This document shows positions 1-64,000 of a stretch of DNA of 64,000 nt, in pieces. A model generated the notes under the pieces. That model was not told the origin of the DNA. It saw only the letters and a program-made list of their open reading frames with translations, and searched no databases. This DNA comes from Candidatus Haiyanarchaeum thermophilum. Its GTDB lineage: Archaea > Nanobdellota > Nanobdellia > JAPDLS01 > Haiyanarchaeaceae. Numbering within the stretch: position 1 is the stretch's first letter; the number at the start of each line of letters is the position of its first letter. A program made the position numbers and the translations under genes. The stretch covers positions 59,425 through 123,424 of the forward strand of contig JAPDLS010000002.1 in NCBI GenBank assembly GCA_025920425.1. The letters are read 5' to 3'.

Positions 1-1539
1 CATAGAGAGGATATTGTAGTTGATACCTCTGAAGTAATCCACAGGCAATTCTAATGTATCTTCGATCACAATGATCCTATATCTCCTAGGAATTTCAGCG
101 ATTAAGCTTCCAAGCAATGAAGTTTTCCCAGAACCCCTAGTCCCTGCGATGAGAATACACCTCCCAGCATCCACTAAAAACCAGAGTAGACCGGCACAGA
201 GTGGAGAGAGGGCCTTCTCCTTCATGAAGAGAGTGAGCGTCCAAGGTCTAGCTCTATGCCTCCTGAAAGCAAACGCATAACCCTTTGGAGAGAGGGGATT
301 TTGGATCACAGCTACTCTGGCTCTGAAGTTCTTTGTAATGAGTTCTGTATCCAGCACGGGATTTGCTTCATCCAGAGGCCTTCCAGACATCAATCTAAAT
401 CTAGATGCCCACGCATCAGCTTCCTTTATATTTGGCAAGATATTCGTAACACATTCTCCATACTTAGTATGCTTGACGAAAATAGGGGTACTTCCCACAG
501 GAGCGTTTACATATACGTCCTCTATATTTTCATCTTCAAGCAACACTTCTATCAGTCCAAAGCCAACTGTTAGTCTCACTAGTATCCTGGCAAGCTTCTC
601 GATCTTCTTGTACTCCAGCTTTATTCCACGAGTTCTGCAAAGATCTTCCATTAGATCCCTACTTACATTGAAGAATATTTCCCTCAACCTCTTGGGATCG
701 ATGAATTCTGCCTCCTTTGGCTTATACTTCAAAAGAGTTTCCCTCACCTCATCTAAAAGCACATATTCTTCCTCACTCAGTTGAAATTCAGGAGGAGTTA
801 TATGATAGAGCAATGTGACTTTTCCAGGAATTCTAAAGATGGATACTTCACTTTTATCCTCCACTCCAACATCATAACTATCTATTTCCTCCGCCTTTAC
901 AGGAATTTCAGTCATCAATCTTGTGTACATGAAGTTTGGCCTTATCATGGGTTCAAAGATAGTTCTATAGATTTCCCTATCTCCCACCCTATGACCAGCC
1001 AATTTCTCCTTCACAGCCTGAATGAGAGATGTCCTCTCCAACACTTGTCGAATCAACTCTAATCTATTTATGTAGAGCTGTTTGCAGTTTACACATCTTT
1101 CAGGTAATTTTACTAAAGTTGCTCTCTCTTCTCTCAATGTCCTCACACATTCAACATAGGCCCCAATTGGGTCCCTCTTCAACATGTCGAATACAATTCT
1201 CCTTAGCCTGATCAACCAGCTTCCAATGCATTTAGTACATTCTCTCGTATAAACCAATCCTTCAGGAGAAATTACCTTATAGTCCTTTACTAGCCTCACA
1301 TAAGCTTCAGCCACATCATTCAACATTCTGGCCTGTTCTTCAGAGTACATGTAATTTCTTTCAGAAGATAACACAACACTCGTTACTTTTCCTCCTTCAA
1401 TAATGTAATTAATCACTCTCTCCATGCAAATCTCATTATCCTCTATGCTCGGATAATACACACAGCCGATACAATTCACATTCAGGATTACGTCAGCCCC
1501 CTCTCTTTCTATCGTATAACTACACGGCTCTTTTGGCAT
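1..1539 (-). CDS. Type II/IV secretion (GspE/VirB11/TadA-like) ATPase with Cys-rich N-terminus, C-terminus truncated by window edge
   Basis: Reverse-strand translation from ATG at 1539 (MPKEPCSYTIERE...) to position 1 without stop; Walker A CILIAGTRGSGKTSLLGSL, IVIEDTLELP; CxxC motifs CIGC, CTKC, CVNC. Absent from the ORF track because it runs off the window. Confidence 0.88.
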   Translation of the reverse strand, partial: MPKEPCSYTIEREGADVILNVNCIGCVYYPSIEDNEICMERVINYIIEGGKVTSVVLSSERNYMYSEEQARMLNDVAEAYVRLVKDYKVISPEGLVYTRECTKCIGSWLIRLRRIVFDMLKRDPIGAYVECVRTLREERATLVKLPERCVNCKQLYINRLELIRQVLERTSLIQAVKEKLAGHRVGDREIYRTIFEPMIRPNFMYTRLMTEIPVKAEEIDSYDVGVEDKSEVSIFRIPGKVTLLYHITPPEFQLSEEEYVLLDEVRETLLKYKPKEAEFIDPKRLREIFFNVSRDLMEDLCRTRGIKLEYKKIEKLARILVRLTVGFGLIEVLLEDENIEDVYVNAPVGSTPIFVKHTKYGECVTNILPNIKEADAWASRFRLMSGRPLDEANPVLDTELITKNFRARVAVIQNPLSPKGYAFAFRRHRARPWTLTLFMKEKALSPLCAGLLWFLVDAGRCILIAGTRGSGKTSLLGSLIAEIPRRYRIIVIEDTLELPVDYFRGINYNILSM

Positions 1540-1626
1540 AATAATCTGGGTAAGCTCAGCATATAAATATTTAATTGCTCTAATGGTATCGATAAGTATT
1601 AAAACGAGGCCCCACTTATCCAAAAA

Positions 1627-2013
1627 ATGGAGGTAGGAATTCCAATCGAGAAAAAGGACTTCCAAAAGTTTGTTTCTGGCAAAATTGCTGAGTTGAATGA
1701 GAGGCTTAGAATGTTAGAGACCAGAGTCCAACAGTTGAGAGAGAATCAGAGGCTTCTCTCTGAGAACTTGCTTTCCAAAACCGAAGAGCTTAAGGCGATG
1801 ATTCGAGATCTGAATTTTAGGATGGAGGAGATGAAAGGCCAAGTTAAGGCTATGCAAGAGGCTGTTAAGGCCTTTTCAAAGGAAATTGAGAATGTGGCAA
1901 GAGTGCAAGATATAAAGGTACTTGAGAAATACATAAATCTTTTAGATCCCACTCGATTTTTAACTAAGGATGAGGCTCTAAGGCTGATTAGGAGGGAGCT
2001 TGGAAAGGAGTGA
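1627..2013 (+). CDS. Coiled-coil hypothetical protein
   Basis: 128-aa ORF, heptad-like charged repeats; overlaps next ORF start by 4 nt. Confidence 0.75.
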   Translation: MEVGIPIEKKDFQKFVSGKIAELNERLRMLETRVQQLRENQRLLSENLLSKTEELKAMIRDLNFRMEEMKGQVKAMQEAVKAFSKEIENVARVQDIKVLEKYINLLDPTRFLTKDEALRLIRRELGKE

Positions 2014-2675
2014 TGGTTATGCCTTTCGGATTATTTAAGAAAAAAAAGGAGAAGGAAGAGGAATTCGTAACCACTATTCCCTTACAGGATGTAATCGCCT
2101 TAAAAGCTCAAGGCCTAACAAATGAGCAGATCATCAATCAACTTAGAGCCCAAGGTTATAGCTTTGCTCAGATAAGGGATGCCCTTGCCCAAGCTGAGAT
2201 CAAAGGAGCTGTAGTACGCAAGGCAGAAGCTCTTCCTACACCTCCTGAGACAATTACTCCCACTCCAATTCCAACCCCAGGAATAACTGCTCCAGTCCCA
2301 GTGACTCCACCAGGAGCCCCCACTCCTCCTGAGAAGGAAAGAGATATAGAGACCATAGAGAGGATCTTAGAGGAGATCATAGAGGAGAAGTGGAGAGATG
2401 TAGATGAAAAGTTGAAGGAAATAGAGAAATGGAAGGAGGTAGTAGAGAGCAGAGTTAACGAGACCTCTAATAGGCTCAATGAGATCGTATCGAGGCTGGG
2501 GATGATAGAACAGACGATAGCTTCAAAGGTAAGCGAATATGGGAAGAGCATGCAAGAAGTGGCCTCTCAGATGGCAGCAATGGAGAAGATAATGACCAAG
2601 CTCATTCCAAGTCTTGCCGATAGTATCAAGGAATTGAGGGAAGTAATAGAGAGCAGTAAGAAGGGGCTTGCTTAA
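2010..2675 (+). CDS. FKKKK-type protein: UBA-like helical segment, Pro-rich linker, coiled coil
   Basis: 221-aa ORF; MPFGLFKKKKEKEEEF..., LKAQGLTNEQIINQLRAQGYSFAQIRDAL, Pro/Thr linker, coiled coil. Confidence 0.75.
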   Translation: MMVMPFGLFKKKKEKEEEFVTTIPLQDVIALKAQGLTNEQIINQLRAQGYSFAQIRDALAQAEIKGAVVRKAEALPTPPETITPTPIPTPGITAPVPVTPPGAPTPPEKERDIETIERILEEIIEEKWRDVDEKLKEIEKWKEVVESRVNETSNRLNEIVSRLGMIEQTIASKVSEYGKSMQEVASQMAAMEKIMTKLIPSLADSIKELREVIESSKKGLA

Positions 2676-3226
2676 GTCTTTTTGTAGGTTACAGCATATG
2701 CAGATACTGCCACTAGAACAAGAAAACCAATTAGGGCTAATACCGTAGGATTAGTAATTACGAGCATAGTCTCTACAAACGGAGGGGGGAGAGTAGCATT
2801 TGTCGCATTATACATCTGCCTATATTCTGGATGCCATAGTTCTGGAAATACCCAAACAGCAGTCGAGTAGAAGATAATGAGGAGCACTATTACAATGAGA
2901 ATAGCTATTGCTGGATTTCTCATAGCTTTGGTCACATCTTCCATACTAGCTCCTAAGAAGATTACCATCATGAGGAGGAAGAAAGCGAAGATGATGAGTA
3001 CTATTAAAAATGGAATGAGAAATTCAATGTAGTTTACAAAGGGTTTATACATTCCTATGAGGAGGGCCACCACGAAAGCTATTACTGCATTTACATCTAT
3101 TCTATCTGAGACTATTTTCGTTTTGCTGAGAATTCCAAATAGGAGTACAGCGATTAACAATGGAACAAAAAAATAAGAAAAACCTAAGGCTCTGAGCAGA
3201 TCGATCACTGTGGGAACCTCTGCCAT
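2672..3226 (-). CDS. Small polytopic membrane protein (paralog cluster)
   Basis: 184 aa, several TM segments; motif LLFGILSKTKIVSDRIDVNAVIAFVVALLIG shared with 3768..4298. Confidence 0.75.
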   Translation of the reverse strand: MAEVPTVIDLLRALGFSYFFVPLLIAVLLFGILSKTKIVSDRIDVNAVIAFVVALLIGMYKPFVNYIEFLIPFLIVLIIFAFFLLMMVIFLGASMEDVTKAMRNPAIAILIVIVLLIIFYSTAVWVFPELWHPEYRQMYNATNATLPPPFVETMLVITNPTVLALIGFLVLVAVSAYAVTYKKT

Positions 3227-3768
3227 TATTTACCTCCCTCTTCCTTTCCGAAGATCACCCAAGCAGCAGCCACGATGAGGATGACCAATACGATGATCAA
3301 AGCTATATCCTGGGTTTCTATCGTTACTAGTGTTGGAAACTTTTCAGTTACAGGAATTCCAAACTTTTCAGCATTTGCTACGATCGTAGGCACTACTGTA
3401 TATGCTGTGAGGGCAAATACAAGCAACACTAATCCTAATGCTATCCACTTGGTTGGCCCTCTAAGGCCGAAGATTCCAGCAATTATTAAAATTATTACTC
3501 CAAGTACTGCTGCGATCCCAGTATACGGCACTAGCTTTGAGATTACTGTAGTTGACCAAATTGATAGGGATGCTAAAATGGAGAGGCAAAGAGCTACGAT
3601 AGCTCTAGCCCCCCTCTTTTTCTTAAAGGCCTCGATGTTTCCTAGGAAGGTATAGAAAATCGCTAGGAGGATGAGGAATACTAGCCAGAACACTACTGGA
3701 TCTACGTTTGGTGGAGTGATCTTCATCAATGCCTCATAAAGCTCAGGTATTGCATCTGCTAAGGCCAT
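3226..3768 (-). CDS. Small polytopic membrane protein (paralog cluster)
   Basis: 180 aa, multiple TM; directly abuts neighbours. Confidence 0.75.
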   Translation of the reverse strand: MALADAIPELYEALMKITPPNVDPVVFWLVFLILLAIFYTFLGNIEAFKKKRGARAIVALCLSILASLSIWSTTVISKLVPYTGIAAVLGVIILIIAGIFGLRGPTKWIALGLVLLVFALTAYTVVPTIVANAEKFGIPVTEKFPTLVTIETQDIALIIVLVILIVAAAWVIFGKEEGGK

Positions 3769-4298
3769 TACCTCTCACCTTCAGGTTTTTCCCTAATAAT
3801 AATAGCAATTGCAGCTATAAAAATTATGAGGAAAAATGAAATGGCAAGCACGTCTCCCAGAGGTATACCTATGGCTGCCCCAACCTCTCCCAAGGCTCGA
3901 AATAAAGGAATTCCAGCCAGTTCAGCAATTACATAGAGTATCGTAAACACTACTCCTACCATTCCAGCATATTTTAACCATTTTGGAAGCTGGGTCTGTT
4001 CCCCAGCAATTAAAGTAGAGAGCATGAGCAGACAAACAATTGCTATCGCGGCCACTCCAGCGACTTCGGAGAAGATCCTAATAGCATTTGTCACCCAAGC
4101 AGCAGCCACAGCTATGAATGCCATTGAGAGGGCTACAGTAGCATTTATATCCTTCCTCCCCTTTCCGAATACTTCAGTCCTTTCTAATATTCCGAAGATG
4201 ATAGCAAATATGAGGAGGAATGGGAGGAAATACTGAAAAACTCCGAGGTTCTCCAATAACGTTATTACATTCCCTAGCCCATACCCTCCTCCATCCAT
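3768..4298 (-). CDS. Small polytopic membrane protein (paralog cluster)
   Basis: 176 aa; LLIFAIIFGILERTEVFGKGRKDINATVALSMAFIAV. Confidence 0.75.
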   Translation of the reverse strand: MDGGGYGLGNVITLLENLGVFQYFLPFLLIFAIIFGILERTEVFGKGRKDINATVALSMAFIAVAAAWVTNAIRIFSEVAGVAAIAIVCLLMLSTLIAGEQTQLPKWLKYAGMVGVVFTILYVIAELAGIPLFRALGEVGAAIGIPLGDVLAISFFLIIFIAAIAIIIREKPEGER

Positions 4299-4348
4299 TA
4301 ACTTTAGCCAAAAAATCCAAGTTAATAAAAGTTTTGATTACTGTTTAG

Positions 4349-4891
4349 TTATTTCTCAAGCTCCTTTTCCCTTACCCTAGAGAGGAGATCAAGTGATCCC
4401 CATACGATGATAGCAAGAGGTAGTAGGAAAGTGATCCAGTAAGTATATGCTCCTAGAAAGGTTTGAATCAGTGGACCGAAGAATGGGAGGACAAAGAGGA
4501 GGAGCACTCCAACGAGTATTTTTCCAAGCCAGTTGAATTTTCCCCTCATGAAATAAATTACCATGAGCATGATGAATAGAGAAATATAGGGAAGGAATGA
4601 CTCCACTGCCTTATAGAGGGAATAATTTCCAATTATAGGAATCTTTCCAAACTGAGGATTGGTGAGGAGGATGAAATACACGAAAATTCCAAAGAGGATG
4701 GCTATTGGCTTGGCTAAAGAGGGGGAACTCCTCCTTAGCCCGAAGTTTACCACTATCATCACTATGGCTGCTATGAAGGCTGGGAAGATGAGATCTTGAT
4801 GTTTCACCAATACTTCTCTTATATCGAAGGCGAATGAATAACTCAATACAAGAAAGATGCAAATCCCAATCAAAATCGGTCTGAAATTCAT
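4349..4891 (-). CDS. Small polytopic membrane protein
   Basis: 180 aa, signal-like N-terminus and multiple TM; same operon. Confidence 0.7.
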   Translation of the reverse strand: MNFRPILIGICIFLVLSYSFAFDIREVLVKHQDLIFPAFIAAIVMIVVNFGLRRSSPSLAKPIAILFGIFVYFILLTNPQFGKIPIIGNYSLYKAVESFLPYISLFIMLMVIYFMRGKFNWLGKILVGVLLLFVLPFFGPLIQTFLGAYTYWITFLLPLAIIVWGSLDLLSRVREKELEK

Positions 4892-4962
4892 ACAATTTTC
4901 TTAGAGTTTGAATTATAAAAACTTTGGGGAGAATTTTTAAGTTTAGGATTCAATTAAACTCC

Positions 4963-5328
4963 ATGGGGATAGAGGTAATAGGTGTTACATTTGCCATATG
5001 CTCGGCATTAGCCCACCTCCTCTTCACTTACCTTTTCCTCGAGAAGAATGATGATTTTTTCCTCCTCTTCCAGCTCCTATTCCTCCTTCTTCACTTTCTC
5101 TCTGTGGAGTGGAGCTTCTGGCTCATTGGCCTTGATTTGAGAACCCTAATAACTTCCCTAAACTTCCCAACGATCTTTTACTTCTCCAGCTGGCTCTTAA
5201 TGAACTTTTCCATCCTCCTCAAATTCGGAAGAAAGAAGCCTTTGATCTACTTCATCCTAGTATTGCTCGTAGCCTGGCTTATTATGCAATTCTGCATGAA
5301 TTGCCTTTCAGAAAAGATGTATGCTTAG
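4963..5328 (+). CDS. Polytopic membrane protein
   Basis: Internal ATG at 4963 (MGIEVIGVTFAICSALAHLL...) is the more likely start; multiple TM segments. Confidence 0.55.
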   Translation: MGIEVIGVTFAICSALAHLLFTYLFLEKNDDFFLLFQLLFLLLHFLSVEWSFWLIGLDLRTLITSLNFPTIFYFSSWLLMNFSILLKFGRKKPLIYFILVLLVAWLIMQFCMNCLSEKMYA

Positions 5329-5378
5329 GAAATAGAAAAGCATATAAAAAATAATTCTTCCACTCATCTCGAGGTAAG

Positions 5379-7412
5379 GTGGGGGAGGAGAGAGAGATTT
5401 TCACCAGCGCTGAGGAGATAGGAATTCTAAGTGAAGAAGCCATTACGAAGAGCTTGGTGGAAGAGACAGCCATATCTAGAGAAGTGGCTGAAGAAATTGC
5501 GAGGGAAGTAATAAATGAGGTGAGAAAGCTCGACTTAAAGTTCATTTCAGGCCCATTGGTGAGGGAAATTACCTGTGTTAAGCTCTTGGAAAGAGGACTA
5601 GAGGAGGAGAGGAAGAAATACACTAGGCTTGGAAAGCCTGTGTATGATGTAGCTAAGCTTATTTTCTCAAGAAATCATGAGAATGCAAATACCTTTTACA
5701 ATCCTGAGTTCATACATAAGGAGCTAGCAGGCTCCATAGCTAAGGAATATGCCTTCCTTCATCTTCTTCCTCCGGACGTTGTGAGGGAACACATGAGCGG
5801 CACGATCCATATCCATACTCTCGAATATTTCTTAGATAGGCCATTCTGCTTCGAGCATAACATTCAGTACTTCCTCAGGAAAGGTGTGGTTACAGATGGA
5901 ACCGGAACCTTTGTGGCTGTTCCCCATCCCCCAAAGCACTTAGATGCTGCTATGATGCAACTTGCTAAGGTACTTCAGGCCTCTCAGCTCGTCTTTTCAG
6001 GAGGGCAAGGTTTCGACAACTTTAATGTAATCCTAGCTCCATATGCTAGAGGAGAAAGTTATGAGGAAATTAAACAGGCAGTACAGTATTTCATATTCGA
6101 GCTAGATACGATGAACTTTTCAAGGGGAGGACAGACAGCCTTTACAAATATAAGCCTAGAATTTGAGGTTCCACAATATTTGAATGAGCTTCCAGTAGTC
6201 CTTCCAGGAGGGAAAGTGAGTAGGGAAGTAAGTTATTCAGATTTTCAAGAGGAGGCTCAGCAAATCTTGAAAGCCTTCATAGAGGTCTCTATGAAAGGAG
6301 ATGCTCTAGGAAAACCTTTCCACTTCCCAAAACTGGAGTTCAAGTTGAGGAAGAACTCTTTTAAAAATCCCCTCTTTTTGGAAGTAAGCAAACTGGTATG
6401 TAAATATGGTACCCCCTATTTCCTAAACCTCTGTGCTCCCTACATGCCTGAGGTGGTTCAAAGCCAATGTTGTCGTTACTTTCTCATTCCAAGCTCAAAG
6501 CAGATGCAGAGGCTTAAGGAAGGTAAGCTTAGATTTGGAAGTCTTCAGGTGGTTTCGATCAACTTACCAAGACTCTCTTATCTTTCTAGGGACGAAGATG
6601 TATTTTTGGAGAGAATACAGAATACATTTGAATTATGTGATAAAGTTTTTGAGGCGAAGAGGAAGAGCTTGAGAAAATTCATAGAGAGGGGAGCCTCACC
6701 ATTTCTTACAATGGATTTCGATGGAGAACCATATTTCATCCTAGAAGAGCAAAGCAATACAATTGGTTTCGTAGGACTAAATGAGGCGGTTTGGAAACTT
6801 AGTGGGAAGCAGTTGCATGAGGATAGAAGTGCTTGGAAACTAGGGCTGAGAATAGTAAGGTTCATGAGAGACTTAGTTGAGGAGAGAAGCAGGACCACTG
6901 GAATCGAGCACGGACTGGTACAAACTCCTGCAGAATCCACTGCCCATAGATTTGCATTACTCGATCTAAAATATTTCGGAGACAAATCCCTAGTAAGAGG
7001 AGATAGGCAAAGTAGAGCTGTATATTATACAAACTCTTCTCATGTCTATGTAGGAGCAGAGATCGCCCTTTGGGAGAAGATCAGGATAGAGAGCAGTTTT
7101 CATCCCTTGGTGAAGGGAGGAGCAATTACTCATATTTGGCTAGGAGAAAATTCTCCAGATCCTGAGGCAATTTCTTCCTTAATCCAGAGGATAGCTACTA
7201 AGTCCCTGTGCTCCTACTTTGCCTTCACTAGAGATTTTACCATTTGTAAGAACTGCAGACAGTTCTTCTCAGGAATTCACAACTCCTGTCCTAGCTGTAA
7301 GGGAATGAATGTGGAAGCCTATAGTAGGATAACTGGATATATAGTACCCATTAGTGCTTGGAATGCTGGGAAATTGCAGGAGCTTAAGGAGAGGAGGAGA
7401 TATGCCTTATAA
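5379..7412 (+). CDS. nrdD: Anaerobic ribonucleoside-triphosphate reductase (class III)
   Basis: 677 aa; C-terminal zinc site CKNCRQFFSG..CPSC and glycyl-radical region RITGYIVPISAWNAGKLQELKERRRY; GTG start. Confidence 0.95.
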   Translation: MGEEREIFTSAEEIGILSEEAITKSLVEETAISREVAEEIAREVINEVRKLDLKFISGPLVREITCVKLLERGLEEERKKYTRLGKPVYDVAKLIFSRNHENANTFYNPEFIHKELAGSIAKEYAFLHLLPPDVVREHMSGTIHIHTLEYFLDRPFCFEHNIQYFLRKGVVTDGTGTFVAVPHPPKHLDAAMMQLAKVLQASQLVFSGGQGFDNFNVILAPYARGESYEEIKQAVQYFIFELDTMNFSRGGQTAFTNISLEFEVPQYLNELPVVLPGGKVSREVSYSDFQEEAQQILKAFIEVSMKGDALGKPFHFPKLEFKLRKNSFKNPLFLEVSKLVCKYGTPYFLNLCAPYMPEVVQSQCCRYFLIPSSKQMQRLKEGKLRFGSLQVVSINLPRLSYLSRDEDVFLERIQNTFELCDKVFEAKRKSLRKFIERGASPFLTMDFDGEPYFILEEQSNTIGFVGLNEAVWKLSGKQLHEDRSAWKLGLRIVRFMRDLVEERSRTTGIEHGLVQTPAESTAHRFALLDLKYFGDKSLVRGDRQSRAVYYTNSSHVYVGAEIALWEKIRIESSFHPLVKGGAITHIWLGENSPDPEAISSLIQRIATKSLCSYFAFTRDFTICKNCRQFFSGIHNSCPSCKGMNVEAYSRITGYIVPISAWNAGKLQELKERRRYAL

Positions 7413-7665
7413 GGTTGAGCTTAGGTTTTTCAAATCTAGAAATTGTCCAAAGTGTAGGGAAGCTGAACCCATAGTGAGGAAGGTTGTAGATGAGTTAAAG
7501 GAGGTGAAGCTGATAGAAATCTACGTAGAGGATGAACCCGAAGAGGCATTGATGTATCAAGTCACCTCAGTCCCAAGCATCGCGATCGATGAAGAAACGA
7601 TTTGGTTTGGGGAAGTCCCAAGTGAGACCGAGCTTAGAGAAAAGCTTCTCGAGGCCTTAAAATGA
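7402..7665 (+). CDS. Thioredoxin/glutaredoxin-like protein
   Basis: MPYKVELRFFKSRNCPKCREAEPIVRKVV..., CPKC, cis-Pro VTSVPSIAI; between nrdD and dcd. Confidence 0.8.
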   Translation: MPYKVELRFFKSRNCPKCREAEPIVRKVVDELKEVKLIEIYVEDEPEEALMYQVTSVPSIAIDEETIWFGEVPSETELREKLLEALK

Positions 7666-8162
7666 TCTTAAGCAGGAAAGATATAATGAGGCTGCAAGAG
7701 GAGGAAGGTTTGATAGAGGGAGCCATAGATTTCGAGAAACAGCTTACTTCTCAAGGAATAGATTTAACTGTGAGAGAAGTTCACGAGTTGCTTGAAGAGG
7801 GTTGTATAGATTTCGACAATACTAGGAGAAAGCTTCCAAAGACTAGAAAATTAGAGTGGGAGGGAGACAAGCTTTTCCTCAAGCCAGGAGTGTATAAGAT
7901 AGTGACAAATGAGATATTTAATCTTCCACTAGATGTCGCAGCCTTATGCCAGCCTAGGACTTCCCTACTTCGTTCAGGGGCCTTTGTGGCTACAGGAGTA
8001 TGGGACGCTGGCTTTTATGGGAGAGCAGAGTTCATATTACATGTTCTGAATCCCCACGGCCTCATCCTCATGAAGAACGCTAGGATAGCCCAACTCCTTT
8101 TCATAAAGCTTAGCTGGAAAACTGACAAACCATATAGAGGCATCTTCTACGGTCAGAAATGA
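7662..8162 (+). CDS. dcd: dCTP deaminase / dUTPase family
   Basis: MILSRKDIMRLQEEEGLI..., QPRTSLLRSGAFVATGVWDAGFYGRAEF. Confidence 0.85.
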   Translation: MILSRKDIMRLQEEEGLIEGAIDFEKQLTSQGIDLTVREVHELLEEGCIDFDNTRRKLPKTRKLEWEGDKLFLKPGVYKIVTNEIFNLPLDVAALCQPRTSLLRSGAFVATGVWDAGFYGRAEFILHVLNPHGLILMKNARIAQLLFIKLSWKTDKPYRGIFYGQK

Positions 8163-8860
8163 AGTGTTGGATAGCTGGAATAGAAGGAATAAGCACTGTG
8201 GATTGGCCAGGAAAGATTGTGAGTGTGATTTTCCTTTCAGGCTGCAATTTGAAATGTAGATACTGCTATAACTCTCACATCTTAGAAATCTCTTCGGGCA
8301 AACTGCTTAATGCAGAAGAGGTGGAGGAGAAAGTAAGTAAGAATCTCCCCCTCCTCGATGGAATTTTGTTCAGCGGAGGAGAACCAACTCTTCAGCCAGG
8401 GGTTTTACATGAGCTAGCAAGCTGGGCGAAGAGGAAGGGCCTACTAGTAGGAGTAGAATCAAATGGTACGAGACCAGATGTTCTCTCAGCACTCCTAGGT
8501 GATAGATTACTGGACTTTGTAGCCATCGATGTAAAGGCCCCAATAAACTTCGAAAATTATTCCCGAATTACTCCCATTTCCCCCTCAGAAGTCCAAAATA
8601 TTAAAATGAGTTTAGACCTGCTGAGGAGAACTGGAATAGAATTTGAGGTGAGAACAACTTTAGTTCCAAATCTCATCCGGGAAGAGGATCTAGAAAAGAT
8701 GTATGGGGAGGTGAAGGGCTGTAAATGGATCTGGCAGAAGTTCAGAAAGCTTCCTACAGTACTAGATCAGAGCCTATTGGAGTTTTCCCCTTCTGAGATT
8801 TCGAGGATTAGAGAACTCTCTAGGAGATTCGAAGGAGTAGTTCTGAGGTTTTGGGAATAA
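8159..8860 (+). CDS. nrdG: Anaerobic RNR activating radical SAM protein
   Basis: STVDWPGKIVSVIFLSGCNLKCRYCYN (CxxxCxxC), FSGGEPTLQP. Confidence 0.9.
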   Translation: MKCWIAGIEGISTVDWPGKIVSVIFLSGCNLKCRYCYNSHILEISSGKLLNAEEVEEKVSKNLPLLDGILFSGGEPTLQPGVLHELASWAKRKGLLVGVESNGTRPDVLSALLGDRLLDFVAIDVKAPINFENYSRITPISPSEVQNIKMSLDLLRRTGIEFEVRTTLVPNLIREEDLEKMYGEVKGCKWIWQKFRKLPTVLDQSLLEFSPSEISRIRELSRRFEGVVLRFWE

Positions 8861-8899
8861 TTTCGAAATAGTTAAAAAGTAAGAGATTATTGGATAAAT

Positions 8900-9352
8900 G
8901 TGGTGAAAATGAGGAAGGCACAAGCCGCTTTGGAGTACTTAATGAATTACTGGTGGGCTCTACTGATCATCATTATAATAGGAGTAGTAGTCTGGAGATT
9001 CCTATTAAGTGGAGTGGTTTCACCACCAAGCTGGAGACCCCCATTTGAATTGGAAGGGATTCCAATCACTTCCTACTCAATTAGGAGCAACGGTACTGTA
9101 TATTTAGTAGTCGAGAACAGGAGGGAAGATTCAGTTACCATAGGATATCTAGAAGTAGCAATAGGAGACTGTACTAGTAATTGGACTGGAAGCCTTACCA
9201 TTCCCTCTCAAGGCTCACAGAATTTTACACTTACCGGTAATTGTGCCCTTACTCCAGGAGCTACAGTCACTGCTAATTTCACAATGGAATACATTTTCAA
9301 AGAAGTTCCTCATAGGCCGTTTGAGTCAATAACAGTTAAGGTAGAAGCTTAA
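8900..9352 (+). CDS. Class III signal peptide (type IV-like) pilin
   Basis: KAQAALEYLMNYWWALLIIIIIGVVVW N-terminus. Confidence 0.85.
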   Translation: MVKMRKAQAALEYLMNYWWALLIIIIIGVVVWRFLLSGVVSPPSWRPPFELEGIPITSYSIRSNGTVYLVVENRREDSVTIGYLEVAIGDCTSNWTGSLTIPSQGSQNFTLTGNCALTPGATVTANFTMEYIFKEVPHRPFESITVKVEA

Positions 9353-9364
9353 GCCCTTACACTT

Positions 9365-9904
9365 TTATCTTTTCAATTTTTCCACCAGTTCAATTATTAC
9401 TTCTTTAGCCTTACTGGCCAGCAAAAAATCAAATTCATACTTTTCCTTCAAGATCTCACTTACTTTCAAGATATCCTCAGCTGTGATTATTCGAGCAGAA
9501 GTTCCAATCACTTCCCTCAATCTCTCCCTCCTCTCCGCCATATCCTCGAATCGTTCTAACAGTTTTGCTGAGAATTCAGCAAATGCTTTTGGAAAATCCT
9601 TATTCATCTGAAGCAAGAGATTACCCAGTTTTCCATATTCCTCATCCAACATCTCCTTGAGCTCTATTATTATTTTCTTCTCATAACTTTCAGAGAAGTA
9701 TAGAGAAGCTATTCCAACGAAGGTGCTGAAATTTGGAATCATTTGAGCAAGCCTCTCGATCACGCAGAAGGAAGAGTAACATTGTAATAGGAGGGGCAGA
9801 CTCTCTTTTTCCATACCTTCCCCTACCTTCATCTTTGAAGCTCTGGAGATGAGGTAAAGTACTTTTTCAAGCTCCTCAGGTATCGCTAAGATATCTTTGA
9901 CCAT
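9365..9904 (-). CDS. Hypothetical all-alpha protein
   Basis: 179-aa ORF downstream of RHH gene on same strand. Confidence 0.6.
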   Translation of the reverse strand: MVKDILAIPEELEKVLYLISRASKMKVGEGMEKESLPLLLQCYSSFCVIERLAQMIPNFSTFVGIASLYFSESYEKKIIIELKEMLDEEYGKLGNLLLQMNKDFPKAFAEFSAKLLERFEDMAERRERLREVIGTSARIITAEDILKVSEILKEKYEFDFLLASKAKEVIIELVEKLKR

Positions 9905-9909
9905 TTATC

Positions 9910-10233
9910 TTACCTTACACTTCTTCTCCCTGCCGAAGGAATTTTCCTAGCACTCACGCAGTTGAGGAACTGATTTACTAGATCCATAGCTTCCCTAATA
10001 GTGTATTCTCCGAGAAGCTTCCTATCCCCATTTTCTAATACTCCAAAATGGAGAATCTTATCGTGTTCCTCATCGTACACTACCTCATCTTTTACTACTT
10101 TCGGCATTCCAAGCAATTTTTCGGCTATCGTTCGTCTGAGAAACTCGGATTTCGTAATTCCAAGCTTTCTGCATACGCTTTCCAATTCCTTTAAAAGTTC
10201 TCCTTCAAGTTTTACACTTACTATTTTTTTCAT
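9910..10233 (-). CDS. Ribbon-helix-helix (CopG-like) DNA-binding protein
   Basis: MKKIVSVKLEGELLKELESVCRKLGITKSEFLRRTIAEKLLG. Confidence 0.8.
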   Translation of the reverse strand: MKKIVSVKLEGELLKELESVCRKLGITKSEFLRRTIAEKLLGMPKVVKDEVVYDEEHDKILHFGVLENGDRKLLGEYTIREAMDLVNQFLNCVSARKIPSAGRRSVR

Positions 10234-10263
10234 ACGGTTTGAAAAATTTCTTACATTTAAAAA

Positions 10264-10285
10264 TTTTTCTAAAATTTTAGAAAAA
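10264..10285. promoter_or_regulatory. Perfect 22-bp palindrome, candidate operator
   Basis: TTTTTCTAAAATTTTAGAAAAA is its own reverse complement; ~30 bp upstream of RHH start codon. Confidence 0.5.
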
Positions 10286-10415
10286 ATAAAACCATTTAAT
10301 TTTTTTTAATACAAATTTACAAAAATTTAATTTTTATGACAAAATTAATTCGGTAATATAATTGGTTCTAATTCAGCACATCAAAAACCCACGTTCCTAA
10401 TAGGGAAGAAATAAA

Positions 10416-10425
10416 ACTTTAAATA
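10416..10425 (+). promoter_or_regulatory. Candidate archaeal TATA box for lutB-like gene
   Basis: ACTTTAAATA about 22-31 bp before the ATG at 10447, suggesting a leaderless transcript. Confidence 0.4.
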
Positions 10426-10446
10426 AGCCCCCCTCCAGTTAAGGTT

Positions 10447-11697
10447 ATGAAGATTGAGGAAGTTCTGAAAGAGAAGAAAGCTAGGGTGGTGAAACAGGCC
10501 TTAGCTACAGCAAGCCTCTATTATTTCGATGCTTGGATGAAGAGTGTAGAGGAAGTTGATCTCACTGAGCTTAAGGAGAAGCTAAGGCAAATTAAGGAAT
10601 TTTCGTTGGATCATTTAGGTGAGTTGAAGGAAAAGGCTGTTAATTCCCTCTCTAGGAATGGGATATGTGTTCATGAAGCTAGAGATGCTAGAGAGGCAAA
10701 GAGGATACTACGCGAGCTCATTCCTAGAGGAGAAAAAGTAGTGAAGTCGAAGTCAAATACGATTAGGGAACTTGGGATTGTGGAAGGACTCAGGAGAAGA
10801 AACGAGGTAATAGAGACAGACTTAGGAGACTTCATAGTAGAACTTTGTGGGGAAGAGCCGATTCACTCCATTGTCCCAGGAATCCACATTTCTTTGCAGA
10901 GAATGAAGGAAAAGATCTTTGAGAAATTTGGAAAGAAATTAGGAAGTGTTGAAGAGGTTATTCAGTTTTTGAGGGAGCATATTAGGAGAGCCATCTTCAC
11001 AGCCAATGTAGCTTTGACTGGAGCAAATGCAATTGCTGCTGATGGCTCCATCTTTATAGTAGAGAACGAGGGCAACATTTCCCTCCTTTCTAGAATCCCT
11101 AAAATCCACATCATAGTGGCAGGCATTGAGAAACTTGTTGCTGATTCCCAGTCAGCTCTACGGATCTGTCAAGCTTTAGCTCTCTGGGGTACAGGAGCTG
11201 CAAGTAGCTACATAAATATAATTTCTTCTCCAAGCAAGACCGCAGATCTCGGAACCTTGATCTATGGAGCTCAAGGAGCAAGAGAGGTACATTTAATTTT
11301 GGTGGATAATGGTAGAACCGAGCTCATCCAAAAAGGGTATAAGGAGGCCCTCTACTGTATTAATTGCGGAGCCTGCCTCTACTTTTGCCCAGTCTATAGA
11401 GAGCTTACTACTCACTTCGGAGGTCAAATATTGGGACCTCAAGGAGTGATTAGGAGGGCAGCCAGAGATCTTAAGAAGAATTTCAGAGATCTTTTCTTAT
11501 GTACCAATTGCGGAGCCTGTGAGAAAATTTGTCCAGTAGGAATAGCCATTCCCCACTTGGTTAAGATGTTGAGAGGGAAGGCAAATTCCCAAAAGCTTGA
11601 AATGGAGGCAAATAGGAAGATGATCCAAAACCTAAGAAAAAGTGGAAATCCCTTTAGTAGCGCTAGGGAGAAAATAAAAGAGATATATTGCTGCTGA
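10447..11697 (+). CDS. lutB: LUD-domain 4Fe-4S protein (LutB-like)
   Basis: LUD-type core plus CINCGACLYFCP and CTNCGACEKICPVGI ferredoxin motifs. Confidence 0.8.
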   Translation: MKIEEVLKEKKARVVKQALATASLYYFDAWMKSVEEVDLTELKEKLRQIKEFSLDHLGELKEKAVNSLSRNGICVHEARDAREAKRILRELIPRGEKVVKSKSNTIRELGIVEGLRRRNEVIETDLGDFIVELCGEEPIHSIVPGIHISLQRMKEKIFEKFGKKLGSVEEVIQFLREHIRRAIFTANVALTGANAIAADGSIFIVENEGNISLLSRIPKIHIIVAGIEKLVADSQSALRICQALALWGTGAASSYINIISSPSKTADLGTLIYGAQGAREVHLILVDNGRTELIQKGYKEALYCINCGACLYFCPVYRELTTHFGGQILGPQGVIRRAARDLKKNFRDLFLCTNCGACEKICPVGIAIPHLVKMLRGKANSQKLEMEANRKMIQNLRKSGNPFSSAREKIKEIYCC

Positions 11698-11698
11698 A

Positions 11699-12418
11699 AT
11701 GATATTCCACAAATTTTTTGGGAGAAATACACTCTTTTACCCAGGCTGTCTCCTAAAATTCTTACTTCCAGAACTTAGAGATAAGTACTCCCAAATCCTA
11801 GAAAAAATTGGTTTGGATTTCATTGAACTGGAGAAAATTGAACTTTGCTGTGGCTCTCCAATCTTAAGTGCAGGATATCCTGCAGAGTTTAAGAAAGTAG
11901 CTACCAAGAACTTGGAGCTCTTTAACAAATATGGAGTGGAAAAAATAATTACTGCTTGCCCTGCTTGTTATCGGACTTTGAAGTTCGAATATCCCTTAGT
12001 TGCCTCATCAAATATCCAGGTGGAGCATATCTCGCAAACTATTTTGAGAGCGATGGAGGAGGGCAAACTCAAGTATAAGTCTAGAGGAGGAGTGGTAACC
12101 TATCACGATCCCTGTCACCTTGGGAGATACTCAGGAATCTATGAGGAGCCAAGACAAATTCTAAGAAAGCTTGGATACAAAGTGGTTGAAATGAAATTAA
12201 ACAGAGAATATAGCTTCTGCTGTGGTGGTGGGGGAGGAGTAAAGGCCAATTACCCAAAGTTAGCACTAGAAATAGCTAAGGATAGAGTACTCCAGGCCAT
12301 GGAGGTTGGAGCTGAACTCTTAGTTACTACTTGCCCCATGTGCTACATTTCCTTAAAAGGAGCAAGTGAGGAGTTAAATAATAAAATAAAGGTAGTAGAG
12401 CTTTCAGAAATTTTGTGA
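11699..12418 (+). CDS. CCG-domain Fe-S protein (LutA/HdrB/GlcF-like)
   Basis: Two CCG modules: YPGCLLKF..CCGSPIL..CPACY and DPCHLG..CCGGGGG..CPMCY. Confidence 0.85.
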   Translation: MIFHKFFGRNTLFYPGCLLKFLLPELRDKYSQILEKIGLDFIELEKIELCCGSPILSAGYPAEFKKVATKNLELFNKYGVEKIITACPACYRTLKFEYPLVASSNIQVEHISQTILRAMEEGKLKYKSRGGVVTYHDPCHLGRYSGIYEEPRQILRKLGYKVVEMKLNREYSFCCGGGGGVKANYPKLALEIAKDRVLQAMEVGAELLVTTCPMCYISLKGASEELNNKIKVVELSEIL

Positions 12419-12465
12419 AATTTGGAAAGATACAGCATCCAGGCTTTCTAAAAAGATGATAAAAT

Positions 12466-12559
12466 GCGGGGGCTGGGATTCGAACCCAGGAAGGCACTAA
12501 GCCATCAGGTTTCACAGAGCTCTTGAGCCTGACCCCTTTGACCGCTTGGGTACCCCCGC
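12466..12559 (-). tRNA. tRNA-Leu (CAA), class II, with probable ~11-nt intron
   Basis: GCGGGGG/CCCCCGC acceptor, TTCGAAT T-loop, TCAGG/CCTGA anticodon stem enclosing 18 nt (7-nt loop CTCAAG.A plus ~11 nt). Confidence 0.88.
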
Positions 12560-12593
12560 TTAGAGTTTAAAATGTATCAAGATTTTTTAATTC

Positions 12594-13250
12594 TTATCTT
12601 AGCTTAAAGACTGGCTCCCCAATTATTGGATGTTCAAGTGCTAGGATATTATTTTCTACGAGCACTCTTCCCCATTCATTTAATATATTTCTATCTATTC
12701 CAAGCACCCTCGAAGCCTCACTTAAGCTCACTCTCTTATTCATCTCCACTAGCTTCAAGAACTCCCTAACCTTCTCCTCCACCTTCTCCCTACTTACCAA
12801 CAAGTTCTCATCCATTAAGTTTCTGAAATCCACATTTTCCAAGTTCTTCGTGAGGAGGAATAGATTATCGGTCAGTAGCTTAAAGTTTTCACCAGCCACT
12901 ATGGTTTTTTCCCCACTAGCTTGGAGTTGAAGCAATTCTTCCCTAATCTTCTCCAATTCTATTTTCCTAGATGGAGGAGGCCTAACTTCTGTTTTTATCT
13001 CTACCTTTCCCTCTTTCCTCTCCTCATACTTCTCCTCCTTCTCCGGAAGGAGAGCTAGCAGATCCTCAAGGATTTCCTCGATCTCCGAGAATTTCTCTAA
13101 GATAAGTAACTTCCTACTCCACCTGAGTTCCCTAAATCTTTCCATGGCCTCTACATTTGCTCTAAGCTCCCTTACAAGTTCATCCAGTTTGAAGGCTTTT
13201 CTCAGAAGTTCTGGAGAATCTCCAATTCTGATGAAGTAATCTTCCTCCAT
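12594..13250 (-). CDS. Coiled-coil protein with C-terminal winged-helix-like segment
   Basis: 218 aa; C-terminal VSLSEASRVLGIDRNILNEWGRVLVENNILAL. Confidence 0.65.
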   Translation of the reverse strand: MEEDYFIRIGDSPELLRKAFKLDELVRELRANVEAMERFRELRWSRKLLILEKFSEIEEILEDLLALLPEKEEKYEERKEGKVEIKTEVRPPPSRKIELEKIREELLQLQASGEKTIVAGENFKLLTDNLFLLTKNLENVDFRNLMDENLLVSREKVEEKVREFLKLVEMNKRVSLSEASRVLGIDRNILNEWGRVLVENNILALEHPIIGEPVFKLR

Positions 13251-13289
13251 TTAGAGAAATTTATAAATTAGGATATAATAAATTTTCTA

Positions 13290-13529
13290 ATGGAGGAGCT
13301 CAGAAAGAAGAGAGAGGTTCTAAAGCTCTTGACGAAGAACCTAGAACTTATGAATCTCAATCAACTTCTCGCTCTAATAAAGAGATTTAATGGTGGCGTG
13401 GAGCTGAATTCGCTAGCAGAGCTAGTGAATATCTCTCCTGAACTTATGTTGAGGGAAATACTTTTCTTAGAGAGAACTGGAAAGGTGAGACTTACCAAGG
13501 AGGGAAAAGTTATTTATAGAAAAGCCTAA
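13290..13529 (+). CDS. Small winged-helix-like protein
   Basis: 79 aa; LAELVNISPELMLREILFLERTGKVRLTKEGKVIYRKA. Confidence 0.6.
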   Translation: MEELRKKREVLKLLTKNLELMNLNQLLALIKRFNGGVELNSLAELVNISPELMLREILFLERTGKVRLTKEGKVIYRKA

Positions 13530-14268
13530 ACATTCTCTCCACTAGACTCTCCTTCCTCTTCATTCCCAGATAGCACAGCACAGCATCATTGAAATCTCTA
13601 GAAGCCCTTGCTCTGGGAAAAATCTCCACTACTGGAGAAAGATATTCGGTAGCTTCACTGACCTTAGGATCTTCATTTATTACCCCAATTATTTCCTTTC
13701 CAAGGAATTTCTTAAGTTGATCTAGAAGCAATCCAAACCTCTTATTATATTTATTGATTATTATTCCTCTCACCTCCTTTCCAAGCTGGGAGCAGAGCTC
13801 AAGTAGCTTTAAAGTTTCACCTATAGAGGCTACATCTTGAGTAGTGATTCCAAGCACTTCATCACTAGCTTCGATACATGCCAATAAATTCTCATTTATT
13901 CCAGCAGGGGTGTCGAGAATGATGTAATCAAATAGATCTCTAATCTTCTCTAAAGTATTTGACAATCCCTTAGCCTTTACCTTCATGATCAGTTCGTAAT
14001 CGATGCTTCCAGGAAGGATCTTAAGTCCAGATTTGGGGTGGAGATAAATTGCATCTAATACTTTCTTCCTGTTGAGCATCACGTGATGTAATGTATTTGC
14101 GTTTTTCAGATCTATTCCGAATTGCATAGCTAAATTGGCCCCACTCAAGTTTCCATCGATCACTAAAGTATTGTATCCTAAGCTGGAGAGGAGATATGAG
14201 AAATTGGCAGCACAAGTAGTCTTACCCACCCCTCCCTTGATGGAGGAGAAAGCTATTACCTTTCCCAT
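13510..14268 (-). CDS. MinD/ParA family P-loop ATPase
   Basis: MGKVIAFSSIKGGVGKTTCAANFSYLLSSLGYNTLVIDGNLSGANL deviant Walker A. Confidence 0.92.
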   Translation of the reverse strand: MGKVIAFSSIKGGVGKTTCAANFSYLLSSLGYNTLVIDGNLSGANLAMQFGIDLKNANTLHHVMLNRKKVLDAIYLHPKSGLKILPGSIDYELIMKVKAKGLSNTLEKIRDLFDYIILDTPAGINENLLACIEASDEVLGITTQDVASIGETLKLLELCSQLGKEVRGIIINKYNKRFGLLLDQLKKFLGKEIIGVINEDPKVSEATEYLSPVVEIFPRARASRDFNDAVLCYLGMKRKESLVERMFRLFYK

Positions 14269-14310
14269 AACAAAAATGGAACGACACCCACATAAATTTT
14301 TTACTATTCC

Positions 14311-14622
14311 CTAACTCTTGAGTTTCTCCTCCACTTCCTTGATTAGCTTGATAGCTTTCCTTAGCTCTTCCCTCCCCTTCTTCGTTAAATAGTAATATCT
14401 CCTCCTTCCAAGTTTCCTACTCTTAACATATCCCCTGAATTGTAGCAGGTAAAGCACCTTATAGCATGTAATCCTGCTCGGAGAAAATCCAAAGCTAGAG
14501 AGCTCATTCCTGAGCACATATGCATGCATCGGCCTCTTACTTAGGAGCTTTAAGATCCAGATCCACAAGGTTTCAGTAGTTAAGTTTCTCCATAACCTCA
14601 GAATTTCCCTAGATCTCTCCAT
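14311..14622 (-). CDS. PadR-like winged-helix transcriptional regulator
   Basis: WIWILKLLSKRPMHAYVLRNELSS...GYVKSRKLGRRRYYYLTKKGREEL. Confidence 0.8.
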   Translation of the reverse strand: MERSREILRLWRNLTTETLWIWILKLLSKRPMHAYVLRNELSSFGFSPSRITCYKVLYLLQFRGYVKSRKLGRRRYYYLTKKGREELRKAIKLIKEVEEKLKS

Positions 14623-14669
14623 TTAAACATGAAAAAATTTTAATTTTAAATATTTTCTCTATAGAAAAT

Positions 14670-15746
14670 ATGATTAAGGTAGGAATAATTGGAGTAGGCA
14701 ATTGTGCAGCAGCCTTGGTGCAAGGAGTCGAGTACTATAGGAAGAGCAGGGTAAAAATTGGTCTGATCAAGGAGAGAATAGGAAAATATAGAGTATCAGA
14801 TATAGATTTTGTGAGCGCATTCGATGTAGACGTAAATAAGGTTGGGAAGAAGCTCTCAGAAGCCATTTTTACTATGCCAAATTCAGTGAGTTGGGTAAAG
14901 AAGATCTCGGTTGGAAAAGATGTGATAGTGAAAGAGAGCCCAGTGCTAGATGGAGTTGGGAGATATTTGGGAAAAGTTGTCAAGCCTAAGAAATCCAATA
15001 AAACCTTACATGAGCTTAAGAAAGAAATCCTTAAGGAGCTTGAAACTACTGGCACTGAGATCTTGATCAATTACTTGCCTGTAGGAGCCAGAAGAGCTAC
15101 AGAATTCTGGGCTTCAATAGCATTGGAAGCAGGCTGCGGCTTCATTAACTCCATCCCAGTATTTATTGCTTCTAATCCCAAATGGGCCAAGAAATTTGAG
15201 GAGGAGAATTTACCAGTCATAGGAGATGATATCAAGAGCCAAGTGGGAGCTACAATTATCCATAGGGCACTCACCCAGCTCTGCATCCTGAGAGGGGCTA
15301 AGATAAATAGGACTTATCAGATCAACGTGGGAGGAAATACAGATTTTCTAAACATGCTGGAGAGGGAAAGATTGTATTTCAAAAAGATTTCAAAGACAGA
15401 AGCTGTCCGCAGCTTGATTCGAGGAATTAGAGATGAAGATATATATGTGGGGCCAAGTGATTTCATCCCGTTTTTAGGAAATACTAAGCTTGCATTCATT
15501 AGAATAGATGGAAGCATGTTCGCAGGAATTCCCTTCACCATAGAGTTGAAACTTGAGGTAGACGATAAGGCTAATTCCGCTGGAGCAGCTGTAGATGCAA
15601 TTAGATACTGTAAACTGGCTTTAGATAGGGGAATAGGAGGGGCATTGATAGGCCCAAGTGCTTGGCTCATGAAACATCCTCCTATCTTCTATACGGATGA
15701 GGATGCCTTCAAGCTAGCTGAAGCTTTTGAGAGAGATACCCAATAG
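14670..15746 (+). CDS. ino1: Inositol-1-phosphate synthase family
   Basis: MIKVGIIGVGNCAAALVQGVEYY..., FINSIPVFIA, GDDIKSQVGATIIHR. Confidence 0.93.
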   Translation: MIKVGIIGVGNCAAALVQGVEYYRKSRVKIGLIKERIGKYRVSDIDFVSAFDVDVNKVGKKLSEAIFTMPNSVSWVKKISVGKDVIVKESPVLDGVGRYLGKVVKPKKSNKTLHELKKEILKELETTGTEILINYLPVGARRATEFWASIALEAGCGFINSIPVFIASNPKWAKKFEEENLPVIGDDIKSQVGATIIHRALTQLCILRGAKINRTYQINVGGNTDFLNMLERERLYFKKISKTEAVRSLIRGIRDEDIYVGPSDFIPFLGNTKLAFIRIDGSMFAGIPFTIELKLEVDDKANSAGAAVDAIRYCKLALDRGIGGALIGPSAWLMKHPPIFYTDEDAFKLAEAFERDTQ

Positions 15747-15808
15747 AATTGCTCAGCAAACCATTATTCTCCTCCTTAATCACTCTAAACTCTAGACATG
15801 AAGCTACT

Positions 15809-15880
<72 letters not shown>

Positions 15881-15882
15881 AT

Positions 15883-16160
15883 GCGGTGGGCACCATGGAT
15901 GGGTGAAATTCAGCTATGAGCTTGTTCAAGCCTTGGCTCCCCCCTGCACCCCCATAAGCACCCATGGAGTGCGCTTAGGGTTGCTTCCTTCCGGACCTGG
16001 CCCGGTTCACGCATCCATAGGTCCTATGGGACAAGAGCTCATCGTTACAGCTTGAGGCCCATAACTGAACTCCACCGCTCCATGGCTTCGACCCGTGAGG
16101 GCTTCGGTCGGAGCATTTCGCTCCTTAAGGGCCTGCCCTAGGCCCCGTCTAGCCCACCGC
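15883..16160 (-). ncRNA. Archaeal SRP 7S RNA
   Basis: Reverse complement contains the helix 8 core GTGAACCGGGCCAGGTCCGGAAGGAAGCAACCCTAAGC; closing GCGGTGGGC/GCCCACCGC terminal helix; GC-rich relative to surroundings. Confidence 0.95.
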
Positions 16161-16164
16161 AATA

Positions 16165-17118
16165 CTAAGGACTAATTTTCCTCTTATAAAATTTTAGGAG
16201 AACTAGGACTGCGATTGGAAGCAATAGGATAAAGTGGAGTTCATCTAGCTCCTCCACTATATAAATCCCAAATGGACCTGGATTCACATATACGTTATAG
16301 GAAAAGTTTATTTCCTTGTTTAGGTTGTCGCATCCTCCAAAGCTCAGATCCTTGATTAGGATTCTTATCCTCCCTTGCACATTGGGAAAGAGAGGAGTAA
16401 ATGAGTGTTTCCAAACTAAAGACTCTCCTCCAGCTAATGAGAAATTAGTTGTCTGGAGTTCAGAAGTTTGATAACTATTTTCAGGAGTACTCGAAATTAT
16501 GAGGAAAGCAGTTGGATCTTGGCTGATGTTAATACTATAATTTAGTTCTTGCTCTCCAGCATTTCTCAATGCATAGGAAAGGGCATGATCGATTCCGAAG
16601 AGCATATCATAGCTCTGAGCAGCACTATAGTGTTCTCCTCCAGCATCTTTGCTAATAGTCCAAGAGAGGATTGGATTGATCTCTAGCTCCCCATAAGGGC
16701 TTGTAGGAGAAAAGCTCCCGGTAGTTCTAAGCTCAGTTATTTCAGTTTCAGTAGAATAGTAGAATACCGAGAATTCATAAGGGATCTGTGAACCCAATGC
16801 ATGGCATTGCATTCTCTCCATCCATCTAAAGGAGAACAAGGTGACATATCCACTCTTGATTGAGCTAGGTATTATCTGTGGAGTAGCATAGAGGCCTCCA
16901 GAGCTGAGGGTAGCATTGATTATCTCAGCACTAATGCTCCCATTATTCTTCACATAAAAGATCACCTCAGGCACATTATGAATATAGGCATACTTTACTA
17001 CTACTGCTTCAGGAATCAGATGAGCGACTTTTACTATGATGCTTCCATATTCTCCTTGAGCAAAAACCAAATCGATCAGGAGGAGCCCAAATGCGATGAG
17101 GAGAAATCTAGGCTTCAT
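16165..17118 (-). CDS. Secreted/membrane-anchored extracytoplasmic protein
   Basis: Signal peptide MKPRFLLIAFGLLLIDLVFAQ, N-glycosylation-like sequons, C-terminal TM and basic tail (LLLPIAVLVLLKFYKRKISP). Confidence 0.75.
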   Translation of the reverse strand: MKPRFLLIAFGLLLIDLVFAQGEYGSIIVKVAHLIPEAVVVKYAYIHNVPEVIFYVKNNGSISAEIINATLSSGGLYATPQIIPSSIKSGYVTLFSFRWMERMQCHALGSQIPYEFSVFYYSTETEITELRTTGSFSPTSPYGELEINPILSWTISKDAGGEHYSAAQSYDMLFGIDHALSYALRNAGEQELNYSINISQDPTAFLIISSTPENSYQTSELQTTNFSLAGGESLVWKHSFTPLFPNVQGRIRILIKDLSFGGCDNLNKEINFSYNVYVNPGPFGIYIVEELDELHFILLLPIAVLVLLKFYKRKISP

Positions 17119-18220
17119 CTTTTCCAAATTTAATCACTCGCAATCTCCTATCCCCTCTTACCCTACTTTCCCTTCCTCCTATTATCTTCACTCCATATTT
17201 CCTGCATAGATTGTAAAGCCCTTCATCCACTACTGAGTCAACGAGGATTGTATGGGGTCTTAAGCTTGGAAGGACGCTTTCCAGCTTATCTAACGGTACT
17301 CTAGCTACTATATTCAATTTCTCATCGAGCAGCAGAGCACCTTCCGAGTTTGCTATTTCATTGAAGAGATTTCTCAACTTCAGGAATTTTCCCTTCCTCC
17401 TCTTTAAATATTCTTCCACTTTAATCCTGGATTTTAGGCATTTGAAGATCTCCTTTTTAGTAAGCTCCTCCACCTCCTTTCCGGGAGGAGCAAAAGCTAT
17501 ATAGCTCGCTTTCGCTCTCCTCAAGAAATTATCTACTATCATCCTCCCTCCCCTATCCCCATCTACAAACAAAGTCACTTCCTTCCTCTTACTAAGTTCT
17601 ACAATAGTATTTGGGATGTTTATCCCATCAAGTCCTATTACATTCTTGAAACCATTTTTCAGTAAGTTGATGACATCTGCCCTTCCCTCCACTACTATTA
17701 TCTCCTTGCTTTCCTCGATCTCAGGCCCTGCCGGAAGTCTTTCCTCAGAATATTCGATAAGCTCTCCCTCCTTGCTGAGTTCTTCCAGCTTCTTGATCAG
17801 TTCCTTCGAGGCAGGTGTCTCTTGAGTGAGATGGGAGAGGATCTCTCTAGCTCTATCTATTATATAACTTCTCTTCCCAACCCTCACATCCTCTACTCTT
17901 CTCACCTTGAATTTAGCAGCATATGGCCCAATTTTTTCGATTGTCTCGATAGCTGCAGCTACTAGCGAAGTTTCTATCCTATCTAAGCTAGATGGGATCC
18001 TTACCTCTCCAATGCTTTTCTCCCCTTGGTAGGTGATCTCCACCTCGATCCTTCCAATCTTCCCAGATTCCTGCAAATTCCTTAGCTCTAGATCCTCCCC
18101 CAGTAGCCCTTCGGTTTGACCAAAGATAGCCCCAATTACATCAGGTTTTGCTACATTTCCATCCACTTCAAATTCAGCGATGATAAAATATTTAATCGAT
18201 GAAGGCGCAACCTTCGCCAT
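17108..18220 (-). CDS. dnaG: Archaeal DnaG-type primase (TOPRIM)
   Basis: MAKVAPSSIKYFIIAEFEVDGNVAKPDVIGAIFGQTEGLLG; TOPRIM IIVVEGRADVINLLKNG..VTLFVDGDRGG; start chosen at internal Met (ORF opens at 18232). Confidence 0.93.
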   Translation of the reverse strand: MAKVAPSSIKYFIIAEFEVDGNVAKPDVIGAIFGQTEGLLGEDLELRNLQESGKIGRIEVEITYQGEKSIGEVRIPSSLDRIETSLVAAAIETIEKIGPYAAKFKVRRVEDVRVGKRSYIIDRAREILSHLTQETPASKELIKKLEELSKEGELIEYSEERLPAGPEIEESKEIIVVEGRADVINLLKNGFKNVIGLDGINIPNTIVELSKRKEVTLFVDGDRGGRMIVDNFLRRAKASYIAFAPPGKEVEELTKKEIFKCLKSRIKVEEYLKRRKGKFLKLRNLFNEIANSEGALLLDEKLNIVARVPLDKLESVLPSLRPHTILVDSVVDEGLYNLCRKYGVKIIGGRESRVRGDRRLRVIKFGKDEA

Positions 18221-18545
18221 ACATATCACCAAGTTTCCTCAACTCCTCCACTTTCCTTATTCCAAATCTAGAGAGCTCTTTATAAAAACTCAAATCAAGC
18301 TTTACTCCACTATTCTGAAGGTAACTCACTATTTCTTTAAACTTTTTCCTACCTTCTTTATCCCTATCTAGGAGTACAATTGCTCTCCTCACTCTCAATT
18401 TGAAGAGAGGGAGGTTCGAGACCTTGAGGACGTGAGTTATCCCAAATTTTCTTAAGGCCAACTCATCCTTTTCTCCCTCAACCAGTACTACACTCTCCTC
18501 AGCCTCACTTCTTAACCTCTGAATCCATAAAAGCAATTCTTTCAT
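18192..18545 (-). CDS. Small TOPRIM-domain protein
   Basis: ESVVLVEGEKDELALRKFG...AIVLLDRDKEGRK. Confidence 0.8.
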   Translation of the reverse strand: MKELLLWIQRLRSEAEESVVLVEGEKDELALRKFGITHVLKVSNLPLFKLRVRRAIVLLDRDKEGRKKFKEIVSYLQNSGVKLDLSFYKELSRFGIRKVEELRKLGDMYGEGCAFID

Positions 18546-19045
18546 TTTAATACGATCCCCTTCAGGTTCAGAAATGCCTTGATCTCATTTTCGATGAGGT
18601 CTAGTTCCTCTTCAAGCTTCATCCTCCAGCTCTCTAATGTCCCCCTATAAAAAGATTTTTCATACATCACTCTCAAAGGGGAAAAAATGCTTTTGAAGAA
18701 GTTTCTATAATCCCTAATCAACTTCGTCTTAAATTTGGCATCAGCCTCACATTTATCCATTCTCACCTTCGACCCATCTTTCATCACTTCCACCTTCACC
18801 CATTTTCCAACGAATAGATTCATCATGATTTGAAATCTCGTATAGGAATCCACATCTTTTACACATTCCCAATTTACCTCAACCTCCTTTGAACCATCCA
18901 TCGCCTCCTTTTGCCTATAGAGGATCTCATTCACTTTATATCCGAAAGCCTCAAATAGCTTATGCAGGTACCCATAATATTCTCCGAGATCGAGCAGACC
19001 TGCAAATACAACTCTTGTGCTCTTCCTTGGCTCCTCCACACTCAT
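18542..19045 (-). CDS. Hypothetical protein, paralog of 19042..19542
   Basis: 167 aa; shared pattern VxWxCxKxxDxYTxFxI, FxGTLExxxxxxxEExxxIENEIKxFLNL. Confidence 0.75.
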   Translation of the reverse strand: MSVEEPRKSTRVVFAGLLDLGEYYGYLHKLFEAFGYKVNEILYRQKEAMDGSKEVEVNWECVKDVDSYTRFQIMMNLFVGKWVKVEVMKDGSKVRMDKCEADAKFKTKLIRDYRNFFKSIFSPLRVMYEKSFYRGTLESWRMKLEEELDLIENEIKAFLNLKGIVLK

Positions 19046-19542
19046 AGGAATCTCCTCAGGTTAAGGAAGGATTTGATCTCATTCTCAATTCCATAAGTTT
19101 CTTCATAGATCCTCTTCTTATAACCCTCAAGTGTTCCTTTGAAGAAATATCTATCGTAAATTCCTTTAAAGAGTTTCAATAGCGGATGCGTCTCCCAACG
19201 ATCTGCATAATCAGTAACTATAATTCCCTTAAGCTTGATCATCATACTTCCTTCATTCACTTTCACCAAGCTCTCCCCCTTTCTCGCTTCTACTTCTTTC
19301 ATCCTCTCTATTTCTAGATTGATCACGATCTTGAACATAGTATAGTCATCTATCTTCTTAGTGCACCACCACTCCACCTTTACCTTAGTTCCTTCTCCTC
19401 CCTCCTTCTGGGTATACTCCTTTTCCTCTATTCCATATCCTATGGAAATAGCTAAGTCAGCTAGCAGTGAATAGAGCTGTTTGAAATCGAAAACTCCTTC
19501 ATATTTTACTGAAGTTTCCACGATCTTAGCTTCCTCAGCCAT
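19042..19542 (-). CDS. Hypothetical protein, paralog of 18542..19045
   Basis: 166 aa; VEWWCTKKIDDYTMFKI, FFKGTLEGYKKRIYEETYGIENEIKSFLNL. Confidence 0.75.
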   Translation of the reverse strand: MAEEAKIVETSVKYEGVFDFKQLYSLLADLAISIGYGIEEKEYTQKEGGEGTKVKVEWWCTKKIDDYTMFKIVINLEIERMKEVEARKGESLVKVNEGSMMIKLKGIIVTDYADRWETHPLLKLFKGIYDRYFFKGTLEGYKKRIYEETYGIENEIKSFLNLRRFL

Positions 19543-19639
19543 ATAATGCTCTAGATCTTTTTTAGTTTAAAAATTTTCCAAATGCAGGAAATCTTTCAAT
19601 AGGAAAAGTTTAAAAGTATAAAGATGCTTTTTTTGGAAA

Positions 19640-20131
19640 ATGAACAGAAGAGGTATATCTCCCCTCATTGCAACCATTTTGCTTATAGCCATTACAATAG
19701 TAGTGGGAGCATTGATCACTGCTTGGGCAACTACATACATTAGCCAGCAGACTTCAGTTGTAGGAGGAGGAGGGGCAGAGTGTGTGTATGTGGGCTTAAG
19801 TGTCACTAGGTGCAATCTTACCGAATCAGCTCCTAATCGCTTGAGAATAGTTTTAGCAAATACAGGTACAGGTGAAATAAGGAAGGTCATGGCCAGAATT
19901 GAGGCAAATGACGGTACAGCAGTAACAGGCAATGTGACAAATAAAGATATGCCTGGTGAGTTCCTGAAACTAGGTGGACAGGAAGCCAAACCTGCAGACA
20001 TATACCTCAGTGACTTAAGCTCTGGTGTAAATTTTAGTAATTCTAGTAGTTGGAAAGAAATCAAGCTTTGGGTTGATGATCCAAGGTGCCCCACAGTCAC
20101 ATTTACTATTTCACCTGGGATGTGCACGTAG
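19640..20131 (+). CDS. Archaeal pilin/archaellin-type N-terminal domain protein
   Basis: MNRRGISPLIATILLIAITIVVGALITAW. Confidence 0.88.
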   Translation: MNRRGISPLIATILLIAITIVVGALITAWATTYISQQTSVVGGGGAECVYVGLSVTRCNLTESAPNRLRIVLANTGTGEIRKVMARIEANDGTAVTGNVTNKDMPGEFLKLGGQEAKPADIYLSDLSSGVNFSNSSSWKEIKLWVDDPRCPTVTFTISPGMCT

Positions 20132-20153
20132 TAGAGGCTAAGGTTTTTCAGAA

Positions 20154-20885
20154 ATGAGGGCTCTAGCAGTTTGGATCTCATACTTACTTTATTTTGCAGT
20201 TTCAGTAGTAGTAATTGGCCTAGTTCTAGCTGCAGGTATTCCTATGATCACTAGAGCAAGGGAAGTGGCGATCGTAACTTCTGCAAAAAATCAGCTTCAA
20301 AAGATGGCAGAAGCCATAGTTAGTGTCTCAGGGTCAGCTGCTGGAACAGCAGCAGAGTACTCATTTAAGGTGGATGAGGGGATCTTAACTATAAGTTCAG
20401 AGAGGGATGTAATCTATTTTCAAAAAGAAATAGGATTGGGAATAATTGCTCCAAGAACCATAGTAAGGGAGGGATACCTCATAATTAGCAGTGAAGTAGA
20501 TACTTCGGGCTATGAGACTTCTGATGCTCCAAATTGCTGTTACATTCTCGAGAATTCTCACCTCTTGGTTAAATTCTATAAATTCCAGGAGGAATTGAAA
20601 GATGATAACAACGTGATTAAAGAAATATGGTTAAAGGATTTGAATCGAAAATTGAACTTCTCCGGTCTAAACATTTTGGTGGATGATGATGAGAGATCTA
20701 CGAAAGGAGTGATTACCACTTTTTTAGAAATAGGTGGCTCCCTCATCCCCAAAGCTACCCTTATAGAGAGAGTAAATAGCTCAACAGTTTATGGAGGAGT
20801 AGGTTATTGTTATGATGTAAGATACTCTTTAGAGAGCACTACAGATTTCATCATAGTAGAAGTAATTAACTTGACAAAATGCTAA
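20154..20885 (+). CDS. Pilin-like membrane-anchored protein
   Basis: N-terminal TM then extracytoplasmic domain; same strand as the pilin gene. Confidence 0.65.
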   Translation: MRALAVWISYLLYFAVSVVVIGLVLAAGIPMITRAREVAIVTSAKNQLQKMAEAIVSVSGSAAGTAAEYSFKVDEGILTISSERDVIYFQKEIGLGIIAPRTIVREGYLIISSEVDTSGYETSDAPNCCYILENSHLLVKFYKFQEELKDDNNVIKEIWLKDLNRKLNFSGLNILVDDDERSTKGVITTFLEIGGSLIPKATLIERVNSSTVYGGVGYCYDVRYSLESTTDFIIVEVINLTKC

Positions 20886-21250
20886 GAAAATATTATCTCA
20901 TCCCAATAATAATAGCTATTCCCATAGTCCTTCTACTTTCCAGCATTTACCTCTCATCCCAAGCCCCTTCCCCTACTACAGAGGAGAATTGGACTAGACC
21001 CTATACTTTGCTCCTTTTCTACTGCGATAATAGAAGTGTAGAGATAGCTAACAGAGTAATAAGTAGGGAGGAATTCATAGGAAAGATAGAGCTCAATGTT
21101 TCAGATTGGAGAAGTGATCTAGCTAAGAAATATGAAATAAGTGAATGTCCCACTTACATCCTCCTATCTGGAATTACCAGGATCTGGAGTGCAAGTGGAG
21201 GGATAAGTGAGACAGTTCTTTATCAGAAGCTTAAGGAGTTAATTACTTAA
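20879..21250 (+). CDS. Membrane-anchored protein with thioredoxin-like pattern lacking CxxC
   Basis: N-terminal TM; LLLFYCDNRSVE...YEISECPTYILLSG (cis-Pro-like). Confidence 0.55.
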   Translation: MLRKYYLIPIIIAIPIVLLLSSIYLSSQAPSPTTEENWTRPYTLLLFYCDNRSVEIANRVISREEFIGKIELNVSDWRSDLAKKYEISECPTYILLSGITRIWSASGGISETVLYQKLKELIT

Positions 21251-21274
21251 AGCCTTCCAGTCCTAGAGTTATTT

Positions 21275-22765
21275 ATGAGTAGTGAACCTATAGAGAGGAG
21301 GATTTCTTATATAGGGGATAGACTTAGGATAAGCCAATGTAGCCTTTGTGGTAAGGAATATTTTGGGGTCAGGAATTTCTGCAGCAGTTGTGGGAGGAGG
21401 AGCATAGGAAAAATGCAAACTGGAGATCTCTTCTTCGAGGAGGGTACTCTAGAGGAATGCCTTAGGATAGATGAACCCACTAATAAATTCAGGAAATTGG
21501 CTCCCTATTATTATGGGATTATTTCGTTCAGAAATATTAGAATTCCTGGAAGGCTTACAGACATCCTAGATTCAAATGTAGATCCAAACGAACTTGAGGG
21601 AAGGAAAGTGGTACCGAGGTTTAGGGAGAGATATGAAGTAGGTAAGAGAGACATAATTCCTACCTTTTCTCTTGCCTTTACCTTCTCAGACGAGTATTAT
21701 CCATATCAACGTTTCGAAAAAATATGTCCAAGCAAGTATTCTGAGAGGCCAGGAATAGTAGGATTTGCTGCCTATACCTCGAGATTTAGGATCAGAGAGG
21801 GAAATGTGGAAAGATCCGTACCATTTCTAGATGAGAATTCAATTACAGCAGCTGTAGAGGCTGGAAAACTTGCCCTTATCCAGAGCAGGATCCCTAATGA
21901 GCTTATAACTAAAGTTTATGTAGGTTCTGAGTCAAATCCATATGCTGTTAAGCCCATAGCTTCAAAGGTTGCACAAGTGCTTGCTCTGGGAGAGGAAGAT
22001 AAAGATAGTCTTACTCAAGGAGTAGATGCAATAGATACAGAATTTGCCTGTAAGGCAGCCACTAGTATGTTCAAGGATGCAATTGCCCTTTCCAAGTTTG
22101 AAGATAGCTTTACCATGGTAATAGGTACAGATAATTCTCAGGCAGCTCCAAGATATGAGAAGGGAGGGGAGCTAGACTTCTTCGTAGGATTTGGGGCTAC
22201 TGCATTTATCTTTGGAAACAAGGAGGTAGCAGCTGAAATAGAGGACTGGTATTCAGTAACCTCAGACACTCCAGATTTCTGGAGGAGGGATGGGGAAAAA
22301 TATCCAATGCATGGAGGCAGATTTACAGGGGAGCCAGCATATTTTAAGCATATTAAGAAGGCTGCATCAAAACTCATGGAGAAACTTAATCTCAGGCCCC
22401 AAGATGTGAATTACTTTGTCCCCCACCAACCCAATTTACCATTTCCCATGAAAGTAGCTAAAGAACTAGGTTTTAAGGAGGAACAACTTCTTCCAGCATT
22501 ACAAGTGGGTAAGTTTGGAAATACATATTCCAGCAGCTCCCCTCTTGGCTTGGTCGCAGTGCTAGAGAAGGCTAGACCAAATGAGAGGATTTTGCTCGTG
22601 AGCTATGGTTCTGGAGCAGGAAGTGATGCCTACTCCTTCATGACCACCCAGAAGATAGAGGAACTGAAGGGGAGAAATCAATTTACAGTGGAATTACAGG
22701 CTACTAGTCCTTTCAAGCAATTTGTAGATTATCCAACTTATAGAAAGCTAAAGGAAGGCCTATAG
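21275..22765 (+). CDS. Hydroxymethylglutaryl-CoA synthase with N-terminal DUF35 (Zn-ribbon + OB) fusion
   Basis: N-terminal CSLCGKEYFGVRNFCSSCG then OB-like region; HMGCS core GIVGFAAYTSRFRI, FACKAATSMF, HQPNLPFP, GSGAGSDAYSF. Confidence 0.9.
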   Translation: MSSEPIERRISYIGDRLRISQCSLCGKEYFGVRNFCSSCGRRSIGKMQTGDLFFEEGTLEECLRIDEPTNKFRKLAPYYYGIISFRNIRIPGRLTDILDSNVDPNELEGRKVVPRFRERYEVGKRDIIPTFSLAFTFSDEYYPYQRFEKICPSKYSERPGIVGFAAYTSRFRIREGNVERSVPFLDENSITAAVEAGKLALIQSRIPNELITKVYVGSESNPYAVKPIASKVAQVLALGEEDKDSLTQGVDAIDTEFACKAATSMFKDAIALSKFEDSFTMVIGTDNSQAAPRYEKGGELDFFVGFGATAFIFGNKEVAAEIEDWYSVTSDTPDFWRRDGEKYPMHGGRFTGEPAYFKHIKKAASKLMEKLNLRPQDVNYFVPHQPNLPFPMKVAKELGFKEEQLLPALQVGKFGNTYSSSSPLGLVAVLEKARPNERILLVSYGSGAGSDAYSFMTTQKIEELKGRNQFTVELQATSPFKQFVDYPTYRKLKEGL

Positions 22766-23329
22766 CTTCCCCTCAAGCACCTTAACCCAATCTATTTTCA
22801 ACATGAAATATATGATTAGAAGGAGGGCCACAAATGAGGCAATAGTAAATGTGGGATCCTCTGCTACCTTCAAGAGGGCGAAGTAGCTTCTTCCGAAGTA
22901 AGCTATCGTCAAGCCCATGAGGATTTTTCCTAAGATAGAAACTGCCAAGATAGGAATGATAGGATAATTTATCATTCCCAAAGGAATGAAGATGAGATCA
23001 TCTGGTAGAGGGGTAAGGGAGAAGAGGAAAATGAAGAGTAGAGGGTATCTTCTTAGGGCATGCCTCAACTTTTCCATTTTCCTCAATCTTTCTTCACTCA
23101 TCATTCTTCTTCCCAACTTCCCTAGATAATACCCGGTCAATTCTCCAATTCCTGCTCCAGTTCCAGAGGCCAGAGCTAAAAGTATAGGATCAAGCTTAAC
23201 TGAAAATAGGAGTATGAATACTGTATAGGGAATTGGGAGGAGAATGGAAGAGGCTCCAAGGAATGAAATCAGAAACATCCCTACATACCCCAAATTCTCA
23301 ACCAGAGTTGAGAAGAGTTCAGCAATCAT
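22760..23329 (-). CDS. DedA/SNARE-associated (VTT) family membrane protein
   Basis: LASGTGAGIGELTGYYLGKLGRRM..., FLFSLTPLPDDLIFIPLGMINY. Confidence 0.8.
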   Translation of the reverse strand: MIAELFSTLVENLGYVGMFLISFLGASSILLPIPYTVFILLFSVKLDPILLALASGTGAGIGELTGYYLGKLGRRMMSEERLRKMEKLRHALRRYPLLFIFLFSLTPLPDDLIFIPLGMINYPIIPILAVSILGKILMGLTIAYFGRSYFALLKVAEDPTFTIASFVALLLIIYFMLKIDWVKVLEGKL

Positions 23330-23362
23330 TTTAAAGTCGAGGAGGTGCTTATTAATTAAGTT

Positions 23363-23433
23363 AGCCCCGTGGTCTAGTGGTAAGGATGCCGGGCTCTGGA
23401 CCCGGAGACCCTGGTTCGAATCCAGGCGGGGCT
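23363..23433 (+). tRNA. tRNA-Gln (CTG)
   Basis: AGCCCCG...CGGGGCT; anticodon stem-loop CCGGG-CTCTGGA-CCCGG; T-loop TTCGAAT. Confidence 0.92.
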
Positions 23434-23501
23434 ATAAATTTTTGATAGACTTCCGGGAGAGGGAAGTAATCATTTTTTAATCCCTGTTTGTTCCACCTTC
23501 T

Positions 23502-23927
23502 ATGCTGGATCAAATCATCTATTCAATTCTCCTAATCACTGGAGCATTAATTGGAGAGAAAATAGCATCTAAATACCTTGGAGTTCCTAGGGTAAGTTGG
23601 CTCTACTTAGTAGAAATTTTAATTTACATAATTACTGCGATCTCATTACTTTCTGCTATCCAGTTATTTGAGCTTCAGATCCTCTTCCTAATCCCTATCG
23701 GTGCTTATTCAGCCATCTCAGCTAGAGCTGTTACGACCCTCTTCGGGAAATTTTCCCGCTTCTTGAAGCACATGAAGAATGGAGAGAAAGATATCTATGT
23801 GGTACTTGACAATTTATTTGAGAAAATGTTAGCATCTGGATTCAAGAAACAAAAGTGCGAGGAACTTTTGATCTCAGCAGGATTTGACCCTAAGTTAATT
23901 CGGAAGATTTCTCAGAAGTATCCTTAG
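23502..23927 (+). CDS. Membrane protein, hypothetical
   Basis: 141 aa with N-terminal TM segments, charged C-terminus. Confidence 0.6.
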   Translation: MLDQIIYSILLITGALIGEKIASKYLGVPRVSWLYLVEILIYIITAISLLSAIQLFELQILFLIPIGAYSAISARAVTTLFGKFSRFLKHMKNGEKDIYVVLDNLFEKMLASGFKKQKCEELLISAGFDPKLIRKISQKYP

Positions 23928-24474
23928 TCTCTTCCTTACTTTTCTCCACATTTCCAGTAATTATGCTCTTCACCTCCTCGATCTTCCCTTCACTGATATA
24001 CCAGTACCTCCTATTTCCGCTTCTAAAGCTCTTGAGTATTCCTCTAGATTCCATTTGTTCTAGCTTCTTCCTGAGCCCACGAATTGTAATGAGGAAGGGA
24101 ATATTTCTATAGATCCTTCCTGTCTCAATTGCAGTTTCCTGAGAAAATGCAGCCAAGTTGTGAAAGATCTGAAGGAGAAACTTTTCCTCTATCTTAGCTT
24201 CTCTCTCCAGATCCTCCCTATCATATTCCTCCCTCGCCAAATTCTCGATCTCAGTAAGTCTTTTATCAATTTCATTAAACCTCTTCTCGATCTCTCCAAG
24301 TTTATAATTCAGATAATTGATCCACTCCCAAAGGTTTGAAAACTTGGCCTCGATCTGCATGCTTCTTTTCCTAATTTCCTCGATCCCAAGCAATCTTGAG
24401 AGTATCCCCATACAATTTTCAAGAAATTCATCTATTAAATCTTTACTCACAAGTAGGGAGAGGTATGGATTCAT
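23890..24474 (-). CDS. Coiled-coil protein with C-terminal winged helix
   Basis: Start likely at internal Met (MNPYLSLLVSK); LRKKLEQMESRGILKSFRSGNRRYWYISEGKIEEVKSI. Confidence 0.6.
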   Translation of the reverse strand: MNPYLSLLVSKDLIDEFLENCMGILSRLLGIEEIRKRSMQIEAKFSNLWEWINYLNYKLGEIEKRFNEIDKRLTEIENLAREEYDREDLEREAKIEEKFLLQIFHNLAAFSQETAIETGRIYRNIPFLITIRGLRKKLEQMESRGILKSFRSGNRRYWYISEGKIEEVKSIITGNVEKSKEETKDTSEKSSELT

Positions 24475-24820
24475 TAGGAAACAGGAGTTCTGAGTAATTT
24501 CCGAGATGATCTGAAAGAGAGATATTAAATGCATTTCCAAGATCCTGAAAGAAGAACCTAATTTTCTCCCCAAATTTCTCCTCAAGTTTCATCTCCACAA
24601 AGCTTGCATTTCTTGAGATCATGAAACATTGCTTGGCAAAATTTATCCTATCTATCCTCTCCGCCTCTTCTTCGAATAGCTTGCTTAGGAGGAAAACTTC
24701 TCCTCTCAGATAACTGGTTATTACTAATTCAATTTCCGAGAGTTTTAGTATTAGGATCGCAAAGATTGCAAGAATGATTGGAAGTACGGCAATACTCGTG
24801 AAATAACCTTTATTATCCAT
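24443..24820 (-). CDS. Pilin-like single-TM protein
   Basis: MDNKGYFTSIAVLPIILAIFAILILKLSEIELVIT. Confidence 0.6.
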   Translation of the reverse strand: MDNKGYFTSIAVLPIILAIFAILILKLSEIELVITSYLRGEVFLLSKLFEEEAERIDRINFAKQCFMISRNASFVEMKLEEKFGEKIRFFFQDLGNAFNISLSDHLGNYSELLFPNESIPLPTCE

Positions 24821-24858
24821 ATACTAGAATCTTAGATAACTCTTAAAGAAGCTGGTGT

Positions 24859-26787
24859 TTGAAGATGTGTAATTTTTTCATTAGAAATTTGGAAGATGGA
24901 AAGATCTTATATGTGGACTGCGGAAATTGTAAAAATAATGCTAGCCTCTTCAATGGAGATTGCCTTTCCTTCCTAGCTTCAATGTTCTCCAGAGAACCAT
25001 CGCTCCAGAAAGTAGTGCTGGTAAAACAAGATTATAAGAGGATAATTGAGGGGAAAGAAATAACCCAAATCAAGAAGTACCTCAGCCTGCTGCAAAAACT
25101 AAAAGGCCATCTCTGTGAGGAATGCCTCTCTCGCTTTGAAATGAAACCAAGCTATCTCCAACAACTTCTAAATTCCAAATGCAAAGATTGCGATAGGAAA
25201 GCCATCTCCAAGCTGAGCAAACAGATAACTTCCCTTACCGATTCCCTCAACCAGAGCAAGATAAGGCCGAATTTCCTTAGATATTTTATAGAGGAATATG
25301 ATTTGGCTCGATTTGAGATCCTAGAAAATTATGAAGTTAATGGTAGTAAAGTATTCATCCTGAGGAAAGATATGCATTTCCTCTATTATCTCATCCCAGC
25401 TGAGCTCTTTTTGAATGTGGATGAGCTGAGTTTTGTAGAAGCATTATATACCCAGCATATAGAGCCAAAGACTAAGCTCTCGGAGCAGAGGAAGAGAGAG
25501 CTGAGGGAAATCGTGAGGAGGCATACCTCTGGATATGGACTGTTGGAAATAATACTGCGAGATAGGTATGTTCAGGATGTTTTTGTAAATTCTCCCGGAG
25601 ATTCTAAGATCTTCATCAATCATGAGAAATATGGAACATGTAGGACAAACCTCATGATCACTAAGGAAGAGGTGGAAAGGATTTGTACCAAGCTTAGGAT
25701 GCTTTCAGGAAGAGCTTTTGATGAAGCTTCACCAATAATTGATTGTCAGATCAACGAACTCAGTACCAGAGTCTGTGGAATCACAGAACCTCTTACCTTT
25801 CTAGGAATAGGCCTTTCCTTAAGAAAGCATAGACCTACACCCTGGAGCTTGAGCCAATTCATAGAGAATGGAATGCTCTCGAGCTCAGCAGCAGCTCTTC
25901 TTAGCTTTTTAGTTGATTCCCAAGTGAATATCTTGATTACAGGATGTAGAGGCTCTGGAAAGACATCTCTCCTTGGCTCCCTACTAGCTGAAATAAGGCC
26001 CGGAAACAGGATAGTGGTGATTGAGGATACTCCCGAGCTCCCAGTTTCATATTTGAGGAAATGTGGAGCTAACATAGAGCACCTAAGAGTAAGATCTCCG
26101 ATCAGTGATCAAAATTTTGAAGTAAGTGCTGAAAGAGCTGTGAGAACTAGTTTGAGGTTGGGGGAAGGAATTTTGGTGATTGGTGAAGTACGTGGAGGTG
26201 AGGCTAAGGCTCTCTTCGAAGCCATGAGAATTGGAGCTGCCGGAAATTGTGTACTAGGAACAATCCATGGTTTCAATGCATATGATACCTTCGATAGGGT
26301 AGTAAATGACCTAGGAGTTCCCCCAACCAGTTTCAAAGCTACAGATATAGTAGTAGCTTGTTCTATGTTAAGAGAGAAAGAGAGCTATAAGAGGCTTCGC
26401 AAAGTGATCTCTATTTGTGAGGTGAGGAAAGAATGGGAGGAAATACCAGTATTTTATGAGCTTATGGGTCTCAATCGAAAGTATGAGCTAATAATGAATG
26501 ATCTTGGGAGTAGTGAGATCATGAAAAGGATAAGTATCTTAAGGAGAATGAGTTTGAAAGAAGTGATAAGAGCAATAGAATTGAGAAGGAGGATAAAGGA
26601 ATTGATCATAAAATTTTCCCACAAGAGAAGAGATATTCTAGATATCGAGCATACGATCAAACTTAATCATAAATTCTATGAGCTAGTAGAAAAATTTGAT
26701 GGGGCTGAAGTACTCAAGAGATTTAATGAGTTCCTCCATGGATTCCAATGTAAAAATCTAGGAAAATGGTTACTCCCACTTCCATAG
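24859..26787 (+). CDS. Type II/IV secretion ATPase with Cys-rich N-terminus
   Basis: Walker A ILITGCRGSGKTSLLGSL, VVIEDTPELP, GEVRGGEAKALFEAMRIGAAGNCVLGTIHG; N-terminal CGNC...C, CEEC, CKDC. Confidence 0.92.
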   Translation: MKMCNFFIRNLEDGKILYVDCGNCKNNASLFNGDCLSFLASMFSREPSLQKVVLVKQDYKRIIEGKEITQIKKYLSLLQKLKGHLCEECLSRFEMKPSYLQQLLNSKCKDCDRKAISKLSKQITSLTDSLNQSKIRPNFLRYFIEEYDLARFEILENYEVNGSKVFILRKDMHFLYYLIPAELFLNVDELSFVEALYTQHIEPKTKLSEQRKRELREIVRRHTSGYGLLEIILRDRYVQDVFVNSPGDSKIFINHEKYGTCRTNLMITKEEVERICTKLRMLSGRAFDEASPIIDCQINELSTRVCGITEPLTFLGIGLSLRKHRPTPWSLSQFIENGMLSSSAAALLSFLVDSQVNILITGCRGSGKTSLLGSLLAEIRPGNRIVVIEDTPELPVSYLRKCGANIEHLRVRSPISDQNFEVSAERAVRTSLRLGEGILVIGEVRGGEAKALFEAMRIGAAGNCVLGTIHGFNAYDTFDRVVNDLGVPPTSFKATDIVVACSMLREKESYKRLRKVISICEVRKEWEEIPVFYELMGLNRKYELIMNDLGSSEIMKRISILRRMSLKEVIRAIELRRRIKELIIKFSHKRRDILDIEHTIKLNHKFYELVEKFDGAEVLKRFNEFLHGFQCKNLGKWLLPLP

Positions 26788-29577
26788 CTTTCTATTCATG
26801 AAAATTTCAGGAAACACGAATAAGCCCCAGCTGGATACGAAGAAAATTATAAACAGATCCCTAAGATTCATGGGAGCAAGATGGAATAATTGTTGAGTAA
26901 TTGGAATGTATGGAAGCGAGAGGGTTGAGATGAGGGAAATAAGTACAGCAATCCAGAGAAACTTATTGGTAAAAATCTTCCTCCCCATTCTCCATACACA
27001 TCTTCTCTCAGAGCGACAATTCCATACTACGAATAGTTCAAAGAGAGCTGCTTGAAGGAAGGCAGCAGTAGTAGCTTCTCTATAGGTGAGCTGTCTAGCC
27101 ACTTCATCAATTTCTCCATTTGGTAGGAGCCAAGGATGAGCAGGGAAGAAATAATACTCTAATGAAAAGACTAAGAAGGTACCAGCTGCTTGCAGAAGGA
27201 ATGAGGCCAAGATGAAGACTTTCATTCCATGAAGTATTCCTTCGGTTGGCTTCCTCGGAGGCTTCTCCATCACTTCATAATCTGGAGTATCCATTGCTAG
27301 CGCAATTGCAGGTCCCCCATCGGTTACTAAGTTTATCCAGAGGATCATAGGTGGCAATAATGGGAGGGGGAAGAGCTGTGGAGAAAAGATTCCTCCAAGA
27401 AGAGCAAATGAACCTATCACTAGAAGTTCATCGAAGTTGCAGGCAAGAAGGTAACGCGCATATTTACGAATATTATCATAAATTACCCTTCCCTGCTCCA
27501 CAGCTTTTTGAATTGTAGCGAAGTTATCATCAAGTAAGATGAGGTCTGAAGCTTCCTTAGTTACATCAGTTCCAGTAATTCCCATAGCTATTCCCACATC
27601 CGCCCTCTTAATTGCAGGAGCATCATTTACCCCATCTCCAGTCATAGCTACTATGTGGCCTCTCTTCTTGAGAGCATTCACTATTCTTAACTTATGCTCA
27701 GGAGAGACGCGAGCATAGACGCTAACCTTCTCAACTATCTTCTCAAGCTCCTCATCACTAAGCGCATCCAATTCCTTTCCAGTCAATATCAGATCTCCCT
27801 CTTTATAGATTCCCACCTCTCTAGCAATAGCCAGTGCAGTGAGCTTGTGATCTCCGGTTATCATTACTGTTTTTATTCCTGCCTTTACGCATTTCTTATG
27901 CGCCTCTATTGCATCCTCTCTTGGAGGATCTATCATTGCCTGGAGCCCTATGAATACTAGTCCCTCCTCAACATCATCATTTCCATAGACTTCCATCTTC
28001 TTATATGCAAATCCTAGGACGCGCAGAGCATTCCTAGCTAGCTCTTCATTGATTCCTAGGACTTTATTCCTAAGCCCCTCATCCAACTCCACTTCTTTCC
28101 CATTTATTAATATGGACTTGCATTTCTCGAGCACTATTTCAGTAGCACCCTTCATAAATACCCAAATTTTACCATTTTCATCTCTATGAATAGTGGTCAT
28201 CCTCTTCCTCTCAGAGGTGAATGGAATCTCCCCAATCCTCACAAATTTTTTCTCCACCTCCTCCTTCCAGAGATTCGCCTTTGCAGCTGAGACCAATAAA
28301 GCCCCCTCAGTTGGATCTCCAAAGATCTCCCATCCATTTTCCTTCTTCCTCAAACTCGCATTATTACAGAGCACTCCTGCTAGAAGCAATAGCTTCACAT
28401 CTTCCCCAAGTTCAACCTTCTTTCCATCCTCGATGAATTCTCCCCTAGGCTCATAACCAGTACCACTTACTTCGATCAGCTTATCATTTACATAAAGCCT
28501 TCGCACTGTCATCTCCCCCTTGGTAATAGTCCCAGTCTTATCACTGCAAATTACAGTCACTGAACCCAAGCTTTCAGCTGTGGCAAGCTTCCTGAGAAGA
28601 GCATTCCTCTTAGCAAATTCTCTAGCCCCTAATGCGAGGGTAATAGTAACTATTGCTGGCAAACCTTCTGGCACAGCAGAGATAGCAAGAGCTATTGCAC
28701 TCATGAACGCTTGGATAAATTGCTCCACTTCCAATTGAGACCTCAACACTATTTCTACTGCCTCAAGCACGAAGATTATGGCACAAGTAATAATTACTAC
28801 CTTTCCTATTTTGGAAGAGAGCTTATTTAACCTCTTCTTGAGGGGAGTATCTTCCTTCTCTATAGTTTGTACGAGTCCTGCAATCTTCCCAAATTCAGTA
28901 TTCATACCAGTAGCCACTACTACTCCCTTTCCCCTTCCGTGCACTACATGAGTTGAGGAGTATACCATATTCCTCCTTTCAGGAAGAGGAGTATCTTCAC
29001 TAACCACTTTTACTTCCTTATGCACTGGTACAGATTCTCCTGTGAGTATAGCTTCATCAGTTTTGAGCTCAATTACTTCTACCAAGCGAGCATCAGCAGC
29101 TATTCGATCTCCCTCCTCGAGTACCAATATATCTCCAGGCACTACTTGAGAGGCTGGAATGAGAATTTCATTCCCATTTCTGATCACTCTAGCCTTTGGA
29201 GCAGTAAGCTTCTTAAGAGCTTCAATCGCCTTTTCAGCCCTATATTCATGGATGAATCCACTCACAGCACACAGGAGGACAATGGCACCTATCACCACAG
29301 CATCCCCAAATGCTTCCCAAAATTCTCCTCCATGTGTAAGCTCCCAATAGCCTACCAATGTTGAAAATATTGTAGCAGCGATTAGGAGTAGAACGAAGAT
29401 GTCATTAAATTCACTCAGGAAGATCCGAAGGGCCCCTCTCCTCTTCACCTCCTTGATCTCATTGGGTCCATATTCCTTTAATCTCCTCTCAGCTTCTTCA
29501 GAGCTCAGGCCAGAAGTGCCAGTATTAAGCTTCTTAATTACTTCCTCTACCTCTAATGCATGCCAAGCCTCAAACAC
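26770..29577 (-). CDS. P-type cation (Ca2+-type) ATPase
   Basis: ICSDKTGTITKGEMT, TGES, MTGDGVNDAPAIKRADVGIAMG; PEGLPA in TM4. Confidence 0.95.
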   Translation of the reverse strand: MFEAWHALEVEEVIKKLNTGTSGLSSEEAERRLKEYGPNEIKEVKRRGALRIFLSEFNDIFVLLLIAATIFSTLVGYWELTHGGEFWEAFGDAVVIGAIVLLCAVSGFIHEYRAEKAIEALKKLTAPKARVIRNGNEILIPASQVVPGDILVLEEGDRIAADARLVEVIELKTDEAILTGESVPVHKEVKVVSEDTPLPERRNMVYSSTHVVHGRGKGVVVATGMNTEFGKIAGLVQTIEKEDTPLKKRLNKLSSKIGKVVIITCAIIFVLEAVEIVLRSQLEVEQFIQAFMSAIALAISAVPEGLPAIVTITLALGAREFAKRNALLRKLATAESLGSVTVICSDKTGTITKGEMTVRRLYVNDKLIEVSGTGYEPRGEFIEDGKKVELGEDVKLLLLAGVLCNNASLRKKENGWEIFGDPTEGALLVSAAKANLWKEEVEKKFVRIGEIPFTSERKRMTTIHRDENGKIWVFMKGATEIVLEKCKSILINGKEVELDEGLRNKVLGINEELARNALRVLGFAYKKMEVYGNDDVEEGLVFIGLQAMIDPPREDAIEAHKKCVKAGIKTVMITGDHKLTALAIAREVGIYKEGDLILTGKELDALSDEELEKIVEKVSVYARVSPEHKLRIVNALKKRGHIVAMTGDGVNDAPAIKRADVGIAMGITGTDVTKEASDLILLDDNFATIQKAVEQGRVIYDNIRKYARYLLACNFDELLVIGSFALLGGIFSPQLFPLPLLPPMILWINLVTDGGPAIALAMDTPDYEVMEKPPRKPTEGILHGMKVFILASFLLQAAGTFLVFSLEYYFFPAHPWLLPNGEIDEVARQLTYREATTAAFLQAALFELFVVWNCRSERRCVWRMGRKIFTNKFLWIAVLISLISTLSLPYIPITQQLFHLAPMNLRDLFIIFFVSSWGLFVFPEIFMNRKLWKWE

Positions 29578-29653
29578 TCTTTTACTAAAGAGGATAAACT
29601 ATAAAAGCTTTCAGGGAAAAAGTTTTAAAAAACATTAGAAGCTTTGAAGTGAA

Positions 29654-29902
29654 GTGGATATTGATAAACTCACTATCTTCGAAGTAGCTAGAATAATCGG
29701 AGCTAGAGCTCTCCAGATCGCGATGGGAGCTCCTGTACTCCTCAAAGAAGAAGTGGTGGGACTTAGCCCCCTTGAAATAGCTAAACTTGAATTCAAGAAA
29801 AATGCCATCCCAATTTCAATTAAAAGGCCAACAGGGGAAATAGTGAGGATTAGGGAAGCAATAGCCAATTGGCTTAAGGATCATGGAGGTGAAGTCTATT
29901 AG
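29654..29902 (+). CDS. rpoK: DNA-directed RNA polymerase subunit K
   Basis: LTIFEVARIIGARALQIAMGAPVLL...PLEIAKLEFKKNAIPISIKRPTGE; GTG start. Confidence 0.92.
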   Translation: MDIDKLTIFEVARIIGARALQIAMGAPVLLKEEVVGLSPLEIAKLEFKKNAIPISIKRPTGEIVRIREAIANWLKDHGGEVY

Positions 29903-30130
29903 ATGGGAAGAGTAAGACTTAAACCAATTAAGAGAATTGGAATGGAACTCTGGCAGAGGTATAAAGAAAGATTCAAGGAGAGCTTTGAGGAAAATAAGAA
30001 AATCGTGGATGAACTCATTGAATATAAATCGAAGAAGCTCAGGAATAAAATTGCAGGTTACATTACTCATCTAGTGAAGCTGGAGAGGAAAAGAACTAAA
30101 CTTAAGCAAGCTCAATCAACCTCTTCCTGA
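29903..30130 (+). CDS. rps17e: 30S ribosomal protein S17e
   Basis: MGRVRLKPIKRIGMELWQRYKERFKESFEENKKIVDELIEYKSKKLRNKIAGYITHL. Confidence 0.9.
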   Translation: MGRVRLKPIKRIGMELWQRYKERFKESFEENKKIVDELIEYKSKKLRNKIAGYITHLVKLERKRTKLKQAQSTSS

Positions 30131-31271
30131 ACTCATCCTCCTTTCTCTTCGGCAATATTGCTGAGGCAGCGAATTGATGCCCATCTGCAATCCCTCCAAC
30201 TTCCCTAGAAGCTTCCAAGAGAAGGTGTACAGCACTTTTTAGTTCTCCAAGCTCAATCCTCCTCTTCAATCCTTCAGGAACCCTTACAGATACCTTTACA
30301 TATTTCTCACTTAAATTACCGAAGCCAGGAATTGAGCTTGGCACATCCATGAAACCTACAATATACTTATCTTGGTCTATAAGCTTCCTCTGATGGGCTA
30401 AGAAAGAGCAGAATTGTCCAATAACTTTAGTCCCCATCCCTTCATATATTTTCCCTGTCGAGAACCACTGAACTCTTCCCTCTTTCCTTAATCCTCGCTT
30501 GGAAAGGATTGCAAGCATTCTACGATTGGCCTTTTTCCTCAGCTCCTCCACCTCTTTCAGAAATTTTCCCACTTCTTCATCAATTCCATTTAGGCATGCA
30601 CGGATTCCAAGCCTTGGCCCTCCCGAATAATAACCTGCAGCCCCAAGCACTTGGAGGATCGAGAAAAGCTCCTCACAGCCAATTCCCAGTTTCTTCACGT
30701 ACAACTTAGATTTTTTTCTTATCACTACCCCCCTATCAAGAGCCTCCTTCAGCACATCACCATTTATCCCCCTAAATCCATCAGGAATCTCCAGACTTCC
30801 AACTACGGCCAAGTAACTCAGGTCCCAATTCTCCTCTCTCATCAACTTGAAGAAAAGGTAACAGCAAGTAGCTCCTGAGAACTCTGCCTCCCCTCTTATT
30901 CCCCAGCGTTCCAAATTCAAATCAAATACATTATCATAGTTTCCTCCTGCAGGTTCGTGATGGTCAAGAATTATCACAGTATTCCGTGAGCAGTCAAGTT
31001 CTCCTATCAAATCGGAATGACTTGACCCTATATCGCAATAAATGATGAGTTCTCCTTTTCTACTATGCACCCTAGCTAGCACCTCAGGAAATACCTTTTC
31101 TAGGCAAAAGAACTCACTTTCGATTCCAACTCTCCTTAGACCTTCAATTGCAATCGAGGCTGAGGAAAGCCCATCAGCATCGTCATGGGAAATTATCAAT
31201 GCTTTTCTGAAACCAGATATCTGCTTCGCAGCTTCTTTACTTAATTCTTGGAAACCTTGAGGAATTTTCAT
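30102..31271 (-). CDS. DHH family phosphoesterase (RecJ-like)
   Basis: ALIISHDDADGLSSASIAI, IYCDIGSS, VIILDHHEPAG. Confidence 0.9.
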   Translation of the reverse strand: MKIPQGFQELSKEAAKQISGFRKALIISHDDADGLSSASIAIEGLRRVGIESEFFCLEKVFPEVLARVHSRKGELIIYCDIGSSHSDLIGELDCSRNTVIILDHHEPAGGNYDNVFDLNLERWGIRGEAEFSGATCCYLFFKLMREENWDLSYLAVVGSLEIPDGFRGINGDVLKEALDRGVVIRKKSKLYVKKLGIGCEELFSILQVLGAAGYYSGGPRLGIRACLNGIDEEVGKFLKEVEELRKKANRRMLAILSKRGLRKEGRVQWFSTGKIYEGMGTKVIGQFCSFLAHQRKLIDQDKYIVGFMDVPSSIPGFGNLSEKYVKVSVRVPEGLKRRIELGELKSAVHLLLEASREVGGIADGHQFAASAILPKRKEDEFRKRLIELA

Positions 31272-32359
31272 CTCACGATGGTTTTGACGAAATCTCTCAC
31301 CTTTTCTCTCCTCTCCATATGCTTTTCTATGAAATCCCCAAGTACTTGGGCTAGCATTTGTTTACATTCTCCACACATCAACTTTCCAGAAAGGCAATCC
31401 TCTTTGATCTTCCCTACCTTGTCCTCATCCTTCTCGAAGAAAGTAAAATACTCATAAACTACACACACTTCAGGATTTCCCCCTCTTTCTCTCTGCTCAG
31501 CTATAGTCGCCCTTCCTCCGGTGAAGAGTTCTCCAACCTTCTTGGTCAAGCTTTCCCTAGGTTCTGTGGTAAAGATACAACTTTCGGGAATGCTCGAGCT
31601 CATCTTAAAATCCTTAGTTATTCCTGGAAGGATCTTATTGTAGATCTGGGCAGGCTTTGGATAGCCCAAGGCATCTGCTACTTCCCTAGCTATTCCCCTC
31701 CAGTATGGATCTTGATCAGGAGAGGCTGGAATGAGGCATCTATACTCCTTTCCAAGCTCTTCGCATCCTAGGAAGCATGGGGCAGCCTGAATCGCTGGGA
31801 AGAATATGATCCCTATGTTTGAAGTGTTCTTGAATCCAAATACTGCCTTTACTGTGCTGAAATTCACATGCTTAGCTATTCTGATAGCCAACCCATACAA
31901 TACCTTAATGTCCCTTGTATTGAGGATTATCCTAGTTTTCTCCTGATCCAACCCTACTGCGAAGATATCGAGCAGATTCTCAAATACATAATCTCCATCA
32001 TTAGCTCCAGTGAGCAGTTTCTCATCGTCGGTGATCTGGACGTATAAGGGGGAATGGAAGAGGTCTTGTAAGTGCTTAGTGAGCATAAAGGGGAGCAAAT
32101 GCCCCAAATGCATTTTTCCGCTGGGTTTCCTTCCAGTATAGAGATATACTTTTCCTCCCCTCTCTAGCTCATCCAAGAGGACATCGAGATCCCTATGTCC
32201 AAATACTATTCCCCTTCTAAAGAAGTAATGGAGTTCCCCATATTTACTAAGCTTTTTAAGGAGAATTTGATCCATCGGCCTAATTCCAAACTGCTTTATC
32301 AATCTTCCATAATCTATTCTCCCAGTGACTTCCCATGGAGTAATCCTAAATCTTGCCAT
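31268..32359 (-). CDS. trpS: Tryptophanyl-tRNA synthetase
   Basis: YTGRKPSGKMHLGHLLPF, KMSSS, archaeal-type N-terminus. Confidence 0.93.
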   Translation of the reverse strand: MARFRITPWEVTGRIDYGRLIKQFGIRPMDQILLKKLSKYGELHYFFRRGIVFGHRDLDVLLDELERGGKVYLYTGRKPSGKMHLGHLLPFMLTKHLQDLFHSPLYVQITDDEKLLTGANDGDYVFENLLDIFAVGLDQEKTRIILNTRDIKVLYGLAIRIAKHVNFSTVKAVFGFKNTSNIGIIFFPAIQAAPCFLGCEELGKEYRCLIPASPDQDPYWRGIAREVADALGYPKPAQIYNKILPGITKDFKMSSSIPESCIFTTEPRESLTKKVGELFTGGRATIAEQRERGGNPEVCVVYEYFTFFEKDEDKVGKIKEDCLSGKLMCGECKQMLAQVLGDFIEKHMERREKVRDFVKTIVR

Positions 32360-32389
32360 AAGCTGTGAGAGACGCTCTTTTTTTAAAAA

Positions 32390-33553
32390 CTATGCTATGA
32401 AAATTGAGGAAATCACAGAAATCAGGGATGGATGTTTAAGCAGGATTGGAAAGAGATCTCCCAAGCTCTTGAAAAGAAGTTTTCTTACAAACTTGCTATA
32501 GAGTTCCATATCTCCACATTCATAGATAATCTTCCTTATCTCAGCCTTTTTAAGAACTTTTGAGAGGTTAGAGAGATCTTCATTATCCAGCCCTCTCAAA
32601 ATGAGAGAGCAGTAATAACTGAGCCTTAACTCTCTTCCAATAGAAGTCAAATATACCTTATCATAATGCTCGACAAGAGCCCTTTCAGAAAAATCTCCAT
32701 TCAAGATACAATTGAATGCCGTCCTAGCTCCGATAAATCCTGTTACAAGTCCTCCTCCAGTACTTGCTTTTACCTGAGAGGCAGCATCTCCTACCAAAAG
32801 TAAATGCTCCGAGCTCATCCTCTTTAGGATTCCATAAGGTATCATGCCTGCCTGATAATTTATTACTTCCCTTGCCCCAACCATTGAGAGGAGCTTTTTG
32901 AGCCTCTGAAAGGAGACATCGAATCCGAGCATCCCAACTCTACAAATTCCAGCTCTCTCCGGAATTATCCAAGAGAAACAATCACTAAACCTCTTATCCA
33001 CTATTACCTCGATTTTCTCCCTCTTTAGCTTTACCCTAGCCTGTATACCCTTCATCAGCTTTATTCTCAGTCCAAGTTTCTCCCTAATTCTGGAGCATGC
33101 TCCATCAGCTCCTACTAAGAGCTCAGTAAAGAGCGTTTTAGTCCCAGTTCTACATTTCCATTTATTTCCACTCCTCTCAAACGTCCTTAGATCTTCACCT
33201 AGTAAAAACTTGGCTCCAGCCTTTTGAGCTAGTGTAATCAAGTGTTCATGAAACCTTATTCTCTCCAGTACATATGCTTTCTCAAGGCCATGTATCTCAA
33301 GTACTGAGTTCGGAAGGCGAAGCACGAACGAATTATATCTTCCAAGTATCATTTTCCTCGGTACTTTCACCATTTCTAAAAACCTATCTGAAACCAAGCC
33401 AGCACATTTGAGAGGAATCCAAGGCTTGGTTTTCCTATCTATGCACATCACTTCTATTCCTTCCCTTGCCAGTAAATAGGCCAAATAGCAACCCACAGGG
33501 CCAGAGCCCACGATTAGAACCTTACTTTCCAAACCTTCTTTCCCTACCCTCAT
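32390..33553 (-). CDS. FAD-dependent geranylgeranyl reductase family protein
   Basis: VLIVGSGPVGCYLAYLLAREGIEVMCIDRK, LLVGDAASQVKASTGGGLVTGFIGA. Confidence 0.88.
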   Translation of the reverse strand: MRVGKEGLESKVLIVGSGPVGCYLAYLLAREGIEVMCIDRKTKPWIPLKCAGLVSDRFLEMVKVPRKMILGRYNSFVLRLPNSVLEIHGLEKAYVLERIRFHEHLITLAQKAGAKFLLGEDLRTFERSGNKWKCRTGTKTLFTELLVGADGACSRIREKLGLRIKLMKGIQARVKLKREKIEVIVDKRFSDCFSWIIPERAGICRVGMLGFDVSFQRLKKLLSMVGAREVINYQAGMIPYGILKRMSSEHLLLVGDAASQVKASTGGGLVTGFIGARTAFNCILNGDFSERALVEHYDKVYLTSIGRELRLSYYCSLILRGLDNEDLSNLSKVLKKAEIRKIIYECGDMELYSKFVRKLLFKSLGDLFPILLKHPSLISVISSIFIA

Positions 33554-34268
33554 ATTCGAGCAAGATCTTCACCAATTCAAGCTCATTGAAATCTGGCCAA
33601 AGCTTTTCGGAAAAATAGAGCTCGGAATAGGCTGCATCGAAGGAAAGGAAGGAGGAGAGCCTTTTTTCTCCACCACTTCTTATGATGAGATCTGGAGGAT
33701 CAAATCCCTTTGTGTACAAATGGGATTTCACCACATCCTCATCTATTTCCTCTGGCTTAAGTATCCCATTTGCAACTTTTCTAGCAATTTCCCTGCACGC
33801 CATAGCAATTTCTTCCCTTCCATCATAGCATACACATATATTTAGGAACCTTCTATCATAACCTCTAGTAATTTGCTGCAACTCCCAGATTAGCTTAGAT
33901 AATCCTTTTGGGAGCAGCTCCAGCCTTCCGAAAAAACTTATCTTTACTTTAAAATCGTGGATTAGCTTACTTCTTCCAAGCTTTCTAAAGGATCTCTCCA
34001 AGATTTTGAAGAGATAGCCCCTTTCTCTAGGACTTCGCTTGACAAAATTATCCAGCGACATGGCATAGATAGTAATTATCTTTATCTCTTCGAGTTGCTT
34101 AAGGATAAATTCTAAAAGTCTTTCCATTATCTTGGCCCCTCTTAAATGTCCATCAAATGTACTCTTTCCCTTACTCTTAGCCCATCTCCTATTGCCATCT
34201 GGAATTATAGCAATATGTCTAGGAAGCTTGCTTCTATCTAGTTTGGCAAGCAATTCTCCCACTTTCAT
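33522..34268 (-). CDS. uppS: Isoprenyl (undecaprenyl-type cis-polyprenyl) diphosphate synthase
   Basis: HIAIIPDGNRRWAKSKGKSTFDGHLRGA, DLIIRSGGEKRLSSFLSFDAAYSELYFSEKLWPDF. Confidence 0.93.
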   Translation of the reverse strand: MKVGELLAKLDRSKLPRHIAIIPDGNRRWAKSKGKSTFDGHLRGAKIMERLLEFILKQLEEIKIITIYAMSLDNFVKRSPRERGYLFKILERSFRKLGRSKLIHDFKVKISFFGRLELLPKGLSKLIWELQQITRGYDRRFLNICVCYDGREEIAMACREIARKVANGILKPEEIDEDVVKSHLYTKGFDPPDLIIRSGGEKRLSSFLSFDAAYSELYFSEKLWPDFNELELVKILLEYEGRERRFGK

Positions 34269-35491
34269 TTTAGTAATTCCATTAGCATAGGAAGCAAGTA
34301 CCTTCCATTCATTCGAATGCTCCCTCTTCTGCAGCTACTTTCAGAGAAATTATCTATCCCATCCCCTTTAATCTTTCCTCCGGAGATCAATACAGGTACA
34401 GGGTCATTTGAATGCCTTCCGAGCTCACATGGAGTTGCATGATCACAAGTTACGCAGATAACTGTTCTTCTCAGGCTCAAATTTGAAAAAAGCTCTGAAA
34501 AGAAGAGCCCATCAATTTTCTCTATGAACTCCTTCTTAAGTTCAGCATTTCCATCGTGACCAGCCTCATCAGTTCCCTTTATATGAATGAGAAAACAGTC
34601 GAATTCATCAAGCCGTTCAATTAGTGCCCTTGCCTTTGCCCTCAGATCTGTATCTATATCTCCTGTAGCCTCCGGTATATCTACTACCTCCATACCCACC
34701 AATCTCGCTATTCCTTTCTCCAGAGGAGAGCCAGAAATGCAACACCAGAACCTTCTATACTTTAAGGAGATCTTCTCCACCCTTGGCAGACCGATTCCAC
34801 CTCCTCTTAAGAGGAGAAAGTTGGCTTCATTTAGGCCTCTAGCTTTTCTTTGGAGGTTAACCCTATGATACTCTAACAAGAGATGGGTCTTTCTGATGAA
34901 CTCATTTACGATAGCACTTGTCCTAATCTCACTCTCCCTCAAGATCAATGGTTTGCAGAGATTTGGAGGTACATTAACTGCCTGAGGATCTGTATCTGAG
35001 ATACAATCGGAGAGCTCGAATTTATTAGAATAGAAGATCAGAACCCCTCGATGGGCAATTGTGCTTTTAAATACGAAGTTTACATCCTCCAAATAGATCT
35101 TCTGATTTATATCCCTCTCAAGTTCCTTTACTCCTTCCCTGATCCTTCCTGCCCTCCGATCCACAATTATTCCATCTCTCAAAGTGGCAAAATCTGTCCT
35201 AAATGCCAATTCCTCCCCCACATTTATTCCAATTCCTAGGGCTTCAAGTGGCCCTCTTGGAAACCTAGTTGCAATTACATCATATCCAAGCAGAGAGAGG
35301 ATCCCATGCTCACTTGTGGGAGCTATGCTCGGATCTATTACATTTATAAGCCCAACTTTCCCATGTCTTGCGAAGTAATCTAGGAAGGGTTTGGATGCTG
35401 CCTCAAGAGGAGTTTTTCCATAGAGCTCCCTACATTTCCTATCTCCAAGCCCATCTATGATGACAAATACTAGTTTATCCATGGAATCCAC
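34265..35491 (-). CDS. apgM: 2,3-bisphosphoglycerate-independent phosphoglycerate mutase, archaeal type
   Basis: KLVFVIIDGLGDRK, ASKPFLDYFARHGKVGL, SEHGILSLLGYD, HIKGTDEAGHDGN, CDHATPCELGRHSNDPVPVLI. Confidence 0.93.
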   Translation of the reverse strand: MDSMDKLVFVIIDGLGDRKCRELYGKTPLEAASKPFLDYFARHGKVGLINVIDPSIAPTSEHGILSLLGYDVIATRFPRGPLEALGIGINVGEELAFRTDFATLRDGIIVDRRAGRIREGVKELERDINQKIYLEDVNFVFKSTIAHRGVLIFYSNKFELSDCISDTDPQAVNVPPNLCKPLILRESEIRTSAIVNEFIRKTHLLLEYHRVNLQRKARGLNEANFLLLRGGGIGLPRVEKISLKYRRFWCCISGSPLEKGIARLVGMEVVDIPEATGDIDTDLRAKARALIERLDEFDCFLIHIKGTDEAGHDGNAELKKEFIEKIDGLFFSELFSNLSLRRTVICVTCDHATPCELGRHSNDPVPVLISGGKIKGDGIDNFSESSCRRGSIRMNGRYLLPMLMELLK

Positions 35492-36512
35492 CTATTACAT
35501 GGATTTTCGCTCCGCAATTGTAGCACCTTCCATCTTGGATCTTGAATTCGAGCACTTCAAAGCCAAATCTTTTGATCAATAATTTGCCACAAGAATAACA
35601 ATAGGTATTATCGTAAGGATGACCTGGCACATTGCCGATATATACATATTTTAGCCCAACATCTTTAGCCACCTTCCAAGCCTTTTCAAGGGTTTCAATG
35701 GGAGTAGGAGGCAGATCCAACATTTTGTATGCGGGAAAGAATCTGGAGAAGTGTAGGGGAGTATGATCTCCACAATTTTCCATTATCCATTCGCACATCT
35801 GCTTGATTTCCTCCACATCATCGTTCTTTCCTGGAACCACAAGGTTTGTGAGTTCGATCCAGATGTTATGCCTCACATATTGTTTAATACTCCTTAGAAC
35901 CCATTCTAGTTCAGCTCCACAGACCTCGCGGTAGAATTTTTCATCAAACCCCTTCAAATCTATGTTGGCTGCATCTAGATAGGAGGAAATCATTGCTAAA
36001 GGCCTTTCCTCAATACAACCATTAGTTACATAAGTGTTGGTTAATCCTTTCTCCTTAGCAAGCCTTGCTGTAGCAAGGGTATATTCGTAGAATACAGTTG
36101 GCTCGTTGTAAGTATAAGATATTCCCCTACACCCATACCTTATAGCCTCCTCCACAGCCCTTTCCGGAGGAAACTCTATATAAGGTAAATCTTCAAACCT
36201 CGCCTGACTCATCTCCCAATTCTGGCAATATTTGCAGGAGAAATTGCATCCTATAGTTCCGATAGAGAGAGCCCTAGATCCTGGATAAAAATGGTAAAAT
36301 GGTTTTTTCTCTATGGGATCGATATTGACTGCTACAGGCCTTCCATACACTAATGAATAGAGTTTTCCTTCCACATTTTTCCTAGCCCTACAATATCCTA
36401 CATCACCCACTTTTATCGTACAATGCCTAGGACAGAGTTCACACCTCACGGAGTTATTTAGCCTTTTATAAAACAAGGCTTCTTTCATTACTTTCATAAC
36501 TTCATTCCTCAA
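35475..36512 (-). CDS. amrS: AmmeMemoRadiSam system radical SAM protein
   Basis: CELCPRHCTIKVGDVGYCRARKN, IGCNFSCKYCQNWEMS, C-terminal CYSC/CYNC. Confidence 0.9.
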   Translation of the reverse strand: MRNEVMKVMKEALFYKRLNNSVRCELCPRHCTIKVGDVGYCRARKNVEGKLYSLVYGRPVAVNIDPIEKKPFYHFYPGSRALSIGTIGCNFSCKYCQNWEMSQARFEDLPYIEFPPERAVEEAIRYGCRGISYTYNEPTVFYEYTLATARLAKEKGLTNTYVTNGCIEERPLAMISSYLDAANIDLKGFDEKFYREVCGAELEWVLRSIKQYVRHNIWIELTNLVVPGKNDDVEEIKQMCEWIMENCGDHTPLHFSRFFPAYKMLDLPPTPIETLEKAWKVAKDVGLKYVYIGNVPGHPYDNTYCYSCGKLLIKRFGFEVLEFKIQDGRCYNCGAKIHVIGGFHG

Positions 36513-36525
36513 TAAAAAAATATCG

Positions 36526-36915
36526 TTAACTCAATAGAAAGAGATGAGAAATACACTTGCAATCAGAACACCCGAATCCTTTAATTGGAGTACCCATCTT
36601 AGCTAATTTCCTAGCTATTCTACATTCCTCAGCCCTTCCAGCCCTTTTCCATAGGATGGCTCCAATCTCCACGTGCCGGCTGGAGAGCAGATAATCTATA
36701 TGCCAAAACTTCCTCTTCCTCCTCGAGAGATGTCTTATAATCCTCAAGCCAAAGTTTCTCTGTGCAGTACCTACATAGCAATAAATTCCTTTCCTAAACA
36801 TATACTCTCCCAAAGCACCGATTCTAAGCTTCAAATCTTTCCTCACATCGATCAAGAGTATATAGACTACTCCCATCTCCTTAGCGAAACGATCCAGACT
36901 TAAAACCCTTCCCAT
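36526..36915 (-). CDS. GIY-YIG/DUF123 family protein
   Basis: VVYILLIDVRKDLKLRIG..KGIYCYVGTAQRNFGLRIIRHL..KFWHIDYLLS..GCSDCKCISHLF; start placed at internal Met. Confidence 0.8.
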   Translation of the reverse strand: MGRVLSLDRFAKEMGVVYILLIDVRKDLKLRIGALGEYMFRKGIYCYVGTAQRNFGLRIIRHLSRRKRKFWHIDYLLSSRHVEIGAILWKRAGRAEECRIARKLAKMGTPIKGFGCSDCKCISHLFLLS

Positions 36916-36952
36916 GAGAAAAGATTTAAATTTCAAACCTTTATTCTCAAGC

Positions 36953-37468
36953 ATGGCCATATTTAATGTGTTCAAAAAGAAGAAGGAGGAGATAAAGTTT
37001 CCTTCGGAGAGCGTCATCCCAGCCTTCCCAAAACCTCCAGAAGCTCTTCCTCCAAGGCCTCAACCTCCTCAACCCCAACCCACTCCACCATTTCCTGGAA
37101 GAGAATTTCCAAGTCCAGAACCTCTTCAGCAACCCGAGCAGAAGCCAGCAGTTCCAATGGCACCTCTTCCTGAGAAAATACCTCCACTCCCTCCTTTGCC
37201 TGAGATCAAACTTCCGGAGCTTCCAGAGATCGGAATAGAGAGGAGAGCTAAGCCATCCATTTACATCAAAGTAAGCAAATATAGGGAACTTTTAGCTTCT
37301 CTCGAAAAACTTCGCACTTCACTCCGGGATTTGAAGAAAGCTCTTGAGGAATATGAATATGCAAGAGCTCAAGAAGATGAGAAGCTGGCAGCATGCTCTG
37401 AGAACCTGAGGAGAATTGAGGATATTCTCAAGTTCTTCGATCAAGTATTCACCCAACCCGAGGAGTAA
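36953..37468 (+). CDS. FKKKK-type protein: Pro-rich linker plus coiled coil
   Basis: MAIFNVFKKKKEEIKF, PQPQPTPPFPG linker, coiled-coil C-terminus; internal Met chosen. Confidence 0.7.
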   Translation: MAIFNVFKKKKEEIKFPSESVIPAFPKPPEALPPRPQPPQPQPTPPFPGREFPSPEPLQQPEQKPAVPMAPLPEKIPPLPPLPEIKLPELPEIGIERRAKPSIYIKVSKYRELLASLEKLRTSLRDLKKALEEYEYARAQEDEKLAACSENLRRIEDILKFFDQVFTQPEE

Positions 37469-37502
37469 AAGCTAATTTTAAAAAGGATTTATTATTTTCA
37501 TA

Positions 37503-37575
37503 GCGCCGGTAGTCTAGCCTGGTTAGGACCTCAGCTTCCCAAGCTGATGACCCGGGTTCAAATCCCGGCCGGCGC
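37503..37575 (+). tRNA. tRNA-Gly (CCC)
   Basis: GCGCCGG...CCGGCGC; anticodon TCAGC-TTCCCAA-GCTGA; T-loop TTCAAAT. Confidence 0.92.
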
Positions 37576-37643
37576 ATACATCCATCTCCTAAGAATTTTG
37601 GATGGAAGAAAAATAATTTAATCCATCATTTATTATCTAAAGC

Positions 37644-39152
37644 ATGGCTGAAAAGGTAATCGAGGAGTATTCTTTCGATTCAGATGGAATTCCTGTGAAG
37701 GTTAAGATTGTTCAAAAACCTGCTGAATTCACTCCCTTATATCTCCTAGAGCTTCCCAAACTAGATGAGGAGAAGAGGAAGATATTGGATGATGTGAAAG
37801 AGAGACTCATCACAAAAGTGCCTGTGAGGGGTTATGAAGTATTTGATAGGAGTACTATGGAGAATCTCAAGAGGAATTTCTATTACATGGCCATAAATCT
37901 CATCACTGAAAGAGCTACCAACATAAGTTTATCTACCATAAAGGCAATGGCAGGCTTTCTCATTCATGAGATGCTCGGTCTAGGGGATGTGGAAATCCTC
38001 CTACAGGATGATGCTCTAGAAGAGATAGTCATAAACTGCTCCCGAGAACCAATCTGGGTATATCATCGCAAGCATGGCTGGCTCAAGACCAATTTGATAA
38101 TTCCAGCAGAGCCTCAGATAGAGAACTATGCAAGCTTAATTGGGAGGAGAGTAGGGAGACAAATTACAATTTTAAATCCTCTCATGGACGCCTATCTACT
38201 TACTGGAGATAGGGTAAATGCTACTCTTTTCCCAATTTCCACCAAGGGAAATACTATTACCATCAGAAAGTTTAGAAGAAAGCCATGGAGCATTACAGAT
38301 CTCATAGGCAATAAGACAATTACTCCAGAGGTAGCAGCCCTCCTTTGGCTCGCAATTCAATATGAAGCTAGCATCATCGTAGCTGGGGGTACAGCCAGCG
38401 GTAAAACTACTATGCTCAATACCATTGCCTGTTTCATTCCCCCAAATCAAAGGGTAATAAGCATAGAAGAGACTAGGGAACTCAATCTACCTTCATTCCT
38501 TCACTGGGTTCCCCTTACCACTAGGGAGCCAAACCCAGAAGGGAAGGGAGAAGTAACTATGCTCGATCTCATCGTCAACTCTCTGAGGATGAGGCCTGAC
38601 AGGATCATAGTGGGAGAAATTAGAAGGAAGAAGGAGGCAGAAGTGCTTTTCGAAGCCCTCCATACAGGCCATCCTGTCTACTCTACTTTACATGCTGAGA
38701 CAAGCGAACAAGCGATCACTAGAATGATCTCTCCTCCGATCGAGATTCCTCCCCAAATGCTAGCTTCAGTAGATTCTTTCCTAATAATGTTTAGGGATCG
38801 TAGGACTGGAATTAGAAGAGTTTACGAGTTATCAGAGATTATACCTACTACCCTTCCCACAGGAGTGGAGAGCGTAAGAGCAAATATACTCTATAAATGG
38901 AATCCTAAGACAGATGAGATAGTAAAGGAAAGAGAGAGTGCAAAACTCATAGATACTCTCCAACTGAGGACAGGGCTGGGAAGGGAGGAGATTAGAGAGG
39001 ATCTAATGGAAAAAGCCTCAGTGTTAAATGCTATGGTGAAAGAGCATATTACTGAGATAGATGAAATAGGAAAGATAATCTACACTTACTATACCGAAAA
39101 GCCTAGGTTAATGGAATTACTTCAAAGAGGTAGGTTGAGGGATGTGTTGTGA
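37644..39152 (+). CDS. Type II/IV secretion ATPase (TadA/GspE/ArlI-like), conventional
   Basis: IVAGGTASGKTTMLNTIACFIPPNQRVISIEETRELNLP, MRPDRIIVGEIRRKKEAEVLFEALHTGHPVYSTLHA. Confidence 0.95.
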   Translation: MAEKVIEEYSFDSDGIPVKVKIVQKPAEFTPLYLLELPKLDEEKRKILDDVKERLITKVPVRGYEVFDRSTMENLKRNFYYMAINLITERATNISLSTIKAMAGFLIHEMLGLGDVEILLQDDALEEIVINCSREPIWVYHRKHGWLKTNLIIPAEPQIENYASLIGRRVGRQITILNPLMDAYLLTGDRVNATLFPISTKGNTITIRKFRRKPWSITDLIGNKTITPEVAALLWLAIQYEASIIVAGGTASGKTTMLNTIACFIPPNQRVISIEETRELNLPSFLHWVPLTTREPNPEGKGEVTMLDLIVNSLRMRPDRIIVGEIRRKKEAEVLFEALHTGHPVYSTLHAETSEQAITRMISPPIEIPPQMLASVDSFLIMFRDRRTGIRRVYELSEIIPTTLPTGVESVRANILYKWNPKTDEIVKERESAKLIDTLQLRTGLGREEIREDLMEKASVLNAMVKEHITEIDEIGKIIYTYYTEKPRLMELLQRGRLRDVL

Positions 39153-39976
39153 AGAGGATCGCTAGGAATCTGGTAAAATTTTACCCTCACCTTAAGATAG
39201 AACTGGAACAAGCTGATATAGAGTTGGAGCCAATAGATTTCTTGGAAAGAGCTCTCACCTTTTCTCTCCTCATAGCTTTTCTAGGTTTCAGTTTACTTTT
39301 CTTCCTCCTTTTTCTAGCCCGCATGATAAATCCAATTACCATCCTGCTTTCCCTATGCTTCTCCTCCCTCTTCTTCCTCCTTTCCTTCATTTATCATACC
39401 TTCTATCCAAAGCTGAGAATTGCCAGAAAAGTGAGAGATGTGGAGAGATGGCTTCCCATAGCTCTAAGGCACATGCTAGTTAAAGTCAGATCAGGGATTC
39501 CTCTTTACGAAGCAATGGTGGGAGTGGCCAACAAAGATTATGGTTATGTTTCCAAAGAGTTTAAGAGGTGTATAGCTGAAATGAGTGCTGGGGTTTCCCA
39601 TGTTGAGGCACTAGAGAATATGGCGTTGAGGAATCCTTCCACGAGCTTTCGTAGGATAATCTGGCAGATGGCCAATTCCCTAAGAAGTGGTGTGGATATA
39701 GGAACAATTCTCTTAAATATTCACGATAATATTCTCAGGGAGCAAAGGGCCGCCCTCCGCAGATATGGTTCTGAGCTAAGCCCATTTTCCTTGATCTATC
39801 TCATCCTCTTCGTCGTAATTCCAGCTCTTCTTACAGCACTACTCTCCATCATCACTACTCTTACTCCAATTCCAATCTCTCCCCAGTTCTTCTTCATTTT
39901 CTTAGTCCTCCTCATCATCTTCCAATTTTTCTTCATAGGAGCGATCAAAGGAAGGAGACCGTATACTGAGGTTTAG
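39149..39976 (+). CDS. Type II secretion F-domain (TadC/GspF/ArlJ-like) membrane protein
   Basis: 275 aa, TM blocks flanking VRSGIPLYEAMVGVA..MSAGVSHVEALENMA; downstream of ATPase. Confidence 0.85.
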   Translation: MKRIARNLVKFYPHLKIELEQADIELEPIDFLERALTFSLLIAFLGFSLLFFLLFLARMINPITILLSLCFSSLFFLLSFIYHTFYPKLRIARKVRDVERWLPIALRHMLVKVRSGIPLYEAMVGVANKDYGYVSKEFKRCIAEMSAGVSHVEALENMALRNPSTSFRRIIWQMANSLRSGVDIGTILLNIHDNILREQRAALRRYGSELSPFSLIYLILFVVIPALLTALLSIITTLTPIPISPQFFFIFLVLLIIFQFFFIGAIKGRRPYTEV

Positions 39977-39978
39977 AG

Positions 39979-40971
39979 ATGATACTCTACGAGAAATTAT
40001 ATTCGCTTCTTCCAAAGTTTTATCGGAGGAGAGTTAGAGAGCTAATAAGATTGCTCGAATATAAAGTGGATGAGGTTAACTTCATAGGTTTCATCACATT
40101 TGTAGCTATTTGCCTTTCCCTCATCTCCTTCTTTCTCACATTCAAGATAAGCTTATCCCTCTCCCTTTCCTTACTTCTTCTTACCTTTCTGACGACCCAC
40201 ATAGCCTTTTACTCCTTTCTAAACCTCCAGCTCTCCAGCAGAGCTTCCTTTGTTGAGAAAGTACTCCCAGATGCCCTCCTTCTAATAGCCTCCAATATAA
40301 GGGCTGGCCTCACTCCAGATGAAGCAATAATTTATTCTTGTAGGGAGGAATTTGGTCCATTGGCTAGAGGACTCAGGAAGGCTGCTGAGAAGCTACTCAC
40401 AGGAGAGAGCACCGAGAAAGCTCTGAGGGAGATCCCTAAAGTAGTGAAATCCAGAGTGCTTGAGGAAGCAGTGGACCTACTTATAGATGGGATAAGGGGA
40501 GGTGGTGAAATGGCCACACTACTAGAGAGCATAGCAGATGACCTGAGAAATACACAAACCTTGAAAAGCGAGATGAGGGCCATAGTAAGAATGTACGTGA
40601 TCTTTACTTTCTTGGCAGCTACAATAATTTCTCCTCTCATCTATTCTCTAGTTTCCTACCTCTTGAGTACTCTAGCCTCGAGATGGCAAACGATTCAAAC
40701 TCCAGAGATTTACAAGGTTCCTAGCCTTCTGGGAGCAGGAGGAGGTGGAGTAAGACTTGGATTTAGGATGGATTTAAATACGATCAATTTCTTCTTCCTT
40801 TTACATTTAATTACGATGAATTTCTTCGCAGCCCTAGTAATTGGTTTAATAGAAAGAGGTTCTGAGAGGGAGGGAATAAGATATGTTCCAATTACAATTG
40901 GCCTATCCCTCCTTCTATTCTTCTCCTTCAAATACATCTTACAGGTTTTTCTCTCCTCCATTTTAACGTAA
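39979..40971 (+). CDS. Type II secretion F-domain membrane protein (second)
   Basis: LPDALLLIASNIRAGLTPDEAIIYSCREEFGPL..LLTGESTEKALREIPK. Confidence 0.88.
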   Translation: MILYEKLYSLLPKFYRRRVRELIRLLEYKVDEVNFIGFITFVAICLSLISFFLTFKISLSLSLSLLLLTFLTTHIAFYSFLNLQLSSRASFVEKVLPDALLLIASNIRAGLTPDEAIIYSCREEFGPLARGLRKAAEKLLTGESTEKALREIPKVVKSRVLEEAVDLLIDGIRGGGEMATLLESIADDLRNTQTLKSEMRAIVRMYVIFTFLAATIISPLIYSLVSYLLSTLASRWQTIQTPEIYKVPSLLGAGGGGVRLGFRMDLNTINFFFLLHLITMNFFAALVIGLIERGSEREGIRYVPITIGLSLLLFFSFKYILQVFLSSILT

Positions 40972-41004
40972 GCTATTTAAAGTAAGCGCTTTTAGTTATG
41001 TTGT

Positions 41005-41472
41005 ATGAAAGCCCAAACAGCCATAGAGTTCTTGATGACCTATGGATGGGCGATTTTAGTAATAATTGTAGTCGGCATAGCTCTTGCCTCTTTAGGTTTC
41101 TTCTCTCCCGGCCTATGGATGGGGAGCAAGAGAATCACAGGGTTTTCTGATATTGGGGTAGAGGACTTCGTGTATTATGACTCTAATAAAAGCTTGGAAG
41201 TAATCCTAGTAAACAGATATACTACTAATGTGAATATAACTAATGCTTGGATCGTCCATGATGGCAACACTTATGAGATTAACACCACTAATCCCGGTTC
41301 ATGCCGAGGAGGAGTGTTGACCTCAGGACAGAAACTGCGGTGCAATTTCATTTTTACTAACCTAAGTGTCACAGGAAGTATCTCAGCTAATCTTATCATC
41401 GAATTCACACCATTAGCTGGCCTCCAAACTCCGTTGAATTCAAGCGGAACCATATATGGCCCAGTATCCTAA
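41005..41472 (+). CDS. Class III signal peptide pilin
   Basis: MKAQTAIEFLMTYGWAILVIIVVGIALASLGFF. Confidence 0.88.
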   Translation: MKAQTAIEFLMTYGWAILVIIVVGIALASLGFFSPGLWMGSKRITGFSDIGVEDFVYYDSNKSLEVILVNRYTTNVNITNAWIVHDGNTYEINTTNPGSCRGGVLTSGQKLRCNFIFTNLSVTGSISANLIIEFTPLAGLQTPLNSSGTIYGPVS

Positions 41473-41499
41473 GAGCAGTTTTAATTCTACTCTATAAAT

Positions 41500-42192
41500 T
41501 TACATTGATTTGAGAAATTCTTCGTGAGAATAGACCACATAACCTATCTTTGTAATCTTAGCAGGATAGAGCTTACTCGATACCCTAGTGAGTCTCAACT
41601 TCTTCACCTCAACGGCTCGGCTTACATAGTTTCCGCTCCTCAGGGAATGCAATACGATCACTCCATCCGCAGCAAATTCCTCAACTCCGAACAGAGAAAT
41701 TTTAGATGAACCCTCTGGAATTTCAGAGGTGATGAGCCCTACACATTCCTTACTCCTAAATAAGCTGGCGAGCTCACTGATGCTCTTTTTTAATTCAACT
41801 GGTCTTTCGAAGAGCAGACTTAAAGTAGTAATTGTATCTATTACAACTCTCTTTACATGAAAGGATGAAATATAATCCAAGATCAGATTTTTCAGAGCAT
41901 CAAACCTATACAGTTCAGCTTTAACTATGAAAGCCTTCTTTTCCCCTTCTAATTTCTCAAAATCCCAACCAAACACCTTACCTTCTTCGATCAATTTTGC
42001 CTTATCCTCCTCCAGAGAAAGGAATAGTCCATTTTCATTATATTTAGTAGCTCCATTGTAGATGAACTGTAATCCCATTATAGTTTTTCCAGCTCCAACA
42101 CCTCCCGAGATCAAGATTAAACTCCCAACAGGTATGCCTCCCTTAAGAATTCTATCTAGGCCAGGAATTCCACTCTTCATGCGCTTTATCAT
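41500..42192 (-). CDS. KaiC/RadA-like (ArlH-like?) RecA-superfamily ATPase
   Basis: MKSGIPGLDRILKGGIPVGSLILISGGVGAGKTIMGLQFIYNG Walker A intact; VVIDTITTL. Confidence 0.88.
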   Translation of the reverse strand: MIKRMKSGIPGLDRILKGGIPVGSLILISGGVGAGKTIMGLQFIYNGATKYNENGLFLSLEEDKAKLIEEGKVFGWDFEKLEGEKKAFIVKAELYRFDALKNLILDYISSFHVKRVVIDTITTLSLLFERPVELKKSISELASLFRSKECVGLITSEIPEGSSKISLFGVEEFAADGVIVLHSLRSGNYVSRAVEVKKLRLTRVSSKLYPAKITKIGYVVYSHEEFLKSM

Positions 42193-42226
42193 AAACTATT
42201 TTAAAAGGAGGCAATTTTAATCTTTT

Positions 42227-42901
42227 ATGCTCATTACCGGAATTGAATCAATCGATAAGCTCAAGATACCATCCAATACTGCATTTCTTGTTTTGGGAAA
42301 ACCCCAAACCGCAAAGCTTCTCTTCCTAGAACAAACGATCTACCATTCCCTCCGTGCTGGAATGTACTGTATATTCATCACGACCGAGAAGACGCCATTA
42401 ACTCTCTTAAAAGATTTTCAGAGGTTTAAGTGGGATGTGAGGGAAGCAATCCAAGAAAGAAAGCTTATCTTCATAGATTGCTGTTCCAATTATCTGGAGA
42501 GGCCATCTAGGCTTGAGGGGAGTACCATCATCCAGAGCTTAAGTGCCCTAAATGATATTATGATTGCTTTAACCCATAGGGTAAGAAGGATTCCGAAAGA
42601 TGCTGAGTTCCTAATTATCCTTCATAGCCTCTCAATGCTTTTCCACTATAATAAGGAGGATGAGATCTTCAGATTTCTCCAACTACTTAATTTGAGGTTT
42701 AATACTGAGAGGTCAATTTTACTTATAGAGCTAGATGAGAGCACACATCCCGAGAAAGTGATCAACACGATCCAACATATCGTAGAGAATGCGATTGAAT
42801 TTAGGAAAGACATAACTGGGAGTATAAGGATTAAAGGCACTATAGAAACTGAATGGTTTAAATATGTAATTACTACAGAAGGTTTGATGGCCATTTCCTA
42901 A
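42227..42901 (+). CDS. KaiC-like protein with degenerate Walker A
   Basis: AFLVLGKPQTAKLLFLEQTIYHSLRAGMYCIFITTEKTPLTLLKDFQRFKWDV. Confidence 0.7.
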   Translation: MLITGIESIDKLKIPSNTAFLVLGKPQTAKLLFLEQTIYHSLRAGMYCIFITTEKTPLTLLKDFQRFKWDVREAIQERKLIFIDCCSNYLERPSRLEGSTIIQSLSALNDIMIALTHRVRRIPKDAEFLIILHSLSMLFHYNKEDEIFRFLQLLNLRFNTERSILLIELDESTHPEKVINTIQHIVENAIEFRKDITGSIRIKGTIETEWFKYVITTEGLMAIS

Positions 42902-43725
42902 GCTAGACAGCCTTTGATAATAGTTCTCATCGAATTGATTACCAGAAACCAGCAGCCAACCACGATCCCCAATTTCCTATAATTCCTCCTCAGCTTTCCA
43001 TAGGGAAGCATCTCAAACTGGGAAATGAAGTATAGAGCAAAGAGAATTGAGGGAAGTGAAATTGGGAGAGCAAACCAGATGTTTTCAAGGAATATGAGAA
43101 CAGTAGCCAAGAAAATAGAAAAGAGAAGTATGCTTTTACATAACCTATGAGCAACTTCTCTTCCTAGGAAAATGGCAGTACTCCTCACTGCGAATTTCTT
43201 ATCTATCTTACTATGCTCTAACTCATGGAGCAGTTGGGATACAAATTGGAATGCGATTAGAAGCATGAGAAATATGCTATTATATTCAAAAAATCTCACC
43301 TCCTCACAACCTGCAAGAAAGAGAAAGGCAAAGCATAACGAGTTTATGAAAGAGCCAATAAACGGAAACTTCTTCAATCCAAATCTTGGAATCGAGTAGA
43401 GGGTAAATAGGATGATGAAGCCTAAGAGCAAAATCCTAAAGGGATCTGAAAGGAATATAAAGGTGAGGAGGAGAGGGAAGAGTAAAAGGAGAGATGAAGT
43501 AAGGATTTTTTTAGAAGCACCTTTTTCCGAGTACTTCTCGAAGATCTGATTAAAAGTGAAGGCATAAGCTAATGCTAGAGCTACACTTATTAGTTTCAAT
43601 GAGAATTCTAGTAACGTGATCAGTGGATTGGTGAGAATGCAATTTAATGTTGATGGATCTCGTGAGAGATAGCCCAAGATGAAGAAACCTGTTAGATGTA
43701 TCCAGTCCCACCTAATGGCGCTCAC
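42898..43725 (-). CDS. UbiA-like prenyltransferase, substituted Asp motifs
   Basis: Polytopic; NQIFEKYSEKG and LLHELEHSKIDKKFAVRSTAIFLG resemble UbiA motifs. Confidence 0.65.
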   Translation of the reverse strand: MSAIRWDWIHLTGFFILGYLSRDPSTLNCILTNPLITLLEFSLKLISVALALAYAFTFNQIFEKYSEKGASKKILTSSLLLLFPLLLTFIFLSDPFRILLLGFIILFTLYSIPRFGLKKFPFIGSFINSLCFAFLFLAGCEEVRFFEYNSIFLMLLIAFQFVSQLLHELEHSKIDKKFAVRSTAIFLGREVAHRLCKSILLFSIFLATVLIFLENIWFALPISLPSILFALYFISQFEMLPYGKLRRNYRKLGIVVGCWFLVINSMRTIIKGCLA

Positions 43726-43803
43726 AAAATCGGGAGAATTTGCTCTTTTATAAAAATTCCATTCATGAGAAAGGTTTTAAATCTAGAGGGTTTGTTTAGA
43801 GTT

Positions 43804-44457
43804 ATGGGAAAGAAGAAGTTCTTGATATTTCTTGTGGTCATCTTAATTATCGTTGCCCTACTTCTCAGCTTTCCTAGCCCAAGTGCTATATCTGTTACAA
43901 TTTCAGAAATTAACTCAAATCCTTCCCAGTTCAGTAATTCTATCATTAGGGCCATGGGGACAGTTTTGTTATCCTACCCCAGTGCTTCAGTTATAGAGGA
44001 GGAGGGTGAGGTGATTTACGTGTTGAATGTGAGTGAGGTTTACGACAAGTCAGATAGGATAGAAGTAATTGGAAAAGTGATAACTGTGGATATGGGAGAG
44101 GGAAAAATAGATAGATGGATAGAGGCTATTTCCACAAGACAGGTGGGGAAGGGATATTCCTTTCAACCTAAATTTTATGAGGTAGTAGGAGATCAAACTC
44201 TAGTGCTAAATGATTCGCATATAAATAAATTGATGAAAATAAGCAACCTTACATTAGTTTCCTTTACCTCCTCTCCTGATGGAAGATTCTTTCTCCTAAA
44301 TTTCACTCAATTAAATGTGGAGTGTTTCCTCAGAAAAGCCGAGATTGATTCCCAACTTCTGAAAGAGGGGGAGAATTACGAAATCTTAGGATTCCTCACT
44401 TATATTACTACCACATACTCCTCTTTATTTAGAATAGTAGAAATATATAAAATGTGA
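43804..44457 (+). CDS. Membrane-anchored protein with OB-fold-like domain
   Basis: MGKKKFLIFLVVILIIVALLLSF then SVTISEINSNPSQFSNSIIRAMGTVLLSYP...IEVIGKVI; internal Met chosen. Confidence 0.55.
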   Translation: MGKKKFLIFLVVILIIVALLLSFPSPSAISVTISEINSNPSQFSNSIIRAMGTVLLSYPSASVIEEEGEVIYVLNVSEVYDKSDRIEVIGKVITVDMGEGKIDRWIEAISTRQVGKGYSFQPKFYEVVGDQTLVLNDSHINKLMKISNLTLVSFTSSPDGRFFLLNFTQLNVECFLRKAEIDSQLLKEGENYEILGFLTYITTTYSSLFRIVEIYKM

Positions 44458-44498
44458 GTTGGGAGAAATCTTTTAAAGGAAATCTTCCTTTTAAAATT

Positions 44499-45833
44499 AT
44501 GCCGAGTAAACTCCTCACTTCCACAGCTATAACAGATACTATAAGTTTCTGCATGAGGTGCAAGAAAACCACTGAGAGCCAGATCCTTGAGGAGGATGGG
44601 AAGGTTTTTCTGGAGAAAAAATGTTGTGGGGAGAGAGTATTGATAGATAAGGATAATTCCTTTTTTAGGATCAAAAGTGCTGAAAAGAATTTAGAAACCC
44701 CAGTTGGACTTACAGCGAGAGAGCTCCACAACCTACTCTTTCATCAAACTACATTTCATCTCCTATATGTTACTGGAAAATGTAATTTAGCCTGTCCAAT
44801 TTGCTTCCTGAAAAACCTATCCCCTGTCGGAGAAGACCCGAGCACTGAGGAATTGGAAAAATTCCTAAAATCCCTGAGACCTTCCATAGTCGTATTCGAG
44901 GGAGCAGAACCAACGATGAGGGAAGATTTACCTCTATTGATCAGAACAGCCAAGAAGACGGGCCACATAGTGAAAATCTTCACCAACGGCATAAAACTGG
45001 AGAATGAGTCCTATGTAAGAGAATTGAAGAAGGCAGGCTTAGATGGACTTTACTTTTCAATAGATGGCTTCGATGATAGAATCATTCAAGAGTTGAGAGG
45101 AAGACCTTTACTCCATACTTACCTTAAAGCTCTTGGGAATTTAAAGAAGTATAGAATGAACACTACATTAGCGATCACAATTAAAAAGGGCCTAAATGAA
45201 GGGGAAATACCTAAACTTTTGAACTTTGCTATTAGGAATAGGGACTTTATCAAGGCAGCTTTTATAGGAGGCGTATGGTTACCAACTGCTGAAGGCCTAG
45301 TTCCTTCATTTACTCTTCCTGAGATTTATGATCTCCTAGCCAATGCAACTGGGATATCTTTAGAGTATTTCACAGAACTTGCAAGATTTAGGTGGAATTT
45401 ATACAAGCTCCTTAGCATACTCGATGGAGAGAATAGCAAGTTTTCTCTGTTAAGGGGAGAAACAATTTACTTCAAAATCAAGGGAGAGAAGCTTACTCCA
45501 ATAATAGAGGTGAATGAACTTTCCCAGATAAATAGTTGGATCGAGAGTAGTTTAATAGAGAATAAAAAATTTAATGTGCTGAGAAGAATCCTAAGCAATC
45601 CTCTTCTCCTCTTCAAGACTGTCAAGTCCCTACCGCTTAGAGTCTCATCGTCCTTCATCCTTTCTAGGTTTAACCAGGTGAAAGCATATCCCTATCACAT
45701 CAACTCTGGATTTTTTAGAATAATCATAAAGAGCCTCATTTCATATTCCAACATAGATTTATTACGTCCACCAGCAGGAGAGAAGGAGACATTCCACCTA
45801 TATCCAATCGAGTCTACACCACTCCCCCAGTAG
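44499..45833 (+). CDS. Radical SAM protein, possibly of MJ0619/Tes-like superfamily
   Basis: N-terminal CMRCKKTTESQILEEDGKVFLEKKCC, radical SAM CNLACPIC, FEGAEPTMREDLP; internal Met chosen. Confidence 0.8.
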   Translation: MPSKLLTSTAITDTISFCMRCKKTTESQILEEDGKVFLEKKCCGERVLIDKDNSFFRIKSAEKNLETPVGLTARELHNLLFHQTTFHLLYVTGKCNLACPICFLKNLSPVGEDPSTEELEKFLKSLRPSIVVFEGAEPTMREDLPLLIRTAKKTGHIVKIFTNGIKLENESYVRELKKAGLDGLYFSIDGFDDRIIQELRGRPLLHTYLKALGNLKKYRMNTTLAITIKKGLNEGEIPKLLNFAIRNRDFIKAAFIGGVWLPTAEGLVPSFTLPEIYDLLANATGISLEYFTELARFRWNLYKLLSILDGENSKFSLLRGETIYFKIKGEKLTPIIEVNELSQINSWIESSLIENKKFNVLRRILSNPLLLFKTVKSLPLRVSSSFILSRFNQVKAYPYHINSGFFRIIIKSLISYSNIDLLRPPAGEKETFHLYPIESTPLPQ

Positions 45834-45843
45834 AAAACGTGAA

Positions 45844-47625
45844 ATGAAGAAACATGTAATATCTTTGCATGTTCTTCTCCTCTTTCTAATTTTTCTCTCC
45901 TTTCTCCTAATTTTTCCCTCATATGATGAAAAAAATGGAATTTACAACCAAATCTTAGATAACTATCAGATAATCTGGCATGATGGAAGATCCCCAGTAA
46001 ATTTCTATACCATACTAAATCTTGCCCAGAACGGCAGTTTCTGCTTTACCGAAAATGCAACCTTGGGCGGGATTTCCACTAAGAGCTATGACTTTATCCA
46101 ACTGGAGGGATGTCATTTCTTGATATCGCTTGACATTTCCCATTTCATTTTAGCCCTATTTCTTATTCCAGTAAGCAGTTCGGAGATCATAGCATTAAAA
46201 GTACTTTACCTACTCCATTACATTGCGATCAGCGTAATCTTAGTTATATTTTACCTATACTCTCAAATGCTTGGATTGAGAAAGAGAACCGCACTCATAG
46301 CCTCATGTGTAGCTTTAATAGCAGGTCCCTTCCTAATTTATTCACGTTATTTATTTTCGAAGGAGATCTTCTTCTCCCTTTTCCTACTTCTTGCCCTTAA
46401 ACTCTTGGAAGGAGGGAGAGGAAGAAAGATTAGTGATTTAATAGCTTCTATTCTCCTGTGTTTAGCCATTCTCTCCTTAGGTTTCTTCCTTTACATTTAT
46501 TCTTGCATCCTATTTATTCCGTTAGTGTTCTTGCTCTGGAAGTTTAAAAAAGTGAAAAGAATGAAACTCTTCTTGATCCCTATTTTGATAACTTATACTT
46601 CTTTAATATTGCTCTCTCTCCTACTCCCTACTTTTCGAGCGAGAGATGTGGAGATGGGCTCAAATCCATTCTTCTACATCTATCCCAATTATATTCCTGC
46701 AGATGAGTATGTAATCTACGGTTACTATAATCTCTCCTCTCAATTCAGATTAAGCCGAAGGTTTTCCTATGTATATGGATTTTCCTCAGAAAGAAGTGGA
46801 ATTTTTCTCTTCCTCAGCGGAGTTTTTCAAGTATTATTTGGGCCGAAAGGATTTATTTTTAATTCCATCTTTCTAATATTCTCCATATTTGGAGCAATTG
46901 AGCTATACGGAAAGAGGAAATTTGAAATATGGCTGGCCCTTCTATTTATCTTCCTCTTTGGCCTTTTCTTCAATTGGCATGGAGGTGTAACCCCTAGATA
47001 TGTGAGGAGATTTGAAATCCCCTTTTTACTTCTCACCTTCTTTTCATTCTATTACATTCAAATGGAGAGGAGAAATTGGGTAAAATTCCTATTCTTAGTT
47101 TTGATAATCCTCTCCACGCTCAACGTAACATGTGTAGCTATTAGGAAGGATTGGACCTCAGAAAGGCTAACAGATGTAATTTCATACGATCTTTGTCTCT
47201 TCCCATTTTGTCCAGTTCAAACCAGAGAAATGAAAATGATACTTACATCTGGAGCTGAACAGTCCAAATGGATAGCTAACGGTACATTGGGTTGCATGCC
47301 CACTTTCAATCTCTTAGGAATAATTACCGACCCTTGCCAATGTATTGGTGAAAGCTGGGCCGAGAGAGAAATCCTACTCCTCACGAATTATTCTAAGGTC
47401 AACGTAGAAGTATGTACTGCAAGAAGTGGAGGAGACGGCTCGATTGGATATTTCACAATAGATAATTTCACTTATCCTCTCTATGTGGCAAGTAATTCCT
47501 GCAATTCCACCCAGATCCAAATAGAGGTGAGGGAAGGTATTCATAAAATTGTACTAAAGTCTGGGATCTTTGGAACCTGCGATGAGGAGATGACTGTTTG
47601 GAAAAGCATAACTTTTGAAGAATGA
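45844..47625 (+). CDS. GT-C-like multi-TM protein (putative glycosyltransferase)
   Basis: 593 aa, ~12 TM segments with extracytoplasmic C-terminal part. Confidence 0.6.
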   Translation: MKKHVISLHVLLLFLIFLSFLLIFPSYDEKNGIYNQILDNYQIIWHDGRSPVNFYTILNLAQNGSFCFTENATLGGISTKSYDFIQLEGCHFLISLDISHFILALFLIPVSSSEIIALKVLYLLHYIAISVILVIFYLYSQMLGLRKRTALIASCVALIAGPFLIYSRYLFSKEIFFSLFLLLALKLLEGGRGRKISDLIASILLCLAILSLGFFLYIYSCILFIPLVFLLWKFKKVKRMKLFLIPILITYTSLILLSLLLPTFRARDVEMGSNPFFYIYPNYIPADEYVIYGYYNLSSQFRLSRRFSYVYGFSSERSGIFLFLSGVFQVLFGPKGFIFNSIFLIFSIFGAIELYGKRKFEIWLALLFIFLFGLFFNWHGGVTPRYVRRFEIPFLLLTFFSFYYIQMERRNWVKFLFLVLIILSTLNVTCVAIRKDWTSERLTDVISYDLCLFPFCPVQTREMKMILTSGAEQSKWIANGTLGCMPTFNLLGIITDPCQCIGESWAEREILLLTNYSKVNVEVCTARSGGDGSIGYFTIDNFTYPLYVASNSCNSTQIQIEVREGIHKIVLKSGIFGTCDEEMTVWKSITFEE

Positions 47626-49481
47626 GGATTTTCATCTATCCAATTATCTGCATCCTTTTTCTACTTTTTTCCTTCCTTTCGATCCAACCTCTCTCCCAAT
47701 GCTTAGGTTTTTTCGTATTTTTTCTCCTACCAGGCCTACTCCTAATCCAGAATCTCAGACCCAGGGCAGGAATAGTCGAAAAGCTCACCTATGGATTTGC
47801 TATCAGTACTTCCATATCAGTAGTTACCTTTCTAACTCTAGGCCTCTTCCTTAAGTTAAGTGAAGTGATATTCATAATCCCCCTAGCACTTCTAGTGATT
47901 TCAGCCCCTAGTACTCTAGAGCTAAGACCTCTTAGAGGAATAAAGAAAATGAGGAGGGAGAAACTCTTCTATATTCTCATGTTCTCACTCCTCATAAGAA
48001 CCATTCTCCTCCTTCAGATTCACACCATTATAGGCCATGATGTGGGAAGATTCTCGATAATTTCCCATACCTTAGTGCTCAAGGATAAAATCACTTTGGA
48101 CTTGAGACCCTACGATGATGCTAAGGGATTTTTCTACTTTCCTGCAGCATTTATCATACCGACCATTTTAGAACTCATAGGATTCGATCCAATCTTTGGA
48201 GTTACCATTTTCCTCATCACCACTTCTATTTTTGGAATTCTAGCATTTTATCTCCTCATTTTGAGGATTTTTGGTAAACAACTAGCGCTTAGAGCAGCCT
48301 TCTTCTATGCTTTCCTCTTTGACCCAATTCTACATCTAGGGATCTTTGGGATTTTTCCGAATGCTATGAGCATCTTCTTTGTAATTCTTTCGATGATCAC
48401 TCTTTATGAAATTTTAAATGGGAAGGAAACCAATATTTGGATAAGTTCCTTGATCTTCTTCGGAATCTATGCCTTTCATCTTTATCCAATCCTTATGCTA
48501 TTTATTTTTACCTTAGCCCTGATCTCTGAGAAAATCCTCTTAGAGGGTCTTAGGACGATTAAGATAGCCCTTTCCAAGTTTCCTACAATTCTCCTCATAG
48601 TGCTAGTATTAAGTGCTCCTCACTTGCTCCTCAGCAGAGATTACCTTCCTATAAGTTTTAGAAAGGAAAATATAGCAGACCTGATGATGTTTGCATACGA
48701 GAGGATAAATTGGCAAATTTCAGAGAAACTACTTTACTCCCTTGCCGGTACACCTCTAGGAGGCTTGATTAGTCCCCTCTCAATAGCAAGCTTCATATTT
48801 CTCTTACTCACTGCTCCCACTCTTTATAAGAAGGCTCCCTTCCTCCTCCTTTTTTGCCTCTATGCTTTTATCTTTTCCTTTTTAGTGATAAGTGAGTTCA
48901 ATTTAGTCAGGAGTGTAATTGCTCTTTGGTTCATTTATCCTGTAGTACTTTCCCTTCTACTTAGGAAGTGGAAGGCCAACTTCCTCATCCTTCTTTTGTT
49001 TTTCTGGATAGAATCTCAATCTCCACTTTTCCTGATGTGGTATTTTTGGAGTAGTAAGCCTGAAGATGTGCCTTGGATAATAAATCCATCTTTCTTTGAG
49101 ACGATACAATTCATCAAGGGCAATATTCCTCAGAATTCAAAATTTTTAATAGATGGAGGGGGAGCTGGCTGTACTGGAGCAACTCCTTCTTATGGAGAGA
49201 GGATCTTTCCCCTCACTTCTCGTGAAATATTTTTCTTCACCAATTATTGCTGGGCAGATTACGATAGGAAGATATATGAACATAAAGTAGAAATCTATAG
49301 GAGGATAAGCATCGATCCAGATGATGAGGAAGCCATTTTAGAACTCAAGAAGTATGGAGTAACTCACATCTATATAGGGAGGGAGCATCTAGCTCTAAAT
49401 CCAGAACTCTTCCTAAAAAGCCAGAAGCACTACGAAGTAATTTATCAAAAAGATGGGGAGTACATCTTCCAAATTAAGTAG
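47622..49481 (+). CDS. GT-C-like multi-TM protein (putative glycosyltransferase)
   Basis: 619 aa, multi-TM, HDVGRFSIISHTLVLKDKITLDLRPYDDAKGFFYFPA; soluble C-terminus. Confidence 0.6.
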   Translation: MRIFIYPIICILFLLFSFLSIQPLSQCLGFFVFFLLPGLLLIQNLRPRAGIVEKLTYGFAISTSISVVTFLTLGLFLKLSEVIFIIPLALLVISAPSTLELRPLRGIKKMRREKLFYILMFSLLIRTILLLQIHTIIGHDVGRFSIISHTLVLKDKITLDLRPYDDAKGFFYFPAAFIIPTILELIGFDPIFGVTIFLITTSIFGILAFYLLILRIFGKQLALRAAFFYAFLFDPILHLGIFGIFPNAMSIFFVILSMITLYEILNGKETNIWISSLIFFGIYAFHLYPILMLFIFTLALISEKILLEGLRTIKIALSKFPTILLIVLVLSAPHLLLSRDYLPISFRKENIADLMMFAYERINWQISEKLLYSLAGTPLGGLISPLSIASFIFLLLTAPTLYKKAPFLLLFCLYAFIFSFLVISEFNLVRSVIALWFIYPVVLSLLLRKWKANFLILLLFFWIESQSPLFLMWYFWSSKPEDVPWIINPSFFETIQFIKGNIPQNSKFLIDGGGAGCTGATPSYGERIFPLTSREIFFFTNYCWADYDRKIYEHKVEIYRRISIDPDDEEAILELKKYGVTHIYIGREHLALNPELFLKSQKHYEVIYQKDGEYIFQIK

Positions 49482-49839
49482 ATGGGCATACTTCCTGATA
49501 GCTCAAGCTGTGAGCATTACTCTAATTTATCTCCTAGCTAACCTCCTAGTTCACCAGCCCACGATAAAGCTAAGTGTGAATTGCTCCATGCTTTCTAGAG
49601 ACGAACTAAGTTGTAAATTCTCCTGTAATTTGGTTCCAGAATGTTTTGGAGAGATAGATGGAAGGATAGTGGTACTCCACTTTAACTGGGTAGCCATCTA
49701 CGATAATACTACTAGCCTTAGGTGCAGGGCAAACAATACATTTGAAATAGATTTGCCTAGAAGGAACTATTCCTTCAAATTGAGAGCAGCAGTCTATGGA
49801 GAAGAATATGGTATTTCCTATACCACATTGGAATGCTAG
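49453..49839 (+). CDS. Small membrane-anchored Cys-containing protein
   Basis: 128 aa; one TM then Cys-rich extracytoplasmic domain; overlaps both neighbours. Confidence 0.55.
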   Translation: MGSTSSKLSRWAYFLIAQAVSITLIYLLANLLVHQPTIKLSVNCSMLSRDELSCKFSCNLVPECFGEIDGRIVVLHFNWVAIYDNTTSLRCRANNTFEIDLPRRNYSFKLRAAVYGEEYGISYTTLEC

Positions 49840-51136
49840 GAGTAAATATTATTGGGCAACAGGCATTCCAATACTTATAGTTACCATCCTAAATCTTTCC
49901 TTACTCCATCCCACCTTCTCAGATGATATTTTCTACTTCAATGTGGCCAAGCAAATCTTAAGAGGAAATTTTCCCTACCTACACTTCTTCTTCGCTCACC
50001 CCCCACTTCATGAGTTTCTTTTAGCTTTTTTGATTACCATCTATCCAACCCCAATCCTAGTAGGAAAATTGCTTGCCACATTCTCAAGTTCTATCTCAGC
50101 ACTTCTCCTTTTCCTGATTGGGCTGAGAATATATGGTAAGAAGGAAGCATTTTTGGCCACCATCTTCTTTCTACTATCTCCAGCTTTTCTTACCTTCTCC
50201 TCGATCGGCTACGGAATCTGGGAAATGCTCCTCTTCCTAATGCTCTCCCTTTGGTTCTTCCTAGAAGAGAAGATCTTGCTAGCCTCATTTCTCTTCATCT
50301 TAGCTTTCCTCACCAGATACTTAGCATTACTCTACTTTCCAGTCTATTTCTTCTTCAATCGAAAGAAGTTTAAGGATTTTCTCTATTGTTCCCTACTTCT
50401 CATCTTTTCTTCATTATTCCTATTTACTCTTATTTTCGGTGAAAACTTTTTACGAGATACAATTCTCTTTCACTTCACCAAAATAGATTTCCCAACTTTG
50501 CCTATAGAATATTTCAAAATGCAACTCCATCTCCCCCTTCTCTTATCATCTCTCATCCTTGTGAAGAAGAAAAGGAAGAGGCATTATGTTCTTCCAATGA
50601 TCATGGATGCCTTCCTCCTATTTTCTCTAAGACATCCACTTTATCATTATTTTATCCCTTCCATCCCAATCTATTGCCTAATGCTAGCAGAGCTAGCAGG
50701 TGGCAAGTGGAAGAATGCAGCATTTGTATTTATAGCTACGTGGATGGTAATAGCCTTCAATTTAGAATCTCTAGATTTCTACTTGAACCCCAAACATTCC
50801 CTAGTACTTCAAAAAGTAACTGAAGTGGTAGGATCTATAACTGGGGAGGATGATGAGATTTTTGGAGAGCCAATCATCACCAACTTCATTTCCTTGACCT
50901 TAAATCGAAAGATATACAAAATGTGGTTAGATAGCTTTCCCATTCATCTAAGCTACGAAAGAGATGTATTGCTTACCCAGTTAGCTCAAGATAAACCCAA
51001 AGTATTCATAGATACCGAGATCGAAGCATTCTTATACTCCTCACAACTTCCTGAACTAGCTCAATTTCTCCAGAACTATGAGCTGGAGGAGGAGATTTCA
51101 AACCTTATGAAGATCAAAATCTATATGCTTAGATAA
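49796..51136 (+). CDS. ArnT/PMT-like GT-C glycosyltransferase
   Basis: DDIFYFNVAKQILRGNFPYLHFFFAHPPLHEFLLAFL, multi-TM. Confidence 0.7.
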   Translation: MEKNMVFPIPHWNARSKYYWATGIPILIVTILNLSLLHPTFSDDIFYFNVAKQILRGNFPYLHFFFAHPPLHEFLLAFLITIYPTPILVGKLLATFSSSISALLLFLIGLRIYGKKEAFLATIFFLLSPAFLTFSSIGYGIWEMLLFLMLSLWFFLEEKILLASFLFILAFLTRYLALLYFPVYFFFNRKKFKDFLYCSLLLIFSSLFLFTLIFGENFLRDTILFHFTKIDFPTLPIEYFKMQLHLPLLLSSLILVKKKRKRHYVLPMIMDAFLLFSLRHPLYHYFIPSIPIYCLMLAELAGGKWKNAAFVFIATWMVIAFNLESLDFYLNPKHSLVLQKVTEVVGSITGEDDEIFGEPIITNFISLTLNRKIYKMWLDSFPIHLSYERDVLLTQLAQDKPKVFIDTEIEAFLYSSQLPELAQFLQNYELEEEISNLMKIKIYMLR

Positions 51137-51167
51137 ATTTTTATTTGGGTAAAATCTTCATCATCCT

Positions 51168-54100
51168 GTGAAGTGGACTAGGATACTCAGAGAATATTTG
51201 GTCTACATCCTATTTCTGTTGGTAATTTTACTTTCCCACATAATTTTATACGATTCAGGCATAGTACTGGCGGTAAGCCTATGCTGCGCTCCAGTTAGAG
51301 TAAATCTCACGAATTGTTCTGCTACTAATTGCCCCTATACTCCGACCCTTTGCACTCCATGCATAGCCTATAATGATACTGGAGTATGCCCATCTACCCG
51401 AGTTATTACTTATAGTCCATCCTCAACCACCGTAATAACTTCTGGCTGGACGAATCCCACATATGCCTATGCCTCGGATGATCTACGGACCTATACCTCG
51501 ACAGACGGTGCCGAGCAGGAGTATAGCGGTTACGGCATAAATGTACCTTGGGGGGCCACAATCAATAAAGTGGAGGTAGGAGTTGAAAGCTATACCACAC
51601 TTCCAGATTATGAGGTACTCTCTGTCAGAATTTACGATGGGAGTAAGTGGTACAGTGCAGTTGTAGATACTTACTCCTCAGAAACACTTGAATGGATCGA
51701 TTTTACCACATCCACCACATGGACTCCTGAAAAGGTTAACTCAATTAAGACGAGAATCTATTACTACTACACTGGGGGTGGGGGAGGATGCTATCCAAAC
51801 TTTACCAAGGCAATAGTATATTCAGATCACCATTATTCGTTCAAAGCTCCAAATGAGATCCAAATAGGAGAAGATATATTATGTTGGAATGAAAGAGATG
51901 GAGTCCACCTTTGTAGGGTAACTGGAATAGATAAGCATAGTGGAGAATGGAAGCTCCTAAACTTCTCCATAGCAAATCTAAGCTTGGTAGTTACGGATAA
52001 TCATCCAATTCCAAGTCCTGAGCTAAATAAGACAATGGAAGCCAAGGAATTTAAGCCAGGGATGAAGCTAAGGGTATTGCTAAATGGCTCAATCTCTTTG
52101 GCTGAGATCTCATCCATCGAGGAACTAAATTTCATAGGAGAGGTATATGATATAAAGATAAATGAAAGCAGCATATTGCTTCTCCTATCCAATCCTCCCT
52201 CTAATAAATTCTCCTCCCTAGATTCTTTAAGTGCCATAGACGCAGAAATAAAGACATACTATGTGGACTGGCTCCCTGTAAGGATAAATTATACTTGCAC
52301 CACTCTTTGCTACGGAACTAATACTGGCGATAATACAGCATGTGCTAATTTACCAATTAACTATTGCAGCTATGCAGGTGCTACTTATTTCGCTGACCAA
52401 TGTAATAGTACTGGAGGAGGTGTAATCGATAGAGCAGATTATATCTGCAGAAGCTCCAGTTTTGCTTCAGATTGTACTGCAGCTTCCCAATGCTCAAATG
52501 TCTATTGGGGATATTGTGCTTTAGGAAATCCGCCTGTGGGCTTCTGTGGAAACAATACAGTTGGAACACCCTGCCTCTTAAACACTTCTGAACAGTTAGC
52601 TCAGGCCTGTCATTGTGTAATATGTGGAGCTCAAAATCAGACACCACCTACTCTTTGCGGAAGGCTTTTCAATCAAACGAGATACTTTACCTCTTATACT
52701 CGGACAGTAAATACAGTTACTGCTAACAGCCTAGGATTCCAAGTAAAGGATGAGCTCTCTCAGGCATGGCTTCTTACTAGTAATCCGAGAGCAAATTTTA
52801 GTATAGGAATCAAAGTATATGTCCTTAACTCAACTGGTGGAAAGACGCTGATCAGTGGAACTGATCCTATAGGTGTGGTGACGGTTTTATTAGGAGAAGA
52901 AAAATGCCTAAGCACGAGTTGGAATGCACCAGATTATCTTCTAGCTAGTACAGATGCCATCTTAGTGGAGTTTTATGGAAGATTTGAAAATGATCCTTGG
53001 ACAATGCTCTCAGGAGCTAGCAGGTTTGTTACTGAGGTGTTAAATGCAAGTAAATTGAAGACTAGTACATGGAATATAAGTTATAGGGTAGGATGTGATA
53101 CATATGTGGGTTATGTAACCTTTGATTCTATCTCTTCTGGAGGAAATTGTAGCAAGATTTCCAATTTCATTTACATTTCTGCTGATTCCAATTTTAATCC
53201 AAATTCTTGGTCAGGAGATATAGTTCAGAAGTGCTGCGGGGATAATGCTAACGAGTATGTTACTCAAGTTAAATTGGCTAATTTATCTCCATTTGAGAAC
53301 TTCCTTCCCCAATACATTGCAGCTTGCTGTAATGCCAGCAACAAATGTGTAGACGGAGGAATATGTTATTCAAACTGGAGTAGAAGGCCAAATACAGATG
53401 CATTCTGTCATGATGCTCATTGGCGTGATATAGATGATTCCCCAACCTACTGCGAGGCAGCAATAGGCCCAAATTCATGGAACCTAGGTCCCAGTGCTGA
53501 AGAGACTTTATATGGCTACAATGCATGCTGTGGAGATGATCCCAATGAATTCAAAAGATGGAGGGAATGTTCAAGTGAGGCAGTTTGTAGCACATCGATT
53601 TATGATATAGCTTGTTGTAATGCCAGCAACAAATGTGTATATGATTTCACATGTTATTCCAATGGAAGCTTCATAGACATAAATAACGATCAAATAGCTG
53701 AGTACTGTAATGAGGGAATATGGAGCCCAAGCATTCTCTGGATAAGGAATTTGAGCACAAGTTATGTGTATACTAAGGTAGGGGAGGAAATAAAGGTACA
53801 TTACTACGTAGAATACACAATGTTTGAATTTAATGCAAGCTGGATTGAGATCACTGGGGCAATTACTCTTACCCAATTAGCCCAATGCTCTCAGCTTTCA
53901 ACAGGATTAGTAGAGTGTATTACTAATTTCACAGCTCCTCAGGAAGGAGAGTACAACATTAGAGTTAAGGCTAATAATACTGCGGGCCACCTCACTGCTG
54001 CCTTTACAAAAGTATATACGTGTGAACTGCTCAAGAGTATAAGCCTAACAAGTGAGCCAGGAGTTATAGATGAACGAAAACTCCTGATTTTTTTCAATAG

Positions 54101-54338
54101 AACTCACTTAGAGTGCGTAAAGGAGACATTAGGTCTCACAGGTTATGGATTTATATTTGAAGTGAGGGATGCACGAGGAGACCTGCTTCAGATAAGGGAT
54201 GAGGATGGAAATCCATTACCATGTAGGCTTCCGAGAGAAGCAACATTGCCTAGGAATGTGGAAGTAGCTACATCCAAGAGATATGCTACTTACAAAAACC
54301 AGCTGGTTACTCTTCTTCTATATCTCTGGAAACTTTAG
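51168..54338 (+). CDS. Large secreted Cys-rich surface protein with embedded Hint domain
   Basis: 1056 aa; N-terminal TM; repeated CCGD..NE, ACCNASNKCV modules; Hint-like segment aa ~208-342. Confidence 0.8.
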   Translation: MKWTRILREYLVYILFLLVILLSHIILYDSGIVLAVSLCCAPVRVNLTNCSATNCPYTPTLCTPCIAYNDTGVCPSTRVITYSPSSTTVITSGWTNPTYAYASDDLRTYTSTDGAEQEYSGYGINVPWGATINKVEVGVESYTTLPDYEVLSVRIYDGSKWYSAVVDTYSSETLEWIDFTTSTTWTPEKVNSIKTRIYYYYTGGGGGCYPNFTKAIVYSDHHYSFKAPNEIQIGEDILCWNERDGVHLCRVTGIDKHSGEWKLLNFSIANLSLVVTDNHPIPSPELNKTMEAKEFKPGMKLRVLLNGSISLAEISSIEELNFIGEVYDIKINESSILLLLSNPPSNKFSSLDSLSAIDAEIKTYYVDWLPVRINYTCTTLCYGTNTGDNTACANLPINYCSYAGATYFADQCNSTGGGVIDRADYICRSSSFASDCTAASQCSNVYWGYCALGNPPVGFCGNNTVGTPCLLNTSEQLAQACHCVICGAQNQTPPTLCGRLFNQTRYFTSYTRTVNTVTANSLGFQVKDELSQAWLLTSNPRANFSIGIKVYVLNSTGGKTLISGTDPIGVVTVLLGEEKCLSTSWNAPDYLLASTDAILVEFYGRFENDPWTMLSGASRFVTEVLNASKLKTSTWNISYRVGCDTYVGYVTFDSISSGGNCSKISNFIYISADSNFNPNSWSGDIVQKCCGDNANEYVTQVKLANLSPFENFLPQYIAACCNASNKCVDGGICYSNWSRRPNTDAFCHDAHWRDIDDSPTYCEAAIGPNSWNLGPSAEETLYGYNACCGDDPNEFKRWRECSSEAVCSTSIYDIACCNASNKCVYDFTCYSNGSFIDINNDQIAEYCNEGIWSPSILWIRNLSTSYVYTKVGEEIKVHYYVEYTMFEFNASWIEITGAITLTQLAQCSQLSTGLVECITNFTAPQEGEYNIRVKANNTAGHLTAAFTKVYTCELLKSISLTSEPGVIDERKLLIFFNRTHLECVKETLGLTGYGFIFEVRDARGDLLQIRDEDGNPLPCRLPREATLPRNVEVATSKRYATYKNQLVTLLLYLWKL
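51789..52193 (+). other. Hint (intein/Hedgehog-type) domain within 51168..54338
   Basis: C1 in CYPNFTKAIVYSD, IQIGEDILCW, block-B-like VVTDNHPI (TxxH), block-F-like VYDIKI, candidate terminal Asn in LLLLSN. Confidence 0.7.
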
Positions 54339-54340
54339 CT

Positions 54341-57217
54341 ATGGGATCTAAGGGGATAATTTTTACCCTAGACGCTATCCTTACAATTTCCTTTCTAGCT
54401 ATATTCATCATCCTTTTCTTTTCAGTTTATAGAGGTTACTATTACTCATTCTACGAATATGATGTAAGGATTAGAGAATATCTCCTCGTCTCAGATCTCC
54501 TAAAATCTTTGGAGAAACAAGGAGTACTAACTAAACTTGCGATCTCAAAGGAGCAGAAAAGGTTATTGGTGGAGAATAGTGTAGTATTAGGAGAAAGCTA
54601 TGTAACTCCATTCCTTCCAAATCAAAGAGCAATTTGTAGGAGTGCTGAAGGATCCGTTCATGTGGTTTGGAGATATAATGATACTGTAGTAAAATATGCT
54701 AGATCTACAGATGGGGGAAAAAGTTTCCAAGTCATAGATCTCGACAATTCAAGTTATACTAAGGGTACTCCTCACATAAGTTGTGATAAAAATTTTGTTA
54801 CGATTGGATACAGGAATTATACTGGTCTTGTAATTGCACTTTCTGAGGATAATGGGGAAAGCTTTTCATTTAGATCTCCTAGGACTCAAAATGTAGATGA
54901 AGTAATTGTGGAACGAAGAGGAGAGAAAATTTATGTTGTTTATAAAGATTCCCTAGATCCATCCAGTATTATTTTCTTCTCCTCCAACGATTCCGGAAAT
55001 TCATGGAGCAATGATGTGACATTATTCGAGGGAGAGGAGTTATACTTTCAAGGACAGCTTCAATATTATTTTAGCTTTAGTTTACCATCCTTCACAGTGG
55101 AAGGAAATGGTAGTGATACAGATAAGTTAAGTGTAGTAGCTGTTGAATACTATTGGGATCCTTGGTGGAGTACTTTTTCCATTTACTTTAGATTTTCAAA
55201 TAACAGCGGGGCTAGTTGGACTCCTTTGAAATTCATAACCAGTTCTAGCTCACAGATTTTTTCAATTACTTTCATTTCTCATGCCAATTCCCTCTATCTA
55301 GCATTTACCAACGAATCCTTCTCCATTTTTTTAGTAAATTCCAGCGATTATGGGGAAAACTGGAGTAATGCTACCCAAATAAGTAAGGGTTCCTTTCCAG
55401 AATTCTATGCAGCATATCCCACCATTACCTTTAACTCCTTCAACCTCCCCACGATCTTTTACTCCAAGAACATAGGAATAAATTCTAGGAATTTCCTCAT
55501 TCCAGACGGAGTGATAAATTTAGCATATAAAGCAGAAAATTCCACTGCCACATCTCCAGATGGAGCCACTATTCCATTCTCCTCTGCTGAGTATGCCCTT
55601 GTCAATGATTCAGACCTCATTAGGCTTAATGTCTCTCCAATTGATAATTCAGCGTTTACTAAATTCGTATTTAATCTCTCAAAGCTCAACATTTTTTCTC
55701 GGGATGTAATAAATTTGACCTATGCACTTCAAGGTTATTATTCAGGAGATCTGGCTCAAACTAAATACAAATTTCATACTTCATGGCTTACAGGAGAAAA
55801 TATGAATACTGTTGAACAGTATTATGTCAGAAGTTTTTCCGGTTTATCCCTCAGTGGAGTGATACGGGATGGAGTATTTCAATTGGGCACGGCCCAGCAG
55901 AATACTAGTGTAGGAGAAGATTATACGTTTATAAACTATGTATATGTGAATGTTACCTATAGATTGCCTTTACAGATAGCATATGCTGGCTTCTTCCGCG
56001 ATGAGTGGAAAGATGAGGACTTCCTTGGAAAAGAGGCTGAAGACAATCTCTTCTTGAATTCTAGATCAGCTTATGCAGGAAACTCCATAGAACTTGTCTA
56101 TGGAAGAGGAAGGATGCCTCCTTACAAGATCATATATGCTCTCGTGAGAGATTGGGAAGAGATTGCGATATCCAGCTTAGCCCAAGTAGATAAGTGGAGA
56201 ATTGAGTTAGCAGTTGAGCCTATTCAAATCAATCAAGCTAGGCATATGAGGAGCGATACACATTCTGTTAATGGGTTAAACACCTATAAGTTGGGTACCA
56301 CTGTTTCAGACCAGCCAGTTTACATACAAGGAGACTGTACAGATACAGGAAGTTTTTACCTAGGAATTAGGGTATGGAGAAGATTGAGCAATCAGACCGA
56401 GATCGAGATCACGAATGGAGTGGCTGTAGGAATAGTCTCATTACTTGTAGGTAGAACTGAAATCGTTACTACTCTCTCTTCGACATGGCAGGCTCCAAAT
56501 TTCTCTCTAGATCCTACAGATTCCTTAGTGATAAGAGTTTATGGAGGTCTCTCCACCCCACCCACATCTCTATTGGCGACCTTTACCACAGAGATCTTAG
56601 GAGCCCATAAGCTTCTCTCCTCAACGTGGAAGATAAACTATAGGGTGCGAAGAATAGTATTTGATAATCCACCTACCAGTTGTTTCGACTTTTTATTTGG
56701 AACTTCCCAAAATGACAGCTATGTAGAAAATCTTACCTATGAGCTTTCGCCCATTTGGCTCAATTATTCCTACAATTGGGAAGGTTCTGAGGTTTTCATG
56801 GCCAGAACCATTTCTCTAATTACTAACTTTACTGAGATACATAAGGAAGGAGGGTTAGCCAATAAGCTCGAGGTGGAAAGTGGAACACCCTATTCGGTGC
56901 TGAAAGTAATAGTTAGAGGTTTGAGGAGTATGGATTTAAACCTACCAGAAAATACTAGCCTCTCAATCAATTGCGAGGTCTTAGATTTGCTCGATCGTAA
57001 GTTGGGATGGAGTATTTCTATTTCTCCTACCATTTTAGTTAATTCCTCATATCAAGACTTCAATGTGTGCAACATAACCATTCCAGAGATAGTCAACATT
57101 CAGAAATATAGAGTAAATGTAACTCTATCCAATTTAACTTATAGCACTAGTAAATATGGGATCTCAGAGTTTTACCTATTTAAACCAGCATATATTAAAC
57201 TTTATTTAGCAAGATGA
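54341..57217 (+). CDS. Pilin-like N-terminus fused to Asp-box (BNR/sialidase-like) repeats and beta domain
   Basis: N-terminal hydrophobic pilin-like helix; STDGGKSF, SEDNGESF, SNDSGNSW, SNNSGASW, SSDYGENW. Confidence 0.8.
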   Translation: MGSKGIIFTLDAILTISFLAIFIILFFSVYRGYYYSFYEYDVRIREYLLVSDLLKSLEKQGVLTKLAISKEQKRLLVENSVVLGESYVTPFLPNQRAICRSAEGSVHVVWRYNDTVVKYARSTDGGKSFQVIDLDNSSYTKGTPHISCDKNFVTIGYRNYTGLVIALSEDNGESFSFRSPRTQNVDEVIVERRGEKIYVVYKDSLDPSSIIFFSSNDSGNSWSNDVTLFEGEELYFQGQLQYYFSFSLPSFTVEGNGSDTDKLSVVAVEYYWDPWWSTFSIYFRFSNNSGASWTPLKFITSSSSQIFSITFISHANSLYLAFTNESFSIFLVNSSDYGENWSNATQISKGSFPEFYAAYPTITFNSFNLPTIFYSKNIGINSRNFLIPDGVINLAYKAENSTATSPDGATIPFSSAEYALVNDSDLIRLNVSPIDNSAFTKFVFNLSKLNIFSRDVINLTYALQGYYSGDLAQTKYKFHTSWLTGENMNTVEQYYVRSFSGLSLSGVIRDGVFQLGTAQQNTSVGEDYTFINYVYVNVTYRLPLQIAYAGFFRDEWKDEDFLGKEAEDNLFLNSRSAYAGNSIELVYGRGRMPPYKIIYALVRDWEEIAISSLAQVDKWRIELAVEPIQINQARHMRSDTHSVNGLNTYKLGTTVSDQPVYIQGDCTDTGSFYLGIRVWRRLSNQTEIEITNGVAVGIVSLLVGRTEIVTTLSSTWQAPNFSLDPTDSLVIRVYGGLSTPPTSLLATFTTEILGAHKLLSSTWKINYRVRRIVFDNPPTSCFDFLFGTSQNDSYVENLTYELSPIWLNYSYNWEGSEVFMARTISLITNFTEIHKEGGLANKLEVESGTPYSVLKVIVRGLRSMDLNLPENTSLSINCEVLDLLDRKLGWSISISPTILVNSSYQDFNVCNITIPEIVNIQKYRVNVTLSNLTYSTSKYGISEFYLFKPAYIKLYLAR

Positions 57218-57561
57218 AGGCCCTTCTCACTGCGGTGCTGGTCTTTCAGATTTTTTTACTTACTCTCCTCACAGCATTTTTCTCCCTAAGTGCTACTGAA
57301 CTTTCAATGGTGAGGGAGAATGAGATGAGGATAACAGTGTACCATATGAAGAGGCTCGCTGATGAGATCTATACAGCCTGGCTTATCTTGAACAAGAGCA
57401 ATGCTAACCAAGAAGCATTTGAAAAATATAGACTAGCTCTCCTCTCCCACTTAGAGGAAATTCATCCCTTAGAACTCACGACCTTTATATTCAACAAAAC
57501 TTCACTCAGGCTAGAGATTAGAGCTCCCTCCCTAAATTTAAGCAAGGAGGTAATCATCTAA
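57214..57561 (+). CDS. Pilin-like single-TM protein
   Basis: 115 aa; N-terminal TM, overlaps upstream stop. Confidence 0.6.
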   Translation: MKALLTAVLVFQIFLLTLLTAFFSLSATELSMVRENEMRITVYHMKRLADEIYTAWLILNKSNANQEAFEKYRLALLSHLEEIHPLELTTFIFNKTSLRLEIRAPSLNLSKEVII

Positions 57562-57562
57562 G

Positions 57563-58276
57563 ATGAGAAGTCAAATAGCCCTCGAATTTCTCGTAGTAAT
57601 AGGCCTATCCATAGCCATTCTGAGCTTGGTGCTCCTCATCTTTTATCCATCCTTCCAAGAGTCATTCCTGTCAATTCAAATTGAGAGAGTAAGGAACCTA
57701 GCTGAAAAAATTGAGAGATTGTCGAACTCGCTCTGTTCTCTAGGTGAAAATACCACAATGGAGATCTACTTCAACATTCCAGAACTTACACGTAATTTTA
57801 GTTTCATAAACAAGCGTTACGTCTGTTTGAGCTCCATTTATAGGGGAGAACTTCAGATCTTCTGCAGGGAAAGTAGATGCAATATGACAGGCACTCTCCC
57901 AATTGAGAGCGGAGAGTATAGGGGCTTTTTGATAGCTACGAGGGAAGGAGTACTCCTGAAGTTAATTAACCCCATCTCATTCATCCAAATCAAGGCAAAT
58001 AAAACTGAGGGGATTTCTCCAAATGAAGCGATATCTTATAACATTAGCGTCTTTGATCCTAACTGGACGAAGATTACGCAGCCAATCCAACTAAGAATTA
58101 CATTTTACGGGTGCTCTGGAAGATGTGTGGGAGAGGAAAAATTGGTCACGATTTCTAATGGAGAATATACCGATACATATACTTATGATTGCTCCCTAGG
58201 GAATTATACTATCCTCTCAGTAGAAGAGGAATCTCAGAAGGTCTTTGGTGCTCTTCTGCTTGAAGCAGTATGTTAA
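57563..58276 (+). CDS. Class III pilin-like protein
   Basis: MRSQIALEFLVVIGLSIAILSLVLLIF. Confidence 0.75.
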   Translation: MRSQIALEFLVVIGLSIAILSLVLLIFYPSFQESFLSIQIERVRNLAEKIERLSNSLCSLGENTTMEIYFNIPELTRNFSFINKRYVCLSSIYRGELQIFCRESRCNMTGTLPIESGEYRGFLIATREGVLLKLINPISFIQIKANKTEGISPNEAISYNISVFDPNWTKITQPIQLRITFYGCSGRCVGEEKLVTISNGEYTDTYTYDCSLGNYTILSVEEESQKVFGALLLEAVC

Positions 58277-58444
58277 TATTTTCTCTAAGATCTCCTCTCC
58301 CCTCCTATAGAGCTCCTTTCTTTCCATTTCCCTAGCTTCCGCTGCAGGCCCGAATTCGGATGAGAAATAGATGAAGAGTATAACTAAAGCGAGGAGGATC
58401 GCAATTACAATTAATACTTCAGTGCTGAACAATTGGGCCCTCAT
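58217..58444 (-). CDS. Pilin-like small protein
   Basis: MRAQLFSTEVLIVIAILLALVILFIYF; overlaps 57563..58276 tail-to-tail. Confidence 0.6.
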   Translation of the reverse strand: MRAQLFSTEVLIVIAILLALVILFIYFSSEFGPAAEAREMERKELYRRGEEILEKILTYCFKQKSTKDLLRFLFY

Positions 58445-58477
58445 CGATCTTAAGATATTTTTTCCTCCTTTAAATTT

Positions 58478-59152
58478 TTACTCTATGAAGAAATCTAACT
58501 GTGAGAAAAGAAGGGGTTCATTGCTCAACGAGAGTATACCTTTATCCCAACCAACTGTTGTATATTTTCCCGGAAGGAAATTGCTTGCATTTACTTCTAT
58601 TGAGAATTTCCCATTTTCATCACATTGCACCTCTTGGTTAAGTAGGAGCTCATTGAATGCATTATAGATTGAGAGATTCACCACCCCATTTTTAGAAAAC
58701 CCAACTCCATAGAAGCTTATATTCCTAAATTCGAGCTCTTGCTTACGATAATAAGAGGAGTCGCTGAAAAGTGCAGCGATGTAGATACTCTCATTCAAGT
58801 TAGTTATGCTGAGCAGAGAGGGGGCCATGAGCTCTCCCCCGACCAAGCTCCTACTATTGACAAAGCACACAATCTCTTTACCATCTCCTTCGATGAGCAA
58901 TATATTTCTTCCAGTTAGGAAAGTTACATTATATCTCTTGCCAGCTAATTCATTCGGCAATTTGAATGTGGAATGAAATCTGTCTCCAGCCAGAATTGCG
59001 AGATTGATCATGCTACTTAACTCCCCACATAACCTCTCAGCTTCATCTTCAAAACTTCTGAGGAACGATTTGATAAGGAGAGGAATGATTATACACAGGA
59101 TCAAGATGAGAAGGAAAGCTAGCATCAAATCTAAGCTGATCTGGGTTCTCAT
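58478..59152 (-). CDS. Pilin-like protein with beta-rich extracytoplasmic domain
   Basis: MRTQISLDLMLAFLLILILCIIIPLLI. Confidence 0.65.
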   Translation of the reverse strand: MRTQISLDLMLAFLLILILCIIIPLLIKSFLRSFEDEAERLCGELSSMINLAILAGDRFHSTFKLPNELAGKRYNVTFLTGRNILLIEGDGKEIVCFVNSRSLVGGELMAPSLLSITNLNESIYIAALFSDSSYYRKQELEFRNISFYGVGFSKNGVVNLSIYNAFNELLLNQEVQCDENGKFSIEVNASNFLPGKYTTVGWDKGILSLSNEPLLFSQLDFFIE

Positions 59153-59189
59153 CTAAAAAATTATTAAGTCTGGTCTTTTAACACTATCT

Positions 59190-59606
59190 ATGCATGCTCA
59201 GACCACTTTAGAATATCTGGTGGTTTTCTCCATCCTAATCATGGTGCTTGCCATATTAGCATTTTTCATCTCCCAGTTCCTATACGTAGAGTTTAGGAAG
59301 GAATATCTAAACTTCTACCAGATCGTTCCAGTTGACTGGGTACTCTTTCCAAACGGTACATTTATAGTCCTTCTCCAATCTGAGCTTCCCTACCAAATAA
59401 TCATTCTTAAGTTGAATGCCATGTTAGATACTCAAACTTCTGAGATCTCAGTGGAGGAAGCAATGGAGCATAATGAAACGAAGAATTTTACCTTGCAATT
59501 CAGCGGCAAGACCGGAAATTATGAAATTTCCTTGAAGATCTCTTATAGAAATACCCTCACCAATGAAATTAAAGTGGAAGAGGGAATACTAAGGGGACAT
59601 ACTTAG
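59190..59606 (+). CDS. Class III signal peptide pilin-like protein
   Basis: MHAQTTLEYLVVFSILIMVLAILAFFI. Confidence 0.75.
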   Translation: MHAQTTLEYLVVFSILIMVLAILAFFISQFLYVEFRKEYLNFYQIVPVDWVLFPNGTFIVLLQSELPYQIIILKLNAMLDTQTSEISVEEAMEHNETKNFTLQFSGKTGNYEISLKISYRNTLTNEIKVEEGILRGHT

Positions 59607-60145
59607 AAAGGAGTAATTGAGGGTGGGCAGAGCTCAGAATTGATATAGATCTTAGCTCCAGCTTTTAGGGCTAAAGCTATAGCGTCGCTAGGTCTTGAAT
59701 CGAATTCCCTCACATCATTTCCAACTTTCACGTAGAGAGTGGAGTAGTATGTATTGTTCATTATCCTATCTATGGTTACTGCTTCTACCTTACCAAAACT
59801 GCTTAGCACTTTGAAGAATAGGTCATGAGTACTTGGCCTTGCAGAAGTAAGATTGTGAAGGATATTTGAAATTGAGATAGCTTGGGAAATATCTACTACC
59901 ATTTGAATGTAACTGTTGCCACAACTCAAATAGATGATTCCTTTGGAAGCATCCACAGAAATTACATGGGATTCCATATAGGTAGTTGGAATTCTGAATT
60001 CTACACCAGCTGTAGAGATGGTAAAATTTGGTGCAGTGTAAGTCCTAATGACAAGTGCATCTTTTACTATCGAGAGAAAGATGGTAAAGCATAGCAAATT
60101 GATTATGAGAAGGATGATTAAGAAATATTCGAGCACTCTTACCAT
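59603..60145 (-). CDS. Membrane-anchored bifunctional nuclease (DUF151) domain protein
   Basis: N-terminal TM; RPSTHDLFFKVLSSFGKVEAVTIDRI...YYSTLYVKVGNDVREFDSRPSDAIALALKAGAKIYI. Confidence 0.82.
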   Translation of the reverse strand: MVRVLEYFLIILLIINLLCFTIFLSIVKDALVIRTYTAPNFTISTAGVEFRIPTTYMESHVISVDASKGIIYLSCGNSYIQMVVDISQAISISNILHNLTSARPSTHDLFFKVLSSFGKVEAVTIDRIMNNTYYSTLYVKVGNDVREFDSRPSDAIALALKAGAKIYINSELCPPSITPF

Positions 60146-60188
60146 AGATCATCATAGGAAAACTGAATTAATTAATTTTACTAAAGGT

Positions 60189-63100
60189 TTATATAGCTCT
60201 TATCTCTACACATTGCCTAGAATCACAGATTCCCAGATTGCTGATCCTAAATCTATATAATCCCTGAGGAAACTCAAGCTCCTCTCCTGTGAGATTCATA
60301 CTCATATTTAATCTCCATGGATCAAATATTATCTTCACATTCACCCTATCCTTTATCTGGAATCCAAATGTTGGATTTACTAGGCCAAAGAACTTCATCT
60401 CCTTTATCAAATTATATCTATCTATTGCAGATCCCTTAGTAGCTAGGCTATAGGCCAGGATGAAGCTATTCTTCATATATGTCTGGGAGAGGCTCAAATT
60501 ATAATAGCCTAGAGAATGGCTCAAATTGAATGAAACATAACTTATATCTCCCACATCCAAATTGTTGAAGAAGATTCCGAGGAAATATCTTGGAGCATAA
60601 GTAAATATATAATAATCCTTTTCTCTGAGGCTATCCTTCCTTATGAGATAATTGCTTGAAAATACCGAGATTGGCTCATCTATTATCGTGTTATTTGGAA
60701 TATATAGATTTGCATTCTCAGCTATTCCAGACAATCTCAATGTTACCTTATGCTCCTCAATGATCAGATCCACATAATTCTCCCCAACCACTTTGCTTAT
60801 AGGATCTCTGAGCCTTACATATATCCTATAGCTTCCCCTCCTCCCTATGCTTATCGTAAAGCTATAATTACCATTTCCATAATTGATGAAGTTGGATATG
60901 GGATAGGAATTTCCAAGGTCATCGAATATTTGGAAGTCCTGTTGGGAAGCATAATCTAGGATCTCAACTTCTCCTGTAGTTATATTTACTGTGGTTGCAC
61001 TTAAATCAAATAGAATTGGTTCTCCAATATAGAATACTGCATTTTTCTTTGGCTCCCTCAAATCAACTGCCACCATCCCTACTGTGATTTCCTCCTCATC
61101 TCTTACTTCATAACTTCCAGGATAACCTGAGAGGCCATAGGTATAAGTAGCTATTATCCTATCTCTCCCCATGAAACTCTCATTGGAGGTGAATGAGAAC
61201 TCTACTTGCACTGAGGCTCCAACTTTGAGAGTGAGGAACTTCTGGGCTCTAGCTATTTCTCTTCCATCCCTATCTAAGATTCTGAGGAGTAAGGAGCTGC
61301 CACTAGCAGTTGGAACATTGCCAAGATTAGTCAAATTGCAGATTATAACAATCTGTTCTCCAATCACATAAGCGCCTTTGTCACTCGAAAGATCGAGTAT
61401 CACATTAGCTGTGGGAGCAATAGTAACTGTAAAATCAGTTTCTATGGCCTTATCTAAGTCAAAAGACGTGTTAAGCACCCTCATCCTAATTTTATAATTT
61501 CCTGGAGGAAGGAGATCTGTGCTCCAATTATTAAAACAGAGTTTCGTGCCTTGAGCAGGTAGCAGGACATCGTAGGATCCATAGCAGCCTGGAAATGTAT
61601 CTACTACCTCATTGTTCTCATTGATCGCATAATAATAGACTTTGAGGGAGGCATTGAAGTTAGTATCATCTCCATCTATCCAAGAGTTAATACTCACATT
61701 CTGATTGGCATAATAGGTCCCTCCTACATTTAGGCCAAAGCTTACGTTTAGGAAGGGCTGAATGTAGAAGATCGTTGATGTGGAGCTACTTATTTCATCA
61801 TACTGTAGAGTTACCATTAACCTATGCTCGAACGCATGCAAGTTGTAATAACCTGCCTCATCCCTCAACTCCTGGAAATAACTATAGTTCAACTCCTCCC
61901 CCTTCCTCAACTCAAAACTGGTAGTATGCCATACTCCAAGCTCATTTTCAACGATCTTGAGGAAAACAACATGATCAAATGCTCCAGTATTCTTCAAATT
62001 TAGAGAAACATTGATTCCCAGATCATCTTTGGTATAGGACTGATTATATGTGGGAGAAATGATTGTAAGATTTATTCTCTTTAATGGAGTTATATGAACC
62101 ATCACCTCCTTGCTGAAACTCTTAGTTCCTACCTCACTCGTGTAACTTACATTCATCCTAATAATATAATCGTCTTCTACTCCTATTTTGCTCTCCTTAG
62201 TGGTTTCGTTCCATACATACCAATCGAGGAGCTTGTTATAGATGTAAGGTGACTCGCTCGGGGTAACTATATCTTCCTCATAGATCTGCTGGATGGATGA
62301 ATCATTGATCACAAACAATTTAACATTGGCTCTTATTCCAGCCTTCACCACACTCCTCTCAGTTGGGAAAATAGAGTAGCTTATAGTTACTTTCCAATCA
62401 TCAGGAATATAAGAGGAAGATTTATCAGTACTCAGAGTAGCATCCAGCTCAGCAACAGCTCTCTCCCAAGATTCCTTGTAGCCATCGCAAAAGTAGGCTC
62501 CTATTAATTCGTTATTATTCTCTAAGTTACATGCCCTTAGCTTACCGTTAACACAGATATAGTCGTTCGTCTCACTTCCATCTTCCTCATCGTAATTGCA
62601 TATACTCTCTAACTGGTTAACTCCTCCTAAAGTAGCATTCACTATTTTTCTTCCATTACAGCAGCACCAATCAGCATTCAAGAAATTATTTTCCCATGTA
62701 TCCTTCCAGGGATCATCTCCACAACAATTCCCCCCAGCCTCAATTATTAGACCAAGTGAAGAGCTCCAACTTCCTCCTCTTAAGATGCAGAAGCTTTCGG
62801 CATCATCTATATCATGCCAATAGCTTCCAGTAGAATTCACCATGCAAATAGCGTCTGTACCAGAAGGTATTGAAAGATTGGAATAACATTCCTTGTGAAA
62901 GCTACAGAAGCTTGAATTTTCACAACAACTGTAGAGCATGAAAGCTCCAAAGTTCTCGAAGCTCGAGAGATTGGCCAATTCACTTTCTACGAAGCTGAAA
63001 TTACAGTACTCAGTGCATTCAGTTCTACTTTCTTTCACTGAAAGATCTACTGAGCTTAAGTACTTCCAACCACCTTCGCATACATAGTGAGATGAATTTT

Positions 63101-64000
63101 TCCCAACTATATCACACACAATTAAGTGAAAGTATGGGGAGGATAGGAATGAATACTTGCAATTTCCACTTCCACATAGGTCGCTTAGTACATGCGTAGC
63201 ATAACTGCATCCACTCCTATTGCAGCTCTCGAACCCTCCTGTAGCTAGTGATTGATAACAGTAGAGATAGTCTCCATTCTTATCTATGAGGTGTTGGGGA
63301 TACCACGACTGCCCGTTAAATATCCAGGTTTTCTCTCCACTTGGAGGATTATATAAAATGCTATTGTTCCTTGGACAGAAGCTGCTTAGGGCATTTGCCA
63401 CCCATCCATTTGAGGTGCAAGCTACCTGAGAGTAGCATTGGAAGGAGCTCTCATCATAGTAAAAACCTGCAGAGCAATTGTGAGCTTCAGTAAAATAATC
63501 ACAATTTCCTACTACATTTCCCATGTACTGAAGCAGATTTGTGGAATAATTTACCCCCTCCTTACAATATAGGCAATAACTATAGTTTCCAAATCCAAAA
63601 TTATCTTGTGTTAAATCATCTCCACAGCATGCTGCTATTACCCAATTATATCCACAAGCCTCGCACCAAGCCTCATCTTTATCCAGATCCTCCCAGACTC
63701 CATCCTTACAATATAATTTCATTCCCTCAATTGTATAGCAGCTTCCAGATGCATAGCAAGTTCCGTTGTATACGCAACTATTTTGCTGAGGACAACAAGC
63801 TCTATCGTTTATATCTGATGAGCATTGACTTCCAGGAGCACATTCCCTATATCCAGCAAACTCATTGCTATCATCTCCACAGCATGAGGGACTTGGAGTG
63901 TTTGGAAAATTCCAACCCACTTGTATTCCCTTACTATTACCGTAGAGGATGCATGCCCATTCGAAATCATCTGCATGTACCCAATAGCTCCCTCCAACCT
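60189..64000 (-). CDS. Giant Cys-rich secreted/surface protein, N-terminus beyond window
   Basis: Open frame continues past listed GTG at 63920 to window end (VGGSYWVHADDFEWACILYGNSKGIQVGWNFP...); CCGDD modules; Ig-like repeats near C-terminus. Confidence 0.82.
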   Translation of the reverse strand, partial: VGGSYWVHADDFEWACILYGNSKGIQVGWNFPNTPSPSCCGDDSNEFAGYRECAPGSQCSSDINDRACCPQQNSCVYNGTCYASGSCYTIEGMKLYCKDGVWEDLDKDEAWCEACGYNWVIAACCGDDLTQDNFGFGNYSYCLYCKEGVNYSTNLLQYMGNVVGNCDYFTEAHNCSAGFYYDESSFQCYSQVACTSNGWVANALSSFCPRNNSILYNPPSGEKTWIFNGQSWYPQHLIDKNGDYLYCYQSLATGGFESCNRSGCSYATHVLSDLCGSGNCKYSFLSSPYFHLIVCDIVGKNSSHYVCEGGWKYLSSVDLSVKESRTECTEYCNFSFVESELANLSSFENFGAFMLYSCCENSSFCSFHKECYSNLSIPSGTDAICMVNSTGSYWHDIDDAESFCILRGGSWSSSLGLIIEAGGNCCGDDPWKDTWENNFLNADWCCCNGRKIVNATLGGVNQLESICNYDEEDGSETNDYICVNGKLRACNLENNNELIGAYFCDGYKESWERAVAELDATLSTDKSSSYIPDDWKVTISYSIFPTERSVVKAGIRANVKLFVINDSSIQQIYEEDIVTPSESPYIYNKLLDWYVWNETTKESKIGVEDDYIIRMNVSYTSEVGTKSFSKEVMVHITPLKRINLTIISPTYNQSYTKDDLGINVSLNLKNTGAFDHVVFLKIVENELGVWHTTSFELRKGEELNYSYFQELRDEAGYYNLHAFEHRLMVTLQYDEISSSTSTIFYIQPFLNVSFGLNVGGTYYANQNVSINSWIDGDDTNFNASLKVYYYAINENNEVVDTFPGCYGSYDVLLPAQGTKLCFNNWSTDLLPPGNYKIRMRVLNTSFDLDKAIETDFTVTIAPTANVILDLSSDKGAYVIGEQIVIICNLTNLGNVPTASGSSLLLRILDRDGREIARAQKFLTLKVGASVQVEFSFTSNESFMGRDRIIATYTYGLSGYPGSYEVRDEEEITVGMVAVDLREPKKNAVFYIGEPILFDLSATTVNITTGEVEILDYASQQDFQIFDDLGNSYPISNFINYGNGNYSFTISIGRRGSYRIYVRLRDPISKVVGENYVDLIIEEHKVTLRLSGIAENANLYIPNNTIIDEPISVFSSNYLIRKDSLREKDYYIFTYAPRYFLGIFFNNLDVGDISYVSFNLSHSLGYYNLSLSQTYMKNSFILAYSLATKGSAIDRYNLIKEMKFFGLVNPTFGFQIKDRVNVKIIFDPWRLNMSMNLTGEELEFPQGLYRFRISNLGICDSRQCVEIRAI

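What the first reader, a model, noticed from the sequence alone, without database searches (positions are those of the whole stretch)
51789..52193. Hint/intein-like domain inserted in a Cys-rich archaeal surface protein
Seen: aa 208-342 (135 aa) begin with Cys (CYPNFTKAIVYSD), contain IQIGEDILCW, VVTDNHPI (TxxH block B), VYDIKI (block F) and a candidate terminal Asn (LLLLSN). The flanks (TPEKVNSIKTRIYYYYTGGGGG / YYVDWLPVRINYTC) read like one beta-sandwich domain that has been interrupted. Known: Hint domains catalyse protein splicing or autocleavage. There is no penultimate His and the +1 residue is Pro, so canonical splicing looks unlikely. Inference: autoprocessing (N-terminal cleavage, cross-linking or anchoring) of a surface protein, or a decayed intein.
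Basis: partly seen in the sequence, partly recalled or inferred. Interest (0 to 1): 0.82.

Follow-up and report, generated by a model that had tools for sequence, protein, structure and literature searches.

The report
Intein-like domain in archaeal surface protein
A protein-cutting domain of the intein/Hedgehog type sits inside a sugar-coated surface protein of a small archaeon and seems to have kept the first half of its chemistry while losing the half needed to cut itself out, and the search for its relatives turned up surface-protein inteins that hide complete toxin-antitoxin operons on their opposite strand.

Summary
Residues 208-341 of a 1056-aa secreted protein (window 51168-54338) form a Hint domain. 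The model (pLDDT about 90 over the core) matches BIL, intein and Hedgehog structures (Foldseek E 4e-7, probability 1.0). The full interruption is C208-K362 (155 aa, 51789-52253), because an insert-free paralogue in the same genome reads GSGSG|TYYVDY. By that boundary the +1 residue is Thr363, not Pro343. Cys1, TxxH and the block-F Asp are present. The block-F His and a ligatable terminal His-Asn are missing. The insert is rich in N-glycosylation sequons (6 against 1.6 expected, p=0.0015), like other secreted proteins here and unlike cytoplasmic ones, so it is probably retained outside the cell rather than spliced out. Best reading: a one-sided Hint capable at most of N-terminal thioester chemistry (cleavage or transfer at Gly207-Cys208). 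An inert remnant is the main rival. Activity is inferred, not shown. A near-identical copy and a divergent paralogue exist in the genome. In passing: inteins in surface proteins of other genomes of this class carry antisense toxin-antitoxin operons (VapBC, DUF433/DUF5615, YafQ-type) where a homing endonuclease would sit. I found no description of this in the papers I could search.

The parts
51168..54338 (+). Host gene: 1056-aa secreted, Cys-rich protein with an N-terminal hydrophobic anchor or signal; GTG start assumed
   Evidence: ORF; 50 Cys and 30 sequons; no Pfam family above its cut-off
51387..51788 (+). N-terminal part of the interrupted, predicted all-beta host domain, ending ...YYYYTGGGGG (aa 74-207)
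   Evidence: Aligned to insert-free paralogue L004 and to L003; strands in the model at low to medium confidence
51789..52253 (+). Whole insert, C208-K362 (155 aa)
   Evidence: Boundaries from the empty site in L004, GSGSG|TYYVDY; G+C 0.38 against 0.46 in the host domain before it (measured over 51789-52259)
51789..52190 (+). Hint core, aa 208-341
   Evidence: AlphaFold model with pLDDT about 90 over the core; Foldseek to BIL, intein and Hedgehog Hint folds
51789..51791 (+). Cys208, block A residue 1 (nucleophile of the N-S acyl shift)
   Evidence: Alignments; also Cys in paralogue L003
51993..52004 (+). Block B TxxH, T276-D-N-H279
   Evidence: Alignment; H is invariant in all 8 aligned Hints
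52143..52160 (+). Block F VYD328IKI; Asp at F:4, no F:13 His
   Evidence: Alignments
52191..52253 (+). Low-confidence tail N342-K362 where block G (His-Asn) would end; the insert ends in Lys
   Evidence: Sequence; pLDDT under 50 from aa 340 on
52254..52295 (+). C-terminal strand of the host domain, TYYVDWLPVRINYT (aa 363-376); Thr363 is the +1 residue
   Evidence: Insert-free L004 TYYVDYIAIKVEYT and L051 RLDWLPVNVTYT
51526..52293 (+). Near-identical DNA copy at the start of the same contig (G000:C7:1-768) in a gene with a different C-terminal part
   Evidence: DNA alignment; Hint part: 2 synonymous and no non-synonymous differences in 157 codons
51798..52169 (+). Six N-glycosylation sequons in the insert (aa 211, 265, 270, 287, 306, 332)
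   Evidence: 6 against 1.6 expected; STT3/AglB gene in the genome

Best explanation
A Hint domain, probably a former mini-intein, is lodged in the Gly-rich loop before the last strand of a beta domain in a secreted archaeal surface protein (shown). It is kept in the mature, N-glycosylated protein instead of being spliced out (inferred from sequons and from the missing C-terminal catalytic residues). The residues of the first step (Cys208, TxxH, Asp328) remain, so the domain should at most form a thioester at Gly207-Cys208. This could be resolved by water or another nucleophile, cutting the chain before Cys208 or transferring the membrane-anchored N-terminal part. The last strand and the 680-residue C-terminal part would stay attached to the Hint. 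That step is inferred.
For: Hint fold. Empty site in the same genome and in another family. First-step residues are kept both here and in a paralogue only 35% identical. The block-F His and terminal His-Asn are absent. Sequons are enriched in the insert (6 against 1.6, p=0.0015) as in secreted proteins of the window (2.4-fold) but not in cytoplasmic ones (1.16-fold), and not in the other Hints and inteins checked. An STT3 oligosaccharyltransferase gene is present. C239 and C249 face each other across a predicted hairpin turn and are absent from L003, so they may form a disulfide that leaves C208 free (inference).
Against: No biochemistry. Conservation of four residues between two paralogues is weak evidence of activity. 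The sequon test rests on one 155-aa segment. Paralogue L003 shows no significant sequon excess (2 against 0.66, p=0.13). The GGGGG|TYYVDW junction with +1 Thr would restore the host domain exactly, as for a splicing intein.
Confidence: 0.5

Rival explanations
1. Inert intein remnant: a mini-intein that lost its terminal Asn and assisting His residues and persists as a passive, glycosylated domain in a tolerant loop.
For: The insertion site is a variable Gly-rich loop. C-terminal catalytic residues are missing. A low-confidence tail replaces block G.
Against: Cys208, TxxH and Asp328 are kept in both paralogues although only 35% of Hint residues are identical. The frame is open in all three copies.
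Confidence: 0.32
2. It still splices, by an unusual route ending at Lys362|Thr363 or with another residue cyclising, giving GGGGG-TYYVDW.
For: Exact restoration of the host domain and a Thr nucleophile at +1. Another surface-protein intein without His at the penultimate position (L022...SGN|S) sits exactly at its empty site.
Against: Terminal Lys cannot form the succinimide that ends splicing; known alternatives are Gln, Asp and Glu (PMC4031507). The sequon excess suggests that the insert stays outside the cell.
Confidence: 0.1
3. Ordinary continuous beta domain with chance Hint-like motifs.
For: No Pfam or NCBIfam Hint family passes its cut-off on the window copy.
Against: Profile, fold and paralogue evidence and insert-free homologues.
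Confidence: 0.02

Closest known systems
Bacterial intein-like (BIL) domains, B type
   Same: Hint motifs except the C-terminal one; lies in a variable region of a non-conserved secreted protein; B-type is described as able to cleave at its N-terminus (PMC7765530)
   Different: Found here in an archaeon, inserted precisely inside a folded domain; activity untested; no direct sequence comparison with B-type members was possible
Class 1 mini-inteins (Pho RadA; Mja KlbA as a class 2 relative)
   Same: Best sequence matches in the PDB; Cys1, TxxH, Asp F:4; +1 Thr; exact empty site
   Different: No F:13 His, no G:6 His, no terminal Asn at the ligation point
Hedgehog Hog-Hint domain
   Same: Fold (1at0, rmsd 2.6); first-step chemistry without Asn cyclisation
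   Different: Hint is internal, with about 680 residues after it; no sterol-recognition region was seen
Hints of other surface proteins in this archaeal class (L016, L023, L052, L055)
   Same: Gly-rich linker before a Cys1 Hint in secreted proteins
   Different: Those keep ...VHN and VYN (A-type BIL look); the window copy has VYD and no HN

Membership tests
Hint superfamily | Horseshoe Hint fold | tested here: met
   Foldseek E 4e-7, probability 1.0; TM-score by target 0.7-0.78
Hint superfamily | Cys/Ser1 and block B TxxH | tested here: met
   C208, T276, H279
Intein (splicing) | Interrupts a host domain that is continuous in homologues, with exact boundaries | tested here: met
   L004 and L051
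Intein (splicing) | Terminal Asn (or Gln/Asp/Glu) with assisting His residues | tested here: not met
   Insert ends AEIK|T; no F:13 or G:6 His
Intein (splicing) | C-extein +1 Cys/Ser/Thr | tested here: met
   Thr363 by the empty site
Intein (splicing) | Protein splicing activity | not testable with these tools
   Needs expression and mass spectrometry
BIL type A | Conserved C-terminal His-Asn | tested here: not met
   Absent
BIL type B | Intein motifs present except the C-terminal motif | tested here: met
   Blocks A, B, F present, G absent; definition from PMC7765530
BIL type B | Sequence kinship with known B-type members | not tested
   No set of B-type members at hand
Hedgehog Hog domain | C-terminal Hint followed by a sterol-recognition region | tested here: not met
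   Hint is internal (aa 208-341 of 1056)
Surface-protein inteins with antisense toxin-antitoxin operons (found here) | Profile match to their N and C halves, and a nested operon | tested here: not met
   Weak profile scores; tree neighbour only at 92/65; no such operon in the window copy

The most novel reading that the evidence does not exclude
The domain is a Hedgehog-like device of an archaeal surface protein: a retained extracellular Hint that forms a thioester at a poly-Gly end and passes the membrane-anchored N-terminal part to an outside nucleophile (a lipid, a glycan or a neighbouring protein), so fixing or cross-linking pilus-associated surface proteins.
Probability: 0.1. Interest if true: 0.88.

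Novelty: new variant of a known kind. Interest (0 to 1): 0.6.

Why it matters
If the domain is active, an archaeon uses one-sided Hint chemistry outside the cell to process a surface protein, comparable to BIL or Hedgehog processing. If it is inert, it is a clear case of an intein turned into a permanent glycosylated domain. Its relatives matter more: inteins in surface proteins of related genomes carry complete toxin-antitoxin operons on the opposite strand in place of a homing endonuclease, which suggests a way for inteins to persist by addiction rather than homing.

Tried and rejected
Pfam and NCBIfam scans of the window copy gave no Hint family above its cut-off; weak PUA_4 and S1 matches were dismissed as below cut-off and contrary to the fold. 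Two contig-collection scans (genomes and viral) found no relative of the whole host-domain-plus-insert unit. I tried to read the end of the paralogue Hint in L003, but its contig ends there and no overlapping sequence exists in the genome. The next codon starts with A, so the residue directly after ...GLIA is not His. I considered that the window Hint belongs to the surface intein family carrying toxin-antitoxin operons; profiles and tree do not support it. I considered independent acquisition of the two Hints; they form one clade (99/93), yet synonymous divergence is saturated in the Hint and 0.58 in the host domain (p=1.8e-6), which points to recombination or gene conversion of the host domain. 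A tRNA synthetase search did not settle which archaeal lineage this is.

Full report
What was checked. The window gene 51168-54338 (+) encodes 1056 aa with an N-terminal hydrophobic segment, 50 Cys and 30 N-glycosylation sequons. It stands next to several small genes whose start resembles archaeal pilin signal peptides (my reading of the sequence). The genome is a 723-kb assembly in 14 contigs, estimated 92% complete. It is an archaeon (archaeal SRP RNA). The sampled relatives are small genomes of the same class only, so a DPANN lineage is likely but not established.

Identity. Single-sequence phmmer against the PDB finds the Mja KlbA (MJ0781) and Pho RadA inteins at E 0.005-0.007 over blocks B to F. 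A profile of the window copy and its paralogue finds them at 4e-5 and 9e-5. hhalign to a set of Hints from other genomes of the class gives 98% probability over the whole length. AlphaFold with 11 sequences gives mean pLDDT 78.7, about 90 over the core. In that run the homologues had been cut before block G, so that neither candidate C-terminus was favoured. Foldseek lists Hint structures throughout its first 50: Tetrahymena BIL2 at E 4.4e-7, NpuDnaB intein with TM-score 0.78 by target, Clostridium BIL, and Hedgehog 1at0 with rmsd 2.6. A first model including the host domain gave the same answer at lower confidence.

Boundaries. An insert-free paralogue in the same genome (L004, G000:C7 minus strand) reads RLEYTYSGSGSG|TYYVDYIAIKVEYT, where the window reads RIYYYYTGGGGG-[insert]-TYYVDWLPVRINYT. 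A more distant insert-free homologue, L051, reads GTGGTVHCRLDWLPVNVTYT. The insert is therefore C208-K362 with Thr363 at +1. Aa 340-365 are modelled with pLDDT under 50.

Active site. Present: Cys208, T276xxH279 and Asp328 in VYD. Absent: the block-F His and the His-Asn of block G at the point where splicing would have to end; the insert ends in Lys. The review PMC4031507 lists terminal Asn, and in some cases Glu, Gln or Asp, as the residue that cyclises. Canonical splicing is therefore unlikely. The first step, an N-S acyl shift at Gly207-Cys208, is not excluded.

Copies. The same unit is present almost identically at the start of contig C7: 100% of Hint residues, with 2 synonymous differences in 157 codons. 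There it is followed by a different C-terminal part. A third copy, L003 at the end of contig C8, has 79% identity in the host domain but 35% in the Hint. Synonymous divergence is 0.58 in the host domain and saturated in the Hint (40 of 100 against 63 of 84 sites, Fisher p=1.8e-6). Since the two Hints still form one clade (99/93), the simplest reading is recombination or gene conversion that renewed the host domain. The Hint start C-F-P-D-N-T in L003 is the more canonical one. No other Hint was found in the genome.

Retention. In this window 15 cytoplasmic proteins have 27 sequons against 23.4 expected from composition, and 11 secreted proteins have 124 against 51.1. The insert has 6 against 1.6 (p=0.0015). 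None of the other Hints and inteins tested shows a significant excess. An STT3/AglB-type oligosaccharyltransferase gene is present. The insert therefore looks like a domain that has lived outside the cell. Caveat: this is one short segment, and the paralogue L003 has only 2 against 0.66.

Mechanism. Shown: a Hint fold, exact insertion, first-step residues kept, last-step residues lost. Inferred: retention on the surface, and thioester chemistry at Gly207-Cys208 leading to cleavage or transfer. An inert remnant is nearly as likely. By the description in PMC7765530 the motif pattern is that of a B-type BIL domain, which lacks only the C-terminal motif and can cleave at its N-terminus. Membership in that family was not tested by kinship.

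Surroundings in other genomes. Hints are common in this class: 217 of 383 genomes have a match. Several sit in secreted proteins after Gly-rich linkers, with ...VHN ends (L016, L023, L052, and three in tandem in L055). One intein in a LamG-type surface protein (L022) ends ...SGN|S exactly at the empty site seen in paralogues of its own genome.

Unexpected find. A related set of surface-protein inteins of 354-677 aa starts CYDNxTEI and, where the end was read, ends WSGN|S. Between blocks B and F they contain a Ser/Asn-rich stretch that, read on the opposite strand, encodes toxin-antitoxin operons. Pfam and NCBIfam identify PIN_2 toxins (E 4e-18 to 2e-21) with VapB-like antitoxins, DUF433 with DUF5615, and a YafQ/ParE-type toxin. 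In the six operon-bearing inteins laid out, the antitoxin gene precedes the toxin gene. The two abut, are separated by 3 bases, or overlap by 4 bases in the VapBC and YafQ cases, and overlap by 29 bases in the DUF433 case. L102 carries two pairs. They occur in genomes G185, G228, G330, G086, G096, G379, G321 and G312, and not in the non-surface inteins checked. The intein frame is kept open across the operons: 0 stops where synonymous shuffling gives 9.0 on average, never fewer than 3 in 500 shuffles. Viral relatives of these inteins carried no match to these toxins or antitoxins. A literature search in the held library found no description; that library lacks most subscription papers and preprints. 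The window Hint has no such operon and is not a member by profile.

Verdict. The finding is real: a Hint domain interrupting a surface-protein domain, with a changed C-terminal half.

Noticed in passing
L099 (G185), L100 (G228), L101 (G379), L102 (G330), L103 and L104 (G086), L105 (G096), L106 (G321), L122 (G312): Inteins in large surface proteins carry toxin-antitoxin operons (VapBC, DUF433/DUF5615, YafQ-type) on the antisense strand between blocks B and F, where a homing endonuclease usually sits; the sense frame is kept open across them.
   Followed up: partly
L022 (G162), 410-1075: Intein in a LamG-type surface protein, C1...SGN|S, exactly at the empty site of insert-free paralogues; no match to the toxin or antitoxin queries.
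   Followed up: yes
L055 (G398), 418-1824: Three Hint domains in tandem in one secreted-looking protein, each ending in VHN.
   Followed up: no
L019, L082, L094, L095, L097: Inteins inserted in the catalytic GGQ motif of a peptide chain release factor (GGQ|C...HN|S) in five genomes.
   Followed up: no
window 54341-57217: 958-aa protein with a pilin-like hydrophobic start and BNR (sialidase-type) repeats; part of it resembles aa 501-671 of the finding's gene.
   Followed up: no
window 51526-52293 and G000:C7:1-768: Host domain plus Hint duplicated almost identically; copies lie at or near contig ends, so the repeat probably broke the assembly.
   Followed up: partly
window 12465-12559: ARAGORN calls a tRNA-Leu with anticodon AAG that Rfam does not report at gathering threshold.
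   Followed up: no
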